Shown here: one piece after another, positions 1 through 64,000 of the stretch
How positions within the stretch are numbered: position 1 is the stretch's first letter
How the letters are laid out: the number at the start of each line of letters is the position of its first letter
NCBI RefSeq assembly: GCF_025998175.1
Contig: NZ_AP026695.1
Span: 1,366,760-1,430,759, forward strand
Reading direction: 5' to 3'
From: Nitrosopumilus zosterae
Lineage (GTDB): Archaea; Thermoproteota; Nitrososphaeria; Nitrososphaerales; Nitrosopumilaceae
DNA: 64,000 nucleotides
Notes under the pieces: model-generated
Seen by the model: only the letters and a program-made list of their open reading frames with translations
Database searches by the model: none
Told to the model about the DNA's origin: nothing
Made by a program: the position numbers and the translations under genes

Positions 1-132
1 AAGGGAATGAAAGCGACAATCACAAGAATTGATGTTGACAAAGAAGAGGCAACCGTAGTTTTGCTTGATGCGTCATACCAATTACCAGTAACAGTAGATG
101 CAAACTACCTAAAGATCTCAAGTGAGGCTTAG
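1..132 (+). CDS. spt5: Transcription elongation factor Spt5 (NusG-like), C-terminal end only
   Basis: The reading frame is open from the window edge and ends at TAG 130-132, giving the last 43 residues. They form one KOW domain: a KGMKATITRID strand followed by a hydrophobic stretch and a PVTVDANYLK ending, the usual close of archaeal Spt5. Spt5 binds the RNA polymerase clamp with Spt4 and promotes processive elongation. It lies 35 bases upstream of rpl11, the common archaeal order spt5-rpl11-rpl1-rpl10. The NGN domain lies outside the window. Confidence 0.85.
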   Translation, partial: KGMKATITRIDVDKEEATVVLLDASYQLPVTVDANYLKISSEA

Positions 133-167
133 GAAGGATTAAATTTTCAATTTGAGTTGACAAGATA

Positions 168-647
168 ATGGGAGAACAAAAAGTATCATCATTAGTAACA
201 GGTGGAGGAGCATCAGCAGGTCCACCATTGGGTCCAGCACTTGGACCATTAGGGGTGAACATCATGGAGGTCATTCAAGCAATTAATGATAAAACAAAAG
301 ACTTTGAGGGAATGAAAGTTCCAGTCACAGTGATTGTTAATACAGATACAAAAAAGTACGATATCGAGATTGGCATCCCATCAGCTGCTGCACTGATCAT
401 GAAAGAAGCAGGAATTCAAAAAGGTTCAGGTGCTTCAGGTTCTACTTGGGTAGGAGATGTAACATTAGACTCAGTAATCAAAGTAGCAAACACAAAGCTA
501 GAGAAATCTTATGCATCATCACTAAAGTCAGTTGCAAAAACAATCATTGGAACGTGTCTTGCATTAGGAGTCAAAGTAGAAGGAAAGACTCCAAAAGAAA
601 TTACAGCTGAAATTAATGAAGGCAAATGGGACGCAAAATTCCAATAA
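168..647 (+). CDS. rpl11: Large-subunit ribosomal protein uL11
   Basis: A 159-residue protein that forms the stalk base on 23S rRNA and takes part in elongation-factor binding. The N-terminal half has the glycine/proline-rich segment GPPLGPALGPLGVN near residues 19-32, the L11 signature that carries the methylated, flexible N-terminal domain. The C-terminal rRNA-binding domain follows, with the conserved GTCLALGVKVEG region near residues 127-139. Length is normal for archaea (about 160). It begins at ATG 168 after spt5. The usual next gene, rpl1, is separated here by an opposite-strand Lrp-type regulator. Confidence 0.97.
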   Translation: MGEQKVSSLVTGGGASAGPPLGPALGPLGVNIMEVIQAINDKTKDFEGMKVPVTVIVNTDTKKYDIEIGIPSAAALIMKEAGIQKGSGASGSTWVGDVTLDSVIKVANTKLEKSYASSLKSVAKTIIGTCLALGVKVEGKTPKEITAEINEGKWDAKFQ

Positions 648-950
648 TAATTCAGCTCTCAAAATACAAGTTCTTTAAATTTTAAAAAAATTGCAACTAA
701 ACATGTCAATTCCCACATACAATGACAAACGCATACAAATCTTTGAAGTAAAATCAGATTCAAATCTCGATGTTTGATCTGTGGAAAAAAACACAATGTT
801 ATCACATATCAAAAAAGTTCAGAGAAAAAGTTTCCCACAGACATACTAAGTATTTCAGATTCCTACTTCCATGATTAGTTTCCCAAAGGATAGCAACTAG
901 AGAAACATGGAATCAAAATAAACAGCAGATAATTTATTTCAGATTCAAAG
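648..950 (+). other. Intergenic stretch, nothing recognised
   Basis: About 300 AT-rich bases between the convergent ends of rpl11 and the Lrp-type gene. I see no open frame of useful length, no tRNA-like fold and no clear repeat. T-rich runs just after rpl11 (about 673-690) could end transcription. Confidence 0.4.
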
Positions 951-1406
951 TTATTGGATAAGATAAACTGGGTCTTTGTCTGTTTTTTGTAACTCTACAA
1001 AGGTTTCAGAATTTTGAATTCCTGGCACCTTTCCTATTTTTTCAATGACTATAGTATGAAGAGCTTCAAGATCTTTTGCATAGACCTTGATAATAATATC
1101 AAATCTGCCAGTAACCTCAGAAATTGATACTACTTCCGGTATTTCCATAAATAATTTGTGAATGGCATCCTTTTGTTTTGGATCTCGATTAATTCCAACT
1201 GATGCCTTGACCCCAATTCCTAACAATGAATCATCTATTACAACTGTGAATTTTTTGATCAATTTTTTCTTCATCAATCTCTTGATTCTGCTATATAGTA
1301 CAGATGCGTTTATTCCAAGTTTTTTAGATAATGTAGGAACAGAAATAGATCCATCACGAGTCAATTCAAAAAGTAATTTCATATCAAGTTCATCAAAACG
1401 GTGCAA
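951..1406 (-). CDS. Lrp/AsnC-family transcriptional regulator
   Basis: A 151-residue protein with the two Lrp domains. Residues 1-60 are a winged helix-turn-helix (DMKLLFELTRDGSISVPTLSKKLGI, then a recognition helix ending SRIKRLMKKK). Residues 65-145 are a RAM/AsnC ligand-binding domain, with the strand-helix pattern around VVSISEVTGRFDIIIKVYA. Such proteins form dimers or octamers that sense amino acids or other small ligands. It lies between rpl11 and rpl1 on the opposite strand and is divergent from rpl1 with about 165 bases between them, so it could act on its own promoter or on rpl1. The ligand cannot be read from sequence. Confidence 0.9.
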   Translation of the reverse strand: MHRFDELDMKLLFELTRDGSISVPTLSKKLGINASVLYSRIKRLMKKKLIKKFTVVIDDSLLGIGVKASVGINRDPKQKDAIHKLFMEIPEVVSISEVTGRFDIIIKVYAKDLEALHTIVIEKIGKVPGIQNSETFVELQKTDKDPVYLIQ

Positions 1407-1572
1407 CTTAATCGAAAACAGATTTTATGATTTAATATATGTAGGTTTTGAGAAATAATTCCTCCAGATTTACAAGATTTAATTGAAAAATTGTAATTTT
1501 TCTAAAATTGTGGGCAACTAAAAACCTCATTCTCTAAACGATTTTAAGTAGGCTTTTTTGAAAATGTTCGTA

Positions 1573-2235
1573 ATGATCACAGAGACTCAGTTGGCAGACA
1601 TGATAAAACAAGCAAAGGCTGCTACAAAACCAAAAAAGTTTACGCAGTCAATTGAGTTAATTGCCAATTTCAAAGATATCGATGTAAAGAAAGGATTTGC
1701 CCTAAACGAAGTAGTTCAACTTCCAAAGACTACTTCTCCAGCAACTGTTTGCATAATGGCAACAGGAGAGATGGGTCAGAAAGCAAAACAAGCAAATGCA
1801 GATTCTGTGATCGGAACTGAAGAATTAGATAAATTTGCATCGAACAAAAGAGAATCTCGAAAATTCATTAACAAATATGATTTCTTTTTAGCAGATACCA
1901 AAGTAATGCCAACAGTCGGTAAGACTTTGGGTCAACTTTTAGGCCCTAGAGGAAAAATGCCAACGCCGGTTCCTTTTGATGCACCAATTGACGCATTCTT
2001 ATCAAGATTTAGATCATCAATCAAAGTTAGAACAAGAGCATCGTTGTCAGTTTCATGCAAGATTGGAGATGAAACAATGGATGACGGAGATTTAGCAATT
2101 AATGCACATACTGTTCTTAACGCAATTGAAAAGAAACTACCAAACGGTGAGAAGAACATGAAAAGAATAATGATAAAAACTACCATGGGTAAACCAGTAA
2201 AACAAATCCAAGAGGTTAGAAAGAAGTATGCATGA
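1573..2235 (+). CDS. rpl1: Large-subunit ribosomal protein uL1
   Basis: A protein of about 220 residues forming the L1 stalk of the large subunit. In bacteria and archaea it can also bind its own mRNA. The two-domain L1 signature is visible: an N-terminal lysine-rich part, then the central MPTVGKTLGQLLGPRGKMP motif and the final VKQIQEVRKKYA. The frame extends back to a TTG at 1558 and an ATG at 1564. I prefer ATG 1573, because it begins the family-typical MITETQL sequence and lies about 30 bases after a TATA-like TTTAAG at 1543-1548, which suits a leaderless message. Its end overlaps rpl10 by 8 bases. Confidence 0.93.
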   Translation: MITETQLADMIKQAKAATKPKKFTQSIELIANFKDIDVKKGFALNEVVQLPKTTSPATVCIMATGEMGQKAKQANADSVIGTEELDKFASNKRESRKFINKYDFFLADTKVMPTVGKTLGQLLGPRGKMPTPVPFDAPIDAFLSRFRSSIKVRTRASLSVSCKIGDETMDDGDLAINAHTVLNAIEKKLPNGEKNMKRIMIKTTMGKPVKQIQEVRKKYA

Positions 2236-3094
2236 AAATAGAACTTCTTATCCTAAAAGAAAAACTCAGATGTATCAGCAATTACAAGAATTGCCAAAAA
2301 AATACAAAGTGATAGCAGTCATTAAATTACACAAGGTTCGCTCTACACAGATTTTACCATTAAGAAAAATCCTCAAAGACGATGTACAATTTGTAGCAAT
2401 CAAAGACAAGGTTGCACAAAAGGCATTGGATTCACTTGACATTCCCGGAATCAAAGAAATCGCAAAGGATCTAGAAGGACAATGCATGTTCTTGTTTACA
2501 AACATGTCACCATTCAAACTCAACGTACTTTTGGCAAAAAATAAAGTAATGATGGCAGCAAGAGGAGGAGACATTGCAAGTATCGACATAGTCGTACCAG
2601 CAAAGAATACAGGAATTGCACCAGGACCAATGCTCACAGAATTCAAAGAAGCAGGAATCCCAACAAAGATTGATCAGGGAACAATTTGGATTGCAAAAGA
2701 CAGCACACCAGTATTGAAGGGAGAGACGATCAACGAAAAATTAGCATCAATTTTAGGTAAATTAGATATCAAGCCAGTAGAAGCAGGAATTTCACTTTAC
2801 ACGGCATTAGAGGAGGGTCTCAAGTATGCAGAAGAAGAAATGATTATAGATGTTGAAAAGGTCAGAGCACAATTCTCACAAGCTCACCAAGAAGCAGTAT
2901 CACTGTCAATTGAGGCAGCATACATCACAGCTGATAACATTTCACAGATTCTCACAAAGGCGGCACAATATGCTCGTTCATTATCCATAGAATCAGGATT
3001 TATGACAGATGAGACAAAGGAACAAATCTTGCAAAAAGCAAATGCGCAGGCAAGAGCAGTAGCAGGCCAAGCAAAAGACTACACACCAGCATAA
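2228..3094 (+). CDS. rpl10: Large-subunit ribosomal protein uL10 (P0)
   Basis: A 288-residue stalk protein that anchors L12 dimers to the ribosome. The N-terminal rRNA-binding domain is clear (YKVIAVIKLHKVRSTQ, then LRKILKDDVQF and AARGGDIASIDIVVPAKNTG). The insertion typical of archaeal/eukaryotic P0 (PGPMLTEFKEAGIPTKI) follows, and then helices that should bind L12. Odd point: it ends AVAGQAKDYTPA and lacks the charged tail with a final GLGALFG-like peptide that many archaeal P0 proteins share with L12. It overlaps rpl1 by 8 bases, implying coupled translation. rpl12, usually next, is 4.2 kb away on the other strand. Confidence 0.94.
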   Translation: MHENRTSYPKRKTQMYQQLQELPKKYKVIAVIKLHKVRSTQILPLRKILKDDVQFVAIKDKVAQKALDSLDIPGIKEIAKDLEGQCMFLFTNMSPFKLNVLLAKNKVMMAARGGDIASIDIVVPAKNTGIAPGPMLTEFKEAGIPTKIDQGTIWIAKDSTPVLKGETINEKLASILGKLDIKPVEAGISLYTALEEGLKYAEEEMIIDVEKVRAQFSQAHQEAVSLSIEAAYITADNISQILTKAAQYARSLSIESGFMTDETKEQILQKANAQARAVAGQAKDYTPA

Positions 3095-3198
3095 CCAAAG
3101 CCAATCAAAATTACAATACAGCAGTATTCTGAAATAACTACACCTACAAACTGCCATAAATCCATGTATTTTTAAAGTTCAAGATTTTTCAAACATCA

Positions 3199-4095
3199 AT
3201 GCCGATTTTCTTAGACATGCATGAATTGGGAGACTATACCAAAGAACAGTTAGTTGCAGGACTTGAAGAGGATGCAGACGAGTTCGGAGTTTTGGTTCAC
3301 CAGATGCTTTTTAATGAAAAAGAGAATATCTTACATTGTATTTGTACAGCACCAGATGTAGCGGCCATAGAAAAACATCATGAAAAATTTAATGTGAAAT
3401 GCAAAAAAATTATTCCAATTAACCAGATAAAAACAGACAAAGTTATCAAAGAAGAGAAATTAAAAACTATTGGAGAACTTTCATCCAGATTGTCACATGA
3501 CATAAGAAATCCTTTAACTATACTTCAAACATCTTTGGACGTTTTAAGATCAAATAATCCAGAGACATATGAAAAAAATATTTCAAGATTCAATACAATG
3601 TATGATGCAATAAAACGAATAGATCATCAGATATCAGACGTGTTAGGATTTCTTGGTACAAGAAAACTGAATTTTACTGAAACAGATCTAGATGATATTT
3701 TAAATTCAAGTATAGAAGGAATGAAAATTCCAACTCAAATAGTTGTGGAGATGCCTCAAAACAAAATTTCGCTTAATTGTGATTTTGAATCTATGAGAAC
3801 AGTTTTTTCAAATATCATTCTTAATGCAATTCAGGCAATGAATGATACTGGGAAAATTATCATAAAAGCACTCAAAAAAGAGGATTCCATTTCAATATCT
3901 TTTGAGAATTCAGGACCGGCAATTCCAGAGAAAATCATCTCAAAAATATTTGATACTTTGTTCACTACAAAGCAAGAAGGTACAGGTCTTGGTCTGGTAA
4001 GTTGTAAAAATATTGTGGAACAGCATGGAGGCAAAATTGAAATTAAAAACAACCCCACTACATTCACTGTTATTTTACCTCAAAAAATAAAATAA
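3199..4095 (+). CDS. Histidine kinase with an N-terminal DUF4242-like domain
   Basis: A 298-residue soluble protein with no membrane segment. Residues 1-78 resemble DUF4242 (MPIFLDMHELG, then ICTAPDVAAIEKHHEKF), a small ferredoxin-like fold for which a bacterial member has been reported to bind nickel. Residues 85-150 are a HisKA dimerisation helix with the H box LSHDIRNPLTI; His100 is the expected phosphate acceptor. Residues 190-298 are a HATPase domain with N box (NIILNAIQAM) and G boxes (NSGPAI, then EGTGLGL). No response regulator lies next to it, so it is an orphan kinase. The fused sensor suggests a cytosolic small-ligand or metal input, which is inference. Confidence 0.85.
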   Translation: MPIFLDMHELGDYTKEQLVAGLEEDADEFGVLVHQMLFNEKENILHCICTAPDVAAIEKHHEKFNVKCKKIIPINQIKTDKVIKEEKLKTIGELSSRLSHDIRNPLTILQTSLDVLRSNNPETYEKNISRFNTMYDAIKRIDHQISDVLGFLGTRKLNFTETDLDDILNSSIEGMKIPTQIVVEMPQNKISLNCDFESMRTVFSNIILNAIQAMNDTGKIIIKALKKEDSISISFENSGPAIPEKIISKIFDTLFTTKQEGTGLGLVSCKNIVEQHGGKIEIKNNPTTFTVILPQKIK

Positions 4096-4186
4096 AAGGC
4101 GATTATTACAAAATTATTCTGTCTTTTCCGAGATTTTTTTATTCTATTCACGGATTTAGTTCCTGATAACGATTCTACTTACAAAT

Positions 4187-4246
4187 ATGACAATAGTTTT
4201 CCGACATTCTTGCGGCGAAGGTTGTAAATGCATATCATGTCATTAG
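4187..4246 (+). CDS. Possible 19-residue cysteine-rich peptide (speculative)
   Basis: An ATG-started frame encodes 19 residues ending CGEGCKCISCH, i.e. four cysteines and a final histidine in 11 residues. This resembles a minimal metal-binding peptide. It lies between the kinase and the OsmC gene, close to a Fur/PerR regulator. A frame this short can occur by chance; only the cysteine density draws attention. Confidence 0.2.
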   Translation: MTIVFRHSCGEGCKCISCH

Positions 4247-4319
4247 AGAAATAATCCCACAAACAGTTCAGTTGATTTTAAATTGGGTAAGAAAATAACC
4301 AATCACGGAATGATGGCTC

Positions 4320-4847
4320 TTGACAAAAATTAACAATGTAGATCTTGACAAAGTTGCAAATACCATAACAATGGGAAAAGAAGACAAAAAAACGCTAAGA
4401 AAACCAGTCAAGATGCAAGGTGAGTGGAATTTAGACTCCAATTCAGAATTTCAATTCAAAACAGAACTGCCTTTTGAAAAGGGAAGTCAAGTAATTGAGA
4501 TTGATTCGCCATCATTTTTGGGTGGAGATGGTAACAGACTAGGCCCAATGGCGTATTGTATTGCAGGAATAACATCTTGTTTTGTAGGCACATTTGTAGG
4601 AATTGCAGCCAATCAAGGCATAAAATTAACAAAACTAAAAGTAAATACAGAATGCAACATCAATTTTGCAAAGACCTTTGATTTATCAGAAGAACCAATC
4701 ACCGAAGGAATTAATTTTAAAATAGATGCTCAAAGTGAAAATGCAGATAATCAAAAACTACAAGAAATACTGAATATGGCAGAAGAACGTTGTCCTGCCA
4801 TGTACAGCATGACTCATAAAATTAACATTGATGCAAAAATTGTGTAA
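4320..4847 (+). CDS. OsmC/Ohr-family protein
   Basis: A 175-residue protein of the OsmC fold, whose members reduce organic hydroperoxides with a reactive cysteine pair. Two family positions are visible: a cysteine in the helix AYCIAGITSCFVGTF (near residue 84) and a second in the late motif ERCPAMYSMTH (near residue 160). The start is TTG 4320; the ATGs just upstream at 4310 and 4313 are out of frame and stop at once. Proximity to the Fur/PerR regulator fits a redox-stress role, though substrate preference cannot be read from sequence. Confidence 0.85.
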   Translation: MTKINNVDLDKVANTITMGKEDKKTLRKPVKMQGEWNLDSNSEFQFKTELPFEKGSQVIEIDSPSFLGGDGNRLGPMAYCIAGITSCFVGTFVGIAANQGIKLTKLKVNTECNINFAKTFDLSEEPITEGINFKIDAQSENADNQKLQEILNMAEERCPAMYSMTHKINIDAKIV

Positions 4848-4925
4848 TTCATTATTCAGAGATTAAGAAATGCACAAAAAATCTCAAAACACAGTGTAAT
4901 TAAGCAAAGTTGGTTTTTTAAAAAT

Positions 4926-5351
4926 CTATTTCATTTTAGATTTACAATTATGACAATAACCATATAATTCAAAATTACTCTTCAAAATTAGATATTTTGA
5001 TTTTTTTGCGGCCTTTGCTTGAATCTCTTTTAGAGAGTCTTCATCAACATCATCAATTTTACCGCATTTCATGCAGACCAGATTGATATGTTCATCAATA
5101 TGAGCATCAAACCGTGCTCCTCCTTCTACCTCAATTTCGTTTACAAGTTTTTTTTCGCGGAGCAGATCTAGTGTTTTGTCGACTGTAGACAGGCTTACCA
5201 TGGGGTATCTCTTTCTAACAACCTTGTGAATCAATTCAGCGCTGGGATGATCTTCAGTTTTAAGCAGATAATCCACTATCGCTATTCTCTGAGGCGTAAT
5301 CCTAAACCCTTCATCCCTCAATGATGAGACTATTTCCTCTAGATGTTGCAT
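4926..5351 (-). CDS. Fur/PerR-family metal-dependent repressor
   Basis: A 141-residue protein. Residues 1-75 are the winged helix DNA-binding domain (GFRITPQRIAIVDYLL and a recognition helix near VSLSTVDKTLDLL). Residues 78-141 are the dimerisation/metal domain with DAHIDEHINLVCMKCGK and a terminal CHNC. C93/C96 and C133/C136 should form the structural zinc site; D82, H84, D86 and H88 are candidate regulatory metal ligands. Iron-sensing Fur and peroxide-sensing PerR cannot be told apart with certainty. It is divergent from three small zinc-protein genes, and the shared 99-base gap holds two near-perfect palindromes, so it probably regulates both itself and that cluster. Confidence 0.9.
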   Translation of the reverse strand: MQHLEEIVSSLRDEGFRITPQRIAIVDYLLKTEDHPSAELIHKVVRKRYPMVSLSTVDKTLDLLREKKLVNEIEVEGGARFDAHIDEHINLVCMKCGKIDDVDEDSLKEIQAKAAKKSKYLILKSNFELYGYCHNCKSKMK

Positions 5352-5391
5352 GATACTGTACCACTGCGATCCTATTTAATATTTATTTGTT

Positions 5392-5410
5392 ATTAAGAAT
5401 AATTCCTAAT
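5392..5410. promoter_or_regulatory. Fur/PerR-box-like operator 1
   Basis: ATTAAGAATAATTCCTAAT is a 19-bp imperfect palindrome matching the general shape of Fur/PerR boxes. It lies 41 bases upstream of the Fur-type gene start and repeats the second site with one difference. Confidence 0.7.
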
Positions 5411-5425
5411 AGATAATAACACTTA

Positions 5426-5444
5426 ATTAGGAATAATTCCTAAT
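5426..5444. promoter_or_regulatory. Fur/PerR-box-like operator 2
   Basis: ATTAGGAATAATTCCTAAT is a 19-bp palindrome, perfect except at the central base, and ends 6 bases before the ATG of the first small zinc gene at 5451. It would overlap the expected transcription start of that gene. Spacing to operator 1 is 34 bp between equivalent positions, about three helical turns. Confidence 0.75.
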
Positions 5445-5450
5445 AACAGT

Positions 5451-5615
5451 ATGCTAATTCAAGATTTACAATTTGGTTCAAATAAGAAAACGGTAAATGA
5501 AGCAATCAAAATTTGTGTTAATTGTGGAAACATTGCTGTAAATATCCAAAATCACAGAATATTCTGTAAGAACTGTGGTTCATTTTTTAAGGTGGAGAAA
5601 AAGCATGATGAGTGA
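5451..5615 (+). CDS. Small zinc-ribbon protein, 54 residues (first of three)
   Basis: ATG 5451 opens a 54-residue frame with two knuckles, CVNCG at about residues 24-28 and CKNCG at about 41-45, which together form a four-cysteine zinc ribbon. The ATG follows operator 2 by six bases. Its stop TGA 5613-5615 overlaps the start of the next gene. I do not recognise a named family. The position opposite a Fur-type regulator suggests metal or peroxide control. Confidence 0.65.
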   Translation: MLIQDLQFGSNKKTVNEAIKICVNCGNIAVNIQNHRIFCKNCGSFFKVEKKHDE

Positions 5616-5778
5616 GCATTCCTGTAGAAGTGTATGTGGGTATTATGATGCCGATGCAAAATTTAGAAATTCAGTGAATAACACATTTAGGAAATATTGT
5701 GCAGTTTGCAATTTAGAATTAATTTCAAGATATTCTGTTTGCCCCTGTTGTCACAAATATTTTGAGGGTGTAAAATAA
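5608..5778 (+). CDS. Small cysteine-rich protein, 56 residues (second of three)
   Basis: The frame is open from GTG 5575, but ATG 5608 (or 5605) is the likely start because it overlaps the preceding stop by 8 bases, as expected for coupled translation. The 56 residues hold CRSVC, CAVC and CPCC, i.e. seven cysteines in all plus two histidines, a pattern suited to one or two zinc sites. The last cysteines resemble the CPCC of the next gene. Function unknown. Confidence 0.6.
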   Translation: MSEHSCRSVCGYYDADAKFRNSVNNTFRKYCAVCNLELISRYSVCPCCHKYFEGVK

Positions 5779-5960
5779 TGGGATATTCTTGTAAAGGCAT
5801 ATGTGAGGAGTTCAGGGGAGACAAAATTCCAAACGGTTCAAAATATGAATATGGGCAAAAAAGATGTACATTGTGTAGTATTTTTTTGAGTGTATCTGGG
5901 GTTAGATGTCCATGTTGTAGTGTTCTTTTGAGAACAAAACCCAGAGGCAAAAGATCATAA
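5778..5960 (+). CDS. Small zinc-finger protein of the YxxGQKRC family, 60 residues (third of three)
   Basis: A 60-residue protein whose ATG shares a base with the previous stop (TAATG). Its features are C-x3-C at residues 5-9, then YEYGQKRCTLC, then RCPCC and a basic LRTKPRGKRS tail. A 72-residue paralogue at 23000-23218 has the same framework (YEQGQKRCPEC, WCPCCG, LRTKPRARK), which supports both as real genes. The basic tail suggests nucleic-acid contact, but that is inference. Confidence 0.7.
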   Translation: MGYSCKGICEEFRGDKIPNGSKYEYGQKRCTLCSIFLSVSGVRCPCCSVLLRTKPRGKRS

Positions 5961-6283
5961 AAAATCATTTGCACTAGTTATGGGGTCTTTATTGCTATAG
6001 TATTTGTCGACATTCATATTCCACACAACATTTGACATGTCCAATAATTTTGTAAGTACATGCATTCAGCGTAGGTTGTCTTAGACATATTGGATAAATG
6101 CATAAGTTGGCATGCATGGCAAATTCTCGGCAGAGTTTTTCAAAGACAAAAATGAAAGGGATCAAACCAATTCTGCATTATTTAGAAAAACCTGATCCTA
6201 TTCGGATGAATCAATGGATGGTTTTGATTAAAAATTTGTTCATTTTTTTGTGCAATTTTTTACAACAATTAAGAAACTAAATA
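5961..6283 (+). other. Intergenic stretch, doubtful ORF only
   Basis: About 320 bases. A 60-codon ATG frame at 6098-6280 reads as low-complexity with no recognisable domain, and I do not call it. No RNA or repeat is visible. Confidence 0.35.
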
Positions 6284-6574
6284 ATGAAATTTATCTTCGA
6301 TATAGTGAATTGGTTATCTGTGCATTCAGACATACGAGAAGAGATTAAGAATTTAGAAGATAACATTTTACGATTAGAAGACAACATTGCAGAGTTTTTG
6401 AGTATGAAATATGATGAGGGAGTCAAAAAATTACTTCACTCACTAGAATCAGATTTAAAATATCTGAGCATTCTTGCAAACGGGGCCCCAATTGACAAAA
6501 ACGAAGATAGAAAGATCATGGATTTTTTAAGAACACATTATGCACGTTTGCAAAAATTATCTGTTCCAGCATGA
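6284..6574 (+). CDS. Hypothetical coiled-coil protein, 96 residues
   Basis: A 96-residue, mainly helical protein. Residues 15-45 have heptad-like spacing (REEIKNLEDNILRLEDNIAEF) consistent with a short coiled coil. The rest is charged and soluble, with no cysteine motifs or signal peptide. I do not recognise a family. Codon use looks like that of neighbouring genes. Confidence 0.6.
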   Translation: MKFIFDIVNWLSVHSDIREEIKNLEDNILRLEDNIAEFLSMKYDEGVKKLLHSLESDLKYLSILANGAPIDKNEDRKIMDFLRTHYARLQKLSVPA

Positions 6575-6594
6575 TGTTTTATTTTTAAAATAAT

Positions 6595-7227
6595 TCAAGT
6601 TTCTCTAACTTTGGGCAAATTCCAGTGATACTTCATTGCAAGTAATCGAATTCCAGTAGCAGAAACGATTCCAATAATTGATGCGATTTGGATTTCCATA
6701 CCAGAAGATAAAGCAACATAAAAGATTACAATTCCAATAATTGATGCTACTGCATACACTTCTTTTACAAACACAATTGGAATCTCTCTTACAAAGACGT
6801 CCCTTAGTATTCCACCACCAATTGCAGTGATCATTCCACCAAAGAGCATTGGAAGGAAATTCAATCCAACTACATGATATGCAATTGATGCCCCAAGTAT
6901 AGAAAACACACCCAATCCCACTGCATCGAAAACTAGCCATACATTCATCTGTTTTTTCATTTTGGCAAAAACAAAGAACATGGAAGCACCTGTGATGACA
7001 GTAATAGAGACATAGATCGGATCTGAAAAAGCAGTTGGGAATCGTCCAAATATTACATCACGTGTCACTCCACCACCAACACCAACTACTGTTGCCAAAA
7101 CTATGATTCCAAAGACGTCAGCTTTATGAGAGATTGCTTTGGAGGCTCCTGTTACCGCAAATGCAATTGTGCCTAGATAGTCTAAAATACTGATAAAGCC
7201 ATCTATGGGAAAAGAGAAATCTACCAA
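6595..7227 (-). CDS. TRIC/UPF0126 family membrane protein
   Basis: A 210-residue integral membrane protein with about six to seven helices arranged as two similar halves. Each half carries the family's glycine-rich motif: VGVGGGVTRDVIFGRFP near residues 48-64 and TAIGGGILRDVFVREIP near 133-149. Prokaryotic relatives (YicG/YadS type) form trimers and have been described as cation channels or small-solute transporters; the substrate here is open. It stands alone between a plus-strand hypothetical gene and rpl12. Confidence 0.88.
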   Translation of the reverse strand: MVDFSFPIDGFISILDYLGTIAFAVTGASKAISHKADVFGIIVLATVVGVGGGVTRDVIFGRFPTAFSDPIYVSITVITGASMFFVFAKMKKQMNVWLVFDAVGLGVFSILGASIAYHVVGLNFLPMLFGGMITAIGGGILRDVFVREIPIVFVKEVYAVASIIGIVIFYVALSSGMEIQIASIIGIVSATGIRLLAMKYHWNLPKVRET

Positions 7228-7319
7228 TCATTACAATGGCAGAAAGATTACTAATTAAGATTAATGAAGATCGAGCTAGAAAAAATAAAGATCAAAAATT
7301 AAATTGAAAAAAGATTTGT

Positions 7320-7616
7320 TTAGCCAAATAGTGAGGATAATCCTTCCATGGCTGCTTCTTCGGTTTTACCTTCATCTTTAGGTGCTTCTTCTTTCTTTGC
7401 TTCACCGGCTGCCTCTGCTGGGGCGGCTGCTGCAACTGCTACAGGTGCGGCTTTGACTGCCTCATCGATGTTAACATCGGCTAGGGCTGCTACTAGTGCT
7501 TTAACTTGAGCATCATTTACCTCTGCTCCAGATGCTTTAACAACTGATGTGAGGTTTGCTTCGTTAACTTCTTTGTCTAGTTTGTGAAGAAGTAAAGCAG
7601 CGTAAACATATTCCAT
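7320..7616 (-). CDS. rpl12: Large-subunit ribosomal stalk protein L12 (P1-like)
   Basis: A 98-residue archaeal P1-type stalk protein. The N-terminal dimerisation helices ([20 protein letters not shown]) are followed by an alanine-rich hinge (about 58-75), a charged segment and the terminal MEGLSSLFG that recruits translation GTPases. It is apart from rpl10 (2228-3094) and in the opposite orientation, unlike the usual archaeal operon. Its TATA-like box at 7641-7650 sits about 28 bases before the ATG, so it is probably leaderless. A transposable element begins only 14 bases beyond that box. Confidence 0.95.
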
Positions 7617-7640
7617 TATATCGAGATTTTCTTAGTGCAT

Positions 7641-7650
7641 AATATAAAAC
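7641..7650 (-). promoter_or_regulatory. TATA-like box of rpl12
   Basis: On the minus strand this reads GTTTTATATT, centred about 29 bases from the rpl12 ATG, the distance expected for archaeal leaderless transcripts. The target duplication of the mobile element starts 6 bases further upstream, so the element has come close to the BRE position without removing the TATA box. Confidence 0.6.
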
Positions 7651-7655
7651 TATGG

Positions 7656-7663
7656 AGATCTCA
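7656..7663. repeat. 8-bp target-site duplication, left copy
   Basis: AGATCTCA directly abuts the left inverted repeat. The identical 8 bases abut the right inverted repeat at 10118-10125. Eight bases is the duplication size known for IS6-family transposition. Confidence 0.9.
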
Positions 7664-7712
7664 GGTTCTGTTTCGTTGTCGGTTTCCGAAAGGGGTGTTA
7701 CCTAACGGTTGC
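7664..7712 (+). repeat. Left terminal inverted repeat
   Basis: Begins GGTTCTGTTTCGTTGTCGGT. Compared with the inward-read right end, 19 of the first 21 bases match, and the blocks GTGTTAC and CGGTTGC recur at equivalent positions further in with a one-base shift. Confidence 0.88.
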
Positions 7713-7760
7713 TAAATTTTCTACTAATTCCTTTTTGAGAATTGGTGGGGGTGTATTTGT

Positions 7761-7880
7761 TTGATAGAAAATATATTAACATTCGTTCTAGTTTGTGGAT
7801 TAAGTTTTGGCTGTTTCCTATATGGTAGACAATATGAATCTGAAAAACTAAGGTCGTCTATAATAACCAGCAATCATTGA
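7761..7880 (+). CDS. Possible 39-residue single-span membrane protein in the element
   Basis: A TTG-started frame of 39 residues with a hydrophobic stretch (NILTFVLVCGLSFGCFLYG) followed by a charged tail. It lies just inside the left inverted repeat and overlaps the end of the opposite-strand 82-residue gene by 33 bases. No family is recognised, and the call rests only on its composition and position. Confidence 0.3.
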   Translation: MIENILTFVLVCGLSFGCFLYGRQYESEKLRSSIITSNH

Positions 7881-8096
7881 ACCTATCCCAATTATAGATA
7901 AAGCCAAACCAAAATCCCAAACAGGATTTTTTTGTTGGGTTGATTCTTCATCAATAATTGATGTATCAGTATTATTTTTATTGTTAATTTCCGTTTCAGT
8001 AACCATGTTAGGAGAGATAATGATTAACCCGACACCTATAGCAGTTAATAAGATTCCAAAAGGAAATAATTTCTTTTTACCTTTATTATTAGTCAT
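7848..8096 (-). CDS. Hypothetical two-span membrane protein, 82 residues (element passenger)
   Basis: An 82-residue protein with two hydrophobic segments, about residues 12-30 (FPFGILLTAIGVGLIIISP) and 62-78, separated by a polar Asn/Thr/Glu loop. It ends in basic residues. It lies in the same direction as and 91 bases downstream of the transposase, inside the element. Function unknown; it could be carried cargo. Confidence 0.6.
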   Translation of the reverse strand: MTNNKGKKKLFPFGILLTAIGVGLIIISPNMVTETEINNKNNTDTSIIDEESTQQKNPVWDFGLALSIIGIGSMIAGYYRRP

Positions 8097-8187
8097 GACT
8101 GATCTAATATTCCGTAATAACTGATATAATAGAATTTATTACAAAAATAACCATATCAAAATTCTAATAAACAAGTGGTTTTTTGAT

Positions 8188-9312
8188 TCATTTTTTACTT
8201 GCATTTTGAATTAGTGTTTTCCATTTGTCATTTCCCTTAACTTCAATACCACACATTTCTGATGGTGTTTTACCCTCAAGACTCATGTGAGGTCTTACGT
8301 AATTATGGTATAGTTGGTAACCGTCAATTAATGGAGAATCCATTTTCTTCAAACCTCTGGTTACTTTTTCCCTATCTCTAAATTCACCATTCAGTCTCTC
8401 CATAGTGTTATTGTTTTTATCTCCTGTAATGTGGATATGACGAATGTGGGTTGTTCTTTGACTTCTCTCCCTTGCCCAAAATTCCCTCTTGTATGCTTCT
8501 GAATATGAAGCCAGACCGTCAGTGATGAAGACTTTGGGAGTAATTTTGGTAACCTGTTTTGCCTGTTGTAACAAACCTCTTGCATTATGACCTTGTTTTC
8601 TATGTGAGACTTCTTGTGCAATCCAGAATTTAGTTTGGTCATCCATTAGTGAAAATACATATTTCAACTCTCCACGAATTTTCACATAGACTTCATCAGC
8701 ACGCCATGTATCCCCTACACTTGGAGTGATTTTATCCAAGTATGATTTCATTAGTTTGGTGTATTTTACAACCCAACCATAGATAGTCTTATGAGATACA
8801 TTTACTCCTTGAAGTTTTAGGAATTTCTGAACGTTTCTTAATGATTCGCCTGTGAAATAGAGTTGTAATGATTGGGTTATGATTTCAGGGCTCGATTTCA
8901 TCTTCTCAAAGCCTAAGTTAATTGAGAATGTCTTTTTACAATCCTTGCAGGCAAATCTCTGAATATCGCCAGACTTGTTGTGTCTGATTCCTGATTTCTT
9001 TAGGTTGTCACTATTGCAGAACTGACAGATTTGAATGTTGATTGGTTCTATGGTTACTTTGTTTTGTTCTCTTACCTGTTCTCGTAGTTTGATTGAGATT
9101 TCAACAGAGTGAATATGTTTACAGCAAAGTTTTCTAAAAATGTGATCAGGGCAGTTACAAACAAAGCCTGAATTTGTCTTGGTTACCGTATAGTTTACGT
9201 GTCTTGTTTGGGAACGAACAGAATAGGTTGATTCATCAATTCTTCTGATTTGATTTCCTTGTTCAGCAATCACTTTGCCCTTTTCTTGTCTTGGATTTGT
9301 TTGTGTTGTCAT
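8188..9312 (-). CDS. IS6-like DDE transposase with N-terminal SWIM and zinc-ribbon domains
   Basis: A 374-residue protein. A SWIM-type zinc finger lies near residues 52-66 (C52-x-C54 ... C64-x-H66). A zinc ribbon follows near 96-125 (CQFC ... CKDC), then a helix-turn-helix region (about 140-180). The catalytic DDE domain has WRADE (D206), FITD (D265) and NTMERLNGE (E305), with a basic residue about seven positions after the glutamate. The architecture matches archaeal IS6/IS240-type transposases, and the GGTTCTG ends with 8-bp duplication agree. It is intact and probably functional. Its ATG lies at the first of four operator-like repeats, so expression may be self-limited. Confidence 0.9.
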   Translation of the reverse strand: MTTQTNPRQEKGKVIAEQGNQIRRIDESTYSVRSQTRHVNYTVTKTNSGFVCNCPDHIFRKLCCKHIHSVEISIKLREQVREQNKVTIEPINIQICQFCNSDNLKKSGIRHNKSGDIQRFACKDCKKTFSINLGFEKMKSSPEIITQSLQLYFTGESLRNVQKFLKLQGVNVSHKTIYGWVVKYTKLMKSYLDKITPSVGDTWRADEVYVKIRGELKYVFSLMDDQTKFWIAQEVSHRKQGHNARGLLQQAKQVTKITPKVFITDGLASYSEAYKREFWARERSQRTTHIRHIHITGDKNNNTMERLNGEFRDREKVTRGLKKMDSPLIDGYQLYHNYVRPHMSLEGKTPSEMCGIEVKGNDKWKTLIQNASKK

Positions 9313-9387
9313 ATCTACGTATATAGTATATCTACGTAGATATATTAACTTTACTTAACTACGTAGATATGTTTAAATACGTAGATA
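9313..9387. promoter_or_regulatory. Divergent promoter with four TACGTAGATA-type operator repeats
   Basis: Between the transposase and the AbrB-like gene there are four copies of a CTACGTAG-centred motif, with centres at about 9318, 9335, 9362 and 9380 (spacings 17, 27 and 18). The second, 9327-9344, is a perfect 18-bp palindrome, TATATCTACGTAGATATA. A TATA-like TTTAAATA at 9372-9379 would serve the plus-strand operon. A TATA-like stretch near 9340-9346 would serve the transposase on the minus strand. The repeats overlap both promoters, the expected place for a repressor shared by the two directions. Confidence 0.75.
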
Positions 9388-9401
9388 GGTTATTTTGAGT
9401 A

Positions 9402-9605
9402 TTGCCCAAATGGAAAGAAGATGCTAAAGAGTTTACAGTTAGTGTGAATTATAATGAAAACAGAGGTTATCAAAGTTCAATACCAAAACCGATAATGGAT
9501 TTACTTGGTGATCCTGAAAAGGTTACTTTTGTTATTGATGGAAAAATAATCAAAATAAAATCAAGTGATGAACTTAGTTTTAAGGAGAAGAAAAGATTAC
9601 GATGA
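9402..9605 (+). CDS. AbrB/SpoVT-like DNA-binding protein (element passenger)
   Basis: A 67-residue protein. Residues 10-55 match a swapped-hairpin AbrB domain: TVSVNYNENRGYQSSIPKPI, then LLGDPEKVTFVIDGKIIKIK. AbrB-type proteins act as dimeric regulators or as antitoxins. The start is TTG 9402, about 27 bases after a TATA-like box, so the message is probably leaderless. It is the best candidate to bind the palindromic repeats just upstream. Its stop overlaps the next gene by 4 bases. Confidence 0.75.
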   Translation: MPKWKEDAKEFTVSVNYNENRGYQSSIPKPIMDLLGDPEKVTFVIDGKIIKIKSSDELSFKEKKRLR

Positions 9606-9880
9606 CAGAATTTTCTTGTAAACAGTGTAATCATCCTTTTGAAGTATTTCCACCAGATAAAACATTCACTAAAGCAGAAAGTAATGAATGTGTTGTAAAT
9701 GGTAGTGGTTTAATGAAATGCGATATGATTAGAGAGTATAGATGTGAGAATTGTTATGTGGTAAATCATGTATATTGGCATCATAATGAGGGACATGATA
9801 AAAAAATACTGAAAAAGGCTATTGAATTACTTGGTGATAATTTTTCCAGAAGTAATGCGTATAAGGTAGAATATGACTAA
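9602..9880 (+). CDS. Zinc-ribbon-like protein, 92 residues (element passenger)
   Basis: A 92-residue soluble protein with CKQC at residues 6-9, single cysteines near 30 and 40, CENC near 48-51, and a histidine cluster VYWHHNEGH near 57-65. The metal-ligand-rich pattern suggests one or two zinc sites. Its ATG overlaps the AbrB-like stop (ATGA) and its own end overlaps the next gene by 8 bases, so all three are probably translated in series. No known family recognised; a toxin or nucleic-acid-binding role is conceivable but unsupported. Confidence 0.65.
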   Translation: MTEFSCKQCNHPFEVFPPDKTFTKAESNECVVNGSGLMKCDMIREYRCENCYVVNHVYWHHNEGHDKKILKKAIELLGDNFSRSNAYKVEYD

Positions 9881-10193
9881 GTTAGTTTTCTGTATGGATT
9901 GTGGTGAATGTCTTGGTGAAGATAGACCCAATCATGCTAAACATCATTTGAAAAAACATCCTAACCATAGAAAATATCTAACTATACCAATCATTGATCC
10001 ATTACTTTTACCAAATCCCGATGAATGGTTTAGAAAACATGAAAATAGATTAAGTCAAAGATTCTATGGGCAACCGAAAAGTAACACGGAGAAAACAACC
10101 GATGACGAAACAGAACCAGATCTCACGCCTGAAAATCAAAAATTCAGTTTAAAATCTTCAGACTTCGGCAAACGGCATAGAGGGTTCGTTTGA
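9873..10193 (+). CDS. C2H2-like protein running out of the element, 106 residues (element passenger, chimeric end)
   Basis: The N-terminal 35 residues hold CMDCGECLG and HAKHHLKKHPNH, a C2-H-rich zinc-finger-like pattern. A proline-rich and then acidic segment follows. The right inverted repeat encodes residues about 66-82, and codon 82 straddles the element border. Residues 83-106 and the stop are supplied by flanking chromosomal DNA, antisense to the neighbouring 169-residue gene. The tail is therefore an insertion-site accident, and the ancestral protein may have had a different end at each site. Confidence 0.6.
   Translation: MTKLVFCMDCGECLGEDRPNHAKHHLKKHPNHRKYLTIPIIDPLLLPNPDEWFRKHENRLSQRFYGQPKSNTEKTTDDETEPDLTPENQKFSLKSSDFGKRHRGFV
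10070..10117 (-). repeat. Right terminal inverted repeat
   Basis: Read inward on the minus strand it begins GGTTCTGTTTCGTCATCGGT and continues with GTGTTAC and CGGTTGC blocks that align with the left end. It also encodes the C-terminal part of the last passenger gene. Confidence 0.88.
10118..10125. repeat. 8-bp target-site duplication, right copy
   Basis: AGATCTCA, identical to 7656-7663. Removing the element plus one copy joins 7663 to 10126 and leaves about 65 bases between the stop of the 169-residue gene and the rpl12 ATG, a natural intergenic length. Confidence 0.9.
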
Positions 10194-10653
10194 GATTTTT
10201 ATCAATCAAGGTATCCATTCGGTTTCGCAATACTCGCTTTGCCTCATCTCGCTCTGTACCTTGAGGCAAGGACAAAACTTTGTTGAGAAATTCTGGCAGT
10301 GATTCGCGAATCCATCCATCAAGCATAGCATAAATTTTGGGAGGCAAGATATCACATTTGTCTACATCAAGATCCAGAACTCCCGTAAAGTTTTCATGCT
10401 CTACTCTGTACACAAGGGCCAATACAACATTGTCTGGGGTCGGATGTTCTAGTATTTCTCTGGAACGCTCTCCAGTTTTTCCCTGTTCAATCTTGTTTTT
10501 CAGGCCAATCGGATTAACAATCACACCATTGATTCCCACTTTTTTTCCGTCTACTCCAGTGACTACGCCGAAGATAAAGTCATTGAATTCGCCATTCTTT
10601 TTTACAGAGAAAACATGAACTCCTTCTTTCAGAGTAGGTTTCTTGCCAAACAT
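10144..10653 (-). CDS. Conserved-looking hypothetical protein, 169 residues
   Basis: A soluble 169-residue protein. The first half looks beta-rich (GVHVFSVKKNGEFNDFIFGVVTG, then VGINGVIVNP). The second half is helical, with LPPKIYAMLDGWIRESLPEFL and a basic end. No catalytic motif or known family is recognised. Before the transposon insertion it would have been directly upstream of rpl12 in the same direction. Its last 50 bases are overlapped antisense by the chimeric end of the element's final gene; its own coding sequence is intact. Confidence 0.7.
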   Translation of the reverse strand: MFGKKPTLKEGVHVFSVKKNGEFNDFIFGVVTGVDGKKVGINGVIVNPIGLKNKIEQGKTGERSREILEHPTPDNVVLALVYRVEHENFTGVLDLDVDKCDILPPKIYAMLDGWIRESLPEFLNKVLSLPQGTERDEAKRVLRNRMDTLIDKNLKRTLYAVCRSLKILN

Positions 10654-10808
10654 GAAATTACTGCATTATGTATTCTATTTATTGTTGCTCAATAGGCCAT
10701 AATTGGCATCAATTACAGTCATAATAAAACCAAAGTAGCGTAAAAAAATTTTTCTGAAGATCTTTATCAAAATATCACAAAAGATATGATGGTTACTCTT
10801 CTTAAAAT

Positions 10809-12293
10809 ATGACGATATTAGGAAGAATTCTAAAAATGAACAGAAAATATGTTATTCTAATCCCTCTGATTCTTGCAACTTTTATCCATCTCATAAATCC
10901 GGTTGGATTCCCTGACATCTTTTTTGACGAGGGAATCTACATGCGAAGAGCAATGAACATGATAGAAACTGGAAACCCGCAGGAGGGTTATCTTTATGAT
11001 CATCCGTATTTTGGCCAGATAGTACTAGCAGGAATACTACAAATTGCAAACTACCCACCAGACACATCTACTGATCCTGCATCACTTCAAAATCTCTATC
11101 TCGTTCCAAGAATATTCATGGGAATAATTGCAGTTGTAAGTACTTTACTTGTTTATCAAATAGCTAAAGAAAAGTTTGGCAGGAATGCAGCATTACTGTC
11201 ATCCTTACTGTTCGCAGTGATGCCATACACATGGATATTTGGCAGAATATTACTTGATTCGATTTTATTGCCGTTTTTGCTTGCATCAATTCTATTTGCC
11301 ATACGGTTTAAGCATGGGGGAAATGTTTGGTTTGTCCCAATATCAGGAATCATGCTAGGACTAGCAATATTTACAAAAGTTCCAGTATTTGTTTTCATTC
11401 CTCTAGTAATTTGGTTGGTTTACCAAAAGAGAAAAAAGTTTTCAGATATGCTAATTTGGATAGTTCCCGTATTACTGATTCCGTTATTGTGGCCTGCAAA
11501 CAGCATATTTTTGGATCAATTTGATTTGTGGGTAAGAGATGTGTTATGGCAAAGCCAGAGAAGCAACAGCGTTTTTGAAATTATTGGATCTTTTCTCATA
11601 ATTGATCCGGTATTGTTTGTAATAGGAATAGCAGGAATCATCTACGCTGCAGTTACAAAAAATAAGTTTGTGTTGTTTTGGTTTGTTCCGTTTGTTTCAT
11701 TTTTGTCACTAATAGGATTCAAGCAGTATTTCCATTGGATTCCAATAATTCCAATCATGTGCATTGCTGCAAGCGTTTGGTTATTAGAGATTCCCAAGAA
11801 AATAAAATACCTGCAATCAAAAATACACTACGTCATTATTGGAGCAATTCTGATATTTGGATTTTCAAGCACAATTCTAATCATAACAAATGATTTGTCG
11901 TACAACCAATTTGAAGCCCTGTCATATGTTATCGAAAACCACGATGGGCAAAGTACGATATTGGCAAGTCCAGTGTACACTTGGATTCTTTATGATGTTT
12001 TTGATATGGATGATATCCCAAGAGACTATGCAATGATTCTATTCGAACCAGTCAAAACCAGGGGAATCACGGTAGTTGCAGACTCACATTTTATGCTGGA
12101 TCGAAATAGAGGCACAGAACTGGTAAAGGCATACAACGACACACATTCAGTGCAGTATTTTCAGGGCAAAGCAAAGGACTTTGATACCAGAATATATCCA
12201 TATACCAACATGAGAGTAAATCACGAGGCATTCTCAATTGATATCAGAGCAGGTGACTGGAACATAGCCGGAAATCAAAAAAATCAACCTTAA
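10809..12293 (+). CDS. GT39-like membrane glycosyltransferase (PMT/ArnT type)
   Basis: A 494-residue protein with about ten to eleven membrane helices. The first outer loop holds the acidic motif FFDEGIYMRRAMNM near residue 37 and a second loop has DHPYFGQIVLAG, both typical of GT-C enzymes that move a sugar from a dolichyl phosphate donor. A soluble C-terminal region of about 120 residues follows. The start may be ATG 10809 or ATG 10836 (MNRKYVILIPL). A dolichyl-phosphate sugar synthase-like gene follows 29 bases later, so donor maker and user are probably paired for surface glycosylation. Confidence 0.82.
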   Translation: MTILGRILKMNRKYVILIPLILATFIHLINPVGFPDIFFDEGIYMRRAMNMIETGNPQEGYLYDHPYFGQIVLAGILQIANYPPDTSTDPASLQNLYLVPRIFMGIIAVVSTLLVYQIAKEKFGRNAALLSSLLFAVMPYTWIFGRILLDSILLPFLLASILFAIRFKHGGNVWFVPISGIMLGLAIFTKVPVFVFIPLVIWLVYQKRKKFSDMLIWIVPVLLIPLLWPANSIFLDQFDLWVRDVLWQSQRSNSVFEIIGSFLIIDPVLFVIGIAGIIYAAVTKNKFVLFWFVPFVSFLSLIGFKQYFHWIPIIPIMCIAASVWLLEIPKKIKYLQSKIHYVIIGAILIFGFSSTILIITNDLSYNQFEALSYVIENHDGQSTILASPVYTWILYDVFDMDDIPRDYAMILFEPVKTRGITVVADSHFMLDRNRGTELVKAYNDTHSVQYFQGKAKDFDTRIYPYTNMRVNHEAFSIDIRAGDWNIAGNQKNQP

Positions 12294-12322
12294 CATTTTA
12301 ATCCAAACCAGAAAAAACCAAA

Positions 12323-13465
12323 TTGTTGCAGTCTACAGAAATATCAATAATTGTACCTACATATAATGAATCAAAGAATATTTGCGGAATTTTAGAGCAC
12401 ATTCAAAAATCAATTCCCAAAAATCTCAAGGCTGAAACAATAGTAGTAGATGACAACTCACCAGACAAAACAGCAAAGATTGCAGAAGACTATTTTTATT
12501 CAATAAAAGAGAAGACTGACCACACAATCAACGTGATTAAGAGAAAAGCCAAAAACGGGTTGAGTTCAGCAATATTAAATGGAATTCAGCATGCAGCTGG
12601 AAATACCATCGTAGTTATGGACAGCGACTTTTCTCATCCACCACACATAATTCCAAAGATGATTGAAACCCTAAGACAGACCAGATGTGACATTGTAATT
12701 GCTTCAAGATACATCAAAGGAGGCTCCATTCAAGGATGGCCATTTAAGAGAAAATTGATGAGCAAGATTGCAACTGGCATTGCAAAAAGAGGACTAGGCA
12801 TACAACCACATGACCCAATGTCCGGATTTTTTATGTTTAAGAAAAATATCATCAAAGGGTTGAAATTCGATGCAATAGGATACAAGATGCTGCTTGAAAT
12901 TCTTGTGAAAACAAAGGGTGCCAAAATTCAGGAGGTTCCATATACTTTTACTGACAGACAAGAGGGCGCAAGCAAACTTGGAGCATCAACTGTTCTTGAC
13001 TACTGCAAGTCCGTCTGGAAACTATACAAGTATGGAAGAAGCATAAAAGAGAGACGCATATCAGTGAGATTCCTTTCAAAGGCTGCAAGGTTTTTCACAG
13101 TTGGTGCATCAGGACTTGGAGTAAACTATCTTGCATCAATGCTGTTTTCATTAAGCGCAGATATGTGGTATATTCATGCAACAATGATGGGAATAGCGTT
13201 TTCAATAACCAGTAATTTTGTTCTCAACAAGTATTGGACATTTGAGGATAAGGATTTTTCCGCAAAAAGAACCATTACCCAATATGGAAAGTTTGCAGGA
13301 TTCAGCTCCATTGGAGCACTGGTTCAGCTTGGAATGGTGTATTATCTGGTAGATGAAGGCGGTATATCATATCCAATTTCACTGGTATTGGCAGTAGCTG
13401 TTGCAGCATTTAGCAATTTTATACTAAACAAAAAGTGGACGTTCAAAGAAAAAGTCTGGAGCTAG
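12323..13465 (+). CDS. GT2 dolichyl-phosphate sugar synthase fused to a GtrA membrane domain
   Basis: A 380-residue protein. Residues 1-235 are a GT2 (DPM1-like) catalytic domain: ISIIVPTYNESKNI, VVDDNSPDKT and MDSDFSHPP are the nucleotide-sugar and metal motifs. Residues 250-380 are a GtrA-like domain with four membrane helices (FFTVGASGLGVNYLASML, then NKYWTF and FILNKKWTF). Such fusions make a lipid-linked hexose and help flip or hold it at the membrane. The start is TTG 12323. It pairs with the preceding GT39-like enzyme. Confidence 0.87.
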   Translation: MLQSTEISIIVPTYNESKNICGILEHIQKSIPKNLKAETIVVDDNSPDKTAKIAEDYFYSIKEKTDHTINVIKRKAKNGLSSAILNGIQHAAGNTIVVMDSDFSHPPHIIPKMIETLRQTRCDIVIASRYIKGGSIQGWPFKRKLMSKIATGIAKRGLGIQPHDPMSGFFMFKKNIIKGLKFDAIGYKMLLEILVKTKGAKIQEVPYTFTDRQEGASKLGASTVLDYCKSVWKLYKYGRSIKERRISVRFLSKAARFFTVGASGLGVNYLASMLFSLSADMWYIHATMMGIAFSITSNFVLNKYWTFEDKDFSAKRTITQYGKFAGFSSIGALVQLGMVYYLVDEGGISYPISLVLAVAVAAFSNFILNKKWTFKEKVWS

Positions 13466-13466
13466 A

Positions 13467-13814
13467 TTATCTCACATAATCATCTTCTAGTCTTTTGATA
13501 TCGGATTCTTGGAACAGTCCAAAAGATATCTCCAAAATTTTCATGTCAGTTATCGCCTCTAGTCTGTGAATTGCCTTTGTTGGGATATGTATTGTATCGC
13601 CTGCACGTATTTTCTGCCTCTCATCAAGTACTGCATATCCTTGACCATCTAGAACATACCATTTTTCAGATCTGTACTCATGGAACTGTAAGCTGGTCCT
13701 GTTTCCTGCAAGTATTGTGATTATCTTTACAGTAGTTGTCTCATTGTCAGTCAATTTCTCAAAGAATCCCCAAGGTTTGTTTACTTTCACTACCTTGGAT
13801 ATTTTGTGTCGCAT
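13467..13814 (-). CDS. Mannose-6-phosphate isomerase type II-like cupin
   Basis: A 115-residue single cupin, like the C-terminal isomerase domain of bacterial ManC/AlgA standing alone. Visible are the start KVVKVNKPWGFFEKL, the cupin motif QFHEYRSEKWYVLDGQG and the second motif HIPTKAIHRLEA. The frame extends to GTG 13841, but ATG 13814 begins the family-like MRHKISK and fits a TATA-like stretch upstream. It is convergent with the GT2-GtrA gene (1 base between them), so mannose metabolism and surface glycosylation may be linked. Confidence 0.8.
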   Translation of the reverse strand: MRHKISKVVKVNKPWGFFEKLTDNETTTVKIITILAGNRTSLQFHEYRSEKWYVLDGQGYAVLDERQKIRAGDTIHIPTKAIHRLEAITDMKILEISFGLFQESDIKRLEDDYVR

Positions 13815-13968
13815 TATAACTCCATTGAAAAACAGACTCACATTTTGTTTTCAAAAATCATACCAATAGTAATAATTAGATTTGTTTTATCCATATTCAT
13901 AATATTCATAATGCACACATTATGCTTTAGACAAGACTGTAGGATGCTGTTTCGTTGACAACATATCG

Positions 13969-14316
13969 TCAAACAAGTTTACGAACCTTCTCTATTAGAA
14001 AATCATTTGATATATCCAATTCCGTGGAAATCAACAAGAGTTTTTCATGGTTGATGTGAAAAGTAAATCTCTTTATCCTGTCGTATTCTGCAAGAGCATA
14101 TTTTGGCATGCCTATCCACTCATTCATTTCCAATCGTGTATGCCATCTCATAAAGGACTGTTCTACTGACAGTTTTGTTATTGATTCAGGTGTAAGGTTT
14201 TCCACTCCTTTTCTCATGCCTCCTGCAATTTGCTCTATCTTTGAATTGTAAATCGCAGCAAATCTTATTTTCTTGTCAATATCAAGAACATCCCTGCATA
14301 ATTTTTCATACTCCAT
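13969..14316 (-). CDS. Thaumarchaeal small protein (DUF6659-like), copy A
   Basis: A 115-residue soluble protein beginning MEYEKLCRDVLDIDKKIRFAA, with a later segment EKLLLISTELD and a helical end. A second copy of the family lies at 22504-22872, sharing LCxD, DKxIRF, LxSTE and a terminal helix. I recall this pattern as DUF6659 of ammonia-oxidising archaea; function is unknown. The alternating hydrophobic strands and end helix look like a small profilin- or roadblock-like fold, which is a guess. Confidence 0.72.
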   Translation of the reverse strand: MEYEKLCRDVLDIDKKIRFAAIYNSKIEQIAGGMRKGVENLTPESITKLSVEQSFMRWHTRLEMNEWIGMPKYALAEYDRIKRFTFHINHEKLLLISTELDISNDFLIEKVRKLV

Positions 14317-14403
14317 TACTTTATGAATTTTCTTGAAGAATTAAACATTGCTAGTATTTTGTATGGTGCTGTTGTGTTGACATTTTCCATATTGACCATG
14401 ATT

Positions 14404-14568
14404 CTATTCGCCTTTGCTTAATTCTTTGGTGTGGCTAGGATCGTTTTTTACTGCTTCCCGCATTCTTTCTTCAAGTTTCGCTATATGGGAATCCCTGCAA
14501 ACATTGTCACAGAACTTTTCCCCTTTTCCTTCAAAGGATTTTCCACAACCCATACAGACTGTCTTCAA
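14404..14568 (-). CDS. Small zinc-finger protein, 54 residues
   Basis: TTG 14568 opens a 54-residue frame with CMGCGKSF, then KFCDNVCRDSH, a C-x2-C ... C-x3-C arrangement with a nearby histidine, followed by a charged helix (KLEERMREAVKND). A TATA-like TTTAAG lies about 30 bases upstream on the minus strand, consistent with a leaderless message. The pattern resembles the short 'treble-clef' zinc proteins seen in many genomes. It is too short for standard gene-length cut-offs. Confidence 0.6.
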   Translation of the reverse strand: MKTVCMGCGKSFEGKGEKFCDNVCRDSHIAKLEERMREAVKNDPSHTKELSKGE

Positions 14569-14886
14569 TGTGGATACTCTGAAATTTTTGGCTACTTAAA
14601 GTAAGAACGAATGTCTCAAAAATGGGATCAGAGATTATTCGTTAGAACCCACATTTCAACAATTGATTCCAGAGAAGATATCAGTATAAAATAGCAAGTT
14701 CTATTCGTCAGCAAGAATCATTGATTTTTGTTAATCTAGATGAACCAGGTAACAGTCTCTATATACCACATAGGTAATACTGCAATCAGAATTTCTGAAA
14801 TGCGACAGGCATCAAACAGGAATTTATGATGTTTATCCTATCACAATATCATATTTTAATAATTAAAATAAAGGGTCTATCACACT
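14569..14886. other. Intergenic stretch, nothing recognised
   Basis: About 320 AT-rich bases between a minus-strand zinc-finger gene and a plus-strand C2H2 gene. I see only promoter-like AT tracts (for example ATTTTAATAATTAAAATAAAG at 14852-14872 before the C2H2 gene). Confidence 0.35.
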
Positions 14887-14991
14887 ATGATTGTATTGTT
14901 GGAATTTGAATGCAAGATATGCGGAGTCATATTGACCAGCGAGGGGTTTCTGAGAAGGCACTACAAAGTGGTGCATAAGGAAACCATATGA
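14887..14991 (+). CDS. Single C2H2 zinc finger mini-protein, 34 residues
   Basis: ATG 14887 encodes 34 residues that form one classical C2H2 finger: FECKICG, then F and L at the expected core positions, then H-x4-H (HYKVVH). Spacing C-x2-C-x12-H-x4-H is right for the eukaryote-like family. The stop overlaps the next ATG (ATGA). Single-finger proteins of this size have been reported in archaea; targets are unknown. Confidence 0.65.
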   Translation: MIVLLEFECKICGVILTSEGFLRRHYKVVHKETI

Positions 14992-15113
14992 AATGGAGCG
15001 ATGACTTCTATCTAGGGAGCTTTGCAGAGGATAGTATTGAGTATGTGAATGAGCAGAACAAGACTAGGGAGCAGAAATATCATGTTTTCCTACTTTCTCG
15101 AATGTATGCTTAA
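14988..15113 (+). CDS. Hypothetical 41-residue protein coupled to the C2H2 finger
   Basis: ATG 14988 overlaps the stop of the C2H2 gene by 3 bases. The 41 residues are charged and helical (SIEYVNEQNKTREQKYHVFL). No family is recognised. The overlap is the main evidence that the frame is used. Confidence 0.4.
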   Translation: MKWSDDFYLGSFAEDSIEYVNEQNKTREQKYHVFLLSRMYA

Positions 15114-15479
15114 AAGTTGAACCAGACATGAATAATCCAGAATCAACCTAGCAATAATCTCGGGTCATGGTGTTTGTCTTACTATTGATGATTATGAAAC
15201 TACAGTCTTTTTTTAGAGATGTGATTTGACTAGAGAATTCTTATCAAAACGCATTTTCACTGGAAACACATATAGATATATCCTTGTGCCTAAATCGGAC
15301 ATAAAATACTCAGTTTTGAAGATCAAAAATCATTATTTTCAGACAAAGCCTGGTTTACCCCATTAAGATGGAATCCAACTAACAATTACTTTATCGGTCA
15401 TTCAAGAATTGTACTTTTACACATTTTTTTAAATTTGCTTTATCTTTTTTTGCTGAAACAAATTTTGAATAAAGAACTT
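15114..15479. other. Intergenic stretch, only a weak ORF
   Basis: About 365 bases. A TTG-started frame of about 46 codons lies near 15225-15365, but with no motif and a stop just upstream I leave it uncalled. T-rich runs near 15425-15455 may end transcription of flanking genes. Confidence 0.3.
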
Positions 15480-15641
15480 TTAGATGGGAGTTTGGGCAAT
15501 TTTATTTTGAATTTCTGTTCGAAATTCCATTAACCGCTCTTTAGGTTCAAAAGGATCACTCCAAATATCTACAAACTCATCATCTCCATGAACAAAAAAT
15601 TGATTTGGTAATCTCAACTTGAATCGTCCAAATAAAGACAA
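15480..15641 (-). CDS. Hypothetical 53-residue protein divergent from alaS
   Basis: TTG 15641 opens 53 residues (start SLFGRFKLRLPNQFFV, then HGDDEFVDIWSDPFEPKERL) with amino-acid use typical of a folded acidic protein rather than a chance frame. A TATA-like stretch 15671-15680 lies about 32 bases upstream and could serve both this gene and alaS. No family is recognised. Confidence 0.45.
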   Translation of the reverse strand: MSLFGRFKLRLPNQFFVHGDDEFVDIWSDPFEPKERLMEFRTEIQNKIAQTPI

Positions 15642-15670
15642 CTGTCTTGACCATTTTGTCAGCGGTAATT

Positions 15671-15680
15671 CTTAATATCG
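15671..15680. promoter_or_regulatory. TATA-like box upstream of alaS (possibly bidirectional)
   Basis: CTTAATATCG centres about 26 bases before TTG 15701. This supports that codon as the alaS start with a leaderless message. Its partly symmetric sequence could also place a minus-strand start near 15641. Confidence 0.45.
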
Positions 15681-15700
15681 GAATAAGACAGCCTTCATCG

Positions 15701-18370
15701 TTGGACAAAAAAGAGATTCTGAAAGAATTTTCGTCAGATCCTGACAGATATTACAATGTCAAGTTATTTGCAGAACAAGGTTTTGTAAGAAAATCATGCA
15801 CAAAATGTGGCAGATTCTTTTGGACATTAGATTCTGGACGAGATTTGTGTCCAGATGATGCAGATGACACTTATTCGTTTATCGGCGAGCCTCCAACTTC
15901 AAAAAGATTTGATTACACTCAAGCTTGGAAGCAAGTGGAAGAGTTTTTTGTAAAAAACAACCACACCTCAGTAAGTAGATACCCTGTAGTGTGCAGATGG
16001 CGCGATGATCTATTCTTCACTATTGCATCAGTGGTAGATTTCCAGCGAGTAATGGGCTCTAAAGTAGTATTTGAATTTCCTGCAAACCCTCTAGTGGTCC
16101 CACAGACTTGTTTGAGATTCAAAGATTTAGAAAATGTCGGAGTAACCGGCAGACACTTTTCTAGTTTTTGCATGATTGGACAGCACAGTATTCCAGAGGG
16201 AAAAGGATACTGGAAGGATGAATGTATTGACTTGGATTACAGATTACTAACTGATCAGTTTGGAATTAAAAAAGAAGAAGTTGTGTTTGTTGAAGACGTA
16301 TGGGCTGGTGGCGGCTCGTTTGGTCCATCATTAGAATATTTTGTAAGAGGATTAGAACTAGGCAATGCAGTATTTACAGAATTCCAGGGGGAACTAGGAC
16401 AGCACACCACACTAGACCAGAGAGTAATTGACATGGGGGCGGGACTTGAGAGATTTGCATGGATTACCATGGGCACTCCAACTGCATATGACTGCTGCTT
16501 TGGCCCAATTAATCAGAAATTATTCAACACAATTGGAGTTGACTCAGATTCCGAAATTTTACGAAAATACTTTACAGAAATTGCAAAAGCGCTAGATGAT
16601 TACGAAGATCTTAATGATGTTAGACGTCATGCAATAAAAAAAGCTGGACTAACAGAGGATCAACTAAACAGAATGATAACACCGCTAGAAGGAACATATC
16701 TAATTGCAGATCATCTTAGAACTTTGATATTTGCAATTACTGATGGTGCTCTTCCAAGCAATGTTGGTGGTGGATACAATCTTAGAATGATGTTGCGAAG
16801 AATTAATGCGACAATTAGCAAGCTGAACCTTAAACTAGACATCGATGATTTGATTGACACTCATATTGATTATCTCAAAGATACCTATCCCGAGCTTGAT
16901 GAGAAAAGGGAAGACGTCAAAAAGATTCTAAAAATTGAAGCAGGACGTTATGAAGAATCCAAAGTCCACATGAAGAAAAAGGCCGATAAAATTCGTGAAA
17001 GAGGAACTCCAAGTGTGGACGAGTTGATTACTTTATACGAATCAGATGGAATCACGCCTGAATATCTCAAGGAAGTGGATGCAATTGCAGAAATTCCATC
17101 ATCATTTTATTCCAAGTTATCTGATTTGCATCAGTCTGAAAAGAAAAAAGCAATTACAGAATTACCATTAGAAGGAATACCTGAAACAGATACACTATTC
17201 TACAAAGATGACCCGATGGAGTTTGAAGCTAAGATCATCAAAGTATTTGATGACCAGGTTGTGTTAGATAGAACTTCGTTTTATGCAAGGGGTGGAGGAC
17301 AAGAACCAGACCACGGCACCATTGCAGGATTCAAAGTGATTAACGTAGACAAACATGCAAACATTATCGTTCACCAACTAGAAGGCGGCACTCCAAAAGA
17401 AGGAGATACTGTAAAGTGCAAAGTTGATGAATCAAGACGTGCAAACATTACAAAAAACCACACCAGTACTCACATCATTAATGCATCCTCACGCGGTGTG
17501 TTGGGCTCTTGGATTTGGCAACACTCTGCATTCAAAGACGATGATCATGCCAGACTAGACATCACACATCACTCTTCATTGACTGATGAACAAGTACAAC
17601 AAATAGAAGATGCAGCTAACAAAATGGTAAAACAAAACCTTTCAGTAAACATTGATTATTTTGATAGAGGAACTGCAGAGCAGACGTACGGATTTAGAAT
17701 TTACCAGGGAGGCGTGGTTCCAGTAAAGTCAGTAAGAATTGTATCAATAGAAGATCAAGATGTAGAAGCTTGCGGTGGAACTCATGTTAAAAAAACAGGA
17801 GATATTGAGTTAATCAAAATCACAAAGACTAAAAGAATTCAAGACGGAGTGGTTCGTCTGGAATTTGTTTCAGGCCCTCATGCGTTTGAATATGTGAAAC
17901 AACAGGAGAGCGAAGCAAAACAAAAACAGCTGGAAGATGCACAAAAACAAGAACTAGAAAAGAGAAGAGAGGAAAATAAACAAAAAGCAAGAGAGCAAAT
18001 TCCCATCATATTAGAAAAAATTCTAGCCGGGGAATCAGGTGACATTAATGGTATCACAGTCAAAAACAAACTTTGCTTTACAGCAAGCGAAAACTATGAT
18101 GAATATTTTCATCTAAACTTTGGCAAAAAGCTAGTGGCCAAAGATGCAACTACAGCATTTTGTGGAATTTTCGAATCAGGCCCTACAGTTCGCATTTTAG
18201 TGTATGCAGGAGAACAATCAGGTGTAAATGCAGGCATGATTGCAAAGGAGATAGCCTCAATTTTAGGTGGATCTGGTGGCGGAGATTCCAAATTTGCCCA
18301 AGGCGGTGGAAAAGACACATCTAAAACGGAGCAGGCAATAGCCAAAGCAAAATCAATGATTTTAGGATGA
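15701..18370 (+). CDS. alaS: Alanyl-tRNA synthetase, archaeal type
   Basis: An 889-residue enzyme that charges tRNA-Ala. The archaeal N-terminus has a zinc-type knuckle (SCTKCGRFFWTLDSGRDLC). A class II catalytic domain follows, with VVDFQRVMGSKVVFEFP and the acidic-rich WAGGGSFGPSLEYF region. The editing domain has the HxxxH motif (NHTSTHIINASS) and the late CGGTHV. The C-Ala domain ends with a GGSGGGDSKFAQGGG segment. The frame extends to TTG 15647, but TTG 15701 (DKKEILKEFSSDP) matches the family start and follows a TATA-like box. leuS starts 4 bases after its stop. Confidence 0.96.
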   Translation: MDKKEILKEFSSDPDRYYNVKLFAEQGFVRKSCTKCGRFFWTLDSGRDLCPDDADDTYSFIGEPPTSKRFDYTQAWKQVEEFFVKNNHTSVSRYPVVCRWRDDLFFTIASVVDFQRVMGSKVVFEFPANPLVVPQTCLRFKDLENVGVTGRHFSSFCMIGQHSIPEGKGYWKDECIDLDYRLLTDQFGIKKEEVVFVEDVWAGGGSFGPSLEYFVRGLELGNAVFTEFQGELGQHTTLDQRVIDMGAGLERFAWITMGTPTAYDCCFGPINQKLFNTIGVDSDSEILRKYFTEIAKALDDYEDLNDVRRHAIKKAGLTEDQLNRMITPLEGTYLIADHLRTLIFAITDGALPSNVGGGYNLRMMLRRINATISKLNLKLDIDDLIDTHIDYLKDTYPELDEKREDVKKILKIEAGRYEESKVHMKKKADKIRERGTPSVDELITLYESDGITPEYLKEVDAIAEIPSSFYSKLSDLHQSEKKKAITELPLEGIPETDTLFYKDDPMEFEAKIIKVFDDQVVLDRTSFYARGGGQEPDHGTIAGFKVINVDKHANIIVHQLEGGTPKEGDTVKCKVDESRRANITKNHTSTHIINASSRGVLGSWIWQHSAFKDDDHARLDITHHSSLTDEQVQQIEDAANKMVKQNLSVNIDYFDRGTAEQTYGFRIYQGGVVPVKSVRIVSIEDQDVEACGGTHVKKTGDIELIKITKTKRIQDGVVRLEFVSGPHAFEYVKQQESEAKQKQLEDAQKQELEKRREENKQKAREQIPIILEKILAGESGDINGITVKNKLCFTASENYDEYFHLNFGKKLVAKDATTAFCGIFESGPTVRILVYAGEQSGVNAGMIAKEIASILGGSGGGDSKFAQGGGKDTSKTEQAIAKAKSMILG

Positions 18371-18374
18371 TGCT

Positions 18375-21242
18375 ATGACAATTAACTGGAATGAAATAGA
18401 GACCAAATGGCGCAACAGGTGGATTGAATCAAAAGACTTTGAGACAAACCCAAATGATAAACCAAAAAAATTCATTACAGTTGCATATCCTTATCCCAAC
18501 TCTCCGCAACACATTGGACACGGAAGAACATACACACTAGCTGATGTGCACGCAAGATTTTACAGAATGAAAGGATACAATGTGCTATTTCCAATGGGAT
18601 TCCATTATACTGGAACACCCGTACTTGGCATGGCAAGAAGAATTCAAGCTGGAGAAAAAGAAATTCTCGACGGACTGCGAAATATTTACCATGTACCAGA
18701 AGAAGACATCAAGACATTTGTTGAGCCAATAAAGATTGCGGATTATTTTCATGAAGAGATAAAATCGGGAATGATCGAGATGGGCTATTCCATTGATTGG
18801 CGTAGGGAATTTACAACCATAGTTCCAGGGTATCAAAGATTTATCGAGTGGCAAATTACAACACTCAAAGAAAAGGGCAGGATCATCCAGGGAAGCCATC
18901 CAGTTGGGTGGTGCCCTGATGATCAAAACCCAGTATCACAACATGATACAATGGGCGATGTTGAACCAAAGATCGATGATAAAAATTTCTTAATCAAATT
19001 CAAGTTTGGTGATTTTATTTTTCCAGTAACAACACTAAGACCTGAGACAATTTTTGGAATTACAAATTTGTGGGCCAATCCAAATGTAACCTACAAAAAA
19101 GTTGCAGTAGATAATGAGAAATGGATAGTTTCAGAAGAGTGTGCAAAAAAGATTTCATTTTTTGAAAAACAAGTGACAGTCGAGGGAGAAATAGATGGAA
19201 GCGAGATTATTGGAAAATATGCCACAAACCATGATGGACGAGAAATCCCGATATTGCCAGCTGATTTTGTAGAGCCCAGCATGGGAACAGGACTTGTAAT
19301 GTCAGTGCCAGCTCATGCACCAAAAGATTATCAGGCTTTGATGGATTTAAAGGCAAAAGGGCATGAATTAGCCTCAAAAATAGAACCCATACCAATTATT
19401 GCTACTGAAGGATATGGCACCATTCCTGCAAAAGAGATTTGTGAAAAATTGGGAGTGTCAGACCAAACAGACCAAAAACTAGAGGAGGCAACAAAGGAAT
19501 TGTACCTCAAAGAATTCACAGATGGAAAGCTAAATGAAAAATGCGATAAATTCAACAATGAAAAAGTACAGTTTGGACGAGATAAAATTAGAGCATGGCT
19601 GCAAGAGAATAATCATCTAGAAAAATTCCCAGTACTTGAGAATGCTCCAGTGCATTGTCGTTGCGGGGCAGAATGCGTTGTCAAAATATTGAACAACCAA
19701 TGGTTTCTCAATTATGGGGATGAAGAGTGGAAAGAATTGGCTAGAACTTGTCTTGACGAGATGAACATTCTACCAAATAATATCAAAACAGAGTTCAAAG
19801 AGGTAATTGATTGGTTGCATGAAAGGGCATGTGCAAGACAGCAAGGACTAGGTACAAAACTCCCATGGGACAAAGATTGGATCGTAGAGTCACTATCAGA
19901 CAGTGTAATTTACATGGCATACTATACTCTTTCACGATTTGTAAATGATGGAACAGTCCAACCTGAGAACTTGACAAAAGAATTCTTTGATTATGTGTTA
20001 CTAGATAAAGGAGATATGTCATTGGCTGCAAGTACTTCGAAACTTTCTGAAGAAGTCATTAATACAATGAAAAAGGAATTCACCTACTTCTACCCAGTTG
20101 ATTCGAGACATTCAGGTAGAGATCTGGTGCAGAATCACTTGTCGTTTTTTGTGTTAAATCATGTTGCAATATTTGATAAAAAATTATGGCCTAAAGAAAT
20201 TGTGGTTAATGGCAGTGTCATGATGGATGGTGCTAAAATGAGTAAGAGCATGGGAAACATCATTCCGCTGCGAGCTGCAATTAGGGATCACGGTGCAGAC
20301 CCAATAAGACTAGCCATCATCTCATCAGCTGAGTTATTGCAAGATGCGGATTTCAACATGGAATCAGTTACAGGTATTCAAAATAAGTTAGAATCATTAC
20401 TTGAGGAGTGCTCTAGGCTCAAAAATGAGCCTATTTCAGAACTACAAGCTGAAGATAAATGGATTTTATCAAAGGCACAGAATTTGATATCTCAAGTTAC
20501 TGAAGCAGTTGAAAAGATGAGATTACGTGAAGGATTACATGACATACTATTTTCATTTGAATCAGATTTGAGCTGGTACAACAAAAGAATCCAGGCTAAA
20601 GAAAGAAAAGATGTTTCTGGAATTCTGTACAAGATCAATTCATTCAGAGTGGCAATGCTATCACCATTTGCACCACACATAGCTGAAGAGATGTGGGAAA
20701 AATTAGGCCAAACAGGGCTAGCATCAAAGTCACAATGGCCAGAATATTCTAAAGAAAATGTCTATGCAACATCAATTCAATCTGAAGAGTTGTTAAAATC
20801 AACGATCAATGATATAGCAAATATTCTCAAAGTTACAAAAATTACTCCACAGAAAATTGTAATATATGTAAATTCGGATGAGTTCAAAAAAACTGTGTAT
20901 CGGAAGATATTGGAAATTATGGTAGGTGGTCAAAATAACATGGGTGTTGTAATGAAAGAATTGATTGCAGATCCTAAAACAACAGATGCCAAGAAAATGC
21001 CAGAATACATACAAAAAGTAATCAAAGACTTGCATTCCGAATCTGAAGAAATAAAACAAATGAAGTTAGAATCTGCAGAATTTGATGAAAAGAAATTCTT
21101 GTCTGCAGAATTATCAAGTATTGGAAAGAAGGAGTTCGGCGTAGAGATTCAAGTGTATTCAGAGGCAGATGATGACATCTATGATCCTAAAGGAAAGGCA
21201 AGACATGCAAGGCCGTTCAAGCCTGCAATTTTGATCGAGTAA
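18375..21242 (+). CDS. leuS: Leucyl-tRNA synthetase, archaeal type
   Basis: A 955-residue class I synthetase. The HIGH motif appears as PYPNSPQHIGHGRTYTLADV near residues 36-55. The CP1 editing domain includes TTLRPETIFGITNLW near 215-230, and the KMSKS loop is DGAKMSKSMGN near 620. The C-terminal domain is the archaeal type. It is 4 bases downstream of alaS and almost certainly co-transcribed. Length is normal for the archaeal/eukaryotic branch. Confidence 0.97.
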   Translation: MTINWNEIETKWRNRWIESKDFETNPNDKPKKFITVAYPYPNSPQHIGHGRTYTLADVHARFYRMKGYNVLFPMGFHYTGTPVLGMARRIQAGEKEILDGLRNIYHVPEEDIKTFVEPIKIADYFHEEIKSGMIEMGYSIDWRREFTTIVPGYQRFIEWQITTLKEKGRIIQGSHPVGWCPDDQNPVSQHDTMGDVEPKIDDKNFLIKFKFGDFIFPVTTLRPETIFGITNLWANPNVTYKKVAVDNEKWIVSEECAKKISFFEKQVTVEGEIDGSEIIGKYATNHDGREIPILPADFVEPSMGTGLVMSVPAHAPKDYQALMDLKAKGHELASKIEPIPIIATEGYGTIPAKEICEKLGVSDQTDQKLEEATKELYLKEFTDGKLNEKCDKFNNEKVQFGRDKIRAWLQENNHLEKFPVLENAPVHCRCGAECVVKILNNQWFLNYGDEEWKELARTCLDEMNILPNNIKTEFKEVIDWLHERACARQQGLGTKLPWDKDWIVESLSDSVIYMAYYTLSRFVNDGTVQPENLTKEFFDYVLLDKGDMSLAASTSKLSEEVINTMKKEFTYFYPVDSRHSGRDLVQNHLSFFVLNHVAIFDKKLWPKEIVVNGSVMMDGAKMSKSMGNIIPLRAAIRDHGADPIRLAIISSAELLQDADFNMESVTGIQNKLESLLEECSRLKNEPISELQAEDKWILSKAQNLISQVTEAVEKMRLREGLHDILFSFESDLSWYNKRIQAKERKDVSGILYKINSFRVAMLSPFAPHIAEEMWEKLGQTGLASKSQWPEYSKENVYATSIQSEELLKSTINDIANILKVTKITPQKIVIYVNSDEFKKTVYRKILEIMVGGQNNMGVVMKELIADPKTTDAKKMPEYIQKVIKDLHSESEEIKQMKLESAEFDEKKFLSAELSSIGKKEFGVEIQVYSEADDDIYDPKGKARHARPFKPAILIE

Positions 21243-21374
21243 AATTTAAGATTTGAATTCGACTAGCAGTAGAGCAAGTCGTCTCTGAAAAAAAGTCCCA
21301 TTTACACGTGAAAAAGTCTAGTTCTCATTTTTTATCAATCATACCAAAGAATTTCTAAAAATATTTTGAATTAT

Positions 21375-21551
21375 TTACGCAGATTTTATCCAACTACCAT
21401 TACACTGACCACATTTTATTTTCTCACTCCATTTCTCAAAAGTTTTTCCAGAGGGGATTTTCACTACAGTTATTCTTTGGCATCCAGTACATTGCACTTT
21501 AACTGAATAATTACCAGTCTTATCATCTACAAACCAATCCTTGAATCCCAT
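21375..21551 (-). CDS. Small zinc-ribbon protein, 58 residues
   Basis: ATG 21551 directly follows the TAG of the nuclease gene with no base between. The 58 residues hold CTGC (about 21-24) and CGQC (about 47-50), a four-cysteine zinc ribbon with a basic strand between. It closes a three-gene run on the minus strand. No named family; a nucleic-acid role is plausible because the neighbour is a nuclease-like protein. Confidence 0.65.
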   Translation of the reverse strand: MGFKDWFVDDKTGNYSVKVQCTGCQRITVVKIPSGKTFEKWSEKIKCGQCNGSWIKSA

Positions 21552-22220
21552 CTATTCACATCCGTGTTTTACAGCCCAAGATTCTCCACCAAACTCACTA
21601 GAATCACAAAATCTGAATTCCATATAGCCTAAATTCGAATCTAATAATTCAGAATTCAAATTAACATCATTACATGTAACCATACCTACTAATCTACCAT
21701 AGCTACCAAGAATTTGTCCATCATCTTCATCAACTATTGCCATAGAGCCAACAGGACAGATCGTTTCAATGAAATTCCTAGCATCTACACCACCATAACC
21801 TTTTATCTCAGGTGCAGAAGACAATGCAAATCTGACTGATTGCCCATCAACTTTGATGGTATCACCATCAATAATTTCAGTTACAGTTCCAATAAAACAT
21901 TGAGCAGTTCCCAAACAATCTAAATCAGACACAGGTTTTGCAGATAATTGTAAGGGTGGAGCAGTAGATGTTAGTTCAGGGTTGAGTGGATTCAATCTTT
22001 GTTCTTCTGCAACTCTATCAAAACAATCCTGCATCGCATCAGGTTGACCCATGTACTTTTCCTTACACTCTGAATCAAGATATGTTTTTTGTAACAGTTG
22101 CCATGCTGCTTCATCACTGTCAGTGGCAGAATTTTGATTTGATTCACTAGCAAAATGACCAAACACAGCAATTGCAACAACACCAAGTACAATACCAAAA
22201 ATTATTTTCTTATTCATCAT
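21552..22220 (-). CDS. Secreted or membrane-anchored staphylococcal-nuclease-like protein
   Basis: A 222-residue protein with an N-terminal hydrophobic segment (about 4-22, KKIIFGIVLGVVAIAVFGHF) that anchors or exports it. Residues 110-215 look like a thermonuclease domain: VTEIIDGDTIKVDGQSVRF, then SSAPE in place of the usual TPE, then GRLVGMVTC and LLDSNLGYMEF. The Asp-Gly-Asp metal site is present. The catalytic Arg/Glu positions are less clear (SVRF and APE could supply them). A cysteine-containing linker lies before the domain. It is flanked at zero spacing by two zinc-ribbon genes. Confidence 0.8.
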   Translation of the reverse strand: MMNKKIIFGIVLGVVAIAVFGHFASESNQNSATDSDEAAWQLLQKTYLDSECKEKYMGQPDAMQDCFDRVAEEQRLNPLNPELTSTAPPLQLSAKPVSDLDCLGTAQCFIGTVTEIIDGDTIKVDGQSVRFALSSAPEIKGYGGVDARNFIETICPVGSMAIVDEDDGQILGSYGRLVGMVTCNDVNLNSELLDSNLGYMEFRFCDSSEFGGESWAVKHGCE

Positions 22221-22397
22221 CTATACTCCAAATGTTTTAGTACATTTGGGGCATGCCATTCCGCCAGTCTCAGTACCACACTTTTTGCAAACCATAGTCA
22301 TTCCAGCAATTTCGCGAGGATTAGTCTTGGTGGCCTTTATTATCAAAATCGCAACAATCAAAATTCCCACTGCAATCCCAATCCAGACTATCACCAT
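22221..22397 (-). CDS. Membrane-anchored zinc-ribbon protein, 58 residues
   Basis: ATG 22397 encodes 58 residues: a membrane segment (about 2-21, VIVWIGIAVGILIVAILII), a short linker, and CKKCG ... CPKC, a compact zinc ribbon at the C-terminus. Its TAG is directly followed by the ATG of the nuclease-like gene. This makes it first in a three-gene run of two membrane-bound proteins and one soluble protein. Confidence 0.65.
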   Translation of the reverse strand: MVIVWIGIAVGILIVAILIIKATKTNPREIAGMTMVCKKCGTETGGMACPKCTKTFGV

Positions 22398-22503
22398 AAA
22401 GTACTAGAATCATTTATCGGATAAAAACCAAAAGGTTACATTTTCACCAAATAGTCAAGAAAATTATTTTCCAGTCTCAAAGTTTTTTTAATTTATCATA
22501 ATT

Positions 22504-22872
22504 GTGCAAGTATTAAGACCAGAAAATCGACTATGCCAAGATATCATAAAAATGGACAAAACCATTCGGTTTGTAGGAATTCTTTGCAAGTGTGGGAGGC
22601 TAAAGGCATACGACAGAAAAAAAGGAATCACTCCGCAGCTAACAGTTCCAGAGACAAAGCTAGTCCACAGAGAAGCGCTCCTCAAGGCAAAGATGAACAA
22701 AGTGTTTGACGCAAAATTAGGAAAAACAAACTGGTCAGTAGAATCAAGACATAACGTAAAGTGGATTACCGTTTATCATGATAAAGATCTCATATTGGTG
22801 TCAACTGAGATTTTGTCAAATCATGATAGTATAGTGCAAAAAATTATTGCAATGGTAAATGCAGGGCTTTAA
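22504..22872 (+). CDS. Thaumarchaeal small protein (DUF6659-like), copy B
   Basis: A 122-residue protein starting at GTG 22504. It shares LCQDI, DKTIRF and LILVSTEIL with the copy at 13969-14316. It differs by a more basic middle segment (LCKCGRLKAYDRKKG) with two cysteines. The family function is unknown. Its gene stands alone on the plus strand. Confidence 0.7.
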   Translation: MQVLRPENRLCQDIIKMDKTIRFVGILCKCGRLKAYDRKKGITPQLTVPETKLVHREALLKAKMNKVFDAKLGKTNWSVESRHNVKWITVYHDKDLILVSTEILSNHDSIVQKIIAMVNAGL

Positions 22873-22999
22873 CCACTGTCTTGCAGATAACAACACCCAA
22901 TCATCCATGAAACTCGTAAATGAATTCAGTTCTACATACATAATTTTGGAATAGATTTGGCACATAGCAAAGACTGTGTTCAAATTTTACACATTAGAA

Positions 23000-23218
23000 T
23001 TATCTTCGTTTCAGAGACAGTTTGCTTTTTAATTTCCTGGCACGTGGTTTTGTTCGCAGTAATCTACCACAGCAAGGACACCACAGACTATCCCACAAAA
23101 TAAAAACTTCACATTCAGGACATCGTTTTTGGCCCTGCTCGTATCTGCCGCCGTCAAGATTGCTCTTTGCAATGTATTGTTTGCAGTTACCATTACAATG
23201 CATAATAGAATCACACAA
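23000..23218 (-). CDS. Small zinc-finger protein of the YxxGQKRC family, 72 residues
   Basis: Paralogue of the 60-residue protein at 5778-5960. Shared positions are C-x3-C near the N-terminus (CNGNC), YEQGQKRCPEC, WCPCCG and LRTKPRARK, followed here by an extended basic tail (KLKSKLSLKRR). A second methionine at position 6 (MHCNGNC) is an alternative start. The conserved cysteines suggest two zinc sites. It lies 25 bases downstream of a 54-residue gene on the same strand. Confidence 0.72.
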   Translation of the reverse strand: MCDSIMHCNGNCKQYIAKSNLDGGRYEQGQKRCPECEVFILWDSLWCPCCGRLLRTKPRARKLKSKLSLKRR

Positions 23219-23243
23219 TGGAGCTAGAAAATATTGTCGATTC

Positions 23244-23408
23244 TCATAATAATTTCTGATTTTGAATTTTTTCTCGATTTCTGTACGTTATCAAATGATA
23301 TCTAATGATGTTTTTGAGTTTATCCTCAACTGACAAATCCTCTTCAATGCAGATACTAAGAAAGTCAAGATAGTCTTGGTCTTTTACATCAAGATGGATT
23401 TTTCTCAA
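23244..23408 (-). CDS. Hypothetical 54-residue helical protein
   Basis: TTG 23408 opens 54 residues (start RKIHLDVKDQDYLDFLSI, then EEDLSVEDKLKNIIRYHL) with one strand and two amphipathic helices, a layout like a ribbon-helix-helix protein. It precedes the zinc-finger gene at 23218 in the same direction. No ATG is available in frame. Confidence 0.5.
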   Translation of the reverse strand: MRKIHLDVKDQDYLDFLSICIEEDLSVEDKLKNIIRYHLITYRNREKIQNQKLL

Positions 23409-23572
23409 TTCATAACATGAATCCCAATAATACGCAATCCCATGAAATCAGTTTAGCATGAACAATACAAAATCCCAGGATTTGCTCGCAGTATGGTTTT
23501 AGATGCCCTTCAAAATGGCAAAGCATTGCTTGGGCGCATGCCGCAGGGTCACATTCCAGCACGTTACAAATC

Positions 23573-23815
23573 ATGAGAGTGTATCTAGGAGGAACCAAGC
23601 CTAAAAGGGCAGGTTATAGTGATAATCAAAAAGACAGAGCATCAACTAGGGGTTTGCAGTTATTGCATAGTCAACATTATCAGAATGCAAATAAACAAAA
23701 AACCATGAAAAGTCAAAAAGAGATACACGAATTTAAAAAAGAATTAATCAAGACACTCAGATCTGGGGACAGTCCATATTTTGGATTATCACTGGAGAGT
23801 TTAGTTAATAATTGA
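23573..23815 (+). CDS. Uncertain ORF; perhaps 36 residues from ATG 23705
   Basis: The 80-codon frame is unconvincing in its first half. The part from ATG 23705 (MKSQKEIHEFKKELIKTL, ending GLSLESLVNN) looks more protein-like and would be a 36-residue helical peptide. It ends 5 bases before the stop of the convergent ribbon-helix-helix gene. No family recognised. Confidence 0.28.
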   Translation: MRVYLGGTKPKRAGYSDNQKDRASTRGLQLLHSQHYQNANKQKTMKSQKEIHEFKKELIKTLRSGDSPYFGLSLESLVNN

Positions 23816-23820
23816 TTGAG

Positions 23821-23964
23821 TTATTTGAGCAATCTTTTGAGTTCAGTATTAATTACATTAGAAAAACTCACTGCTCTTTCTGATTTACTAATCCTCTTTG
23901 CTTGAAGGATTCTTAATTTTTTTATGATTTCATCATCCAATACAATTGTAATGCGTTTTCCCAC
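23821..23964 (-). CDS. Ribbon-helix-helix (CopG-like) protein, 47 residues
   Basis: GTG 23964 encodes 47 residues with an N-terminal strand (GKRITIVLDDEIIKKL), a helix-turn-helix pair and the end FSNVINTELKRLLK, the full CopG/RHH layout. TTTTAATATGTATAC upstream supplies a TATA-like box about 30 bases from the GTG. It probably acts as a dimeric DNA-binding regulator. No toxin gene is next to it, and the neighbouring 23573 frame is too weak to claim as one. Confidence 0.65.
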   Translation of the reverse strand: MGKRITIVLDDEIIKKLRILQAKRISKSERAVSFSNVINTELKRLLK

Positions 23965-24052
23965 TTCAAATTTTGACGATTTGTATACATATTAAAACAA
24001 TTCCATCATGAATGCAACTTCATACTTGCATCATTGATGAAAAGTTTAGAAT

Positions 24053-24166
24053 CTAATCCAAAAAAGGATTATTGATCATTCCTCTTGCAAGGAATATCAT
24101 CAGAGACACTGCAATGCTGCCAACTGCAAAGATTCCAAGTAAAACAAGACTATCGCGCTTATCCAT
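24053..24166 (-). CDS. Single-span membrane mini-protein, 37 residues
   Basis: ATG 24166 encodes MDKRDSLV followed by a hydrophobic helix (about residues 8-27, LVLLGIFAVGSIAVSLMIFL) and a short tail. Length and composition fit small membrane proteins often missed in annotation. Function unknown. Confidence 0.5.
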   Translation of the reverse strand: MDKRDSLVLLGIFAVGSIAVSLMIFLARGMINNPFLD

Positions 24167-24326
24167 AGAAATGCTGCACGAATAATCAAATTAAGCGTAT
24201 TGGAATCTAGTTTGGTTTTTTAAATTTCTGTTTCTGTCTGATTTTATCACAGCTATCAGAGTCGATGGCATTTCCAAATACCGTGAGATGCACTATCTAT
24301 TCCACAATTTTTGCAAATGCATTACA

Positions 24327-24926
24327 TCAGAATGAATTCTCAAAGACCACGTCAGATAATGGAATTTGTCCACCACGTGGTGCTGCCTCCTTTGCAGCTT
24401 TTCCAACTACTATCATCATTGTAACTATATGATCATCAGGAAGATTGATCAGATTCCCAACCTTTCCATAATCAAATCCCTCCATAGGACAGCTATCATA
24501 CCCCATAGATTTTGCAGCAAGCATGATGGTCTGGGCAGCTATCCCGCAAGAGCGAATTGCCTGTTCTTTTTCCAGAGTTTCATTACCAGAATAGGCCTGC
24601 CTTATACCGCTAACTAGGTAATTTCGAGATTCTTCAGGAACATTTTTCCAGTATCGTTCAGGATTTCTATCCCATGCCTTCAAGTCAGCACACAACACAA
24701 TAACTAGAGAGGCCTCTGCAACTTGTCTTTGCCCATAGGACAGTTCAGAGATTCGGTCTTTTAGTTTCTGCTCAGTAACAATTACAAATCTCCAGTTCTG
24801 AATGTTGTATGAAGTTGGAGATAAAATTGCAGCTTCCAATAACTGGTTGATTTCGTCTTCGGTCATTTCATGATTTTTAAAACTCTTAATTGAACGTCTA
24901 GACTTTATTGCATCAAATGTATCCAT
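24327..24926 (-). CDS. Nitroreductase-family flavoprotein
   Basis: A 199-residue FMN-dependent oxidoreductase of the nitroreductase fold. The N-terminal FMN-binding arginine cluster is visible (AIKSRRSIKSFKNHEM). It is followed by EAAILSPTSYNIQNWRFVIV (flavin-contact asparagine/glutamine and tryptophan), the RSCGIAAQTIMLAAKSMGYDSCPMEGF helix and the C-terminal IVVGKAAKEAAPRGG. Substrates of this family range from nitro-compounds to dihydropteridine and iodotyrosine; nothing here fixes one. Confidence 0.9.
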   Translation of the reverse strand: MDTFDAIKSRRSIKSFKNHEMTEDEINQLLEAAILSPTSYNIQNWRFVIVTEQKLKDRISELSYGQRQVAEASLVIVLCADLKAWDRNPERYWKNVPEESRNYLVSGIRQAYSGNETLEKEQAIRSCGIAAQTIMLAAKSMGYDSCPMEGFDYGKVGNLINLPDDHIVTMMIVVGKAAKEAAPRGGQIPLSDVVFENSF

Positions 24927-25226
24927 GATGGAGACAAAACATGTGCCAAATTTAACTTAATAAAAAATAAAGGTGAGCTTAAGATCCGCCTCCAAAAGGA
25001 ATGCAGATGACAGCTCTTCGCTTAAGATCAGTAACTAGAGTTATCTGATGACAGCGATTGTCTTAAGGCCTGAAACTATTGTATTCAGACGACAGACGCC
25101 TTTTCAAAATGGATTTGTGAATTTGATATTTAACCAGTACTACTTTTTCCTACTAGTGGCAATCAACGTAACATGCTAAATTTTCAGATAGTGTATTTAT
25201 TAGGCATACAAAGATCGCAAGACATC
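24927..25226. other. Intergenic stretch with a short direct repeat
   Basis: About 300 bases before the FAD oxidoreductase. CTTAAGATC ... GATGACAGC occurs twice in the same order at about 24978-25013 and 25021-25055, with similar spacing. The meaning is unclear; a regulatory or small-RNA role is possible. A TATA-like TTTATTA near 25196 suits a start at 25227. Confidence 0.35.
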
Positions 25227-26240
25227 TTGAAGATTGCAGTGATGGGAATGGGTGTTGCAGGATCCTATCTAATGGCCAGACTAAAGGATTCAGAACACGA
25301 AGTTGTAGGGTATGAAAGAAGTACCGAAGATAGACATGATTCGATTTGTGCATGGGGAACAATAAAACCAGTACTGACAGACTTTTGCAAAAAGACGGGC
25401 AGAGATTTTAATGACTTTTTGATTCATGATGGAAAAAACATGCATGTCAAAATGAACAATGATGTAAAGTTTGACATTGGACTCAAAGGATTATGCACAT
25501 ATAACAAATTAGGATTAATCAAAGATTTCATAAAAGATTCAAAGATAATTTATGGTGAATCCCCAAAGCTTGAAGAGCTGGAGAAAGAATACGACATGAT
25601 AGTTGACTGTACCGGATTTAATAGAGTCTATCTGCCAAAGCTAAAAGAAGATTTCTTTTTGCCAACATATGAATACAAAGTGGAATATGAAAATGGGGTT
25701 CCATATGATGACTTTTACATAGAACCATTTCCTGGAATGTCAGGATACTTTTGGTATTTTCCGCTAGGAGAGAAATGGGCACATATTGGAGCAGGAGATT
25801 ACAATAAAAACCACATAAAGGCAACTGACGAATTTTTGCAAAAACACGGGGGCAAAGTAATTGCGACAAAGGGCAGACCAATCAGACTTGCAACTCCAGA
25901 TAGATGCAAGCCATACTATTCAGGAAAAGTAGTGGGGGTTGGCGAATCAATAGGAACAGTTTATGCATTGCTAGGCGAGGGAATTATCCCATCAATGCAG
26001 TGTGTTGAGATATTCTTAGAAAACATGAATGATTTCAAAGCATATGAGAAAGCAGTAGAGCAACACTACAAAGTGTACGCCAAAGTGTTTAATTTTGTTC
26101 GAGCAAAAATTCACAAGGACTTTAGTTTCCTCAAAGCACTACCGGACTTTATTGCAATATTTCGCTATATGAAAAAGAACGAAGACAGATTTGGAATGAA
26201 CATCAAAATTGCAGATTTGCTCAAGGTTGCCAAAGCCTAA
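25227..26240 (+). CDS. FAD-dependent geranylgeranyl-reductase-like oxidoreductase
   Basis: A protein of about 337 residues. The N-terminal dinucleotide-binding motif is KIAVMGMGVAGSYLMARL (GxGxxG-x3-A), followed by a charged strand end (VVGYERS). Later motifs YDMIVDCTGF and VGVGESIGTVYALLGEGIIPSM match the archaeal geranylgeranyl reductase superfamily, which saturates isoprenoid chains of membrane lipids. The frame opens at ATG 25173, but TTG 25227 starts right at the Rossmann strand and follows a TATA-like box by about 30 bases. The exact substrate is inference. It overlaps its convergent neighbour by 4 bases. Confidence 0.78.
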   Translation: MKIAVMGMGVAGSYLMARLKDSEHEVVGYERSTEDRHDSICAWGTIKPVLTDFCKKTGRDFNDFLIHDGKNMHVKMNNDVKFDIGLKGLCTYNKLGLIKDFIKDSKIIYGESPKLEELEKEYDMIVDCTGFNRVYLPKLKEDFFLPTYEYKVEYENGVPYDDFYIEPFPGMSGYFWYFPLGEKWAHIGAGDYNKNHIKATDEFLQKHGGKVIATKGRPIRLATPDRCKPYYSGKVVGVGESIGTVYALLGEGIIPSMQCVEIFLENMNDFKAYEKAVEQHYKVYAKVFNFVRAKIHKDFSFLKALPDFIAIFRYMKKNEDRFGMNIKIADLLKVAKA

Positions 26241-26944
26241 CTAAAACTAACAGAACCAAATCCTTCTCTGTTTGTTCTATTTGATGCCATGTTGTAATCG
26301 TAAATTGTTTTGGAATAGTCCTTGAATTCTTCTTTCATAGGGTCAAGGGTTTCTGCCAGATAAAATCCAGGACAATCCCCAGTAAACTGGTATGTGGCAT
26401 GAACACGTGCAATTCCATTTTCATTTTCAAGCCAGCTAGAAAACGGATAAAGATAGCACACTCCAGGTCTGTCTGGATGCATGCTGCATCCACCCTTTTC
26501 ATCTAAAAATCTGCAAGAGATATGGGTTCCGTCATCTTTCGGAGTCTCGTCTGTTTTTCTCTTCAAATTTATGGTAGTCATTGTAGTTAGTTGGCCTGAG
26601 GGTCCGGGCTCCTGATATGTTACAGTAAGAGTTTCATTTTTTATAAAATCAGACGGTTTTTGATATTTCAAACCTTTTCCAATTGTAATTAGATCATCAG
26701 ATGTTAATGGGAGTCTTCCTTGTCTATCGCAACAGTTGTGACAGTCAGGCCAAAAGCATTTCCACAAGATGAATTTTTTCTCAGAATTAAGATACGGAAC
26801 ATGAAAAATCACATCTTTGACTTTGAGTGGATAGTCAGACACATCGGTGATTTTACCTAACATGAATTTTCGTAGTATTGGATCAACATCCCAATCTTTT
26901 TCTAACAAGTTTAATGATTCTTCAATTTCATTTTGAGACGACAA
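26237..26944 (-). CDS. YkgJ-family cysteine-cluster protein
   Basis: A 235-residue protein with the eight-cysteine style of the YkgJ/UPF0153 family: CFWPDCHNCCDRQGRLPLT near residues 64-82 and CRFLDEKGGCSMHPDRPGVC near 143-162, then YLYPF. These cysteines are thought to hold a zinc or iron-sulfur centre. Its role is unknown; members are common beside modification and flagellar genes in other organisms. It is convergent with the FAD oxidoreductase. Confidence 0.83.
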   Translation of the reverse strand: MSSQNEIEESLNLLEKDWDVDPILRKFMLGKITDVSDYPLKVKDVIFHVPYLNSEKKFILWKCFWPDCHNCCDRQGRLPLTSDDLITIGKGLKYQKPSDFIKNETLTVTYQEPGPSGQLTTMTTINLKRKTDETPKDDGTHISCRFLDEKGGCSMHPDRPGVCYLYPFSSWLENENGIARVHATYQFTGDCPGFYLAETLDPMKEEFKDYSKTIYDYNMASNRTNREGFGSVSFS

Positions 26945-26976
26945 TTAAGATATAACATCTTTTGAAGATATTATTA

Positions 26977-27297
26977 ATGTTGAGTGAAAAAGGAAAACAT
27001 GCATCAGCTACTCAAAACAGAAGATGGGTGTGGAGTGAAATTATCTGGCCTCTGGTGTTAGAAGTCAATGATGTATCATTTACGCTAAAGCAATTTCAAA
27101 ATAAACGTCAAAAAATATGTCAGGAACAAAATATTTCAATTAATGTTCCATCAAGAGGACTTGTATCATTAATGCAAAAAGGAATTCTATTAAAGGAAGG
27201 AGAAATTTATTCAATCCATTATAGATTGATTCCATACATGCGATTAAAAGCTGAGTGTGATTATTCAACTGCAATTCACGAAGTTAGAATAAAGTAA
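26977..27297 (+). CDS. Hypothetical protein, possibly a winged-helix regulator
   Basis: About 106 residues from ATG 26977 (a TTG at 26962 is also in frame). Helices around FTLKQFQNKRQKICQE and VPSRGLVSLMQKGILLKEGEIYSI resemble a helix-turn-helix followed by a beta wing, but I do not recognise the family. It is divergent from the YkgJ-type gene with only 32 bases between them. Confidence 0.6.
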   Translation: MLSEKGKHASATQNRRWVWSEIIWPLVLEVNDVSFTLKQFQNKRQKICQEQNISINVPSRGLVSLMQKGILLKEGEIYSIHYRLIPYMRLKAECDYSTAIHEVRIK

Positions 27298-27392
27298 TCA
27301 CATCGTTTCAAAAAATCCAGAAAAATAATTCATAAAAATTTCAAACAGAACAACAAATGAATATATTCTAAAACACCAAAATTTCTTCAAGT

Positions 27393-27480
27393 AGCCCGAT
27401 AGTCTAGTGGTCAAGGATTCTGCCCTCTGGATCTCAAGAGTGGATAGGCGGAGACGGCAGTTCGAATCTGCCTCGGGCTA
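27393..27480 (+). tRNA. tRNA with a 15-base intron, anticodon probably CTG (Gln)
   Basis: Acceptor strands AGCCCGA (27393-27399) and TCGGGCT (27473-27479) pair fully, with discriminator A at 27480 and no encoded CCA. The T arm is GGCAG-TTCGAAT-CTGCC. The anticodon stem CTGCC/GGCGG (27420-27424 and 27447-27451) closes a 22-base loop, so 15 bases must be removed. With the usual archaeal intron site between positions 37 and 38, the intron is 27431-27445 and the loop is CTCTGGA, giving anticodon CTG for glutamine. The identity depends on that splice position. Confidence 0.85.
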
Positions 27481-27503
27481 CTGAAAAAATTTTTAAAAAA
27501 TTA

Positions 27504-28103
27504 CTATCGTGATGCTTGCGCTATTCTTTCTAGCTCATTTTTCTTCTTAACAGAAGGAGCGTTAGGATCATTTGCTGCTGCAAGTATCAGGTGTTCTGCC
27601 ATGTGTTCCTCAATTGGTTTTGGATTGGAAAATGTTGCCTCTTTGATTGCGTCAGAGATGAATTTCAGTGCCAAGTCAACTCTTCTAATTGGAGCAACAT
27701 CAACTGATACGTGATAGACAGTACCACCATAAACAATTCTGGTTGTATCCTCGTTTGGTGCAGAATTCTCAATTGCTCTAACTAAAACTTCAACCGGATT
27801 TTCTCCAGTCTTTAGTGCAATAATATCAAATGCAGTTTTTACTGTATTGAGTAGTTTAGATTTCTTACCAGTCATCCTGCCAGTGTTCTTTGCGTACTTT
27901 TTTCCAAAGTGCATTGTTTTGTTGATTAATCTCTCAACAATGTTGACATCTGCTTTGTTGAATCTCTTCAAAGCTGAGCGACCATAAGTATATGGCAAGA
28001 TTTGTTTTCTCAAAGAAATTGCAGTTTTTAATCCAGGATCTTTAATTTCAATATTTGATAAATCCCATTTTCTAAATAATAACAAGTTTTTAGTTTCAGC
28101 CAT
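27504..28103 (-). CDS. rps7: Small-subunit ribosomal protein uS7
   Basis: A 199-residue protein nucleating assembly of the 30S head and lining the exit site. Visible motifs are INKTMHFGKKYAKNTGRMTG, the helix VKTAFDIIALKTGENPVEVL and the conserved RVDLALKFISDAIKEA. It lies 2 bases downstream of rps12, the usual pair. Length is normal for archaea. Confidence 0.96.
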   Translation of the reverse strand: MAETKNLLLFRKWDLSNIEIKDPGLKTAISLRKQILPYTYGRSALKRFNKADVNIVERLINKTMHFGKKYAKNTGRMTGKKSKLLNTVKTAFDIIALKTGENPVEVLVRAIENSAPNEDTTRIVYGGTVYHVSVDVAPIRRVDLALKFISDAIKEATFSNPKPIEEHMAEHLILAAANDPNAPSVKKKNELERIAQASR

Positions 28104-28105
28104 TT

Positions 28106-28543
28106 CTATCTCCTTGGTTTCTCCTTCTTTCCAATTACTAATTCATGAAGTGATGTACCGTTAACTTTGAAAACTTTGAATCTAACACCAGGAATATCTC
28201 CCATTGCGCCACCCTGTGTTGCACCCATTCCTTGAATGTGAACTTCGTCATGTTCATCAATAAAGTTCATTGCGCCGTCTCGTGGTAAAAATGCTGTAAC
28301 TGTTTTACCGTTTTTAATTAATTGAACTCTAACACATTTTCTAATAGCGGAGTTTGGCTGTTTTGCAGCAATACCTACTTTTTCTAAGACAATGCCTCGT
28401 CCTTGTGGAGCCCCTCCAAGTGGATCTGCTTTTTTATCAATACCAAGTTTTCTTCGCTTGTATGTAGAGATAGCCCATCGCTGTCTCTTCTTTTTAGTAG
28501 TTAAAACTCTGCCAGCAAATAATCCAAGTGGTGATTTTCTCAT
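28106..28543 (-). CDS. rps12: Small-subunit ribosomal protein uS12
   Basis: A 145-residue decoding-site protein. The conserved [18 protein letters not shown] and the segment [16 protein letters not shown] are the archaeal S12 signature; the first contains the lysine/arginine positions linked to accuracy. It has 3 bases to nusA upstream and 2 bases to rps7, so it is part of one operon. Confidence 0.97.
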
Positions 28544-28546
28544 ATT

Positions 28547-29011
28547 TTACATCTCCATAGTAGCACGTTCAGGACTATTAATCAGTACGCTGGTAATATC
28601 AAAATATCGTTTTGCAAGCAGTCTTGCTTTTTCTGCATTTCTGCCTTCTCTTCCAACCACGATTCCTTTCTTTCTTGGGTCGACCATAACAATTGCCTGT
28701 TTTGTCCCATCTGCTCGTGTATTTATTTTTACTTCAGAAATGAGTTTTGAATTGAGTAATGAAGAGAGAAATTTGGCAGGATCTTCATCATATTCTACTA
28801 ATTCCACATTTCTTTTAACAATATTTTGTAATGATTTGATATGAACTCCACCCTTGCCAATTGCCAGTCCCATTTTACCAGTATTAACAACAAAAATTAC
28901 TCTATCTTGTTTTTCATCTTCAACACAATCACGTGCTGTTGCACCAGTAACATTTTGAAAAAGAGACATCATACGCATTTGATCTGTTGTTAGTTTGATT
29001 GACTGTGTCAT
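28547..29011 (-). CDS. nusA: Archaeal NusA-like KH-domain transcription factor
   Basis: A 154-residue protein with two KH domains and none of the bacterial N-terminal or S1 regions. KH1 has GKMGLAIGKGGVHIKSL, KH2 has DPRKKGIVVGREGRNAEKARLLAKRYF; both GxxG loops are present. The family binds RNA and is thought to aid termination. Its place directly before rps12-rps7 is the standard archaeal order. Confidence 0.93.
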   Translation of the reverse strand: MTQSIKLTTDQMRMMSLFQNVTGATARDCVEDEKQDRVIFVVNTGKMGLAIGKGGVHIKSLQNIVKRNVELVEYDEDPAKFLSSLLNSKLISEVKINTRADGTKQAIVMVDPRKKGIVVGREGRNAEKARLLAKRYFDITSVLINSPERATMEM

Positions 29012-29074
29012 AAGAAATCCTATTTATCTCCGACCAAAATTGTCTCATTTAAACTTTCATTAATCAAAACGCAA

Positions 29075-29398
29075 CTAATCATTTTTTTTCTCAGCTTCTG
29101 TATCTTTTAAAATTGATTTGATATTTGCATCAGTTATTGATGTGAATGAAATTGTTGAAATTCTAAATTGCAAGCCACATAATCTTCCTAATGCGACTGA
29201 AGTTCCTTGAAAGTTGACTAGAGGTACTTTTTCTTTTTTTGCATCTGATTCAATTTTCTCAATTATTTCTTTATTCACTGATTGAGACAATACAATTAGC
29301 TTGGAATTTTTTATAGAGTTCAAAACTTGTTTCGTGCCCATTGTTAATTGATTTTCTTTATGGGCATCCTTCAATGATTTTTCAAGTATCTTACTCAT
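29075..29398 (-). CDS. rpl30e: Large-subunit ribosomal protein eL30
   Basis: A 107-residue L7Ae-superfamily protein: LKDAHKENQLTMGTKQVLNSI at the start, SKLIVLSQSVNKEI in the middle and SVALGRLCGLQFRISTIS near the end. It normally follows rpoA in archaea, but here two secreted-protein genes lie between. Its short gap to nusA (63 bases) keeps it in the downstream operon. Confidence 0.93.
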   Translation of the reverse strand: MSKILEKSLKDAHKENQLTMGTKQVLNSIKNSKLIVLSQSVNKEIIEKIESDAKKEKVPLVNFQGTSVALGRLCGLQFRISTISFTSITDANIKSILKDTEAEKKND

Positions 29399-29472
29399 TT
29401 ACGTTTCCTTAAAACGATCGTCTTAACAGGGCTTTATAGGTTTATTGAAAAAATACGCACATAGTAAAAAAG

Positions 29473-31131
29473 TTAGTTTAGAAAACCAAATAGAGAACCC
29501 AAAGCGGAAATCACTACACCAACCTCATCAAAAAAAGTTGCTGGTTTTTCCGGATTATCATTCATTTGATTGATTATTTGTGGCAAATTAGATTCAGAGT
29601 AAACCACTTTTTCAATATCAGATTCTAAAGACTCATCCACTAATGAAACAACTGGAGATTGGAATGATAATGCAAGAGCAAGATTTTTTCTTGCAGAAAG
29701 ATAGTTAGGATTTTTCGTTAAGATTTCTTCATATAATGAAATTGCATTATCGTAATCTTTCAAATTTGCAAGAGCGTTGGCCTTGTTATTTTTGGCAGGT
29801 AGAAAGTCAGGATCTATTTTGAGTGCATGATCATAATACACTATAGCCTCAGTAAAATATCCCAATTTCCCCAAGGCAGAACCTTTGTTTGTAAGAATTT
29901 CCACATCATCAGGATTTTCAATTAATGATTCGTTGAAAAAATTCAAAGAGCCATCAAAGTCACATAAACGATACAATGCAGGACCCATTCCATCATAATA
30001 TGAGATTGTGTCTGTAAATACACTTGAATCACATTCAAGATTCATTTGATTTAAAATTATTCCTAATTCAATATCTTCAACAGAAAGATTAGTTGATTTT
30101 TTGTTGTCATCAACTAGAATTTTTTTTGAATTATCTTTTTCATTTATTGTTTTAATTTGACTATCAGAATTTTTTGTTGTTGGAATATCTTCTTGATTAG
30201 TTTTTGTAATTATCGAATTATTTTGAGATTTTGATTTAGTATCTTTAGAAGTTTCTTTGATTGATGGGTTGTCATCAGATACAATAATTTCTGTTTCAGT
30301 TGTTTTTTGAATTGTATCATCAATTGTTTCATTATCATCAATTGTTTCATTATCATCAATTGTTTCATTATCATCAATTGTTTCAGTAGTATCAATTGTT
30401 TCAGTAGTATCAATTGTTTCAGCGGATTCTTCGATTACAGTTTGAAAATCTTTATGATATTCAAAAAAAGAAACTGCTTCAGATTCGGCATAATGAGCTT
30501 TGATGGAATAAGTTCCTTCTGTTCTAAAATTTACACCATCTTTTACAAGAAAATTAGTTGAAAATTCCAAATCAGAATTTATTGTACCAAAATAAAATCC
30601 AGCAGGCATTCCATACGGATCATATACTCCTATCAACGCGGTAGGAGAACCCAATGCGGAAACAATACCTGTGATGTATATTATTTCATTGTCAGCATAT
30701 TGCTTTTTGTCAGTGGAAAGAAGGGTTATTTCCGGCTCTGCAGATATCGGAACAACAAGTTCAGATTCAGATTCGCCATTAATTACAAAATAATGATCCT
30801 CAGTGATTTGCCCATATGCTAGTTTAAGTTTGTACTCCCCAGCTTTTGCATAAAATGGAGAATCAAGTGAAAGCGTTTTTGTGAAAGTTTTTTCAGGGGA
30901 TATTTCCAGATTATTAGCAGTTAAAATTTTTCCGTCAGGATCATAGATACTCATGGCAATTACTGGCATTCCAAAGTCAAGGATTTCACCAGAAACAGTC
31001 AGTGAATCACCAACATCGTAAGATTGCTTGTCAGTATTTACGACAAATGTCTCAGCAAAAACATCTGAAACAAAAGGAGACAGTACGGTTAACACTAACG
31101 TAATTCCAAGAAGATATCCTAACACACACAA
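29473..31131 (-). CDS. Exported Ig-like plus TPR repeat protein, 552 residues
   Basis: A signal peptide-like start (about residues 1-27, ending VSDVFAE) leads into two Ig-like modules, about 28-115 (TDKQSYDVGDSLTVSGEI) and 130-225 (TDKKQYADNEIIYITGIV). A low-complexity Thr/Asp/Glu-rich linker follows (about 235-340), built from a six-residue repeat. Then come at least three TPR units (about 385-500), for example ILTNKGSALGKLGYFTEAIV. The C-terminus is hydrophobic. The layout suggests a cell-surface scaffold. It interrupts the usual RNA polymerase-ribosomal gene order. Confidence 0.72.
   Translation of the reverse strand: MCVLGYLLGITLVLTVLSPFVSDVFAETFVVNTDKQSYDVGDSLTVSGEILDFGMPVIAMSIYDPDGKILTANNLEISPEKTFTKTLSLDSPFYAKAGEYKLKLAYGQITEDHYFVINGESESELVVPISAEPEITLLSTDKKQYADNEIIYITGIVSALGSPTALIGVYDPYGMPAGFYFGTINSDLEFSTNFLVKDGVNFRTEGTYSIKAHYAESEAVSFFEYHKDFQTVIEESAETIDTTETIDTTETIDDNETIDDNETIDDNETIDDTIQKTTETEIIVSDDNPSIKETSKDTKSKSQNNSIITKTNQEDIPTTKNSDSQIKTINEKDNSKKILVDDNKKSTNLSVEDIELGIILNQMNLECDSSVFTDTISYYDGMGPALYRLCDFDGSLNFFNESLIENPDDVEILTNKGSALGKLGYFTEAIVYYDHALKIDPDFLPAKNNKANALANLKDYDNAISLYEEILTKNPNYLSARKNLALALSFQSPVVSLVDESLESDIEKVVYSESNLPQIINQMNDNPEKPATFFDEVGVVISALGSLFGFLN
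30322..30421. repeat. 18-bp tandem repeat inside the Ig-TPR gene
   Basis: About five and a half units of an 18-base sequence (AATTGTTTCATTATCATC and the variant ending TCAGTAGTATC) encode the ETIDDN/ETIDTT linker on the minus strand. A partial, more diverged unit precedes it at 30310. Such repeats can gain or lose units between strains. Confidence 0.85.
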
Positions 31132-31176
31132 AATTTTGTAATTTTCTATTTAATAATCACGTAGAAATTATACTTT

Positions 31177-32364
31177 TCATTCAACTGTGATCAGAGTGGA
31201 CATTATCGGTGCCAATCCAGTTGGTTCCGCAATAGAATTCCATACAAATGTTTCAATTTTGTAATTTCCAGATGTTTTTGGAGTCCATGATTGCGACACA
31301 TCCAGACTTTGCGCAGAGGACAGTTCACCTTGAACCCACGATATTGATTCTACAATATTTTGCTCATTTTTTACTTGGAAGAGATAAACAAATTTCTGAT
31401 CAAACTCATTTGGATTAGCTATTGTTCCAACTATTTGTATTTGATGATTTTCTGTAAATGACTGTAATGGATTTCCAAGTGAATCAGAGAATGTTATTGA
31501 CAGATGGTCTATTCTTTCAATTGGCGGAACAGCGGAATCAACTATTGCAAAAGTTTGAAGGGAGAGATTATCTGAAATTGAGTAAGGCTTTGGCAATGTA
31601 TAATCATCATATTTTGCAGAAATTTTGTCACCAGGTATTGCATATAGCCGATTACCACTAGTTGAACTCTGAGTTAAAGAAACGGTAGCGACAAACATTC
31701 CTGAACTTTCAGATGTTTCAATGCCATCAACTTCAATTCCTGCAACATCAGAATCGGAGATAACTTGGATTGGAATATGATCTAGTGCTTCAGGATTGAG
31801 ATTCATATCAGGATCAACCATTCTAATATTCACAGAATCTGTTGTGAGAAAAATCTCTTGCATGAATTGAATTGTTCCAACATTCCATGTTACTGGAGCA
31901 GATTCAGTTAACACTACACCATCTGCAAATTCAAAGGATATTGTAATTGCAGAATCCCTTTCAACTTCTAAAAATCCACTGGTCGGACCATTACCCATAG
32001 TTCTAGGATTTGTATCAAAATCACCATCACCGTCTGCATCATGAAAGAATCCCGTAAGAATTACCTCGGCTGTAAAAATTCCAGAATTCACATCAGTCTC
32101 TGTAAATTTATAGGGTTCTAGCGAATGCTCTCTTGTTGAAATTTTAATTGGATGGTCTTTAGTGTCTCCGATGGAATCAATCAAGTCATTATCGGTGTTC
32201 CAGCTTGGAGCAATGATCGTCATCTTTACTTTGTCAGTCCACGTGTACGATGACTTGTCTGTAAAAATTGGAGAGTACGGATTATCATAATCAGGAATTG
32301 TTGCACCAAATGCAGGGAGTAAAATTAATGAAATCAAAAATAACAACATGACAAAAATTATCAC
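31177..32364 (-). CDS. Exported S-layer-like Ig-fold protein, 395 residues
   Basis: An N-terminal hydrophobic signal (about 1-20) is followed by repeated beta-sandwich modules. The pattern DPDMNLNPE ... ETSESSGMFVATV, plus TETDVNSGIFTAEV and an acidic DADGDGDFD loop, also occurs in the 1067-residue protein at 52060. DPDxNLN with SGxF is a repeat I associate with large thaumarchaeal surface proteins. The DADGDGDFD segment could bind calcium. No C-terminal anchor is visible. It lies between Lsm and the Ig-TPR gene in the polymerase cluster. Confidence 0.68.
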   Translation of the reverse strand: MIIFVMLLFLISLILLPAFGATIPDYDNPYSPIFTDKSSYTWTDKVKMTIIAPSWNTDNDLIDSIGDTKDHPIKISTREHSLEPYKFTETDVNSGIFTAEVILTGFFHDADGDGDFDTNPRTMGNGPTSGFLEVERDSAITISFEFADGVVLTESAPVTWNVGTIQFMQEIFLTTDSVNIRMVDPDMNLNPEALDHIPIQVISDSDVAGIEVDGIETSESSGMFVATVSLTQSSTSGNRLYAIPGDKISAKYDDYTLPKPYSISDNLSLQTFAIVDSAVPPIERIDHLSITFSDSLGNPLQSFTENHQIQIVGTIANPNEFDQKFVYLFQVKNEQNIVESISWVQGELSSAQSLDVSQSWTPKTSGNYKIETFVWNSIAEPTGLAPIMSTLITVE

Positions 32365-32389
32365 ATATTGAATTTAATGTTTGATGAGT

Positions 32390-32620
32390 TTAAGATTCTT
32401 CTTCAGGGAGAGACACTAGTAGAATGTTATCACCACGAAGTAATACTTTGCCAATCTTTTCATGTTTTTCTTCGGTAACATCTTCAGCATCATCTAATGT
32501 TAAATTCATGTGAATGTCAAAGTCTTTTAGAACGCCTTGAACAGTTCGTGCGTTTCTTAATCGAAGCAAGACCACTTTATCCTTGTTGTTATTCATGAGA
32601 TTTGTAATTTCATCGGCCAT
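32390..32620 (-). CDS. Sm-like archaeal protein (Lsm)
   Basis: A 76-residue Sm-fold RNA chaperone. Sm1 (VLLRLRNARTVQGVLKDFDIHMNLTLDDAE) and Sm2 (KVLLRGDNILLVSL) motifs are complete. These form heptameric rings that bind U-rich RNA. It starts 13 bases after rpoA, suggesting co-transcription with the polymerase genes. Confidence 0.92.
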   Translation of the reverse strand: MADEITNLMNNNKDKVVLLRLRNARTVQGVLKDFDIHMNLTLDDAEDVTEEKHEKIGKVLLRGDNILLVSLPEEES

Positions 32621-32633
32621 AATTATTACCAGA

Positions 32634-35600
32634 TTATTTTTTCTTGCTTACTTGCATGTATAGATCAACAGTTCCACTGCCGATTGGAATGTTGCTACCA
32701 ACAATTACGTTTTCAGTAATACCTTTGAGTTGTTCAATTTCACCACCAAGTGCAGCATGTGCAATTGTAGGAACTGTAATTTCAAATGCGGCTCTTGCAA
32801 GAACACTGTCTTTAGTACCGGCAATTCCATGTCTGCCAATTTGTTGCATGTAACCTCTAGAGCACATTAAATCAGATACTAACATGATGTATCTATTATC
32901 AACTTCTAATCCCTGGTCACCCAGAGTATGATTAAGTTCATCAATCAATGCGTTTCGTGCAGCTTCAATTCCCAGAGTTCCTGCAATTTCAAACACATTG
33001 TTTGTTCTGACATTTGTTTTGTCAATGCCTTTTACTTCAAGAACTTTGGCAATGTTAGAGCCAGTTGTCTGGATAACCCATTCATCGTCTTTTTGAACAA
33101 GAGTTACACGTTCAATGTCTGGAACACCTTTTACAGTGGTGTTTAGAACTTTATTTCTGATTGCAATTACTGTTGCAGTATCAGATTCTTCAACTAGTTT
33201 GAGAGTAATTAGTTCACCGACTGTTTCCATCTTGAATTTCTTATTTGATGCAAGTGATGCTTCAACTTCAGCAATTGAACATCCTCTCTCTTTTAGTCTG
33301 TTCTCACTTAGAATTAATTTAATTTCAGTAGAGTAATCAGTTTCACTGTTTGCAATTAATGCGCTGATTTTCGTTTGCAATACATTTCTTGCAACTTCGA
33401 TTGCTTTTTCTCTGGATTTCTTTGACTCGTTGTCAAGATAGATATCCATAGTTGGCGTAACTGGTTTCTTTCTTGCATCAACTAGCTCAATTAATCTAGG
33501 AAGACCCAAGGTTACGTTTCTTTCTTTAATTCCTGCAAAATGGAACGTTCTCAAAGTCATCTGAGTACCAGGTTCACCAATTGATTGAGCAGTGATAATT
33601 CCCACTGCTTGTCCAGGTTCTACTTTGGCTTTGTTGTAAAGTAATAATCCTTTCTTACATACTGCCTCTACACCATCTTTACTTAGGTTTGATTCATGCA
33701 ATGCTTCAGATACAAGTGACGTGAGTCTTGGACTGAACGTCTTTGTGTATTTTTTAATCATGGTATCAATTTCATCTTTTGTTGCCTTTTTGCCTGAATC
33801 AATCATTGTTTGAGATTCAGCTAATCTGTGAGCATTGAATGCTTCACCATGGTCACTTTTTGCAACATCTATTCCGTCTTCACCGTAAAGGAATTGAACA
33901 ATGTGACCGTGTGGATCCCTAACGGTTCCATCATATTCCAATCTAATGTGTTCTAGTGCATTAATCAGCCTACGCTGCATGTATCCACTTTGTTGTGTTC
34001 TAACTGCAGTGTCGACAAGCCCTTCACGACCACCCATTGCGTGGAAGAAGAATTCTAATGCAGAGAGACCTTCTCTGTAATTGGATTTTACAAATCCGTG
34101 TGCGTCCGGATTATTATCATGTTCTTGGAAATGTGTCAATGCACGATTGTGGTAGCCATCATGGAGTCGATTACCTCTTCTTGATTGCTGGCCTAAAGCA
34201 CCTGCCATCTGACCTACGTTTAGCGACGAACCTCTGGCACCAGTGGTTGCCATAATTTTTCCAGCATTAGAATTATCGAGTGAGTTGTTTGCAGTAGAGC
34301 CTGCCTTGTCTCTTGCTTTACCTAATTCGTTTACAATGTATGCTTCAAGTGCCTCTTCAGGTCTCATACCTCTGGTAAGTTTGAGAGTTCCTTTTTCATA
34401 TTGATTAGTCAAATCAGATACGATGTCATAGGTTTCTTGAATATCATTGAGAATCTGTTGTTTGTCTTTTTCTGGTACTTCAAGATCACCGAATCCATAA
34501 CTAAATCCATAACTTGTGATGAATTGTTTTACCATAATTAGAATAGAATTTAAGAAGTTTTTACCTACTGCATTTCCATAGTCTTTTGTAATTCTGTGTA
34601 AGACACTCTCTGGTTCTTCTGCGCCAATTGAGGTTTTATCAATTACACCACTGATGAGTTCGCCATTTTTAATTACAACATCTTTCGCAGGACCGTTTGT
34701 TCCCTTTGACCATTTTGATGTGAGAACATAATTGAAGTCTTTTGGCAAGAATAGTGAGAATAGTTGTTTTCCAGTGTATGCTGGACCGTCTTTTGTTTTA
34801 GTAGCAGGTTTTGGAAGTGCATCTTTGTAACCTCCAAGCATTGCAAGATTGGAGAAATCCTGAATAGAAAGAGTTGTTTCGTCTTTTGTTAAAAGATATG
34901 CTCCAGTTACAAAGTCTCTGAGTGCACCAATAATTGGACCACCATATCTTGGAGAGATTAATTGATCTTGGACTCTCATCAAAAGAATCGCTTCTGCTCG
35001 TGCTTCCTCACTTTGAGGAACATGGAGGTTCATCTCATCCCCATCAAAGTCTGCGTTGTATGGAGGACAAACTGAAGGATGTAATCTGAAAGTCTTACCT
35101 GGAAGTACCCTCACATAGTGAGCCATAATAGACATTTGGTGAAGTGAAGGTTGTCTGTTAAACATGACAATATCACCATCTGCAAGATGTCTTTCAATCA
35201 GATAACCAATCTCAAGAGTTTCTGCAATGGTAGAACGATCTTCTACAAAGTCTAATCTAATTTTAACACCGTCAGGTCTAACGATATAGTTTACACCAGG
35301 GAATTTCTCAGGTCCATTAATTACAAGTTTTCGCATTCTTTCAATATTCCACTCTGTAACGATTTCAGGAATTGTTAGTTTCATAGCAACTTGCTCAGGA
35401 ACTCCAACTTCAGACAAATCCAAGTTAGGATCAGGTGAAATTACAGTTCTGCTTGAAAAGTCGACTCTCTTTCCAGATAATGAGCCTCTAAATCTGCCTT
35501 CTTTTCCTTTGAGTCTTTGAGTTAATGTTTTGAGTGGACGTCCAGAACGATGGTGAGCTTGAGGAATTCCAGAAACTTCATTATCAAAATATGTTGTAGA

Positions 35601-36425
35601 ATGATACTGTAGCAGATCAACCAAGTCTTGAACAATTAGTGGTGGAGTTCCAGCTTCTTTGCTTTCCTTTAGTCTTTGATTAACTCTAATGATGTCTACC
35701 ATTTTGTGTGTCAAGTCATCTTCAGATCTAATTCCTGTTTCAAGAATGATTGATGGTCTTACAGTTACAGGTGGGACAGGCAATGCCTGAAGAATAAACC
35801 ATTCAGGTCTTGCAGTAATTGGATCATAGGATAAAAGAAGCAAATCTTCATCAAGAATTTGTGAAAATCTTTCTCTAATTGTAATTGGAAGTAATCTATG
35901 TTCACCAATCTCTGTTTTTTCAACGAAGATGGTTGGTTTTGTAAAGACTAATTCGTATTGGGTTTTACCACAATGAGGACATTCTTTTGCTTTCTTTGCT
36001 TTTTCTATAATTTGTTCTGGGATACGTTTTTGAGAAATTACAGTGTATGCAGCATGTTTGTCTTTGATTTTTTTGAATTCATCTAAATCTTCTTGTGGTA
36101 CTTTGAGTCTTGCACAAGAACGGCATGTTGATTGTAATAGTTTGTAGATGTTATCAATAAATGCAATATGTAAAATTGGCTCTGCAAGTTCAATATGTCC
36201 AAAATGTCCAGGACATCTAGCAGCAGTATTTCCACAAGTTAAACATTTTTGTCCTGGTTCAAGTGTACCGAGTCTTCCATCCATAAGACCTCCTTGAACT
36301 GGCATTCCATCTTCATCATATGTTTCAGGTGCAGTAATTTCAGCAACAGAATATTTTCGAACTTCGGTTGGAGACCATACGGAAAAACGGATTCCATCGA
36401 TTGATTTGATAGCTTGAAGCGACAT
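32634..36425 (-). CDS. rpoA: RNA polymerase subunit A, unsplit (A' plus A'')
   Basis: A 1263-residue largest subunit. The N-terminal zinc motif CLTCGNTAARCPGHFGH is near residues 60-76, with a second CxxC pair (CPHC) further on. The catalytic loop YNADFDGDEMNLHVPQ, holding the three Mg-binding aspartates, is near 459-474. A'' continues in the same frame with EPGTQMTLRTFHFAG and ends in GGEIEQLKG ... QVSKKK. Most archaea encode A' and A'' as two genes; a single gene is a known thaumarchaeal trait. It overlaps rpoB by one base. Confidence 0.97.
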   Translation of the reverse strand: MSLQAIKSIDGIRFSVWSPTEVRKYSVAEITAPETYDEDGMPVQGGLMDGRLGTLEPGQKCLTCGNTAARCPGHFGHIELAEPILHIAFIDNIYKLLQSTCRSCARLKVPQEDLDEFKKIKDKHAAYTVISQKRIPEQIIEKAKKAKECPHCGKTQYELVFTKPTIFVEKTEIGEHRLLPITIRERFSQILDEDLLLLSYDPITARPEWFILQALPVPPVTVRPSIILETGIRSEDDLTHKMVDIIRVNQRLKESKEAGTPPLIVQDLVDLLQYHSTTYFDNEVSGIPQAHHRSGRPLKTLTQRLKGKEGRFRGSLSGKRVDFSSRTVISPDPNLDLSEVGVPEQVAMKLTIPEIVTEWNIERMRKLVINGPEKFPGVNYIVRPDGVKIRLDFVEDRSTIAETLEIGYLIERHLADGDIVMFNRQPSLHQMSIMAHYVRVLPGKTFRLHPSVCPPYNADFDGDEMNLHVPQSEEARAEAILLMRVQDQLISPRYGGPIIGALRDFVTGAYLLTKDETTLSIQDFSNLAMLGGYKDALPKPATKTKDGPAYTGKQLFSLFLPKDFNYVLTSKWSKGTNGPAKDVVIKNGELISGVIDKTSIGAEEPESVLHRITKDYGNAVGKNFLNSILIMVKQFITSYGFSYGFGDLEVPEKDKQQILNDIQETYDIVSDLTNQYEKGTLKLTRGMRPEEALEAYIVNELGKARDKAGSTANNSLDNSNAGKIMATTGARGSSLNVGQMAGALGQQSRRGNRLHDGYHNRALTHFQEHDNNPDAHGFVKSNYREGLSALEFFFHAMGGREGLVDTAVRTQQSGYMQRRLINALEHIRLEYDGTVRDPHGHIVQFLYGEDGIDVAKSDHGEAFNAHRLAESQTMIDSGKKATKDEIDTMIKKYTKTFSPRLTSLVSEALHESNLSKDGVEAVCKKGLLLYNKAKVEPGQAVGIITAQSIGEPGTQMTLRTFHFAGIKERNVTLGLPRLIELVDARKKPVTPTMDIYLDNESKKSREKAIEVARNVLQTKISALIANSETDYSTEIKLILSENRLKERGCSIAEVEASLASNKKFKMETVGELITLKLVEESDTATVIAIRNKVLNTTVKGVPDIERVTLVQKDDEWVIQTTGSNIAKVLEVKGIDKTNVRTNNVFEIAGTLGIEAARNALIDELNHTLGDQGLEVDNRYIMLVSDLMCSRGYMQQIGRHGIAGTKDSVLARAAFEITVPTIAHAALGGEIEQLKGITENVIVGSNIPIGSGTVDLYMQVSKKK

Positions 36426-39400
36426 TAGATTTTCTCCTTGATTAATAGACGTGGTGCGACATTAAGACTCTGCATTTCTTGTAAGAGTAGTTTGAATGCA
36501 TACGCCACTGAGACTGAAGAGACTTTGGCTTTATCACCACAAACCCGACATACATATTTTCTTTGTTTAACATCATGATAAGCAACCAATCCACATCTTT
36601 CACAGACAAAAATATCAGATTTATCAGATTCGTCAAGTAATCTATCTTTTAGAATCATAGAAGCTCCATAAGCAATCAAACAGTCTCTCTCCATTTCACC
36701 GAATCTTAAACCACCACCTCTTGCTCTACCTTCAGTTGGTTGTTTAGTTAACATCTGAACTTGTCCACGTGCTCTTGCATGGATTTTGTCAGCAACCATA
36801 TGATGGAGTTTCTGATAATATACAACTCCAATAAAGACATCTACTGGGAAGGGTTTTCCAGTTCTACCATCATACATTATTTCTTTGCCAGAATATTTGA
36901 AATTGTGTGCATCCATTACTTCTTTTACTTCATCCATTTTTTCTCCGACAAATGCAGAGCCATCAAATCGCTTTCCACGAAATGCAGCAGCCTTGCCACA
37001 AATAGATTCCATCATCATTCCAACGGTCATTCTAGATGGAAATGCGTGAGGATTAATCAAAACATCAGGAGACATACCTTCTGCAGTATATGGCAAGTCT
37101 TCGGCTTTGGCTAAAATTCCAAGTACACCCTTTTGTCCATGTCTTGATGCAAATTTATCACCAATTTCAGGAATTCTCATATCTCTTGCGCGAATCTTGT
37201 ACATTTTTCCACCTTCATTTGATTGAGTCATAACTACTGTATCTACAACTCCTGTTTCAGATGGTCTAACACCAATAGAAGTATCTCTTCTGTATGGACC
37301 AGATGATTCAAACTCTCTATATTCTTCCATAAATCTTGGAGGACTAGTTTTTCCAATTAAAATATCTCCGCCCTTTACTGGAGCTTCTGATGCAACAACG
37401 CCATCTTCTTCAAGTAATCTATATGCACGCTCTCCCTTGTAACCTCTAATGTTATCTTCAGCGTTAGGAATCTCAAAGGTATCACGCATTCCGCCGGGGT
37501 ATTGTTTTGCTTCAGCATCATAAATTCTAAAGAAGAATGTTCTTCCCAATCCCCTATCTACAGATGCTTTGCTAAGAACAATTGCATCTTCGATGTTATA
37601 TCCGTCGAATGGAAGTACTGCAACAACACAGTTCTGACCCGCTGGTCTATCTTCCAATCCCAAGAGTTTCATTGCTTTTGTATTTACAATTGGAACTTGC
37701 GGATATAGCATAAAGTGTTGTCTAACATATGTACTAGTATTCATCATAGGTGTTGAAAATCCTAAGCTCTGTTTTGCCATTGCAGATTCATATGTATTTC
37801 TTGGAGATTGATTATGTTCTGGATACGGAATGATAGAAGCTCCTGCACCTAAGATTGCTGGAGGGAATACTTCAAGGTGAGTGTGTTTCTTTGTATCTTT
37901 TTCATCTAATGTAACATAACAGTTTTCTTCTTCATTTGCATCAATCATTTCCAAAACTCCCATTCTCAAAAGATCAGTCCAGGAAAGTAATTTCTTGGAG
38001 ATTTTATCTAACAAATCTTGAGTTAACAATGATTTGTTATCTTTGATAATTATTAATGGTCGTAAAACACGTCCTGCATTACAATTCACATAAAGTCTTC
38101 TTGTTGAACCTTCGATATCAGATTTATGAAATGACACTCCAACATGAGGATGAATCTTTGAATTTCTTCTGAGTTCTCTGAGAGATTCAGCTATCTCTTG
38201 ACCATCTTTGAAATATCCAATTAAACGACCGTCAACAAAAACTCTGGTTCCATCTTTTTTCAAATCTTCTTTGGCATCAAAGAAATGAACAGTTCCAAGA
38301 TCATAGAGTTTTTCCACAATTTCTTCTGATGGAACATTCACTGAGATAATTCCAGATAGAGCGAGGTTTTTCACCAAACCACAGTTTGAGCCTTCAGGAG
38401 TTTCACTTGGACATATTCTTCCAAAGTGAGTTGCATGCAAGTCTCTTGCCTCAAAGTTGGGCTGGGTTCTACTAAGAGGAGATTGAATTCGTCTAAGATG
38501 ACTAATTGTTGAAAGATAATTTGTTCTATCAAGTAATTGAGTAACACCAACACGTCCACGTCCCCAGTTTCCAGTAGCTATCGCATTGTTTAGTTTGTCA
38601 GTAATAATTCCAGGACGAATTGCAGCAGCTACTGCATTAATTCCTCGTTTTTGACCTGATCTTTCTAATTGGTATTTCATGTCTCTAACCAAATTCCTAA
38701 ACGCAGTTCTAAAGAGATCTGCCAACATTTGTCCTGCAAATTTGATTACTTTGTTTCCATAATGATCCTTGTCATCAGGGGTAATCCAACCAAGTTTTAA
38801 TTCTAATAATTTACAAGCGGCTTCACCTAAGAATTGTGCTTTTTCTTTTCTATTTTCTGGATGTTTACCCAAATGTGGCAACAATCCCCAATCAAGTAAA
38901 GTTTCTGCACGTTTAATTTGGAATTCCTCCAACATTCCAGGTGCAATTCTTTTACTAATGTAAACAATGGCGTCTTTAGATGTTGGAACATCTCCCGCTT
39001 TTTCAAAAGAGCCTTCCAGTTCATCTTGAAGATCATCCACCAAAGAGACAACTGCTGCAATTTCTCTATCAGATTCTAATCCAAGTGCTCTCATCAATGT
39101 GACAACTGGAATATCAACTGGAGAACCAGGAATTCTAGCTACAATCAACCCATCGTTTTTCATTACAAGTTCTAATTTTGCACGATATCCAACAATTGAT
39201 GAATATACTTTAGCTTTGAAAACAATATTTCCACCAACAGTTTCTCTATCTACAATAATTTTATTGTAAGAAAGATCTTCTAATCCTACAATTACTCTTT
39301 CTGAACCATTAATGATGAAGTAACCACCAGGATCATTGGGATCCTCACCATGTTCAATTAATTTTTGAGTAGAGAAATTATGTAAGATGCAGGCATTTGA

Positions 39401-39772
39401 TTTTGCCATTACTGGTACATCGCCAATATGAACAAATCTGGATTCCAAAATTTTTCCATCCTCTACAACACTTGCCTCCATCATGACAGGGGCAGAATAT
39501 GAAACGTTTCTCAATCGTGCCTCAGCTGGAGTAATATGAGTAATAGAACCATCAAGTTCCATCATTCTTGGTTGTTGAAGTTTGACTTTACCTAGTTGAA
39601 TTTTGTAAGGGTATTCAGCATTTTCAATATCAATTTGTCCTACTTCATTGATAATACTTTGAAGTCCTCTCTCTAGAAATTCATCAAATGAGTTTAGGTG
39701 TTGACGTGCAATACCCTCACGTTTCAGAATATCTTGAATTACTGGCCAACGCTTTGTGGATGGATCTGCCAT
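36425..39772 (-). CDS. rpoB: RNA polymerase subunit B, unsplit
   Basis: An 1115-residue second-largest subunit. Motifs seen are GYFIINGSERVIVGLEDL, CPSETPEGSNCGLVKNLAL, EIGDKFASRHGQKGVLG and, near the C-terminus, the zinc knuckle CERCGLVAYHD ... CRVCGDK. It is not divided into B' and B''. It overlaps rpoH and rpoA by one base each, so the three are translated as one unit. Confidence 0.97.
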   Translation of the reverse strand: MADPSTKRWPVIQDILKREGIARQHLNSFDEFLERGLQSIINEVGQIDIENAEYPYKIQLGKVKLQQPRMMELDGSITHITPAEARLRNVSYSAPVMMEASVVEDGKILESRFVHIGDVPVMAKSNACILHNFSTQKLIEHGEDPNDPGGYFIINGSERVIVGLEDLSYNKIIVDRETVGGNIVFKAKVYSSIVGYRAKLELVMKNDGLIVARIPGSPVDIPVVTLMRALGLESDREIAAVVSLVDDLQDELEGSFEKAGDVPTSKDAIVYISKRIAPGMLEEFQIKRAETLLDWGLLPHLGKHPENRKEKAQFLGEAACKLLELKLGWITPDDKDHYGNKVIKFAGQMLADLFRTAFRNLVRDMKYQLERSGQKRGINAVAAAIRPGIITDKLNNAIATGNWGRGRVGVTQLLDRTNYLSTISHLRRIQSPLSRTQPNFEARDLHATHFGRICPSETPEGSNCGLVKNLALSGIISVNVPSEEIVEKLYDLGTVHFFDAKEDLKKDGTRVFVDGRLIGYFKDGQEIAESLRELRRNSKIHPHVGVSFHKSDIEGSTRRLYVNCNAGRVLRPLIIIKDNKSLLTQDLLDKISKKLLSWTDLLRMGVLEMIDANEEENCYVTLDEKDTKKHTHLEVFPPAILGAGASIIPYPEHNQSPRNTYESAMAKQSLGFSTPMMNTSTYVRQHFMLYPQVPIVNTKAMKLLGLEDRPAGQNCVVAVLPFDGYNIEDAIVLSKASVDRGLGRTFFFRIYDAEAKQYPGGMRDTFEIPNAEDNIRGYKGERAYRLLEEDGVVASEAPVKGGDILIGKTSPPRFMEEYREFESSGPYRRDTSIGVRPSETGVVDTVVMTQSNEGGKMYKIRARDMRIPEIGDKFASRHGQKGVLGILAKAEDLPYTAEGMSPDVLINPHAFPSRMTVGMMMESICGKAAAFRGKRFDGSAFVGEKMDEVKEVMDAHNFKYSGKEIMYDGRTGKPFPVDVFIGVVYYQKLHHMVADKIHARARGQVQMLTKQPTEGRARGGGLRFGEMERDCLIAYGASMILKDRLLDESDKSDIFVCERCGLVAYHDVKQRKYVCRVCGDKAKVSSVSVAYAFKLLLQEMQSLNVAPRLLIKEKI

Positions 39773-40023
39773 TATACTTCCACCACGTATCTGTAATAGA
39801 GACTTTCACCAGCAGTTGGACTTTTTCTGGTAATCTTTATCATATCACCAGGTTTTATTCCAAGTCCCAAAATTGCAGGATCATTTACAAAGATTAATGG
39901 TAATTCGGTTGGTTTGCAATTGTATTTTTTTAAAACTTCTTCAGCTTCTTGTTTTGAAATAATCTCATGTTTTGGAACATAGATATGATCTGGCACTAGA
40001 ACTTGATTTTTTTTAGTTGCCAA
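39772..40023 (-). CDS. rpoH: RNA polymerase subunit H (Rpb5-like)
   Basis: An 83-residue protein matching the C-terminal domain of eukaryotic Rpb5: DHIYVPKHEIISKQEAEEVL, PLIFVNDPAILGLGIKPGDM and YYRYVVEV. It heads the polymerase operon. The start is ATG 40023. Confidence 0.95.
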   Translation of the reverse strand: MATKKNQVLVPDHIYVPKHEIISKQEAEEVLKKYNCKPTELPLIFVNDPAILGLGIKPGDMIKITRKSPTAGESLYYRYVVEV

Positions 40024-40199
40024 CTACAAAACCCCCATTTAGAACATTAAATGTAACGGTAAATAATACACACAAACTGTCAAAATCTCACGCTCGGGTT
40101 AATATATATCTAATCTGAAATTCGTCAGCGCTTAGTCTTTTTTCTTTTTAGTCAATAAATTTTATCGTAACCTTAAATAGCATTATTTTTCGCGTAAAA

Positions 40200-41027
40200 T
40201 TGATGAAAGCTCATCTAACGGTGTTTACCTTATCTGCAATTTTGATTGTAAGTATTGGTATGGCACCAGCATTTGGACAAATACAAAACTCGATTGTTGT
40301 TACTACGGACAAATCATCATATTCAGAAGGTGAAACAATCATAGTAACAGGTGAAGTACGAGATCTGTATTCAGGAACCCCAGTAAGTTTGATAGTTAAG
40401 AATGACAACGCAATTGTCAGTCTAGCTCAATTAACAATAGGTGCTGACAAAAAATTCAGGACTGAATTGACTGCGGGCGGAACAATGAAGACAGCTGGAA
40501 CTTATACAATTGAAGTGACATATGGAACACAAAATCGTATAGCAACAACGACATTTGAATTTGGTGGATCTACAAGTACTCCACCAAAGAATACAGGAGT
40601 AACCGATACAACTGTTTCAATTGAAGGTTCTAGTGACTTAATAGGATACACAATAACGGGTGGAAAACTATTAGGTATCATGCCTGATGTAGAAGCAAAA
40701 TCACTCATCGTATCTATCGATGCAACAAGTGATGGTTCACTTACCTTGACAATCCCTAGATCAATATTGGATGCAACAATGAATGGTGAAGATGACGAAT
40801 TCTTTGTCTTAATTGACGGAGAAGAAGTAAACTTTGAAGAAACAACATCAGCAACGGAAAGAATTCTCACCATAGCGTTCCCAGTAGGAGCTGAAGAGAT
40901 TGAAATAATCGGTACATTTGTAATTCCAGAATTTGGTACAATTGCAGCCATGATTCTAGCAGTAGCAATTATCTCAATAATTGCAGTATCTGCAAAATCA
41001 AGACTTAGCATTATGCCAAGATACTAA
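40200..41027 (+). CDS. PEFG-CTERM surface protein 1
   Basis: A 275-residue exported protein. A signal peptide (about 1-26, ending APAFGQ) leads to an Ig-like module (TTDKSSYSEGETIIVTGEV, about 34-120). After a short linker comes a second domain (about 145-240). The C-terminus is PEFGTIAAMILAVAIISIIA plus a basic tail, i.e. the PEFG motif, a membrane helix and positive residues recognised by archaeosortase-type enzymes. A TATA-like CTTAAATAG lies about 28 bases upstream of the ATG. It is first of four tandem relatives. Confidence 0.88.
   Translation: MMKAHLTVFTLSAILIVSIGMAPAFGQIQNSIVVTTDKSSYSEGETIIVTGEVRDLYSGTPVSLIVKNDNAIVSLAQLTIGADKKFRTELTAGGTMKTAGTYTIEVTYGTQNRIATTTFEFGGSTSTPPKNTGVTDTTVSIEGSSDLIGYTITGGKLLGIMPDVEAKSLIVSIDATSDGSLTLTIPRSILDATMNGEDDEFFVLIDGEEVNFEETTSATERILTIAFPVGAEEIEIIGTFVIPEFGTIAAMILAVAIISIIAVSAKSRLSIMPRY
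40926..41027 (+). repeat. PEFG 3'-end repeat, copy 1 (102 bp)
   Basis: Covers CCAGAATTTGG through the stop TAA. It differs from copy 2 (41956-42057) at only about two positions and from copy 3 (42891-42992) at about three, while upstream coding DNA is much less alike. Confidence 0.85.
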
Positions 41028-41154
41028 ATTTCATCTTTTTTTCTATTTTTAATGAGTAAACTGAGGGAGTTTACAAGCCATACATGTTTTTCTAGATCTT
41101 ACCACTTTACACTAAAAAAATATGAACCCAAGACCTGCTAACTTAACAGAACCA

Positions 41155-41174
41155 TTTTTAAATATACATAAATA
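41155..41174 (+). promoter_or_regulatory. Shared promoter element, copy A
   Basis: TTTTTAAATATACATAAATA lies 25 bases upstream of the ATG at 41200. An identical 20-mer precedes the next gene at 42076. It holds a TATA-like TTTAAATA and implies a short untranslated leader. Confidence 0.65.
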
Positions 41175-41199
41175 ACAAGATATCTGAAGTTGAATTAGG

Positions 41200-42057
41200 A
41201 TGAATTTTAAACGATCTACAACATCAATGGCGATAGCCCTTATGGCATTGTCATTAATTTCAATGACCTCAATTCAACAAGATGTTTTTGCTCAAAGTCA
41301 AGGAATGAGCCTTACAGCTCAGGCAGATAGAGATTCAGACATCATCATGGTAACAGGCAAGACAATTTCAAAAATCACAGATGTTACATTTAGAGTGACA
41401 TCCCCAAGTGGAAATAATGTAGTAGGAATTGCTCAGGTTTCACCAGATGTAAATGGAGAATTTGCAACACAATTCAAAATTGGTCCAACATGGACTGAAA
41501 ATGGATTCTATACTGTAAAGGCTATGCAAAGCCCACAGCAAAACTCATTGTACACACTAAAAGTGCTTGTTGAAGTAGTAAACGGAATGGCAAAAAAAAC
41601 GCTTGTGACTGAAACCAACATGGAATCAGGAATAGTGTATACCACGCCAAATGTTGCAACAGACAAAGGAATTGAAATTTATGCAGATGCGGTCATAGGA
41701 TCTACAACCATCAATATCGAAGGTACCACTGACAGAGTAAGTCAAGATGTCACTTTGACTGTTACTGCACCAAATGGAAATGTGGTATCTGTAGCTCAAG
41801 TATCACCAATGCTGAATGGAGAATTTACTAAAGCAATCACCACTGGTGGACCATTATGGAAACAAGATGGATATTATACTGTAAGCGCAAAACAATTTGA
41901 CGATCCAAAATATACCGCTTCAATCCAAGTGGATATCAAAGATGGAGTGGTAGTACCAGAATTCGGTACAATTGCAGCCATGATTCTAGCAGTAGCAATT
42001 ATCTCAATAATTGCAGTATCTGCAAAGTCAAGACTTAGCATTATGCCAAGATACTAA
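41200..42057 (+). CDS. PEFG-CTERM surface protein 2
   Basis: A 285-residue exported protein. A signal peptide (about 1-32, ending QDVFAQ) is followed by two similar Ig-like modules of about 95 residues (one near 35-125, one near 160-248). Each contains a VxSPxGN/VTAPNGN strand, AQVSP, NGEF and a G-Y-TV strand. The C-terminal PEFG helix and basic tail are the same as in protein 1. It is probably anchored after processing by an archaeosortase. Confidence 0.88.
   Translation: MNFKRSTTSMAIALMALSLISMTSIQQDVFAQSQGMSLTAQADRDSDIIMVTGKTISKITDVTFRVTSPSGNNVVGIAQVSPDVNGEFATQFKIGPTWTENGFYTVKAMQSPQQNSLYTLKVLVEVVNGMAKKTLVTETNMESGIVYTTPNVATDKGIEIYADAVIGSTTINIEGTTDRVSQDVTLTVTAPNGNVVSVAQVSPMLNGEFTKAITTGGPLWKQDGYYTVSAKQFDDPKYTASIQVDIKDGVVVPEFGTIAAMILAVAIISIIAVSAKSRLSIMPRY
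41956..42057 (+). repeat. PEFG 3'-end repeat, copy 2 (102 bp)
   Basis: Same block as 40926-41027 with differences such as AATTCGG for AATTTGG and AAGTCA for AAATCA. Confidence 0.85.
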
Positions 42058-42075
42058 GTTCACAACTTTTTTCTC

Positions 42076-42095
42076 TTTTTAAATATACATAAATA
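42076..42095 (+). promoter_or_regulatory. Shared promoter element, copy B
   Basis: TTTTTAAATATACATAAATA, identical to 41155-41174, with 24 bases between it and the ATG at 42120. It probably gives the two genes matching expression. Confidence 0.65.
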
Positions 42096-42119
42096 GAGAC
42101 AGGTTCAATTCGCAACAAG

Positions 42120-42992
42120 ATGAACAGTCGTACGTCGTTCGCGCTACTAGCCATTTTGACTGCAGTCGGTACCCTAACTATGTCATCAGCATATGCAGTG
42201 GAACTTCCACCAGCATGTGTAGGATGTGCTCAGGATGAGGCCAAAGCATCAGCAAACAAAATGTTGATGGCGGCAATTCCAATATCTGTTTGGACAGATA
42301 AAACAGAGTACAATCATAATGAGATGATTATGGTATCAGGCCAAGTAGCAAATATAGCATCTGGATATCCAGTCACAGTTACTGTTGTGAGTCCACTCAA
42401 CTCCATCGTTACAGTTAATCAAATCACTGTAGCAGAAGACAAGAGTTTTGAGACTATGTTAAACACAGCAGGTGCAATGTGGAAATACGACGGTACCTAC
42501 ACCATTAAAGTAAACTATGGCAGTGTTGAAAAAAGCAATAGTGCAAAAGTTGAACTAACTGGTGGAGTTGTAACAACACCAACCCCAAGTAAATGTGGAG
42601 TTAACGAAATAACTGCAAGTGGTCAATGCATACCATTTAGCATTTCAGGTGGAGTAGTAAAAAGTGCAACTATCAATACTGATGACAAATCGATTGTCAT
42701 TAACATCGACGCCAAAAAAGATGGAACATTAACAGTAACCCCATCAAAGAAAATCCAAGACGGTATCTTCATGGTATTAGTTGACGGAGAACAATGGGAT
42801 GATGTTGAAATTGACAAAGCTAGAAATAAAGTAACAGTCATGTTCCTAGCCGGCGCCGAGAAAATTGAAATTATAGGTACCTTTGTGATACCAGAGTTTG
42901 GTACAATCGCAGCCATGATTCTAGCAGTAGCAATTATCTCAATAATTGCAGTATCTGCAAAATCAAGACTTAGCATTATGCCAAGATACTAA
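42120..42992 (+). CDS. PEFG-CTERM surface protein 3
   Basis: A 290-residue exported protein. A signal peptide (about 1-27, SSAYAVE) is followed by a cysteine pair (PPACVGC) not seen in the other members. An Ig-like module comes next (TDKTEYNHNEMIMVSGQV, about 58-145), then a short CGVNEITASGQC segment and a second domain ending in the PEFG helix. The extra cysteines may form disulfides outside the cell. Confidence 0.88.
   Translation: MNSRTSFALLAILTAVGTLTMSSAYAVELPPACVGCAQDEAKASANKMLMAAIPISVWTDKTEYNHNEMIMVSGQVANIASGYPVTVTVVSPLNSIVTVNQITVAEDKSFETMLNTAGAMWKYDGTYTIKVNYGSVEKSNSAKVELTGGVVTTPTPSKCGVNEITASGQCIPFSISGGVVKSATINTDDKSIVINIDAKKDGTLTVTPSKKIQDGIFMVLVDGEQWDDVEIDKARNKVTVMFLAGAEKIEIIGTFVIPEFGTIAAMILAVAIISIIAVSAKSRLSIMPRY
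42891..42992 (+). repeat. PEFG 3'-end repeat, copy 3 (102 bp)
   Basis: Same block as copies 1 and 2, with small changes (GAGTTTGG, ATCGCAG). Just upstream, a GAAATT/GGTAC segment is also similar to the part before copy 1. Confidence 0.85.
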
Positions 42993-43064
42993 AATCACAC
43001 AACTTTTTTCATTTTTTCATTTTTTAGTAGTAAAGAAAATATACAAATGAGCATTTGAAACTTT

Positions 43065-43865
43065 GTGGAGTTTAGAATATTTTACATTCTAGCAACATTA
43101 TTGATAATTTCTACAAGTACAGTATTTGCACAAGAGTCCATCATAACTATACAAACAGATGATAACCATTATGATGAAGGAGATACAATTGTAATTTCTG
43201 GAAATGTGAATACTGTAATTGGTGATACACCAGTTTTGATACAAATTGTTCAAGAAGGTGCAATAATTGAAATTGCACAGATCATCGTGGCCCAAGATGG
43301 TACTTTCACAAAAACAATTATCGCAGAAGGAGGAGTATGGAAAAAAGGCGGCGAATACACCATCAGAGCGTTTTATCAGGAACACATAGCAGAAAGCTCA
43401 TTTTCATTTACTCCGAAATCAGAAGCATCTGAAACTACAACCAATTTTGAAGTAGATGCGGGAAGCAGGGGAACATTTGATGTGGAATATACCATCAGAG
43501 GTGGAACGGTAAAAAACATGGTAGTAGATTCTGAAATTTTTGCGTTAATTGTACAAGTGGATTCAATAGATGAAGGACTGATCACACTGAATTTACCCCG
43601 AGAGTTCATAGGAGCAGAAAAACAAGACGGGAAAGATGACACATTCATTATTCTAATAGACGGAATAGAGGTAGCATACCAAGAATCAGTTGTAGGTTCA
43701 GAATCCAGGGTAATAACAATCAATTTTGAACAGGGAGATTCAGATATTGAGATTATTGGAACTTATGTAGTTCCAGAATTCAGTACAATTGCTGTAATGA
43801 TCCTCATCGTAGGAATTATGACAACAATTGTAATGACTCAGAAGAAATTTCAACTCAAAATTTAG
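43065..43865 (+). CDS. PEFG-type surface protein 4, diverged end (PEFS)
   Basis: A 266-residue exported protein starting at GTG 43065, with a signal peptide to about residue 22 (TVFAQ). The Ig-like module (TDDNHYDEGDTIVISGNV) and second domain follow the plan of protein 1. The C-terminus is VPEFSTIAVMILIVGIMTTI then basic residues, so the G of PEFG is S and the DNA does not share the 102-bp block. It overlaps its convergent neighbour by 4 bases. Confidence 0.85.
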   Translation: MEFRIFYILATLLIISTSTVFAQESIITIQTDDNHYDEGDTIVISGNVNTVIGDTPVLIQIVQEGAIIEIAQIIVAQDGTFTKTIIAEGGVWKKGGEYTIRAFYQEHIAESSFSFTPKSEASETTTNFEVDAGSRGTFDVEYTIRGGTVKNMVVDSEIFALIVQVDSIDEGLITLNLPREFIGAEKQDGKDDTFIILIDGIEVAYQESVVGSESRVITINFEQGDSDIEIIGTYVVPEFSTIAVMILIVGIMTTIVMTQKKFQLKI

Positions 43866-45028
43866 TGTAAACCAAAAGAATATTTTTCCTTAAAGGGAGA
43901 AACTGAGCGAAGTTCGTTTACAACTTTTTTCAAAACCTCAACTGTTTGATCAATTTCTTTTTCATCATTAAAAATACCAATAGTTAATCTCAAGGATCCT
44001 GTTATTTGTTCTAGAGAGAACCCCATTGCACCTAAAACATGCGATGCCTTTTGTGTATTAACAGAACAAGCAGAACCAGTAGATGCAGCAATTCCAAATT
44101 CATCTAGTTTGATTATTAGATCTTCTCCATTAACACCAAGAAAGGTAAAATGGGCATTATTTGGCAATCGGTATTCAGAATTACCATTTAGTGTAACTTC
44201 GGGAATTTCACTTAATACTCTTTTAATCATGTAATCACGTAGTTTTTTCATATGAGACATATTTTCATCCAAACATGTTTTAGCAATCTCGCAGGCTGTT
44301 CCAAATCCAACAATATTAGCTACATTTTCAGTTCCAGAACGCAAACCATTTTCTTGACCACCGCCTAAAATTACAGGATCAATGGAAATACCGTTTTTGA
44401 TATATAGTGCACCAACTCCCTTTGGGCCATAGAGTTTATGAGATGAAACAGACAGTAAATCTATGCCTAATTTTTTGACGTCAATTGGAATCTTGCCAAC
44501 TGCTTGTACGGCATCAGTATGAAATATGATTTTTTTTTCATTACAAATTTTAGCAATTTCAGAGATTGGTTGGATGGTACCTACCTCATTATTTCCGAAC
44601 ATGATTGAAACAAGGCAAGTTTTTTCGGAGATACGATTTTCAAGTTCCGAATAATTCACCATTCCAAAGGAGTCAACTGGAAGATAATCAATCTCAAATC
44701 CATTTTGAGACAATTTTTTACAAGGTTCTAAAATTGCATCATGTTCAATTAAAGATGTAATAATCTTGCATGCAGGATTTTTCATGGCAATTCCGCATAA
44801 TGCTGTATTGTTAGATTCTGTGCCACCAGATGTGATTAGAATTTCAGAGGGTTCAGCATTGATTAAGGATGCAATTTGTTTTCTGGCCTTTTCAATTGCC
44901 TTATGAGTTAATCGACCATAGCGATGAATAGATGATGGATTTCCGTATTGTTCTTTGAGATAAGGCAGCATTGAATCTAAAACAGATTCATGAATTTTAG
45001 TGGATGCAGCATTATCAAGATAAATCAA
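43862..45028 (-). CDS. Cysteine desulfurase (IscS/NifS type)
   Basis: A 388-residue PLP enzyme that moves sulfur from cysteine to a carrier. The N-terminus MIYLDNAASTKIHESV, the PLP-lysine motif SVSSHKLYGPKGVGALY (about residues 193-209) and the active cysteine loop TGSACSVNTQKASHVL (about 315-330) are all present. Its ATG overlaps larE by 4 bases in the same direction, so it may supply sulfur for the LarE reaction as well as general Fe-S or thiolation needs. Confidence 0.93.
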   Translation of the reverse strand: MIYLDNAASTKIHESVLDSMLPYLKEQYGNPSSIHRYGRLTHKAIEKARKQIASLINAEPSEILITSGGTESNNTALCGIAMKNPACKIITSLIEHDAILEPCKKLSQNGFEIDYLPVDSFGMVNYSELENRISEKTCLVSIMFGNNEVGTIQPISEIAKICNEKKIIFHTDAVQAVGKIPIDVKKLGIDLLSVSSHKLYGPKGVGALYIKNGISIDPVILGGGQENGLRSGTENVANIVGFGTACEIAKTCLDENMSHMKKLRDYMIKRVLSEIPEVTLNGNSEYRLPNNAHFTFLGVNGEDLIIKLDEFGIAASTGSACSVNTQKASHVLGAMGFSLEQITGSLRLTIGIFNDEKEIDQTVEVLKKVVNELRSVSPFKEKYSFGLH

Positions 45029-45822
45029 TCTGCAATCACATTGATTTTTCCTGGTTTATATCCTTCCTGATCAATTTCAACTGAACTAAATCCAACGAGT
45101 TTTAATTTTTCAGTAATTTGTTCTAAAATAGATTCATCAAATATAGATATCATGTCTTTATCAACTTCAATTTTGGCAGACCCATTTAGATCTCTAACTC
45201 TTACATGTTTTAGTTTTGTAAGTTGTTTGACAATTGTTTCGCCAAATTCTATTCGAGTTAATTTTTCTGCGGTAACTCGTTGTCCCCAAGGGATACGCGA
45301 TGCCAAACAAGAATTAGAAGGCTTATCAAATACAGATAATCCAACAGATTTTGCTGCATCCCTAATTTTCAATTTCGAGAATCCCGTCTCAACAAGAGGA
45401 CTTCTGATTCCATATTGTTTCAGTGCTTCAATCCCAGGCCTATAATCTCCTAAATCATCAACATTTGTGCCATCTACAATAATCTGTACATCATGTTCTT
45501 TTGCTAATTCAATTAGATGATCTCCCAACTCCATTCTACAGTGAAAACATCGATCTGAATCATTTTTTGTAAAATATTCATTTTCAAGCTCATTGTAATC
45601 CAAGAAAAGTTGTCGAATTCCGATCTCAGAACAAACATCCCTGGCAGTAGTTAGTTCTTCCTCAGACAATGTTTTGTAATCAGCAGTAACTGCAATAGCA
45701 GAATCACCTAATTTTTGAAAAGCAGCGTATGCAACAAGTGCACTGTCAACACCACCAGAAAGCGCAACCATTACTTTATTTTTGCCCTCAAACCAGTTTA
45801 CAAGGTCATCAAGATCAGTCAT
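45025..45822 (-). CDS. larE: LarE-like sulfur transferase (nickel-pincer cofactor synthesis)
   Basis: A 265-residue PP-loop ATPase. The ATP motif is MVALSGGVDSALVAY near residues 18-32. CFHC (C92, C95) and the NSCLASR cysteine (C172) form a set of three cysteines. I recall that LarE proteins with three such cysteines can carry a [4Fe-4S] cluster and transfer sulfur catalytically, unlike the single-cysteine enzyme that sacrifices its own sulfur. It follows larC with no gap and overlaps the cysteine desulfurase, so the three act together. Confidence 0.87.
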   Translation of the reverse strand: MTDLDDLVNWFEGKNKVMVALSGGVDSALVAYAAFQKLGDSAIAVTADYKTLSEEELTTARDVCSEIGIRQLFLDYNELENEYFTKNDSDRCFHCRMELGDHLIELAKEHDVQIIVDGTNVDDLGDYRPGIEALKQYGIRSPLVETGFSKLKIRDAAKSVGLSVFDKPSNSCLASRIPWGQRVTAEKLTRIEFGETIVKQLTKLKHVRVRDLNGSAKIEVDKDMISIFDESILEQITEKLKLVGFSSVEIDQEGYKPGKINVIAD

Positions 45823-47046
45823 TTAGAGTTTCTCCAGTTCCTCAATCTCTTTCCTTAGTAATGATTCTGTCTCTTTAATGGATTTGCCAAGAGTGTTCGA
45901 TATTTTCTTCAAATCATCAAATTCTATTTTAAAATCAGTTTTTCCTTTGAAAGTGGATTTTTTGTAATTAACTACAAATGATTTGCCGTTTAAGGTTAGA
46001 GAAATACTATGGGTTGTTCTTGGGACAATAAAGCGATTAGAATTAGAGATTCTAATTCCCAAAGTCCCAGTTTCTAAAACTAAAGAATCAATAATATCAT
46101 CCATTTTGTCATCATCACAAATCACAGACACAAGATTTGTAGGCCTTCCTTTCTTGGTAATTCCATGATAAATTGAAACATCTTTTGCACCTTTACTCAT
46201 AATTTTTTCAATTAGATTGCCAAGTATTTCACCAGAGACATCATCCACATTTGTTTCAAGAATCTTAACTGAATCAGTCACAAAATTATTTTGAGATCCT
46301 CGTATAATTTTAAGAGTATTTGAAAAAGTTTCAAAATTTTTTTGTCCTGCACCATAACCAATCGAATCAACTTTCATAGAAGGATAATATTCCACTGAAT
46401 CATTTGTCAAATTTACTAAAATACATGCTCCAGTAGGAGTAGTGAGTTCATCCTTTGAATCATTACCTTTGATAATTAAATTTGAGTTTTTGAAAATCTC
46501 AAGAATTGCGCTTGCAGGATTAGACATTGTTCCGTGCGAGAAGGTAACAGTTCCACCACCAACTGAAACAGGCAAGCAGACAATTTTCTCTTCAAACAAA
46601 CCTAAATCTTCTAATGCAATTGTTATTCCTACAATATCTATCAGAGTATCAATACTTGATGCCTCATGAAAATGGACAGAGTCTTCAGGAATGCCATGAA
46701 TTTTAGATTCAGAAGAAATCAGGGTATCAATACAAGATTCTGCAAATTTTTGTGATTTTTCTAAGAGTCCTATTGATTTGACAGAATCAGTAATTGCCTT
46801 TTTAATTTCAGAACCTTTTCGTTCATGAGTTTCTTCGTCAATTTCTAAAATTAGTTGAAGAGATTCAATTCCATGTTTTTGAATTTTTTGAAAATCAATT
46901 TTTTTGATTGATGAATTTGAGAGAAATTTTTCAGATTTTTTAATTCCATCTATGACTCTTTTTTTGTCAGCACCCAAATCAACTAAAGAACATAGAAGCA
47001 TATCTCCAGAGATTCCAGCAATTTGAGGATCAATTACTACAACCAT
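45823..47046 (-). CDS. larC: LarC-like nickel insertase (nickel-pincer cofactor synthesis)
   Basis: A 407-residue protein formerly called DUF111. The start VVIDPQIAGISGDMLLCSLV, the histidine-bearing EDSVHFHEASSIDTLIDIVG near 120-140, CLPVSVGGGTVTFSHGTMSNP near 155-175 and TNVDDVSGEILG near 265 are family features. LarC uses CTP and nickel to complete the cofactor. In Lactobacillus it is made by a frameshift from two frames; here it is one frame. Its end abuts larE directly. Confidence 0.87.
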   Translation of the reverse strand: MVVVIDPQIAGISGDMLLCSLVDLGADKKRVIDGIKKSEKFLSNSSIKKIDFQKIQKHGIESLQLILEIDEETHERKGSEIKKAITDSVKSIGLLEKSQKFAESCIDTLISSESKIHGIPEDSVHFHEASSIDTLIDIVGITIALEDLGLFEEKIVCLPVSVGGGTVTFSHGTMSNPASAILEIFKNSNLIIKGNDSKDELTTPTGACILVNLTNDSVEYYPSMKVDSIGYGAGQKNFETFSNTLKIIRGSQNNFVTDSVKILETNVDDVSGEILGNLIEKIMSKGAKDVSIYHGITKKGRPTNLVSVICDDDKMDDIIDSLVLETGTLGIRISNSNRFIVPRTTHSISLTLNGKSFVVNYKKSTFKGKTDFKIEFDDLKKISNTLGKSIKETESLLRKEIEELEKL

Positions 47047-47189
47047 GATTAAAAATTATTGAAAATACTTATAAATTCGTCTAAATGTTTGTGAATTTCA
47101 ATTTCTGTTAAGATCTTGTGAGTGCTGCTAATTATGTTCAGACGCAATTCTTGGGTAGATTTAATTATTGAAAATCAGCGATGATTTTC

Positions 47190-48104
47190 ATGATTACAAT
47201 TATCGGAGCTGGGAAAGTAGGTGGAGATGCAGCATTATTCTCAGCTTTGAAGAAATTGGATGATCAAATTTTGCTACTTGATGTTGTTGAAGGACTCCCA
47301 CAAGGCGAAGCAATGGATATCAACCACATGTTATCAGAGCAAGGAATTGATGTGGAAGTTAAAGGCTCAAATGATTTTGCAGATATGAAGGGTTCCAATA
47401 TAGTAGTAGTAGTAGCAGGTTCAGGAAGAAAACCAGGAATGACTAGAATGGATCTTTTGAAAATTAATGCAACTATTGTAAAAAGTGTGGTAGAGAATGT
47501 CAAAAAATATGCGGATAACTCAATGATTATTCCAGTAACAAATCCGCTTGATCCAATGGCGTACATTACTTACAAAGTATCAGGTTTTGATAGAAGCAGA
47601 GTATTTGGAATGGGAGGAATGTTAGATTTATCAAGATTCAGACAATTCATTCACGAAGCAACCGGACATTCCAGGGATTCAATCAGAGCATTAGTGATTG
47701 GAGAACATGGGGAAAATATGTTGCCATTGCCAAGATTTTCATCTGTTTCAGGAATACCATTATCATCATTTCTTCCAAAAGAAAAACTAGATGAGTTAAT
47801 TCAAAATACAAAGCAAGTTGCAGCCAAAGTGATTGAATTAAAAGGTGCGACAGTTCATGCACCTGGAAATGCAATTTCGGCGATTGTTGAATCGGTAATG
47901 AGAGATAGAAAACAAGTCATTCCAGTTGCAACATATCTTGATGGCGAATACGGTCACTCAGATGTGACTATCGGAGTTCCAGCAGTAATTGGGAGAAAGG
48001 GCGTAGAAAAAATAATCGAGTTAGATCTAAATGATGAAGAAAAACAAATTTTTGATAAAGCCGTTGAAAGTGTTAAAAGTGCCATCTCAGGTATTGAGAT
48101 CTAA
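47190..48104 (+). CDS. mdh: Malate dehydrogenase (LDH/MDH family)
   Basis: About 304 residues. The NAD-binding start is [17 protein letters not shown], followed by the acidic strand end LLLDVVEG. The loop [13 protein letters not shown] carries arginine at the substrate-selecting position, which favours malate over lactate. The catalytic pair is seen in [12 protein letters not shown] and [13 protein letters not shown] (active histidine). The frame also opens at ATG 47181, but ATG 47190 lies about 28 bases after a TATA-like TTTAATTATT. larB follows 33 bases downstream. Confidence 0.93.
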
Positions 48105-48137
48105 GCATTTTTTTATCCTGACAAATCAAAACTATCA

Positions 48138-48911
48138 TTGGAAATTAATGAAATTTTAGAATCATTGAGTGCTGGAAAAATTTCAATTAACAATGCAAAA
48201 AAGCTCCTTTCATTATATTCAATTGAAGAAGTAGAGGGATTTGCAAAGATTGACATCAACAGAAGAAAAAGACGAGGGATTCCCGAAGTAATTTTTGCAG
48301 AAACAAAAGAACTAGATGAGATTAAGAAAATCATTAAAAAAACTTTAGAAAAAACAAATTCCGTAATAATATCAAGAATTAAGAAAAATGACTATCCAGA
48401 AATTATATCATTTTCTAAGAGATTGAAAGTAATAATAAAAACTGGAAAAAATGCATCCACATTATTACTGCTTAAAAAAGCAATCAAATCTCATGGGGGA
48501 AAAGTTGGGATTCTTACTGCTGGAACATCAGATATTGGAGTTGCTGAAGAATCCAGATTGATGTGCGAAGCCATGAATTGTAAATGCATTACAGGATATG
48601 ATGTTGGTGTAGCAGGAATTCAGAGAATTTTTCCAATTTTGAAAAAAATGATAAACGAAGAGGTGGATTGCATTATTGTTGCTGCTGGAATGGAAGGGGC
48701 TTTGGCCACTCTTGTTTCGTCCATGGTAGATATTCCAGTAATTGGAATTCCAACATCTGTAGGATACGGGTATGGTGAAAAAGGCATAGCGGCTTTGGCA
48801 TCAATGCTTCAGAGTTGCTCTTTAGGGTTATCAGTGGTGAATATAGATAATGGAATTGCAGCCGGAGGAATTGCGGCAAATATTGCTAATAGAGCAATAA
48901 GAAAAAAGTAG
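48138..48911 (+). CDS. larB: LarB-like carboxylase (nickel-pincer cofactor synthesis)
   Basis: A 257-residue protein related to AIR carboxylase (PurE). The C-terminal half has GILTAGTSDIGVAEESRLMCEAMNC, YDVGVAGIQRIF, VAAGMEGALATLV and GIPTSVGYGYGEKG, typical of LarB, which carboxylates and hydrolyses nicotinate adenine dinucleotide. The N-terminal part (about 1-100) is helical as in the family. The start is TTG 48138. It lies behind mdh, opposite larC-larE, so the set is split over two divergent units. Confidence 0.88.
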   Translation: MEINEILESLSAGKISINNAKKLLSLYSIEEVEGFAKIDINRRKRRGIPEVIFAETKELDEIKKIIKKTLEKTNSVIISRIKKNDYPEIISFSKRLKVIIKTGKNASTLLLLKKAIKSHGGKVGILTAGTSDIGVAEESRLMCEAMNCKCITGYDVGVAGIQRIFPILKKMINEEVDCIIVAAGMEGALATLVSSMVDIPVIGIPTSVGYGYGEKGIAALASMLQSCSLGLSVVNIDNGIAAGGIAANIANRAIRKK

Positions 48912-48974
48912 TTTACAGCCAATCATAATTAGCCTCGTAAATGATATATAACATACTTTGGCGAAGTCTGGTAG

Positions 48975-50555
48975 TTGGCCGGCAAACGTGTTGTTCTAAC
49001 TGCTGATCGTAGTTTAATGACAAATTATAGAGGAAATTTTCTTTATGGGTTTATTGCATGTGGGCCATATGAAGTACTGCCTGAATGGGTTTTTGATAAA
49101 GTATTTTGTCCATCAGTTGAAACAGATCCAATCACAGGAGAAGTCAAAGTCGCCCAAGTCGGACTAAGAAGAATTGAGAGTTCATTGATACAGGGAGGAT
49201 ACAAAAGAGAAGATGTTTTCATGGCACATCCAGAAATGCTTCATAAATCAATTGGGCCAGATACCAAAGTTGTAGGAATTAATGTGATGGACCCATTAGG
49301 AATGGCCCCTGTTACAACAACAATGTCACCAGAAAAATTATCCTATGTTGCAATGAAATTCAAAAAAATGTGTGCCAACATCATTCAACTCAAAAAGAAA
49401 TATGATTTCAAAGTAGTAGTTGGAGGTAATGGTGCTTGGGAATTAGCTAAATCAGATAGAATGAAAATACATGGAATAGACACAGTTGTTGTAGGGGAAG
49501 CTGACGAGTTAGCAGTAGATTTGTTCCAAGATCTGGAAAAAAATGATGCGCCAGAATTGATGCATTGTTTTGTTAGAAATCTTGAAAATATCCCAGTTAT
49601 CGAAGGGCCTACAATCAATTCACTGATTGAAGCAATGAGAGGTTGTGGAAGGGGATGTGACTTTTGTGACGTAAATAAAAGATCAAAGAAAGATTTGCCA
49701 TTAGATAGATTGCAACATGAAGCAAAAACCAATTTAGACTATGGATTTGATTCAGTTTGGTTGCATTCAGACGAGATGTTACTTTACGGATGTGATAATA
49801 GAGATTTTATTCCAAATAGAGATGCAATAGTGGATTTGTGGAAAGGACTCAAAGGGCTAGGGGCGAATTTTGTAGGAACCACACATATGACATTCTCTGC
49901 AGTGGCAGCAGATCCAGTATTGATGCAACAAATTTCTCAAATTAATGAACAAGATAAAACAGGAAGATGGCTTGCAACCAATTTAGGAATTGAAACAGTA
50001 GCTCCTGCAATGGTAAAGAAACATCTAGGTGTAAAAACAAAACCATTTTCATCTGAAGAATGGGGAAGTGTGGTAAGAGAAGGCGCAAAAATTCTAAATG
50101 AAAATCACTGGTTCCCAGCAGCTACAATCATTATTGGTTGGCCAGATGAAACCCCAGATGACATTCAATATACAATTGACATGATGAGTGACTTTAGAGA
50201 GATGGACTTTAGAGGATTAGTAGCACCATTACTTTATCAAGACTTTAGTGAAAAGAATTCAATGCATTTTGGTAACTTGAATGAGGCGCAGTTTACGCTG
50301 TTTTGGAAATGTTGGGAAAACAATCTACGAGTAATTAATGATATCATACCCATAATTCTCAGAAATAAGACATATGGTCCACCAATGAAGGTGTTCATGT
50401 ATGGAATTCTCAAAGCAGGAACATGGGCGATAATGAGATATCTGAGAGGATTATGCAAAGATCTCTTTAACGGCAGAACCCCTGATGAAATAATTGACAA
50501 GTATGCAAGAAGTAGATCAGTATCTGTACCTAAAATTCAAACTAAAAAATTATAG
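48975..50555 (+). CDS. B12-binding-type radical SAM protein, 526 residues
   Basis: The N-terminal region (about 1-200) looks like a cobalamin-binding-type Rossmann domain, with VVVGGNGAWELA and DTVVVGEADELA strands. The radical SAM motif RGCGRGCDFCD has C224, C228 and C231 (C-x3-C-x2-C). An SPASM-like C-terminus is not visible. The start is TTG 48975. Families of this type methylate, cyclise or couple unreactive carbons. In ammonia-oxidising archaea one candidate role is tetraether-lipid ring or chain chemistry, but this is speculation from lifestyle. It overlaps its convergent neighbour by 6 bases. Confidence 0.82.
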   Translation: MAGKRVVLTADRSLMTNYRGNFLYGFIACGPYEVLPEWVFDKVFCPSVETDPITGEVKVAQVGLRRIESSLIQGGYKREDVFMAHPEMLHKSIGPDTKVVGINVMDPLGMAPVTTTMSPEKLSYVAMKFKKMCANIIQLKKKYDFKVVVGGNGAWELAKSDRMKIHGIDTVVVGEADELAVDLFQDLEKNDAPELMHCFVRNLENIPVIEGPTINSLIEAMRGCGRGCDFCDVNKRSKKDLPLDRLQHEAKTNLDYGFDSVWLHSDEMLLYGCDNRDFIPNRDAIVDLWKGLKGLGANFVGTTHMTFSAVAADPVLMQQISQINEQDKTGRWLATNLGIETVAPAMVKKHLGVKTKPFSSEEWGSVVREGAKILNENHWFPAATIIIGWPDETPDDIQYTIDMMSDFREMDFRGLVAPLLYQDFSEKNSMHFGNLNEAQFTLFWKCWENNLRVINDIIPIILRNKTYGPPMKVFMYGILKAGTWAIMRYLRGLCKDLFNGRTPDEIIDKYARSRSVSVPKIQTKKL

Positions 50556-50873
50556 AGTGTTAATAGCAGCATCCGCCAAAGTGTTTCGTTTTGGTGTTAA
50601 GCAGATAAAGTAAACTTTGTCGGCTCTTTCAATGCCTTCAACTTTTTTGTAGGATTTTGATGAAATATCAAATTCATAAATCCCAGGGTCAAGAGAACCA
50701 CTTGTATAAATCATCAGATACGTTTCGCCAGTTGCAGGGCTAAGTGGAATAAAGGCCATCACATATCCTTTGTATGAATTAATGGGCATTGTATTTTTCA
50801 TTGGAGGAGCTGCAGACGCCATATACATGAACATATCTTCAATATTTTCAAATTCTTCATATTCAGTATGCAT
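50550..50873 (-). CDS. Hypothetical 107-residue protein
   Basis: A soluble protein with an acidic start (MHTEYEEFENIEDMFMY) and a beta-rich middle (GYVMAFIPLSPATGETYLMIY, then GIYEFDISSKSYKKVEG). No known motif. It lies between the radical SAM gene and a surface protein, 48 bases downstream of the latter. Confidence 0.6.
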   Translation of the reverse strand: MHTEYEEFENIEDMFMYMASAAPPMKNTMPINSYKGYVMAFIPLSPATGETYLMIYTSGSLDPGIYEFDISSKSYKKVEGIERADKVYFICLTPKRNTLADAAINTL

Positions 50874-50921
50874 TACAACTGGTAATGTGTCTCAATATAA
50901 TAAGTTACTAGATAGAATTTA

Positions 50922-52004
50922 TTAAAATTCTTTTCTGGATTTGAAGTGCTTGTGAACTTTAAACCCAATTAGTGCCGGTGCTGCAATATACATTCCCAGG
51001 TTTAGAGCAATTACAGAAATTCCCAATCCTAAAACTTCAACCTCTGAACCATTATCAGCTAATGACATTATAGATAAGGTAGAAAGCATTGGGGTAATGA
51101 AAGCCCTTACCGCTTCCTGGAACATTGGATTCTCTCTTTCCCAATCAGCAACTGTTGGGGCAAATGAATAGTATATTGTGTTAAATCCAGACATAAATGC
51201 AGTTCCAGAAGCAGTACTTAAAACAGTATTATCTCTAACTTCCCTTAAGAATTGAACTTGTGGTGCTAACTCAGTTCCATAAGCTGCAGTTGCAATAAGA
51301 CATCCACCTTTTTCTTCAACACACAGACCATCTTTCATAGAATAACCTGTAGGACACTGTGGCTCTTGTTTTACTTTACAAAATCCATCTACCAGTTCGG
51401 TTCCAGGACCACATGTTGGTGGAGGTGGCTCATTATCAACACATTCACCATCGATTAGTTGTTGATTAGAGGTACATGTTGGTGGAGGTGGAGGTGGTGG
51501 TGGAATGTTATCTACACACTTGCCGTCGACTAATTGTTGGTTAGAAGTACACGTTGGTGTAGATGGTGGTGGAGGTGGTGGTGGAGGTGTATTAACAACT
51601 AATTCCCCACCCACATAATCAAGTACAAGTTCACTGGTATTTCCACCATACTTTACTTCAACAATATAATCACCACTCAGTTTCCAAAGTTGTCCACCTG
51701 CAATAAATGAAAATTCAAAAGAACCATTAGAATTTGGGATTAATTGACCTATAGATACAAGATTATTTTCTGGAGATTTCACTACATAAGTAACTGCACC
51801 GGCATTTAGTGCTGAAGGATCATAATCTTTCAGGGTACCAGAGATGATCACATTTGCACCATTTGCAATAATGCTAACGTTTGAAGAAATGTTAACAGGT
51901 AAAAGATTATGATTATCAGCAAAGACAGAACCATTAACACCATAAGATAGAACTGAAACAGACAATAAAGCAAATGCTAGGAATGCTGTTAGCCTCATTT
52001 TCAT
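50922..52004 (-). CDS. CFI-box surface protein with proline-rich cysteine repeats, 360 residues
   Basis: A signal peptide (about 1-29) is followed by an Ig-like module (about 38-130). Next are two proline runs of seven to eight residues and three to four copies of a short motif (CTSNQQLVDGKCVDN and variants) that should form small disulfide loops. The end has CLIATAAYGTELAPQVQFLREVRDN, matching the CFI-box-CTERM pattern, then two hydrophobic helices (about 300-345). It looks like a stalked surface protein with a membrane end. Confidence 0.75.
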   Translation of the reverse strand: MKMRLTAFLAFALLSVSVLSYGVNGSVFADNHNLLPVNISSNVSIIANGANVIISGTLKDYDPSALNAGAVTYVVKSPENNLVSIGQLIPNSNGSFEFSFIAGGQLWKLSGDYIVEVKYGGNTSELVLDYVGGELVVNTPPPPPPPPSTPTCTSNQQLVDGKCVDNIPPPPPPPPTCTSNQQLIDGECVDNEPPPPTCGPGTELVDGFCKVKQEPQCPTGYSMKDGLCVEEKGGCLIATAAYGTELAPQVQFLREVRDNTVLSTASGTAFMSGFNTIYYSFAPTVADWERENPMFQEAVRAFITPMLSTLSIMSLADNGSEVEVLGLGISVIALNLGMYIAAPALIGFKVHKHFKSRKEF

Positions 52005-52059
52005 TTTGATTCATGAGTTGAGAGTATTTATGTTTTCAACGAAATAAAAATTGACCATA

Positions 52060-55000
52060 TTATACTCTAATGATACCTTTTTTGATCAAAAACTGAAGGG
52101 ATTTTATAAAATCTTCATCTGAAATTTTGTTGTCAGACCACCACTTTGCATTATTTTTTATCCAATCAGGAATTGTTTGATTAAAAGAAGAATTGCTTTC
52201 AGTGGAAGGAACAGTAATAATTCCTTCTTTAATGAGATATTCAAGTCCGTCTAAAAACTCAGAATTTGAAATCGAAGTAGTAGCCCAAGATTTTGCAGTA
52301 TTCTTAACCCAGTTAGGAATTTTTGGTGGGATTACTTCAAAGGATATAGAACCCAAATCAAAGTTATTGTGAGACAGTTGAATTTCATAAACTCCAGATA
52401 AAGAATTTTCATTAATTGAAATCATCGATCTATAACCACCTCCACTAGAAAGAGTTGCTCCAAAAATCTGGGATTTTCCATCAGGAGAGATAATATTCAC
52501 TTCCAAAGGAATTCCACGTCTATGATTATTCACACTGCCCGAGAGAATAATTTCCTCAATATTTCCTGAAAGAGGTTTTACTATTTCATAGGAACTTAGT
52601 TGTGGTGAACTAGAAAAAGAAGCAGATGACTGGCTTCTCAACAAACTGAATGTGTTGGCATTACCAAAACTATCACGAGAATCATAATATTTTGCATCTA
52701 AACTCCCACCAGCTGAAGAGATTAATGCAGTTCCAGACTTGTTACAAATTTGTGAAGGCATTTTGAAAACTCCTTGAAATATTCCAGTGCTAGGTCCTGT
52801 TTCAACAAGAGTGAATCCAGTAGCACCTAAGCCACCATACTCGATCCCATCTATTGTACAGCGTTTGTAACGAATGTCTTTAATCAAAACTTCAAGTAAT
52901 TTTATCCCATCCTTTCCAACAGTGTCTACATTCGCAGAATTTGGATCGTTAATTACAAAATAAATGTCAACCAAGTCTTGTTTCAAATTTAGATCAGGAT
53001 CCTTTAGAGTAATTGTTACGGGTTGTCCAAATCGAAATGTGCTTGCAGTTGAAACAGCACCAGAGTGTGTTGAGATATCAGATTGTGTGGAAGTCCTAGT
53101 AGTAACACCAGTTACATCAATATCTGAATAAGATATTGTAATTCCAGATTCATCAATTAATCTATTGGTAACAATAATTTTCACATCATCACTAATAGCA
53201 TCTATAGTTTGAATAAATCCAGAATCAAGTATATTCAATTGATTTGTAACAGCATATTCCAAAGTACCTTCAAAAGTTGACGAATTATCAGCAGTTTCTT
53301 CTAATTCAAAACGATAAATGGAATTATTAATACTTTGATCATTTTCTAATCCAAAAGAGAACAAATCAAAAACAATTGGTTGTTTTTGGGTTTCACTAGA
53401 AATATCAATTACACCGGCATCGTTATGAGAAGAATCAAAGTCAATTACAAGAAATACATTTCCACTTTCAGCCAATATAGCATTTACATCAGAATCATCG
53501 ATTTGAATAAATCCTTGTGCTGATGAAAGATCACCTGCATCAACAATTGTGATTGGCGAGGAACCAAGTGCTCCAAAAGTCATATTAATTGAAGTATCAC
53601 TAAAGTCAGAAACGCCTAACTCTTTTTCAAATGATCGTAAATCGTAATTTATCCAGTTTGTTCCACTTGTATTAGATTTAGAATCATCAAGTAAAATTGA
53701 AGCAAGAGTAGATACAGAAACTCCCAAGTTTACAGAAAACATGTCATATGAAGCATTCCCCAATGTCGTGGAGTCAATTATCAATCTATCAGAATTAGAG
53801 TCAGGCACAGTAGAGGTTACACTAGTACCACCTGTCAGAGTAGGTGAAGTTGAATGAAATTGGACGGTATTTGCATTTTCTAGAGTTATTGGATTTCCAA
53901 TAGTTATTGTAGGGATGATTGCAGTTTCTCGGAACACATCTAAATCATCATTTGCACCAGTGTTCAAATTTTGATCTGGATCAATCAAGATTACAGGATA
54001 TTTAGTTCCTGGACGCAGCGCAGCACCATTTCCAATGGTTAATACTGGTTCATCATTTACGGAAACAGAAGCAGTTGAGGAACCAGTCAAAATAGAAACA
54101 GATTCATCATTGTAAGTAATTTGTCCAGTTTGTCCTCTTGGGGCATTATCAAGGATTCCGATTACAGACTGATCATTAAAATCAAAGCTTTCAAAAATTC
54201 CAGAGTTAGATTGTCGTTCAACTAGTGTGACTATTTCTGAAAAGGTATTTGCACCCCCGTCATTCACAGATGTTACAGGTTGATCACTGTTGGTTTTTAA
54301 TTCCATTACATTTCCAACATTCAATGAAAGTTTTCCATTATTTTCAAATCCCAAAGATGAAAGGGATGGTACCAAATCTACCAATCCAGAACCACCATTG
54401 GCATCATTAGACCCCGTATTATCAAAGGCTTGATAGAATGTTGAGGGACTAGAACCAACATCAAACGTCCAAGAATCTTCATCAGTTGGATCTTGGTTTA
54501 ATTGAAAATCATTAACAGTTAGAAAAACTTCAGCATTCGTTGGATAAAGAGATCTATCAATATTCAAAGAAATGTTCTGCATTTCATCATATTCTAATGA
54601 TACCTGCTGTGTTGGACCTCCAGGATTATATTGAATTATCACATCGCCAAATGAATAAAGTTGAATCAAGGGCCATGCATTTGAGTTTAAACCAATTTGG
54701 CCAACAGGAATATTTGAATTTGTGTTAATCGATTTTGCTTTTCTTACTACATTGTTCATATTTGAAGAACCGGTAGGAATTCCAGTACATGAATTAAATG
54801 AAGAATCACCATTGGTAAAACCACCCAAACCAGTAGAACGTGGTACTGCAAATCCATCAGTTTCAGAAAGAGATATTCCAAATACTGTAGACGATGTGTC
54901 CCTACTACAGAAAACACCAAAATCCAATCCTTTTCCATTGGAACCAACTGTAGAATCTGCAGCTTTTGCTTTTTGTACATTTGCAAAATAGGCATACCAG

Positions 55001-55263
55001 TTACCATCTGTAGCTTGAACCATTCGTAGGGATTTTCCATTAATGGTAACATCAGGTTCACCCTTTCCCTCATCGGTATCTCTGAGATTGGGATCATTTA
55101 CTACAACTTCAATCACCATAGAGCCTGAAAAATGATTGGCAAATTGAGAATTTTCAGCAGATACAAAGAGATTAGGATTACTTGAAGCATCAGCATCCAT
55201 AATTGGAATTAGAGTAATTAGAGAAATAATCACCACGATAAATAAGAATTTCATGCCCAACAT
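52060..55263 (-). CDS. Large S-layer-like surface protein, 1067 residues
   Basis: A signal peptide (about 1-27, ending MDADAS) is followed by several beta-sandwich modules. Repeated motifs are DPNLRDTDE, IDPDQNLNT and KDPDLNLKQ, each followed later by SGIF or TGIF. The C-terminus has two copies of a 40-residue unit (IPNWVKNTAKSWATTSISNS and IPDWIKNNAKWWSDNKISDE, each ending LIKKGII-like), a pattern common in thaumarchaeal exported proteins. The N-terminal region recalls the major Nitrosopumilus S-layer protein from memory, but whether this is the lattice protein is unproven. Confidence 0.72.
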   Translation of the reverse strand: MLGMKFLFIVVIISLITLIPIMDADASSNPNLFVSAENSQFANHFSGSMVIEVVVNDPNLRDTDEGKGEPDVTINGKSLRMVQATDGNWYAYFANVQKAKAADSTVGSNGKGLDFGVFCSRDTSSTVFGISLSETDGFAVPRSTGLGGFTNGDSSFNSCTGIPTGSSNMNNVVRKAKSINTNSNIPVGQIGLNSNAWPLIQLYSFGDVIIQYNPGGPTQQVSLEYDEMQNISLNIDRSLYPTNAEVFLTVNDFQLNQDPTDEDSWTFDVGSSPSTFYQAFDNTGSNDANGGSGLVDLVPSLSSLGFENNGKLSLNVGNVMELKTNSDQPVTSVNDGGANTFSEIVTLVERQSNSGIFESFDFNDQSVIGILDNAPRGQTGQITYNDESVSILTGSSTASVSVNDEPVLTIGNGAALRPGTKYPVILIDPDQNLNTGANDDLDVFRETAIIPTITIGNPITLENANTVQFHSTSPTLTGGTSVTSTVPDSNSDRLIIDSTTLGNASYDMFSVNLGVSVSTLASILLDDSKSNTSGTNWINYDLRSFEKELGVSDFSDTSINMTFGALGSSPITIVDAGDLSSAQGFIQIDDSDVNAILAESGNVFLVIDFDSSHNDAGVIDISSETQKQPIVFDLFSFGLENDQSINNSIYRFELEETADNSSTFEGTLEYAVTNQLNILDSGFIQTIDAISDDVKIIVTNRLIDESGITISYSDIDVTGVTTRTSTQSDISTHSGAVSTASTFRFGQPVTITLKDPDLNLKQDLVDIYFVINDPNSANVDTVGKDGIKLLEVLIKDIRYKRCTIDGIEYGGLGATGFTLVETGPSTGIFQGVFKMPSQICNKSGTALISSAGGSLDAKYYDSRDSFGNANTFSLLRSQSSASFSSSPQLSSYEIVKPLSGNIEEIILSGSVNNHRRGIPLEVNIISPDGKSQIFGATLSSGGGYRSMISINENSLSGVYEIQLSHNNFDLGSISFEVIPPKIPNWVKNTAKSWATTSISNSEFLDGLEYLIKEGIITVPSTESNSSFNQTIPDWIKNNAKWWSDNKISDEDFIKSLQFLIKKGIIRV

Positions 55264-55327
55264 TACAAAAAATCACTTTATCACAAATAACATTGTCGTA
55301 TCATTTATTCTTAGAAACTTGTAATAC

Positions 55328-56707
55328 ATGATTAGAATTATTAAAAATAAGAAAATGTTTGTTCAGAGAACCAAGGTATTACAGATTTCATTATTAGCCA
55401 TATTTTCAGCATTTTTAGTAGAATTAATTTTCGGGTTGATCTCAAACAGTCTAGCCCTAATTACAGACAGCATTCATGCATTATTAGATAGTGTAGTAAC
55501 AGTCGTCTTACTTTTGGCAGCTAGAATGGCAATGAAGCCAGCTGATGCAGAGCATACCTACGGACATGGCAAAATTGAATCATTGGGAGGAATGATTGGA
55601 GGAATTGCAATTTTTTTGATAGCGTGTTTTTTTGTTTATGAATCTATCAACAGATTACAAAGTCCTCCACCAACCATTCTACCAGGTCTTTTTGCAATAG
55701 TTGCAGGACTATACACAATAGGCATCGATATTTTCCGATTGATCCTGTTAAGAAATTCAATTAAGAAGATTGGAGGATCCACACTCAAGGCAGATTTTTA
55801 TCATGCATTCATGGATCTGGGATCTACTTTAGTTGCAATTATCGGAATAGTTCTTGTAACTTATGGATTGTATTTCGGAGATTTTGTTGCTGCATTAATC
55901 TTAGGAGGATTTTTGGCAGTTCTCAGCATAAAGCTAGTCTACAAAACAGCGCTGGATTTAACAGACATCATTTCTCCCGAACTTGTAAAGAAGGTAAAGG
56001 AGATTGCTGCATCTACTGAAGGTGTAATAAACGCAGATCCAGTCCTAATGAGAAGATCAGGCGACACAATATTTGCAGATATTACAATATCATTAAGGGG
56101 AGACACAAGTTTTGACAAAGCTCATGAAATCAGCAATAATGTTGAGAAAAACATAAAAAATAAAATTTTAAACTCAACCGTAACTGTACATTTGGAACCA
56201 AATTGGCAAGATGTACCATTAGATTCAAAAATTCTGGAAATTGCAAAAAGAGTAAAAGGAGTTAAAGAAGTTCACAATGTAAACACTCACAAGACCAAAG
56301 GAAAAATATTTTCGAATTTACATGTAATGGTGGATAGAGAGATGAATCTTTTATCTGCACATAAAATTTCTGAAATAATTGAACAAGAGATTTATGAGAA
56401 CATTCCAGAAATAGAACACACTACAATTCATTTGGAGCCTTTTGTAAAAATACCAGAAAATTTAAACTTGGAGGATAAAATTACTGAAAATCAAATTAAG
56501 AGAATATTAGAAAAATATTCAGAAATTAGAAAGATTGGAAGAATAATGTCTTTGAATTTTGAAAATATTCTAAAAATTGATATTGACTGCTCGTTTGATG
56601 GGGAATTGTCAATTGAAAAAGTTCATGATTTGGTTTCAGAAATAGAGAATAAAATCAGAGCAGAAATAAGCGATTCTGTAATAACAATTCATCCAGAACC
56701 CGTCTAA
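55328..56707 (+). CDS. Cation diffusion facilitator with three C-terminal metal domains
   Basis: A 459-residue transporter. Residues 15-210 hold about six membrane helices with the two metal sites of the family: DSIHALLD in helix 2 and HAFMD in helix 5. The cytosolic end carries three tandem ferredoxin-like (ZT-dimer) repeats, about 225-300, 300-372 and 390-459, each ending in a TVHLEPN, TIHLEPF or TIHPEP strand. One such domain is usual. It exports Zn, Mn, Fe or similar ions; which one is not readable. Confidence 0.87.
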   Translation: MIRIIKNKKMFVQRTKVLQISLLAIFSAFLVELIFGLISNSLALITDSIHALLDSVVTVVLLLAARMAMKPADAEHTYGHGKIESLGGMIGGIAIFLIACFFVYESINRLQSPPPTILPGLFAIVAGLYTIGIDIFRLILLRNSIKKIGGSTLKADFYHAFMDLGSTLVAIIGIVLVTYGLYFGDFVAALILGGFLAVLSIKLVYKTALDLTDIISPELVKKVKEIAASTEGVINADPVLMRRSGDTIFADITISLRGDTSFDKAHEISNNVEKNIKNKILNSTVTVHLEPNWQDVPLDSKILEIAKRVKGVKEVHNVNTHKTKGKIFSNLHVMVDREMNLLSAHKISEIIEQEIYENIPEIEHTTIHLEPFVKIPENLNLEDKITENQIKRILEKYSEIRKIGRIMSLNFENILKIDIDCSFDGELSIEKVHDLVSEIENKIRAEISDSVITIHPEPV

Positions 56708-56891
56708 ACCAGAATCTGATCAGATCACGACTAACATTTCTAGTGTAATTCCAGAGGGAATTTTCAAGAAAACAGTATTTCGTAGATTCTTTGTTTAAAT
56801 CTAATCTAACTTTTAGATAGCCTAACTTTTCATAGAAGATTTTCATATATTGAAAAATTAGGTTTAAACTAAAGAAAATAGTTATGAATTT

Positions 56892-57395
56892 GTGCGAAGA
56901 TCAGGAATCCTGATAGTTGGGTCAGGAATTTTAATAATTGCAGGATTGTTTACCCTAGTTTTAGGAAATCAAGCAATATTAGAAGGAATAGTTCAAGATA
57001 ATGGAATGGTAAGTTCCAAACAAACACTTACGATCTCCACTGATTTTGATTCACAAATTACATCGATTGGAATTTTTGCAGTTCAAATAATGGAATTTGA
57101 AGAAAATACATTTTATGTAAAAATTTTGAATCCATTTGATATTGAAATAATTTCTCAGGAAATCAATGAAGAAACTGTTGAAGAAGAATTTGATGTTATA
57201 GATTCTGGCACTTACAAACTAATTATTCAAAGTAATAATAATGAAGAAACTCAAGTATTCGGAGCGATTGGTCCAACTCCCGATTCAGGAAAAAAAGCAC
57301 TTGGTTTTATTCCAGTTTATGTGATTGTTGTTGGGATGATAGGATTAGCTGTAGTAGGAATTATTGAAATTAAAAACAGAAAAAGGTTAATTTAG
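56892..57395 (+). CDS. Membrane-anchored extracytoplasmic protein, 167 residues
   Basis: Two membrane segments (about 5-25 and 139-160) flank a 110-residue acidic beta-rich domain (TLTISTDFDSQITSIGIF, then TFYVKILNPFDIEII). The start is GTG 56892. It ends in a basic tail. No family recognised; the layout suggests a domain held on the outer face of the membrane. Confidence 0.62.
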   Translation: MRRSGILIVGSGILIIAGLFTLVLGNQAILEGIVQDNGMVSSKQTLTISTDFDSQITSIGIFAVQIMEFEENTFYVKILNPFDIEIISQEINEETVEEEFDVIDSGTYKLIIQSNNNEETQVFGAIGPTPDSGKKALGFIPVYVIVVGMIGLAVVGIIEIKNRKRLI

Positions 57396-57698
57396 ATAAC
57401 TATCCATTTTTTCAAGACCGTTAATAGTAGCATCAAAATTATCACTGTTTTCGACTATGCTATTGAGTTTTTCGGCATTTGCTGAAAGTATGCAATTTTC
57501 ACCATCAAAATTTTGTAAAATGAAGCTATGTTCAATTAAATAAGAAAGTCTTTCTAAAACATCATTTTCAGATATAGAAGATTGTTTAGCCAAAAATGAA
57601 CATTCTTTTTCACCATCTTCAAGTTCGGCTAAAATTGAAGAAGTTACTGGATCAAACATACAATCTACAACTTTTTCTTTATCAAAAGCAGATTCCAT
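57387..57698 (-). CDS. Hypothetical winged-helix-like protein, 103 residues
   Basis: Residues 18-80 read as a helix-turn-helix with a wing (SILAELEDGEKECSFLAKQ, then ENDVLERLSYLIEHSFI), similar to ArsR-type or archaeal winged-helix regulators. The C-terminus is helical. It is convergent with and overlaps the 167-residue gene by 9 bases. Confidence 0.6.
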   Translation of the reverse strand: MESAFDKEKVVDCMFDPVTSSILAELEDGEKECSFLAKQSSISENDVLERLSYLIEHSFILQNFDGENCILSANAEKLNSIVENSDNFDATINGLEKMDSYLN

Positions 57699-57783
57699 TT
57701 ACAATAATAGATGTTTTAGAAATTATTAACTTTTTAAATTTTAATTCCAATAAGATAATTAAGAAAAAGAGAGCAGGATAATC

Positions 57784-57936
57784 ATGCAAAAACTTTGTAA
57801 TTATGATCCATCAGGTAAAGGAGAACACTGTTTCTGTATAGATATAGATACCCAACGAGGAATTAAAAAATGCTGTAAATGTACAATATGGAACGTTCAA
57901 GGGAATGATTGGACAGAAGATGAAGACTTGAGATAA
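57784..57936 (+). CDS. Cysteine-rich 50-residue protein
   Basis: ATG 57784 encodes 50 residues with CNYDPSGKGEHCFC and KKCCKCTIW, i.e. six cysteines and one histidine, probably a metal-binding mini-domain. The end is acidic (DWTEDEDLR). It stands just before rps13 and is too short for standard cut-offs. Confidence 0.5.
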   Translation: MQKLCNYDPSGKGEHCFCIDIDTQRGIKKCCKCTIWNVQGNDWTEDEDLR

Positions 57937-58057
57937 TTTCTATCAAAAATATCCAAAATAAAGCCAAGAAGACAATTAGATCTAAGAAACATGGAAAATT
58001 CGTCCAATTTGGTGCCTAGCATGGTTTTTATCGGGGTTTCTTTGAATTTTTGAATAC

Positions 58058-58603
58058 TTGAGTACTCAAGAATATAGACACATTGTAAGGATTGTGGGTA
58101 ATGATATACCAGGAGAGCGTAAAATGCTTGTAGGATTGACCCAGATAAAAGGCATAGGATACAATTTTGCCACTGCAATTCTAGATACATTAAAAATAAA
58201 CACAAATTCCAATATAGGAAATCTTACAGAAGAGAATGTTCAAGCAATTGAAAAATTAATTACAGATCCAGTTGGAGGAAATTTTCCAACATGGTTCCTC
58301 AACAGAAGAAAAGATATTGAAACTGGTGCAAATTTGCATTTATTGACATCAGACATTCCATTTACATTAAGAAATGATATAGAAAGGGAAAGAATAACTG
58401 CAAGTTGGAGAGGATACCGTCATCTTAGTGGTTTGAAAGTTAGAGGACAAAGAACTAGAACCTCAGGAAGAAAAGGCGGAGCAGTAGGAGTTGCAAAAGG
58501 AGGAATGGCAGCTCCAGCAAAGAAAGGAAGCGCAGGAGCACCTGCAGCAGTAGCAGCCCCAACAGCAGAAGCAGCAGCTCCAGCACCGGAGAAATCAGAA
58601 TAG
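58058..58603 (+). CDS. rps13: Small-subunit ribosomal protein uS13
   Basis: A 181-residue head protein. The start [20 protein letters not shown] and the [15 protein letters not shown] helix-hairpin-helix match archaeal S13, as does the [20 protein letters not shown] end. A 40-residue tail rich in Ala, Pro, Gly and Lys (about 142-181) extends beyond the usual length. The start is TTG 58058. rps4 follows 9 bases later, the usual archaeal order. Confidence 0.95.
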
Positions 58604-58612
58604 GTGTTTTGA

Positions 58613-59209
58613 ATGGGAGATCCAAAATATCCACGAAGAGTTTGGAGAAAACCAAAGAGACCACTCAATTATGAATTAAAAATGGAAGAGCTAAAAACTC
58701 TTGGCACGTTTGGATTAAGAACAAAAAGAGAATTATGGAAAGCACATACAGAATTGTCCCGTGTAAGACACCAAGCAAGATCATTACTTGCATTAAGACA
58801 AGAAATTAGAGAAGAGAAAGAGCCAATTCTAATGAAATCTCTTGCAAGAATTGGTTTGGTAAGTAGCGATGCAACATTAGATGATGTACTCAATCTAAAT
58901 GCCAATGATTTACTTTCACGTAGATTACAAACTATCGTAACAAAGAAGTTGGGATTCAAGACACCATATCAAGCAAGACAAGCAGTAATTCACGGTCACA
59001 TTATGATTGGAGACAGAAAAGTAGACATTCCATCATATACTGTTACAGTTGAGGAAGAGAACAATATTCATTTTTCACCAGAATCCAAAATACCAGAAAT
59101 GTTAGAGAAAACAAAATCAAAAGAACCAGTATTAGATACAGATGTTGAAGAAACTGCAGAGACTGCTGTTGAAGAACCAATAAAAGATGAAAGTTCTTCA
59201 ACCGAATAA
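58613..59209 (+). CDS. rps4: Small-subunit ribosomal protein uS4
   Basis: A 198-residue protein that starts 30S body assembly. KYPRRVWRKPKRPLNYELKM at the N-terminus and the S4 RNA-binding domain RRLQTIVTKKLGFKTPYQAR, then VIHGHIMIGDRKVDIPSYTV, are clear. An acidic tail (EETAETAVEEPIKDE) follows. The usual next genes (rps11, rpoD) are not present; glmS follows instead. Confidence 0.95.
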   Translation: MGDPKYPRRVWRKPKRPLNYELKMEELKTLGTFGLRTKRELWKAHTELSRVRHQARSLLALRQEIREEKEPILMKSLARIGLVSSDATLDDVLNLNANDLLSRRLQTIVTKKLGFKTPYQARQAVIHGHIMIGDRKVDIPSYTVTVEEENNIHFSPESKIPEMLEKTKSKEPVLDTDVEETAETAVEEPIKDESSSTE

Positions 59210-59260
59210 TCAAAAAAATAGGCTTATCAGTAAATAACCCCCATTATCAGAGAGATTAAC

Positions 59261-61021
59261 ATGTGTTCAATTATAGGCTATTATGGAAAGATTAGTGCAG
59301 CACCAATTCTTGTTAAGGGATTAAAAAGAATGGAGTATAGGGGATACGATAGTGTTGGGGTTGCAACAGAATCAGATAACAGAATTGAATTAAAGAAAGG
59401 TATTGGAAAAGTTGATGAAGTAAATTCAAAAATTCAATTAGACATAATGCCTGGAAAAATAGGTATTGGTCATACAAGATGGGCAACTCATGGAAAAGTT
59501 ACAGATACGAATGCACATCCTCATCCAAGTAATTCAGGAAAAATTGCAATAGTACATAATGGAATTATAGAGAATTTTGAGGAATTAAAACAAAGATTAG
59601 AAAATGAAGGGTATAGTTTCAAAAGTGAAACAGATAGTGAAATAATTGCAAATTTACTTCAAAAAAATTATGAGTTGACCGGAGATGTCAAAGAAACAGT
59701 AATGAAAACAGTTTCAGAGATCAAAGGTCATTATGCATTTGTTGCAATGTTTGAAAATGGGCAGCTTGCAGCAGCAAGATATCATGAACCATTGATTATT
59801 GGGGTCGGAAAAGACGATTTCTTTTTGTCAAGCGATGTTTTAGGATTCATCGAGTATACAGATGATGCAATTTACATGGAAAATGGAAATTTTGTAATTT
59901 TAGATAAAGATAGATTTCAGATCTGGGATTTTGATGGGAATCATGCAAAATATGGAATAACCAAAGTATCTAAAGAATTTGGAGATGCATACAAAGGAGA
60001 TTATGCACATTTTACATTAAAAGAAATTTATGAACAACCTGAGACAATTTTGAAAGCTGGAGAAAAAACATTAAATGCAATTGATAAAACTGCAGATTAC
60101 CTTAGACATGCAAAAAATGTATACATCACGGGAAGTGGAACAAGTTATAATTCTGCACTAATTGCAAAACAAATGTTTTCAAAATATGCCAAAATTAAGG
60201 TAGAACCAATTATGTCAAGTGAACTTCAGTTTTCACCTGATAGTATTGAAGAAAACTCGATTCTAATTGCAATATCCCAAAGTGGAGAAAGTGCAGATGT
60301 TTTAGACGCAGTAAAGATTGCAAAAAAAGCAAAATGTAAAATCATAGCTATTGTCAATCTTCTTACATCATCTCTTGCACGTGAAGCAGATGTAGTTATT
60401 GGAATGAATTGTGGGCCAGAAATAGGAGTTGCGGCAACTAAAAGTTTTACATCACAACTTGTGATAATTTACAAGATTGTACAAAAATTAAGTAATAATG
60501 AAATGAAGATTGATTTTGATAAGATGTCAAAATCAATTTCTAAAACATTGGACAAACCCATAAGAATTCAGATTGTTGCACAAAAATTAAAAAATATTTC
60601 AGACATCTATGTTCTAGGAAGAGGAATACATTATCCTATTGCAATTGAAGCTGCCTTGAAACTAAAAGAGCTCACATACATTCATGCAGAAGGAATTCCG
60701 GGAGGAGAATTAAAACATGGTCCACTTGCTTTAATGGATGAAAGTGTATTTGTATTAATCATCAATCCAAATGATTCAACATATTTAGATACACTAACTA
60801 GTGCGAGAGAAATTAAAGCTAGAGGATCAAAAATCATAGGAATTTCAGACATAGAAAGTGATGTATATGATTATTGGATCGATATTTCAAATGTGGAAGA
60901 GTTAATGTTCCCAATTTCAGAAATTATTCCCATACAATTGTTATCATATTATGCAGCACTTGAAAAAGATACAGATCCGGATTATCCCAGAAATTTAGCA
61001 AAATCAGTCACAGTGAAGTAA
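59261..61021 (+). CDS. glmS: Glutamine-fructose-6-phosphate aminotransferase
   Basis: A 586-residue enzyme making glucosamine-6-phosphate for amino sugars. The N-terminal amidotransferase begins at Cys2 (MCSIIGYYG) and includes GIGHTRWATHGKVTDTNAHP. Two SIS isomerase domains follow: TGSGTSYNSALIAKQ with ISQSGESADVLDA, then GRGIHYPIAIEAALKLKELTYIHAEG and the C-terminal DPDYPRNLAKSVTVK. Products would feed surface glycans such as those of the 10-13 kb glycosylation genes. Confidence 0.96.
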   Translation: MCSIIGYYGKISAAPILVKGLKRMEYRGYDSVGVATESDNRIELKKGIGKVDEVNSKIQLDIMPGKIGIGHTRWATHGKVTDTNAHPHPSNSGKIAIVHNGIIENFEELKQRLENEGYSFKSETDSEIIANLLQKNYELTGDVKETVMKTVSEIKGHYAFVAMFENGQLAAARYHEPLIIGVGKDDFFLSSDVLGFIEYTDDAIYMENGNFVILDKDRFQIWDFDGNHAKYGITKVSKEFGDAYKGDYAHFTLKEIYEQPETILKAGEKTLNAIDKTADYLRHAKNVYITGSGTSYNSALIAKQMFSKYAKIKVEPIMSSELQFSPDSIEENSILIAISQSGESADVLDAVKIAKKAKCKIIAIVNLLTSSLAREADVVIGMNCGPEIGVAATKSFTSQLVIIYKIVQKLSNNEMKIDFDKMSKSISKTLDKPIRIQIVAQKLKNISDIYVLGRGIHYPIAIEAALKLKELTYIHAEGIPGGELKHGPLALMDESVFVLIINPNDSTYLDTLTSAREIKARGSKIIGISDIESDVYDYWIDISNVEELMFPISEIIPIQLLSYYAALEKDTDPDYPRNLAKSVTVK

Positions 61022-62072
61022 ATAGTCGATGATATTCTTTTTCAACTAAATCCAAATATTTTATAGAATCATTTCCAGTTTTTATCATGGAAGATATAAT
61101 ACTTCCACCAGCACCTACACCTTCTTTTGCAAATCCTTCTGAAAATGCCTTAAGTCCAGAATATCTAGAATTTTCTAAATTAGGATTTACAGAAATTGCC
61201 GGAATATCAGCAATTTCTCGAACCAGATTTATAAAATTTGCACTTTCATCATGTGTAATGTATGATGTTGTTCCAATCACAGAATTTTCTTCATTGAATC
61301 CAATTTTAGATGCAAAAGCTAAAACTGCAGCCATCTGAGTTCCACCAGCCAGCATAACCTTAGATACATCAGAGGCAGAACTCAACATTCCAGCAACAAA
61401 GGGAATCATAGGATCACCGACCTTTGCCACAATACTATAAGGGTGAACTGAATTAACTCGTTCAAGTGCAGAATCAACAATTTGGTTTTTTAAATCCACA
61501 GGATTGTTTGGAATACTAGAACTGACCTTGGCATCATATCCTAATCCTCTCAATACAGCCAATGCAGTTGTAGTTCCTCCCGGAATACTTTCACCAATCA
61601 CTAGACAATCAGTGAGAGATGCCAAACTTCTTCCAACAATTCTGCCATAATCTACAGCATGAGAAACTTGAGAATCAGACATAGCCTCACAAATCGAAAT
61701 ATTCTTTCCAAATGACAAACCTGCTTCAACAAAGGGTAATTGTGGGACAATTTTACTACCTGCATTAATAGTTAGATGAGGAATACTAGCAGATTCTAAT
61801 GCAGTTTTTGTTAGTAAACCAGGAGTAGGTTTTCCATCAGGAGTCATCGGAATTTTATCAATTGTTTTACAATATCCATAGTGAAGATACTCGGCATCAG
61901 CAGGTGGAGTAAACTGAATTGAGTTCATATCTGCTCCAGCAAAAGTTATTCCAGGAATTTCACATGTTTCAGTATATGAAATAACAAATGAAAAAAGAAA
62001 CCGTCCAGAATTCATAGTTTCGAAAAAATTATTTGCTCGATCTATATTACCATGTAGTTCAAAATTTTCCAA
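61008..62072 (-). CDS. cobT: Nicotinate-nucleotide-dimethylbenzimidazole phosphoribosyltransferase-like (archaeal CobT)
   Basis: A 354-residue protein of the archaeal CobT (UPF0284) branch, which activates the lower ligand of cobalamin. Features are ITFAGADMNSIQFTPPADAE, TPGLLTKTALE, a glycine-rich GESIPGGTTTALAVLRGLGY near residue 163 and VMLAGGTQMAAVLA near 245. Ammonia-oxidising archaea make B12, so a role in nucleotide-loop assembly is likely. It overlaps glmS by 14 bases at the 3' ends. Confidence 0.87.
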   Translation of the reverse strand: MENFELHGNIDRANNFFETMNSGRFLFSFVISYTETCEIPGITFAGADMNSIQFTPPADAEYLHYGYCKTIDKIPMTPDGKPTPGLLTKTALESASIPHLTINAGSKIVPQLPFVEAGLSFGKNISICEAMSDSQVSHAVDYGRIVGRSLASLTDCLVIGESIPGGTTTALAVLRGLGYDAKVSSSIPNNPVDLKNQIVDSALERVNSVHPYSIVAKVGDPMIPFVAGMLSSASDVSKVMLAGGTQMAAVLAFASKIGFNEENSVIGTTSYITHDESANFINLVREIADIPAISVNPNLENSRYSGLKAFSEGFAKEGVGAGGSIISSMIKTGNDSIKYLDLVEKEYHRLFTSL

Positions 62073-62079
62073 GAAATCA

Positions 62080-62688
62080 CTATCCCATCATGTCAATAAA
62101 TTGTTGTTCAGTTCGTTTTTGCATAACATGATTAGTCACCTTTTCTTGTCCGATTGTGGACACTTCTGATGGACCGTAATTATGACCGGAATATAACACC
62201 AGATTATCATCTAATGAATACAGAACATCAAACAGACTATGATATAGATCTTGTGCACTTCCTCCAGGCAAGTCAATTCGACCGCAATTTCCAACAAACA
62301 ATGTATCACCTGAAAAAATTTTGCCATCACCTATTAGGCAAATGCTGTCTTTTGAGTGTCCAGGCGTATGGAGTACTTTTAATTTTGAATTACCAAATTC
62401 AATAAAATCACCGTCTTTTACGGAAATATCATGCGGTAATTCAGAAAACTCATGTTGAATAATTGGAGATTTTGTTGATTTTGCCATTGCTTCATTTCCC
62501 AAGGTGTGATCAAAATGATGATGAGTGTTTACAATGTATTTGACTTTAAGGTTATTTCTTTTAATGATCATTTCCAATTCTACTAAGTCCCAGGATGGAT
62601 CAATGATTATTGCGTCACCGGTATCTTCATCTTCTATAATGTAAGAAAAGTTCTGCATATTCCCAACTTGGATTTGATGAACTTTCAC
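62080..62688 (-). CDS. Metallo-beta-lactamase-fold hydrolase (glyoxalase II-like)
   Basis: A 202-residue protein. The metal motif is NTHHHFDHTLGNEAM near residues 55-69 (HxHxD-like with an extra histidine), followed by LHTPGHSKDSIC, the SGDTLFVGNCGRIDLPGG segment and YSGHNYGP. The pattern is that of glyoxalase II and persulfide dioxygenase-like enzymes. The substrate is unknown. Its ATG overlaps the nnrE stop by 4 bases. Confidence 0.88.
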   Translation of the reverse strand: MKVHQIQVGNMQNFSYIIEDEDTGDAIIIDPSWDLVELEMIIKRNNLKVKYIVNTHHHFDHTLGNEAMAKSTKSPIIQHEFSELPHDISVKDGDFIEFGNSKLKVLHTPGHSKDSICLIGDGKIFSGDTLFVGNCGRIDLPGGSAQDLYHSLFDVLYSLDDNLVLYSGHNYGPSEVSTIGQEKVTNHVMQKRTEQQFIDMMG

Positions 62689-63332
62689 AGTATTCCCTCT
62701 TCAGCTTCTGGAGGAATTCCAATTTTTTCTACAAACAATTCACCTGTCAAATCTTTTCTTTTAGGAATTCCTTGTTTCATTTTATGAAATGTAACAGTCA
62801 TATCACATTTTGTACAAATATTTGCAGTCTCACCTGTTTGAGGATCTAATCCAGATGGAACATCTACTGCAAACTTGAAACAGTCTGTTTGATTGATGAA
62901 ATTAATTGCAGATGCATATGGTTCTTTAATTTCTCCAGAAATGCCAGTTCCCAATATAGCATCAACTATTACATCAGGAGTAAAATGAAAATTAAAAGAA
63001 TTTCCAGTCATTAATTTAACAGAAGTCATTTTCTCTAATATCGACCAATTCCAATTACTTTCTTCAGTTTTTATTTTTTCAAAAGTTCCAAGAAGCACAA
63101 CAGTTACTTTTGCACCATAACCAGCTAAATGTCTTGCCATAACTAAACCATCACCTCCATTATTTCCCAAACCTACGAAAATGACAATATTTTTTGATTC
63201 TATGTTCCCAAGTTTGTCAACTAATCGTCTAACTGATGCGGCACCGGCATTTTCCATCATGAATTTTTTTAAAAATCCCATATCATGACCTTTATTTTCA
63301 ATTTGATACATTTGATCCACAGTAATTTCCAT
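62685..63332 (-). CDS. nnrE: NAD(P)HX epimerase (YjeF N-terminal domain)
   Basis: A protein of about 215 residues that repairs hydrated nicotinamide cofactors. GLGNNGGDGLVMARHLAGYG near residues 60-79, VDAILGTGISGEI near 123-135 and FAVDVPSGLDPQTGE near 152-166 are the family motifs. The C-terminal kinase (dehydratase) domain often fused in archaea is missing. The frame opens at TTG 63356, but ATG 63332 (MEITVDQM) fits the usual start. Confidence 0.9.
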   Translation of the reverse strand: MEITVDQMYQIENKGHDMGFLKKFMMENAGAASVRRLVDKLGNIESKNIVIFVGLGNNGGDGLVMARHLAGYGAKVTVVLLGTFEKIKTEESNWNWSILEKMTSVKLMTGNSFNFHFTPDVIVDAILGTGISGEIKEPYASAINFINQTDCFKFAVDVPSGLDPQTGETANICTKCDMTVTFHKMKQGIPKRKDLTGELFVEKIGIPPEAEEGIL

Positions 63333-63405
63333 ACGGTAAATGAAAATCATATCCAAAATAAGAGTTTGGCAAACGGCTTTATCCTAGTTTTTAGATATTT
63401 TCATT

Positions 63406-64000
63406 ATGACGCTAAAAAATGTCAAAATTTCATTAAATAAAATTTCAAAATCTTTAGTAGACATTCAGGATTCAAGAGAGTTTTTATTAAAAAATACTAG
63501 AGAAATAATCATTCTTTGTAGCAAAGCAATTATCGCAGTTCATAAAGGTGAACTTTCAACAGGTAAAAATAATTTAAAGCAGGCAGATATTCTCTTAAAA
63601 AAATATAAAAAAAAATCAACAGGAGGACTTGAAAAATATCTAATAACACCAGAACAAGAATTTGTAGAGGCGGCATCCCTCATAGCAATTGTTGAAAAAA
63701 AAGAAATTCCATCAGATAAAAAATTATCAGTGATGCCAGAATCATATGTCCTAGGATTGCTTGATTGTGTAGGAGAATTGAAAAGAATGGTGTTTGATAA
63801 AATCAGGATTGGAAAAATTGATGAAGCTACAAGAATTTTTGACATAATGGAGAATTTGTATCTTCAACTGTATACTTTTTCATTATATGATAAAGTAGTA
63901 AAAGAGGCCAGAAGGAAAATCGACGTAAACAGAATATTAGTAGACGATGTTAGATCTGCAATCACAGAAGAGAAACGACGAAGTGAATTAATCAAAACTT
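63406..64000 (+). CDS. Translin-family protein, 5' part
   Basis: An ATG-started frame runs 198 codons to the window edge without a stop. The protein is helical. The segment MPESYVLGLLDCVGELKRM, then IFDIMENLYLQLYTFSLYDKVVKEARRKIDVNRILVDD (near residues 110-182), is the translin/TRAX core, a nucleic-acid-binding octamer whose TRAX-type members carry an RNase site. Only a few C-terminal residues are probably missing. Confidence 0.88.
   Translation, partial: MTLKNVKISLNKISKSLVDIQDSREFLLKNTREIIILCSKAIIAVHKGELSTGKNNLKQADILLKKYKKKSTGGLEKYLITPEQEFVEAASLIAIVEKKEIPSDKKLSVMPESYVLGLLDCVGELKRMVFDKIRIGKIDEATRIFDIMENLYLQLYTFSLYDKVVKEARRKIDVNRILVDDVRSAITEEKRRSELIKT

Follow-up and report, generated by a model that had tools for sequence, protein, structure and literature searches.

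The closest described systems are the bacterial PerR regulons, those of B. subtilis PerR and of S. suis PerR with dpr. In S. suis, PerR controls a Dps protein, and the PerR box is given as NTANAANNATTNTAN (PMC3458967); within the PerR protein, D104 confers sensitivity to H2O2 and N61 governs the choice of the box (PMC8638851). As for archaea, Sulfolobus solfataricus has a single Fur gene that, together with DpsL, is induced by H2O2, and the Fur regulon is stated to be unmapped (PMC2739297). The small zinc-finger micro-proteins of Haloferax (HVO_2753-like) have about 60 aa and paired cysteines, and several are linked to stress adaptation (cited in PMC8305020). A canonical catalase is missing from the cultured marine ammonia oxidisers (PMC6593220). 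In our literature searches, no paper turned up in which a peroxide regulon is described for these organisms; the same searches returned no description either of a unit made of a regulator, an operator and a zinc trio, so the zinc-microprotein output of the unit presented here appears to be undescribed in the searchable literature.

The window, that is, the whole stretch of 64,000 nucleotides that was analysed, corresponds to positions 1,366,760-1,430,759 of the 1.775-Mb genome (one contig) of Nitrosopumilus zosterae. The first-pass annotation had described a Fur/PerR regulator facing three tiny zinc-protein genes of 54, 56 and 60 residues, with frames overlapping by 8 bases (ORF1/ORF2) and 1 base (ORF2/ORF3), and two 19-bp palindromes differing by one base; this layout was confirmed, and its features are the following.

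4926..5351, minus strand: regulator gene, 141 aa, coding for a PerR-like protein of the FUR family (PF01475 match, match to PerR 2fe3, ligand alignment)
5372..5386, minus strand: AT-rich block about 25 bp before the regulator start, probably the TATA region from which the regulator itself is transcribed
5392..5410, no strand: operator site 1, 19-mer ATTAAGAATAATTCCTAAT, imperfect palindrome, in register in 28 of 30 loci
5410..5426, no strand: 17-bp spacer, possible weak middle site (consensus score above column permutations)
5423..5429, plus strand: TATA-like element TTAATTA, putatively of the zinc-gene promoter, proposed from its position about 25 bp before the ORF1 start
5426..5444, no strand: operator site 2, 19-mer ATTAGGAATAATTCCTAAT, perfect 9-1-9 palindrome, covering the presumed transcription start region
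5451..5615, plus strand: ORF1, 54 aa, predicted single zinc ribbon with two CxxC pairs (invariant Cys, dN/dS)
5608..5778, plus strand: ORF2, 56 aa, predicted zinc-finger protein, marker of the unit (invariant motif, 34 of 400 class genomes)
5778..5960, plus strand: ORF3, 60 aa, predicted zinc-finger protein with a basic tail, member of a multi-copy family (7 invariant Cys)

For ORF2, an alternative ATG one codon upstream is also possible. Around the unit, an OsmC-like gene (4320-4847, plus strand, PF02566) is convergent with the regulator; the idea of a peroxide island built on this neighbour was dropped, because, among the loci searched, just the window and its nearest relative showed the linkage. 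About 2 kb past the unit, an ORF of 374 aa (8188-9312, minus strand) resembles a transposase, with a SWIM-like zinc finger and a DDE-type domain.

Regarding the regulator, the FUR-family domain is present, with a PF01475 score of 99.9 bits against a cut-off of 23.1; its top match among solved structures is B. subtilis PerR (2fe3, E 4.7e-25), and its top NCBIfam model is that of clostridial PerR, with 136.8 bits, a value under the equivalog cut-off of 180. Residues H35, D82, H88 and D101 align with the PerR metal ligands, meaning that four of the five ligands of the PerR regulatory site (H37, D85, H91, H93 and D104) are kept; the fifth, H93, is replaced by Asn90, and Asn is likewise found at this position in the aligned PerR entry 4i7h. 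D101, the residue aligned with D104 of PerR, is Asp in the aligned relatives as well, and C93, C96, C133 and C136 align with the cysteines of the PerR structural zinc site, C96, C99, C136 and C139. The equivalent of N61 is Lys and not Asn, which fits a box with other outer bases such as the one found here. Judging from these matches and alignments the regulator is PerR-like, though it departs from a canonical PerR at the N61 position and in the box, and it scores under the model cut-off.

One residue of the regulator deserves a separate mention: position 58 is Asp in this genome and Tyr in 29 aligned relatives, with the codon at 5178-5180 (minus strand) reading GAC in the window and TAC in the nearest relative. 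In this family, residue 58 sits in the DNA-reading helix (general knowledge and PMC8638851). Asp58 may reflect an error in sequencing, altered specificity or damage to the repressor, and the passage from a conserved DNA-contact Tyr to Asp may have altered the control in this genome; the remaining regulator gene is under purifying selection (dN 0.018 and dS 0.21 against the nearest relative). One dN/dS pair, L031-L032, was disregarded, as misaligned starts made its value meaningless.

As for the operator, a single base distinguishes the two 19-mers, which stand above chance: the window has six operator-like sites with up to three mismatches, against 0.59 expected, and none of 100 shuffles had as many. 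When the entire genome (1.775 Mb) was scanned with the 17-mer, sites 1 and 2 were the only matches with 0-1 mismatches, and no operon besides the trio has a good operator in this genome. Two sites with two mismatches were considered for a wider regulon, and neither was a convincing target: the one at 863774 is inside a coding sequence, the one at 1734818 at an unrelated gene. In a scan of 24 genomes, exact sites were found at the regulator locus in seven regulator carriers, and the sole other exact match among those listed belongs to a genome in which the regulator was not detected.

The geometry of this region is regular. In the loci of 28 of the 30 regulator-carrying genomes, the centres of the palindromes are separated by 34 bp; in most loci, the end of site 2 is 7-8 bp from the first start codon, and the arrangement is similar with either ORF1 or dps as the first gene. 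Such a short distance leaves little room for a leader, so that the ORF1 transcript is probably leaderless and site 2 probably covers the initiation region. On the opposite side, TATTTAATATTTATT or TATTTATAGTTATT is found again in the aligned loci at the block 5372..5386. The spacer has a mean of 9.8 consensus matches out of 16; column permutations give 5.4, with 3 of 2000 reaching the observed mean. It may be a weak third site, or promoter sequence instead. The consensus of the boxes, TAGGAATNATTCCTA, keeps the AATNATT core of the Fur-family boxes, and its outer bases differ, so it does not match the canonical PerR box.

Evidence that the three frames are real genes comes from the median dN/dS, 0.18 for each of them across 25-26 homologues, from the third-position bias present in all three, and from their invariant cysteines. 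These are C22, C25, C39 and C42 in ORF1 (alignment A7), six Cys together with a CPCCH motif in ORF2 (alignment A6), and seven Cys in ORF3, which also has a conserved LR..R basic tail; the role of zinc-independent replacement, listed among the possibilities in the first-pass annotation, is contradicted by this invariance. ORF1 weakly resembles eL43 and ribosomal zinc ribbons, and by its sequence it is a zinc ribbon separate from the family of the other two. ORF2 is homologous to ORF3 (hhalign 96%), and both are assigned to a large archaeal zinc-finger family. For the ORF3 family, nine other strong matches lie in this genome; genomes throughout the taxonomic family carry several copies each, and the rest of the phylum gives weaker matches. 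Relatives of ORF3 occur also on 13 IMG/VR contigs (L163-L175), which are putatively viral; a PHROGs search gave no confident match, and Pfam no match for ORF3. When compared with PDB, the ORF3 profile had a weak match to a GATA finger, with E 0.007, below significance. The AlphaFold2 models of the effectors were of moderate quality (mean pLDDT 82 and 73), and Foldseek found no significant fold match for them, with RanBP-type and ribosomal zinc ribbons in its lists. On the basis of the basic tail, the GATA-like match and the Foldseek lists, the resemblances being all sub-significant, we lean towards ORF2 and ORF3 binding nucleic acid, RNA polymerase or the ribosome.

Conserved synteny, chosen beforehand as the point on which the reading of the locus could fail, is strongly present. 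Of 200 genomes of the family, 30 were found to have the regulator, with a patchy distribution; in nearly all these loci the zinc genes diverge from it across the same intergenic region. Among the exceptions are L053, on a truncated contig, and L054, which has dps and no full trio. True ORF2 proteins score >75 bits, clearly apart from the paralogues (<40 bits); with this distinction, a scan of 400 genomes of the class gave 34 with ORF2 and 35 with the regulator orthologue of the family; 33 genomes have both, as counted by hand from two tables. Among the ORF2 loci of named genomes, which are mostly Nitrosopumilus and Nitrosarchaeum MAGs, 23 of 24 have the adjacent regulator in the fetched DNA, the exception being on a 6.7-kb contig. 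Linkage of the flanking genes to the unit is confined to the window and its nearest relative, so the conserved unit consists of just the regulator, the operator and the operon.

Some loci depart from this arrangement. Genome G143 (L032, L200) keeps the regulator, the operator, ORF1 and ORF3, and it has a stop codon within ORF2, which may be dispensable there. G361 (L197 1192-2712, L162) has a row formed by dps, ORF1, a CtaA-like (heme A synthase) gene, an ORF3-like gene and ORF2; its 6.7-kb contig lacks the regulator, and dps is not preceded by a good operator. In G352 (L193, 1543-2470), a second regulator copy, which is broken and has no trio with it, lies beside a homologue of the window ORF 6284-6574, which suggests that the region was rearranged or is mobile. 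Finally, in some loci of the dps type ORF1 seems to be extended at its N-terminus; the extension runs over the end of dps and is probably spurious.

The genes facing the regulator in the relatives are informative about its signal. The first gene behind the operator is dps in some loci of the genera g9, g14 and g17, usually with zinc genes after it: the zinc genes of the unit in g14, ORF3-like and ORF2-like genes in the g17 locus L055. Farther away, in other families, three f3 genomes have dps opposite the orthologous regulator, and elsewhere its place is taken by a DpsL-like ferritin gene (one f6 genome) or by a peroxiredoxin gene; the functional names of these distant neighbours were read from their sequences. 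These neighbours make peroxide or iron control much likelier than zinc control, as far as gene content can tell. This adjacency belongs to the relatives and not to this genome, whose dps lies elsewhere and without the operator; dps was undetected in several members of the genus carrying the unit, so the trio can be the sole target. In the regulator tree, the dps-linked f3 rows fall outside the clade of the family (midpoint root, modest support within the family); the linkage to dps is thus plausibly ancestral; the zinc genes would have been added later, and g1, g4 and g18 would have lost dps from their units.

Taken together, the locus is best read, with somewhat better than even chances, as a compact one-operon unit of Nitrosopumilaceae, in which peroxide, through PerR-like control, would derepress zinc microproteins whose binding partner is nucleic acid, RNA polymerase or the ribosome. 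The regulation is deduced from the anatomy of the locus, and we regard the step from this anatomy to peroxide control as strong, the step to the effector function as weak. The metal-loaded PerR-like dimers would bind the two strong boxes, and perhaps the weak middle one too, keeping TBP, TFB and RNA polymerase from the probably leaderless start; H2O2 would then oxidise the metal site (H35/H88), with D101 giving the sensitivity, and the oxidised repressor would leave the DNA, allowing ORF1, ORF2 and ORF3 to be made. ORF2 and ORF3 would most likely be zinc-finger adaptors for nucleic acid, RNA polymerase or the ribosome, ORF1 would be their zinc-ribbon partner, and the trio would act in the peroxide response beside Dps or instead of it. 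A broader version, which we advance only tentatively, is that of an archaeal peroxide module whose zinc-finger microproteins act on nucleic acids or ribosomes, either protecting or reprogramming them, and which replaced Dps in several lineages of marine ammonia oxidisers, some of which have no detectable Dps.

The same PerR-like control might instead act on a thiol/zinc buffer or on rubredoxin-like electron carriers, taking up zinc or electrons under peroxide, as the seven Cys in the 60 aa of ORF3 (with an extra unpaired Cys in CPCC), the CxxCG-type knuckles of ORF1 and the co-regulation with dps in sister genera would allow; this is unlikely given the conserved basic tail of ORF3, the numerous paralogues at other places in the genome, where the operator is not seen, the lack of a peroxidase partner seen in the unit, and the appearance of rubrerythrin only among the non-significant Foldseek matches. 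Zinc storage and redox buffering are less favoured than binding to nucleic acids or ribosomes.

The other readings concern the signal. The regulator does belong to the FUR family, and in some bacteria the regulation of dps can depend on Fur-type proteins (PMC2739297), so that our regulator might be an iron-responsive Fur that represses when iron is plentiful, with the zinc proteins made in iron shortage; this is quite improbable, as the position of H2O2 sensitivity is Asp and not Glu, the closest relatives of the regulator are PerR proteins, and no iron-uptake gene with the operator was found in this genome. The cysteine-rich nature of ORF1, ORF2 and ORF3 would suit a Zur zinc sensor with a trio of zinc-related replacement or storage proteins. 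The known replacement proteins of Zur regulons are devoid of zinc ligands, whereas the trio keeps all of them; with the dps and peroxiredoxin neighbours, and with Zur models and structures ranking far below PerR in the PDB and NCBIfam comparison, this last reading has a very slim chance. Consequently, of the metal- or peroxide-controlled set of tiny zinc proteins proposed at the outset, the PerR-like, peroxide part stands in view of the PerR match, the Asp at the D104 position and the dps and peroxiredoxin neighbours, while control by zinc is disfavoured; that such a set is regulated we infer from conservation.

With respect to the bacterial PerR regulons, the preferred reading of a peroxide-derepressed unit shares the FUR-family regulator with the PerR-type Asp, four of the five metal ligands and the C4 zinc site, orthologues that divergently face dps, DpsL-like or peroxiredoxin genes, and a palindromic box with the AATNATT core at the promoter; it differs in the Lys recognition residue with the box TAGGAATNATTCCTA, in the twin boxes at fixed spacing, and in having three zinc microproteins as the only target in this genome. 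The S. solfataricus system similarly has an archaeal FUR-family gene and a DpsL, the kind of gene that faces the orthologous regulator in the f6 genome, whereas no zinc trio and no mapped operator are described for it (PMC2739297). The Haloferax micro-proteins are like ORF1-3 in their size of about 60 aa and paired cysteines (cited in PMC8305020). ORF3 recalls the GATA-type, RanBP and ribosomal zinc fingers through the non-significant resemblances reported above, and it has three Cys groups (CxxxC, CxxC, CPCC) and not two as these fingers do. To our knowledge, neither a PerR-like regulator nor a twin operator is known for the Haloferax micro-proteins.

In conclusion, the comparison of sequences indicates that this is a real, conserved regulatory unit, which would work like a small PerR regulon. 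With one operon, a defined operator and three tiny effectors, it would provide a direct entry point to the peroxide response of ammonia oxidisers, and it would offer the first conditional context for a large and unnamed family of archaeal zinc fingers.

Follow-up and report, generated by a model that had tools for sequence, protein, structure and literature searches.

An IS6-like group of cargo-bearing transposons in ammonia-oxidizing archaea with insertions just upstream of host TATA boxes

Upstream of the gene for a ribosomal protein, the genome of Nitrosopumilus zosterae carries a stretch of 2.45 kb whose two edges mirror each other. Is it one mobile unit with several genes on board, what kind of transposase would move it, and what sets the place where it lies? 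The DNA analysed here, hereafter the window, is 64,000 nucleotides long, and the stretch in question occupies positions 7664–10117. We hold with high confidence, in the absence of transposition, binding or expression data, that it is a complete cargo transposon from a distinct, widespread IS6-like group whose landing in ammonia-oxidizing archaea is set by promoters.

A precisely bounded mobile element

The two ends are inverted repeats (GGTTCTGTTTCGTTGTCGGTT and GGTTCTGTTTCGTCATCGGTT) identical at 19 of 21 bases, followed inwards by two pairs of matched blocks, GTGTTAC (7695–7701) facing GTAACAC (10081–10087) and CGGTTGC (7706–7712) facing GCAACCG (10070–10076). Outside the ends lie two exact copies of the 8-mer AGATCTCA (Table 1). 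In the relative G056 the corresponding site reads ACTATGG-AGATCTCA-CGCC without a break, and the 8-mer is present once; the window flanks, joined with one 8-mer, align with G056 over 2354 bp across the junction at 94.5%, and the empty allele lacks the whole 2454 bp and one 8-mer. Because the site in G056 is uninterrupted and holds a single AGATCTCA, insertion and duplication are demonstrated rather than inferred, and 7664–10117 is confirmed as a real, precisely bounded mobile element. The original prediction had described the inverted ends, inner blocks and flanking repeats, all confirmed by reading the sequence, and had allowed that the repeats might be chance. That is ruled out by the single copy in the aligned G056 and by the re-pairing control given below, and the proposed check of close relatives found the insertion spot empty in G056 and in 13 others.

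The same allele disposes of a simpler account, in which a plain IS6-family element has landed beside unrelated host genes and there is no cargo unit. A typical IS6 element does measure ~0.8 kb and carries a transposase only (PMC7986276), but here all the genes are bracketed by the ends and the duplication, and what is missing from the empty site is everything between them. We regard this account as refuted and give it practically no credence.

Table 1 Features of the element and its insertion site, in window coordinates
Feature	Position	Strand	Remarks
Host rpl12 (60S acidic ribosomal protein family)	7320..7616	-	PF00428 3.8e-11; downstream of the targeted promoter
rpl12 TATA box (host promoter; minus-strand sequence TTTTATATTA)	7640..7649	-	Conserved in the empty-site alignment; inferred targeting landmark
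Left target duplication, AGATCTCA	7656..7663	.	rpl12 TATA box 6 bp away; single copy in the G056 empty site
Left end: terminal inverted repeat, inner blocks GTGTTAC and CGGTTGC	7664..7712	+	Read from sequence
Cargo ORF, 82 aa, probable small membrane protein	7848..8096	-	DUF6249 weak (Pfam 2.3e-4, below cut-off)
Transposase, 374 aa	8188..9312	-	SWIM, zinc ribbon and DDE domain; DDE_Tnp_IS240 3e-18
Divergent promoter/operator region with TACGTA palindromes	9313..9401	.	Four palindromes between both starts and their edges
Small AbrB/MazE-like DNA-binding protein, 67 aa, probable element regulator	9402..9605	+	Divergent from transposase
Cargo ORF, 92 aa, zinc-ribbon-like	9602..9880	+	Zn_ribbon_8 7.9e-4, below cut-off
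Cargo ORF, 106 aa, CxxC/HxxxH zinc-finger-like	9873..10193	+	Weak zf-C2H2 match; exits the right end
Right end: terminal inverted repeat, inner blocks GCAACCG and GTAACAC	10070..10117	-	Read from sequence
Right target duplication, AGATCTCA	10118..10125	.	Read from sequence

The transposase and the 67-aa gene diverge from an 89-bp interval in which TACGTA palindromes abound, and four of the five TACGTA motifs in the entire window fall within 9300–9400. The 67-aa protein belongs to a cluster of its own, present in 9 elements, and has no significant Pfam match itself; among 44 proteins encoded at the same position, 11 match MazE (best 5e-9). Its structure model has the order beta-alpha-beta-beta at moderate confidence only (pLDDT 67), and a Foldseek search with this model returned nothing significant, AbrB being the best fold match. 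A profile comparison of its family with the mixed set of same-position proteins gave 99.5%, with the window family itself included in that set. The AbrB label given in the original prediction is supported by the related regulators and operators and not by the protein's own Pfam and structure searches; an AbrB fold of the window's copy is not demonstrated. The protein is probably a repressor of both divergent genes acting through the palindromic operators, which is inferred and likewise not demonstrated. The predicted cargo operon stands in that several genes, in two directions, lie within the ends, and falls short at its last gene, whose ORF stops outside the element, in host DNA. Terminal cargo ORFs of several relatives also run past the element end; such run-through is frequent and gives them host-encoded C-termini. 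Start codons and promoters are predicted throughout and have not been mapped.

A transposase group related to IS6 and its family of elements

The transposase combines SWIM residues (C52, C54, C64 and H66), a zinc ribbon (C96, C99, C122 and C125) and a catalytic core (D206, D265 and E305, and also R312). For each of the SWIM, zinc-ribbon and D206/D265/E305 residues, conservation among 68 relatives is 99% or higher, which bears out the added domains claimed for this protein. Pfam DDE_Tnp_IS240 scores 66.6 against a cut-off of 27, and the NCBIfam IS6 model NF033587 scores barely above its own (126.8 bits against 125). A fold search with the structure model (pLDDT 85) leads to the ISCth4 transposase and retroviral integrases; a profile search against the sequences of solved structures gave no match.

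Two further defining features of IS6 are present: a terminal GG with an internal cTGTt (GGTTCTGTTTCG at both ends, likewise in relatives) and the 8-bp target duplication, seen in the empty allele and in 70 exact duplications among relatives. Two are not. Instead of DD(34)E with an E-DH---K or archaeal E--F---K-R signature, the window transposase has DD(39)E spacing, with 39 residues separating D265 and E305, and a signature E--N---R-R, in which E305 is followed by N308, R312 and R314 (32 aligned transposases); and instead of a compact ~0.7–0.9 kb with a lone transposase gene, the element spans 2454 bp and its relatives 1.9–6.5 kb, with cargo. Since spacing and signature differ from both groups of Harmer and Hall, the group appears, on the features tested, to be IS6-like in chemistry and ends without being a full IS6 member. 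The original description as IS6-like is thus retained for the ends, the duplication and the DDE domain, and not for clear IS6 membership. Membership in IS1595/IS1 was rejected: the IS1/IS1595 zinc domain scores 26.5 against a cut-off of 28, Pfam Zn_ribbon_IS1595 13.1 against 25.4 and the IS1 family model 57 against 100.

Within the genus, 31 of 95 genomes contain relatives of the transposase; for the order the figure is 146 of 400, spread over 37 of 66 genera, and Methanoperedens has them too. An end-finder run around the fetched copies delimits at least 76 elements, 70 of which have an exact 8-bp duplication together with inverted ends, against 0.5% when the halves are randomly re-paired. These 76 were preselected by the finder; measured fairly, against every copy examined, well over half pass. 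Nearly all the elements have genes besides the transposase. In 63 of the 76, a divergent ORF lies no more than 450 bp ahead of the transposase gene's start, and in 55 it encodes fewer than 100 aa, most of these small proteins resembling DNA-binding types (MazE/AbrB, ribbon-helix-helix and zinc ribbon). Where the regulator is like that of the window, TACGTA palindromes recur (L053, L154 and L165); diverged regulators are accompanied by other palindromes; L159, for example, has three copies of CCGTACGG, and L058 has ACGTACGT. Because the operator palindromes change along with the regulator, the natural inference is that the element regulators may autoregulate. Cargo other than the regulator is mostly private to one element. 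Among the 74 longest cargo proteins, seven match an N6_N4 DNA methylase, and further matches include other methylases, HNH and GmrSD nucleases, proteasome-like proteins, Fic and others. The search of ends and transposase in other genomes has therefore turned up a family of the same layout, and this family, the mobile unit, its duplication and empty site, and the conserved residues together uphold the claim of a distinct cargo-bearing archaeal transposon type.

Transposase relatives were also seen on contigs of viral class in IMG/VR (L235–L249), a possible route between hosts. Many C-terminal transposase fragments of 25–70 aa occur in L004 and in other genomes, suggesting that older insertions decay often.

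Insertion just upstream of host TATA boxes

The same nucleotide of the rpl12 promoter is occupied in G000, G094 and G069, by a decayed remnant in G057 and, in another genus, in G292. The intact duplications, AGATCTCA, CGAACTCA and AGAAGTTA, differ by species, are identical within each pair and equal the host's own 8-mer. At radA, intact elements lie directly upstream of ...CTTATAAAGTACT... in eight genomes (G000, G016, G033, G037, G054, G058, G094 and G190), with additional ends or decayed remnants in G009, G056, G070 and G092, and many relatives keep ...GATCATTTTCTAAAACAATACTCTTATAAAG... unbroken as conserved empty sites. Shared positions of this kind could reflect single ancestral insertions, inherited and decayed lineage by lineage, and the right ends in G000 and G094, the same over ~47 of 48 bp, would suit such a history. 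It is nevertheless very unlikely, and for rpl12 we reject it: the duplications vary between species while agreeing within pairs, the radA elements have diverged transposases, and G056 shares the AGATCTCA allele of the window genome yet is empty. The hits at both promoters are best read as independent; at rpl12 each intact duplication copies its own host's 8-mer and the allele-sharing G056 has no insertion.

Elements also accumulate at these sites. Upstream of radA in G094 (L036, 4143–13440), three abutting elements with diverged transposases have one TGTTTCGA in common, and in G037 two elements have a common TGTTTTAG; overall, 22 of 150 flanks start with the end of another element. Several of the arrays are known from metagenome-assembled genomes, though G000 and G094 each consist of one contig. 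A fourth element end directly follows the three-element array of G094. Upstream of rpl12 in the same genome (L075), a 412-bp remnant sits at the same nucleotide, with the left end of one element type and a right end nearly identical to that of the window, which suggests a deletion across a former tandem pair.

What these sites have in common is their spacing to the host TATA box. In 108 non-redundant host flanks, taken from both sides, a strict TATA hexamer starts at +6, +7 and +8, counted outwards from the duplication, in 10, 9 and 12 cases, respectively, against 0.73 per offset elsewhere in the flanks. The total of 31, from 25 different flanks, compares with 2.2 expected (~14-fold); the associated Poisson value of 5e-25 is overstated because one flank may give overlapping hexamers. 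When flanks are chosen blind to TATA, by a gene start 34–55 bp off, TATA stands at the offset in 17 of 37, whereas ahead of 337 other ORFs the equivalent positions have it in 3.5%. These promoter statistics are drawn from the fetched loci. Not every site fits: of the 65 distinct ones only 24 have a strict hexamer at the exact offset, many others having looser TATA-like variants, and a minority of insertions are inside or adjacent to coding sequence (L061, L152 and L156 among them). The distance from duplication to gene start is usually 35–49 bp, and target genes include radA, rpl12, EF-1alpha, TATA-binding protein, topoisomerase I, SufB and a carboxyltransferase. The elements, then, insert at a fixed position just upstream of host TATA boxes; what guides them there is inferred. 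This link to TATA, which the original prediction had not noticed, is the element's most unusual property. No fixed target sequence could be assigned within the 8-mer, which differs among species without a strong consensus, nor does the transposase keep a fixed orientation relative to the target gene (20 against 17). In one locus (L204, 3003–3563), an element lies upstream of the host's own gene for TATA-binding protein.

Could the pattern arise without targeting, from random insertions of which only those sparing promoters survive? Compact genomes should tolerate insertions upstream of the core promoter, and purifying selection could sharpen the resulting distribution, though not to a window of ~3 bp. 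If survival alone mattered, any upstream position would be tolerable, yet the TATA offset holds within that window, and the identical nucleotide is struck in independent species. We consider this explanation very unlikely.

More weight attaches to the possibility that recognition of AT-rich, TATA-like DNA is a property of the transposase, with no transcription factor involved, insertions inside genes being lost by selection. The landmark is after all a sequence motif, with an A+T peak that is sharp at +7 to +11 from the duplication, and 6 of the 25 flanks with a strict TATA hit have no outward ORF start at 30–75 bp. However, TATA-like hexamers are everywhere in these AT-rich genomes, yet the conserved housekeeping promoters of radA and rpl12 are struck repeatedly at the same base, and at several hit sites the TATA box is merely degenerate. 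Direct DNA recognition remains possible and is the main rival, though we rate it less likely than not.

Proposed mechanism and comparison with known systems

In archaeal promoters, the BRE is where TFB sits beside TBP. As judged from the sequence and the empty allele, the DDE transposase acts on GGTTCTGTT-type ends and inserts with an 8-bp duplication. Strand transfer falls on 8 bp that end ~5–7 bp ahead of the TATA box, immediately beyond the BRE, a position that leaves the core promoter intact and, by inference, makes the insertion nearly harmless. Because each insertion would recreate the promoter-side target, elements could stack while sharing a single duplication, a mechanism that is also inferred. 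The small protein divergent from the transposase is presumed to repress both genes through its palindromic operators, and the other genes are carried along, differing between elements. The likeliest guide would be promoter-bound TBP/TFB touched by the transpososome, a choice we favour slightly because, at this spacing, the joining reaction takes place right next to the BRE, on its outer side; the alternative is intrinsic recognition of TATA DNA. The wider proposal, that cargo transposons land through the TBP/TFB complex in the manner of Ty3 and that promoters of core genes serve as docking sites for cargo arrays, restriction-modification genes included, could equally well prove right or wrong.

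Promoter-guided integration could be tested directly with few parts, given how simple the archaeal TBP and TFB are and how well they are established in vitro. The elements could also flag promoters in use in genomes of organisms that resist culture, and would give methylase, nuclease and regulator genes a route of spread among ammonia-oxidizing archaea. Their landing habit is a form of safe landing, better known from yeast retrotransposons. We found no TATA-targeted prokaryotic or archaeal transposon and no SWIM-type IS6 in the open-access literature searched; judged from that literature, this would be the first prokaryotic transposon at a fixed distance from a TATA box.

With IS6/IS26 (PMC7986276, PMC6807381) the group has in common the DDE_Tnp_IS240 domain, GG..CTGTT ends, the 8-bp duplication and a tendency to form arrays; it differs in its size, several passengers, the added SWIM domain, the TATA-linked precision of its target and the catalytic spacing and signature described above. 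The IS6 review lists one member with a passenger gene, ISDsp3 (PMC7986276), and Harmer and Hall doubt that the archaeal elements belong to IS6/IS26 (PMC6807381). An N-terminal zinc-finger extension of the transposase is likewise seen in the long IS6-like elements of Clostridial type (Varani's clade h; clades VII/VIII in Harmer and Hall), but these are bacterial and 1.2–1.8 kb in length, with no SWIM domain or cargo reported. The thaumarchaeal elements surveyed by Krupovic et al. in 2019 come from the same archaea, and casposons among them may sit in tandem at one site; IS-like transposons there typically had one or two genes, and composite passenger-carrying transposons went undetected in archaea (PMC6563490), so the present group would add such a class.

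The closest parallel is yeast Ty3, and with it Ty1. These elements, too, land within a narrow stretch ahead of genes, which is called harmless targeted integration (PMC8632968, PMC5911963). They are eukaryotic retroelements at RNA polymerase III promoters, whereas the elements here are archaeal DNA transposons at promoters of protein genes. Contact with a transcription factor is only inferred for the present elements, and Ty3 serves as a working analogy for landing guided by promoters (PMC8632968).
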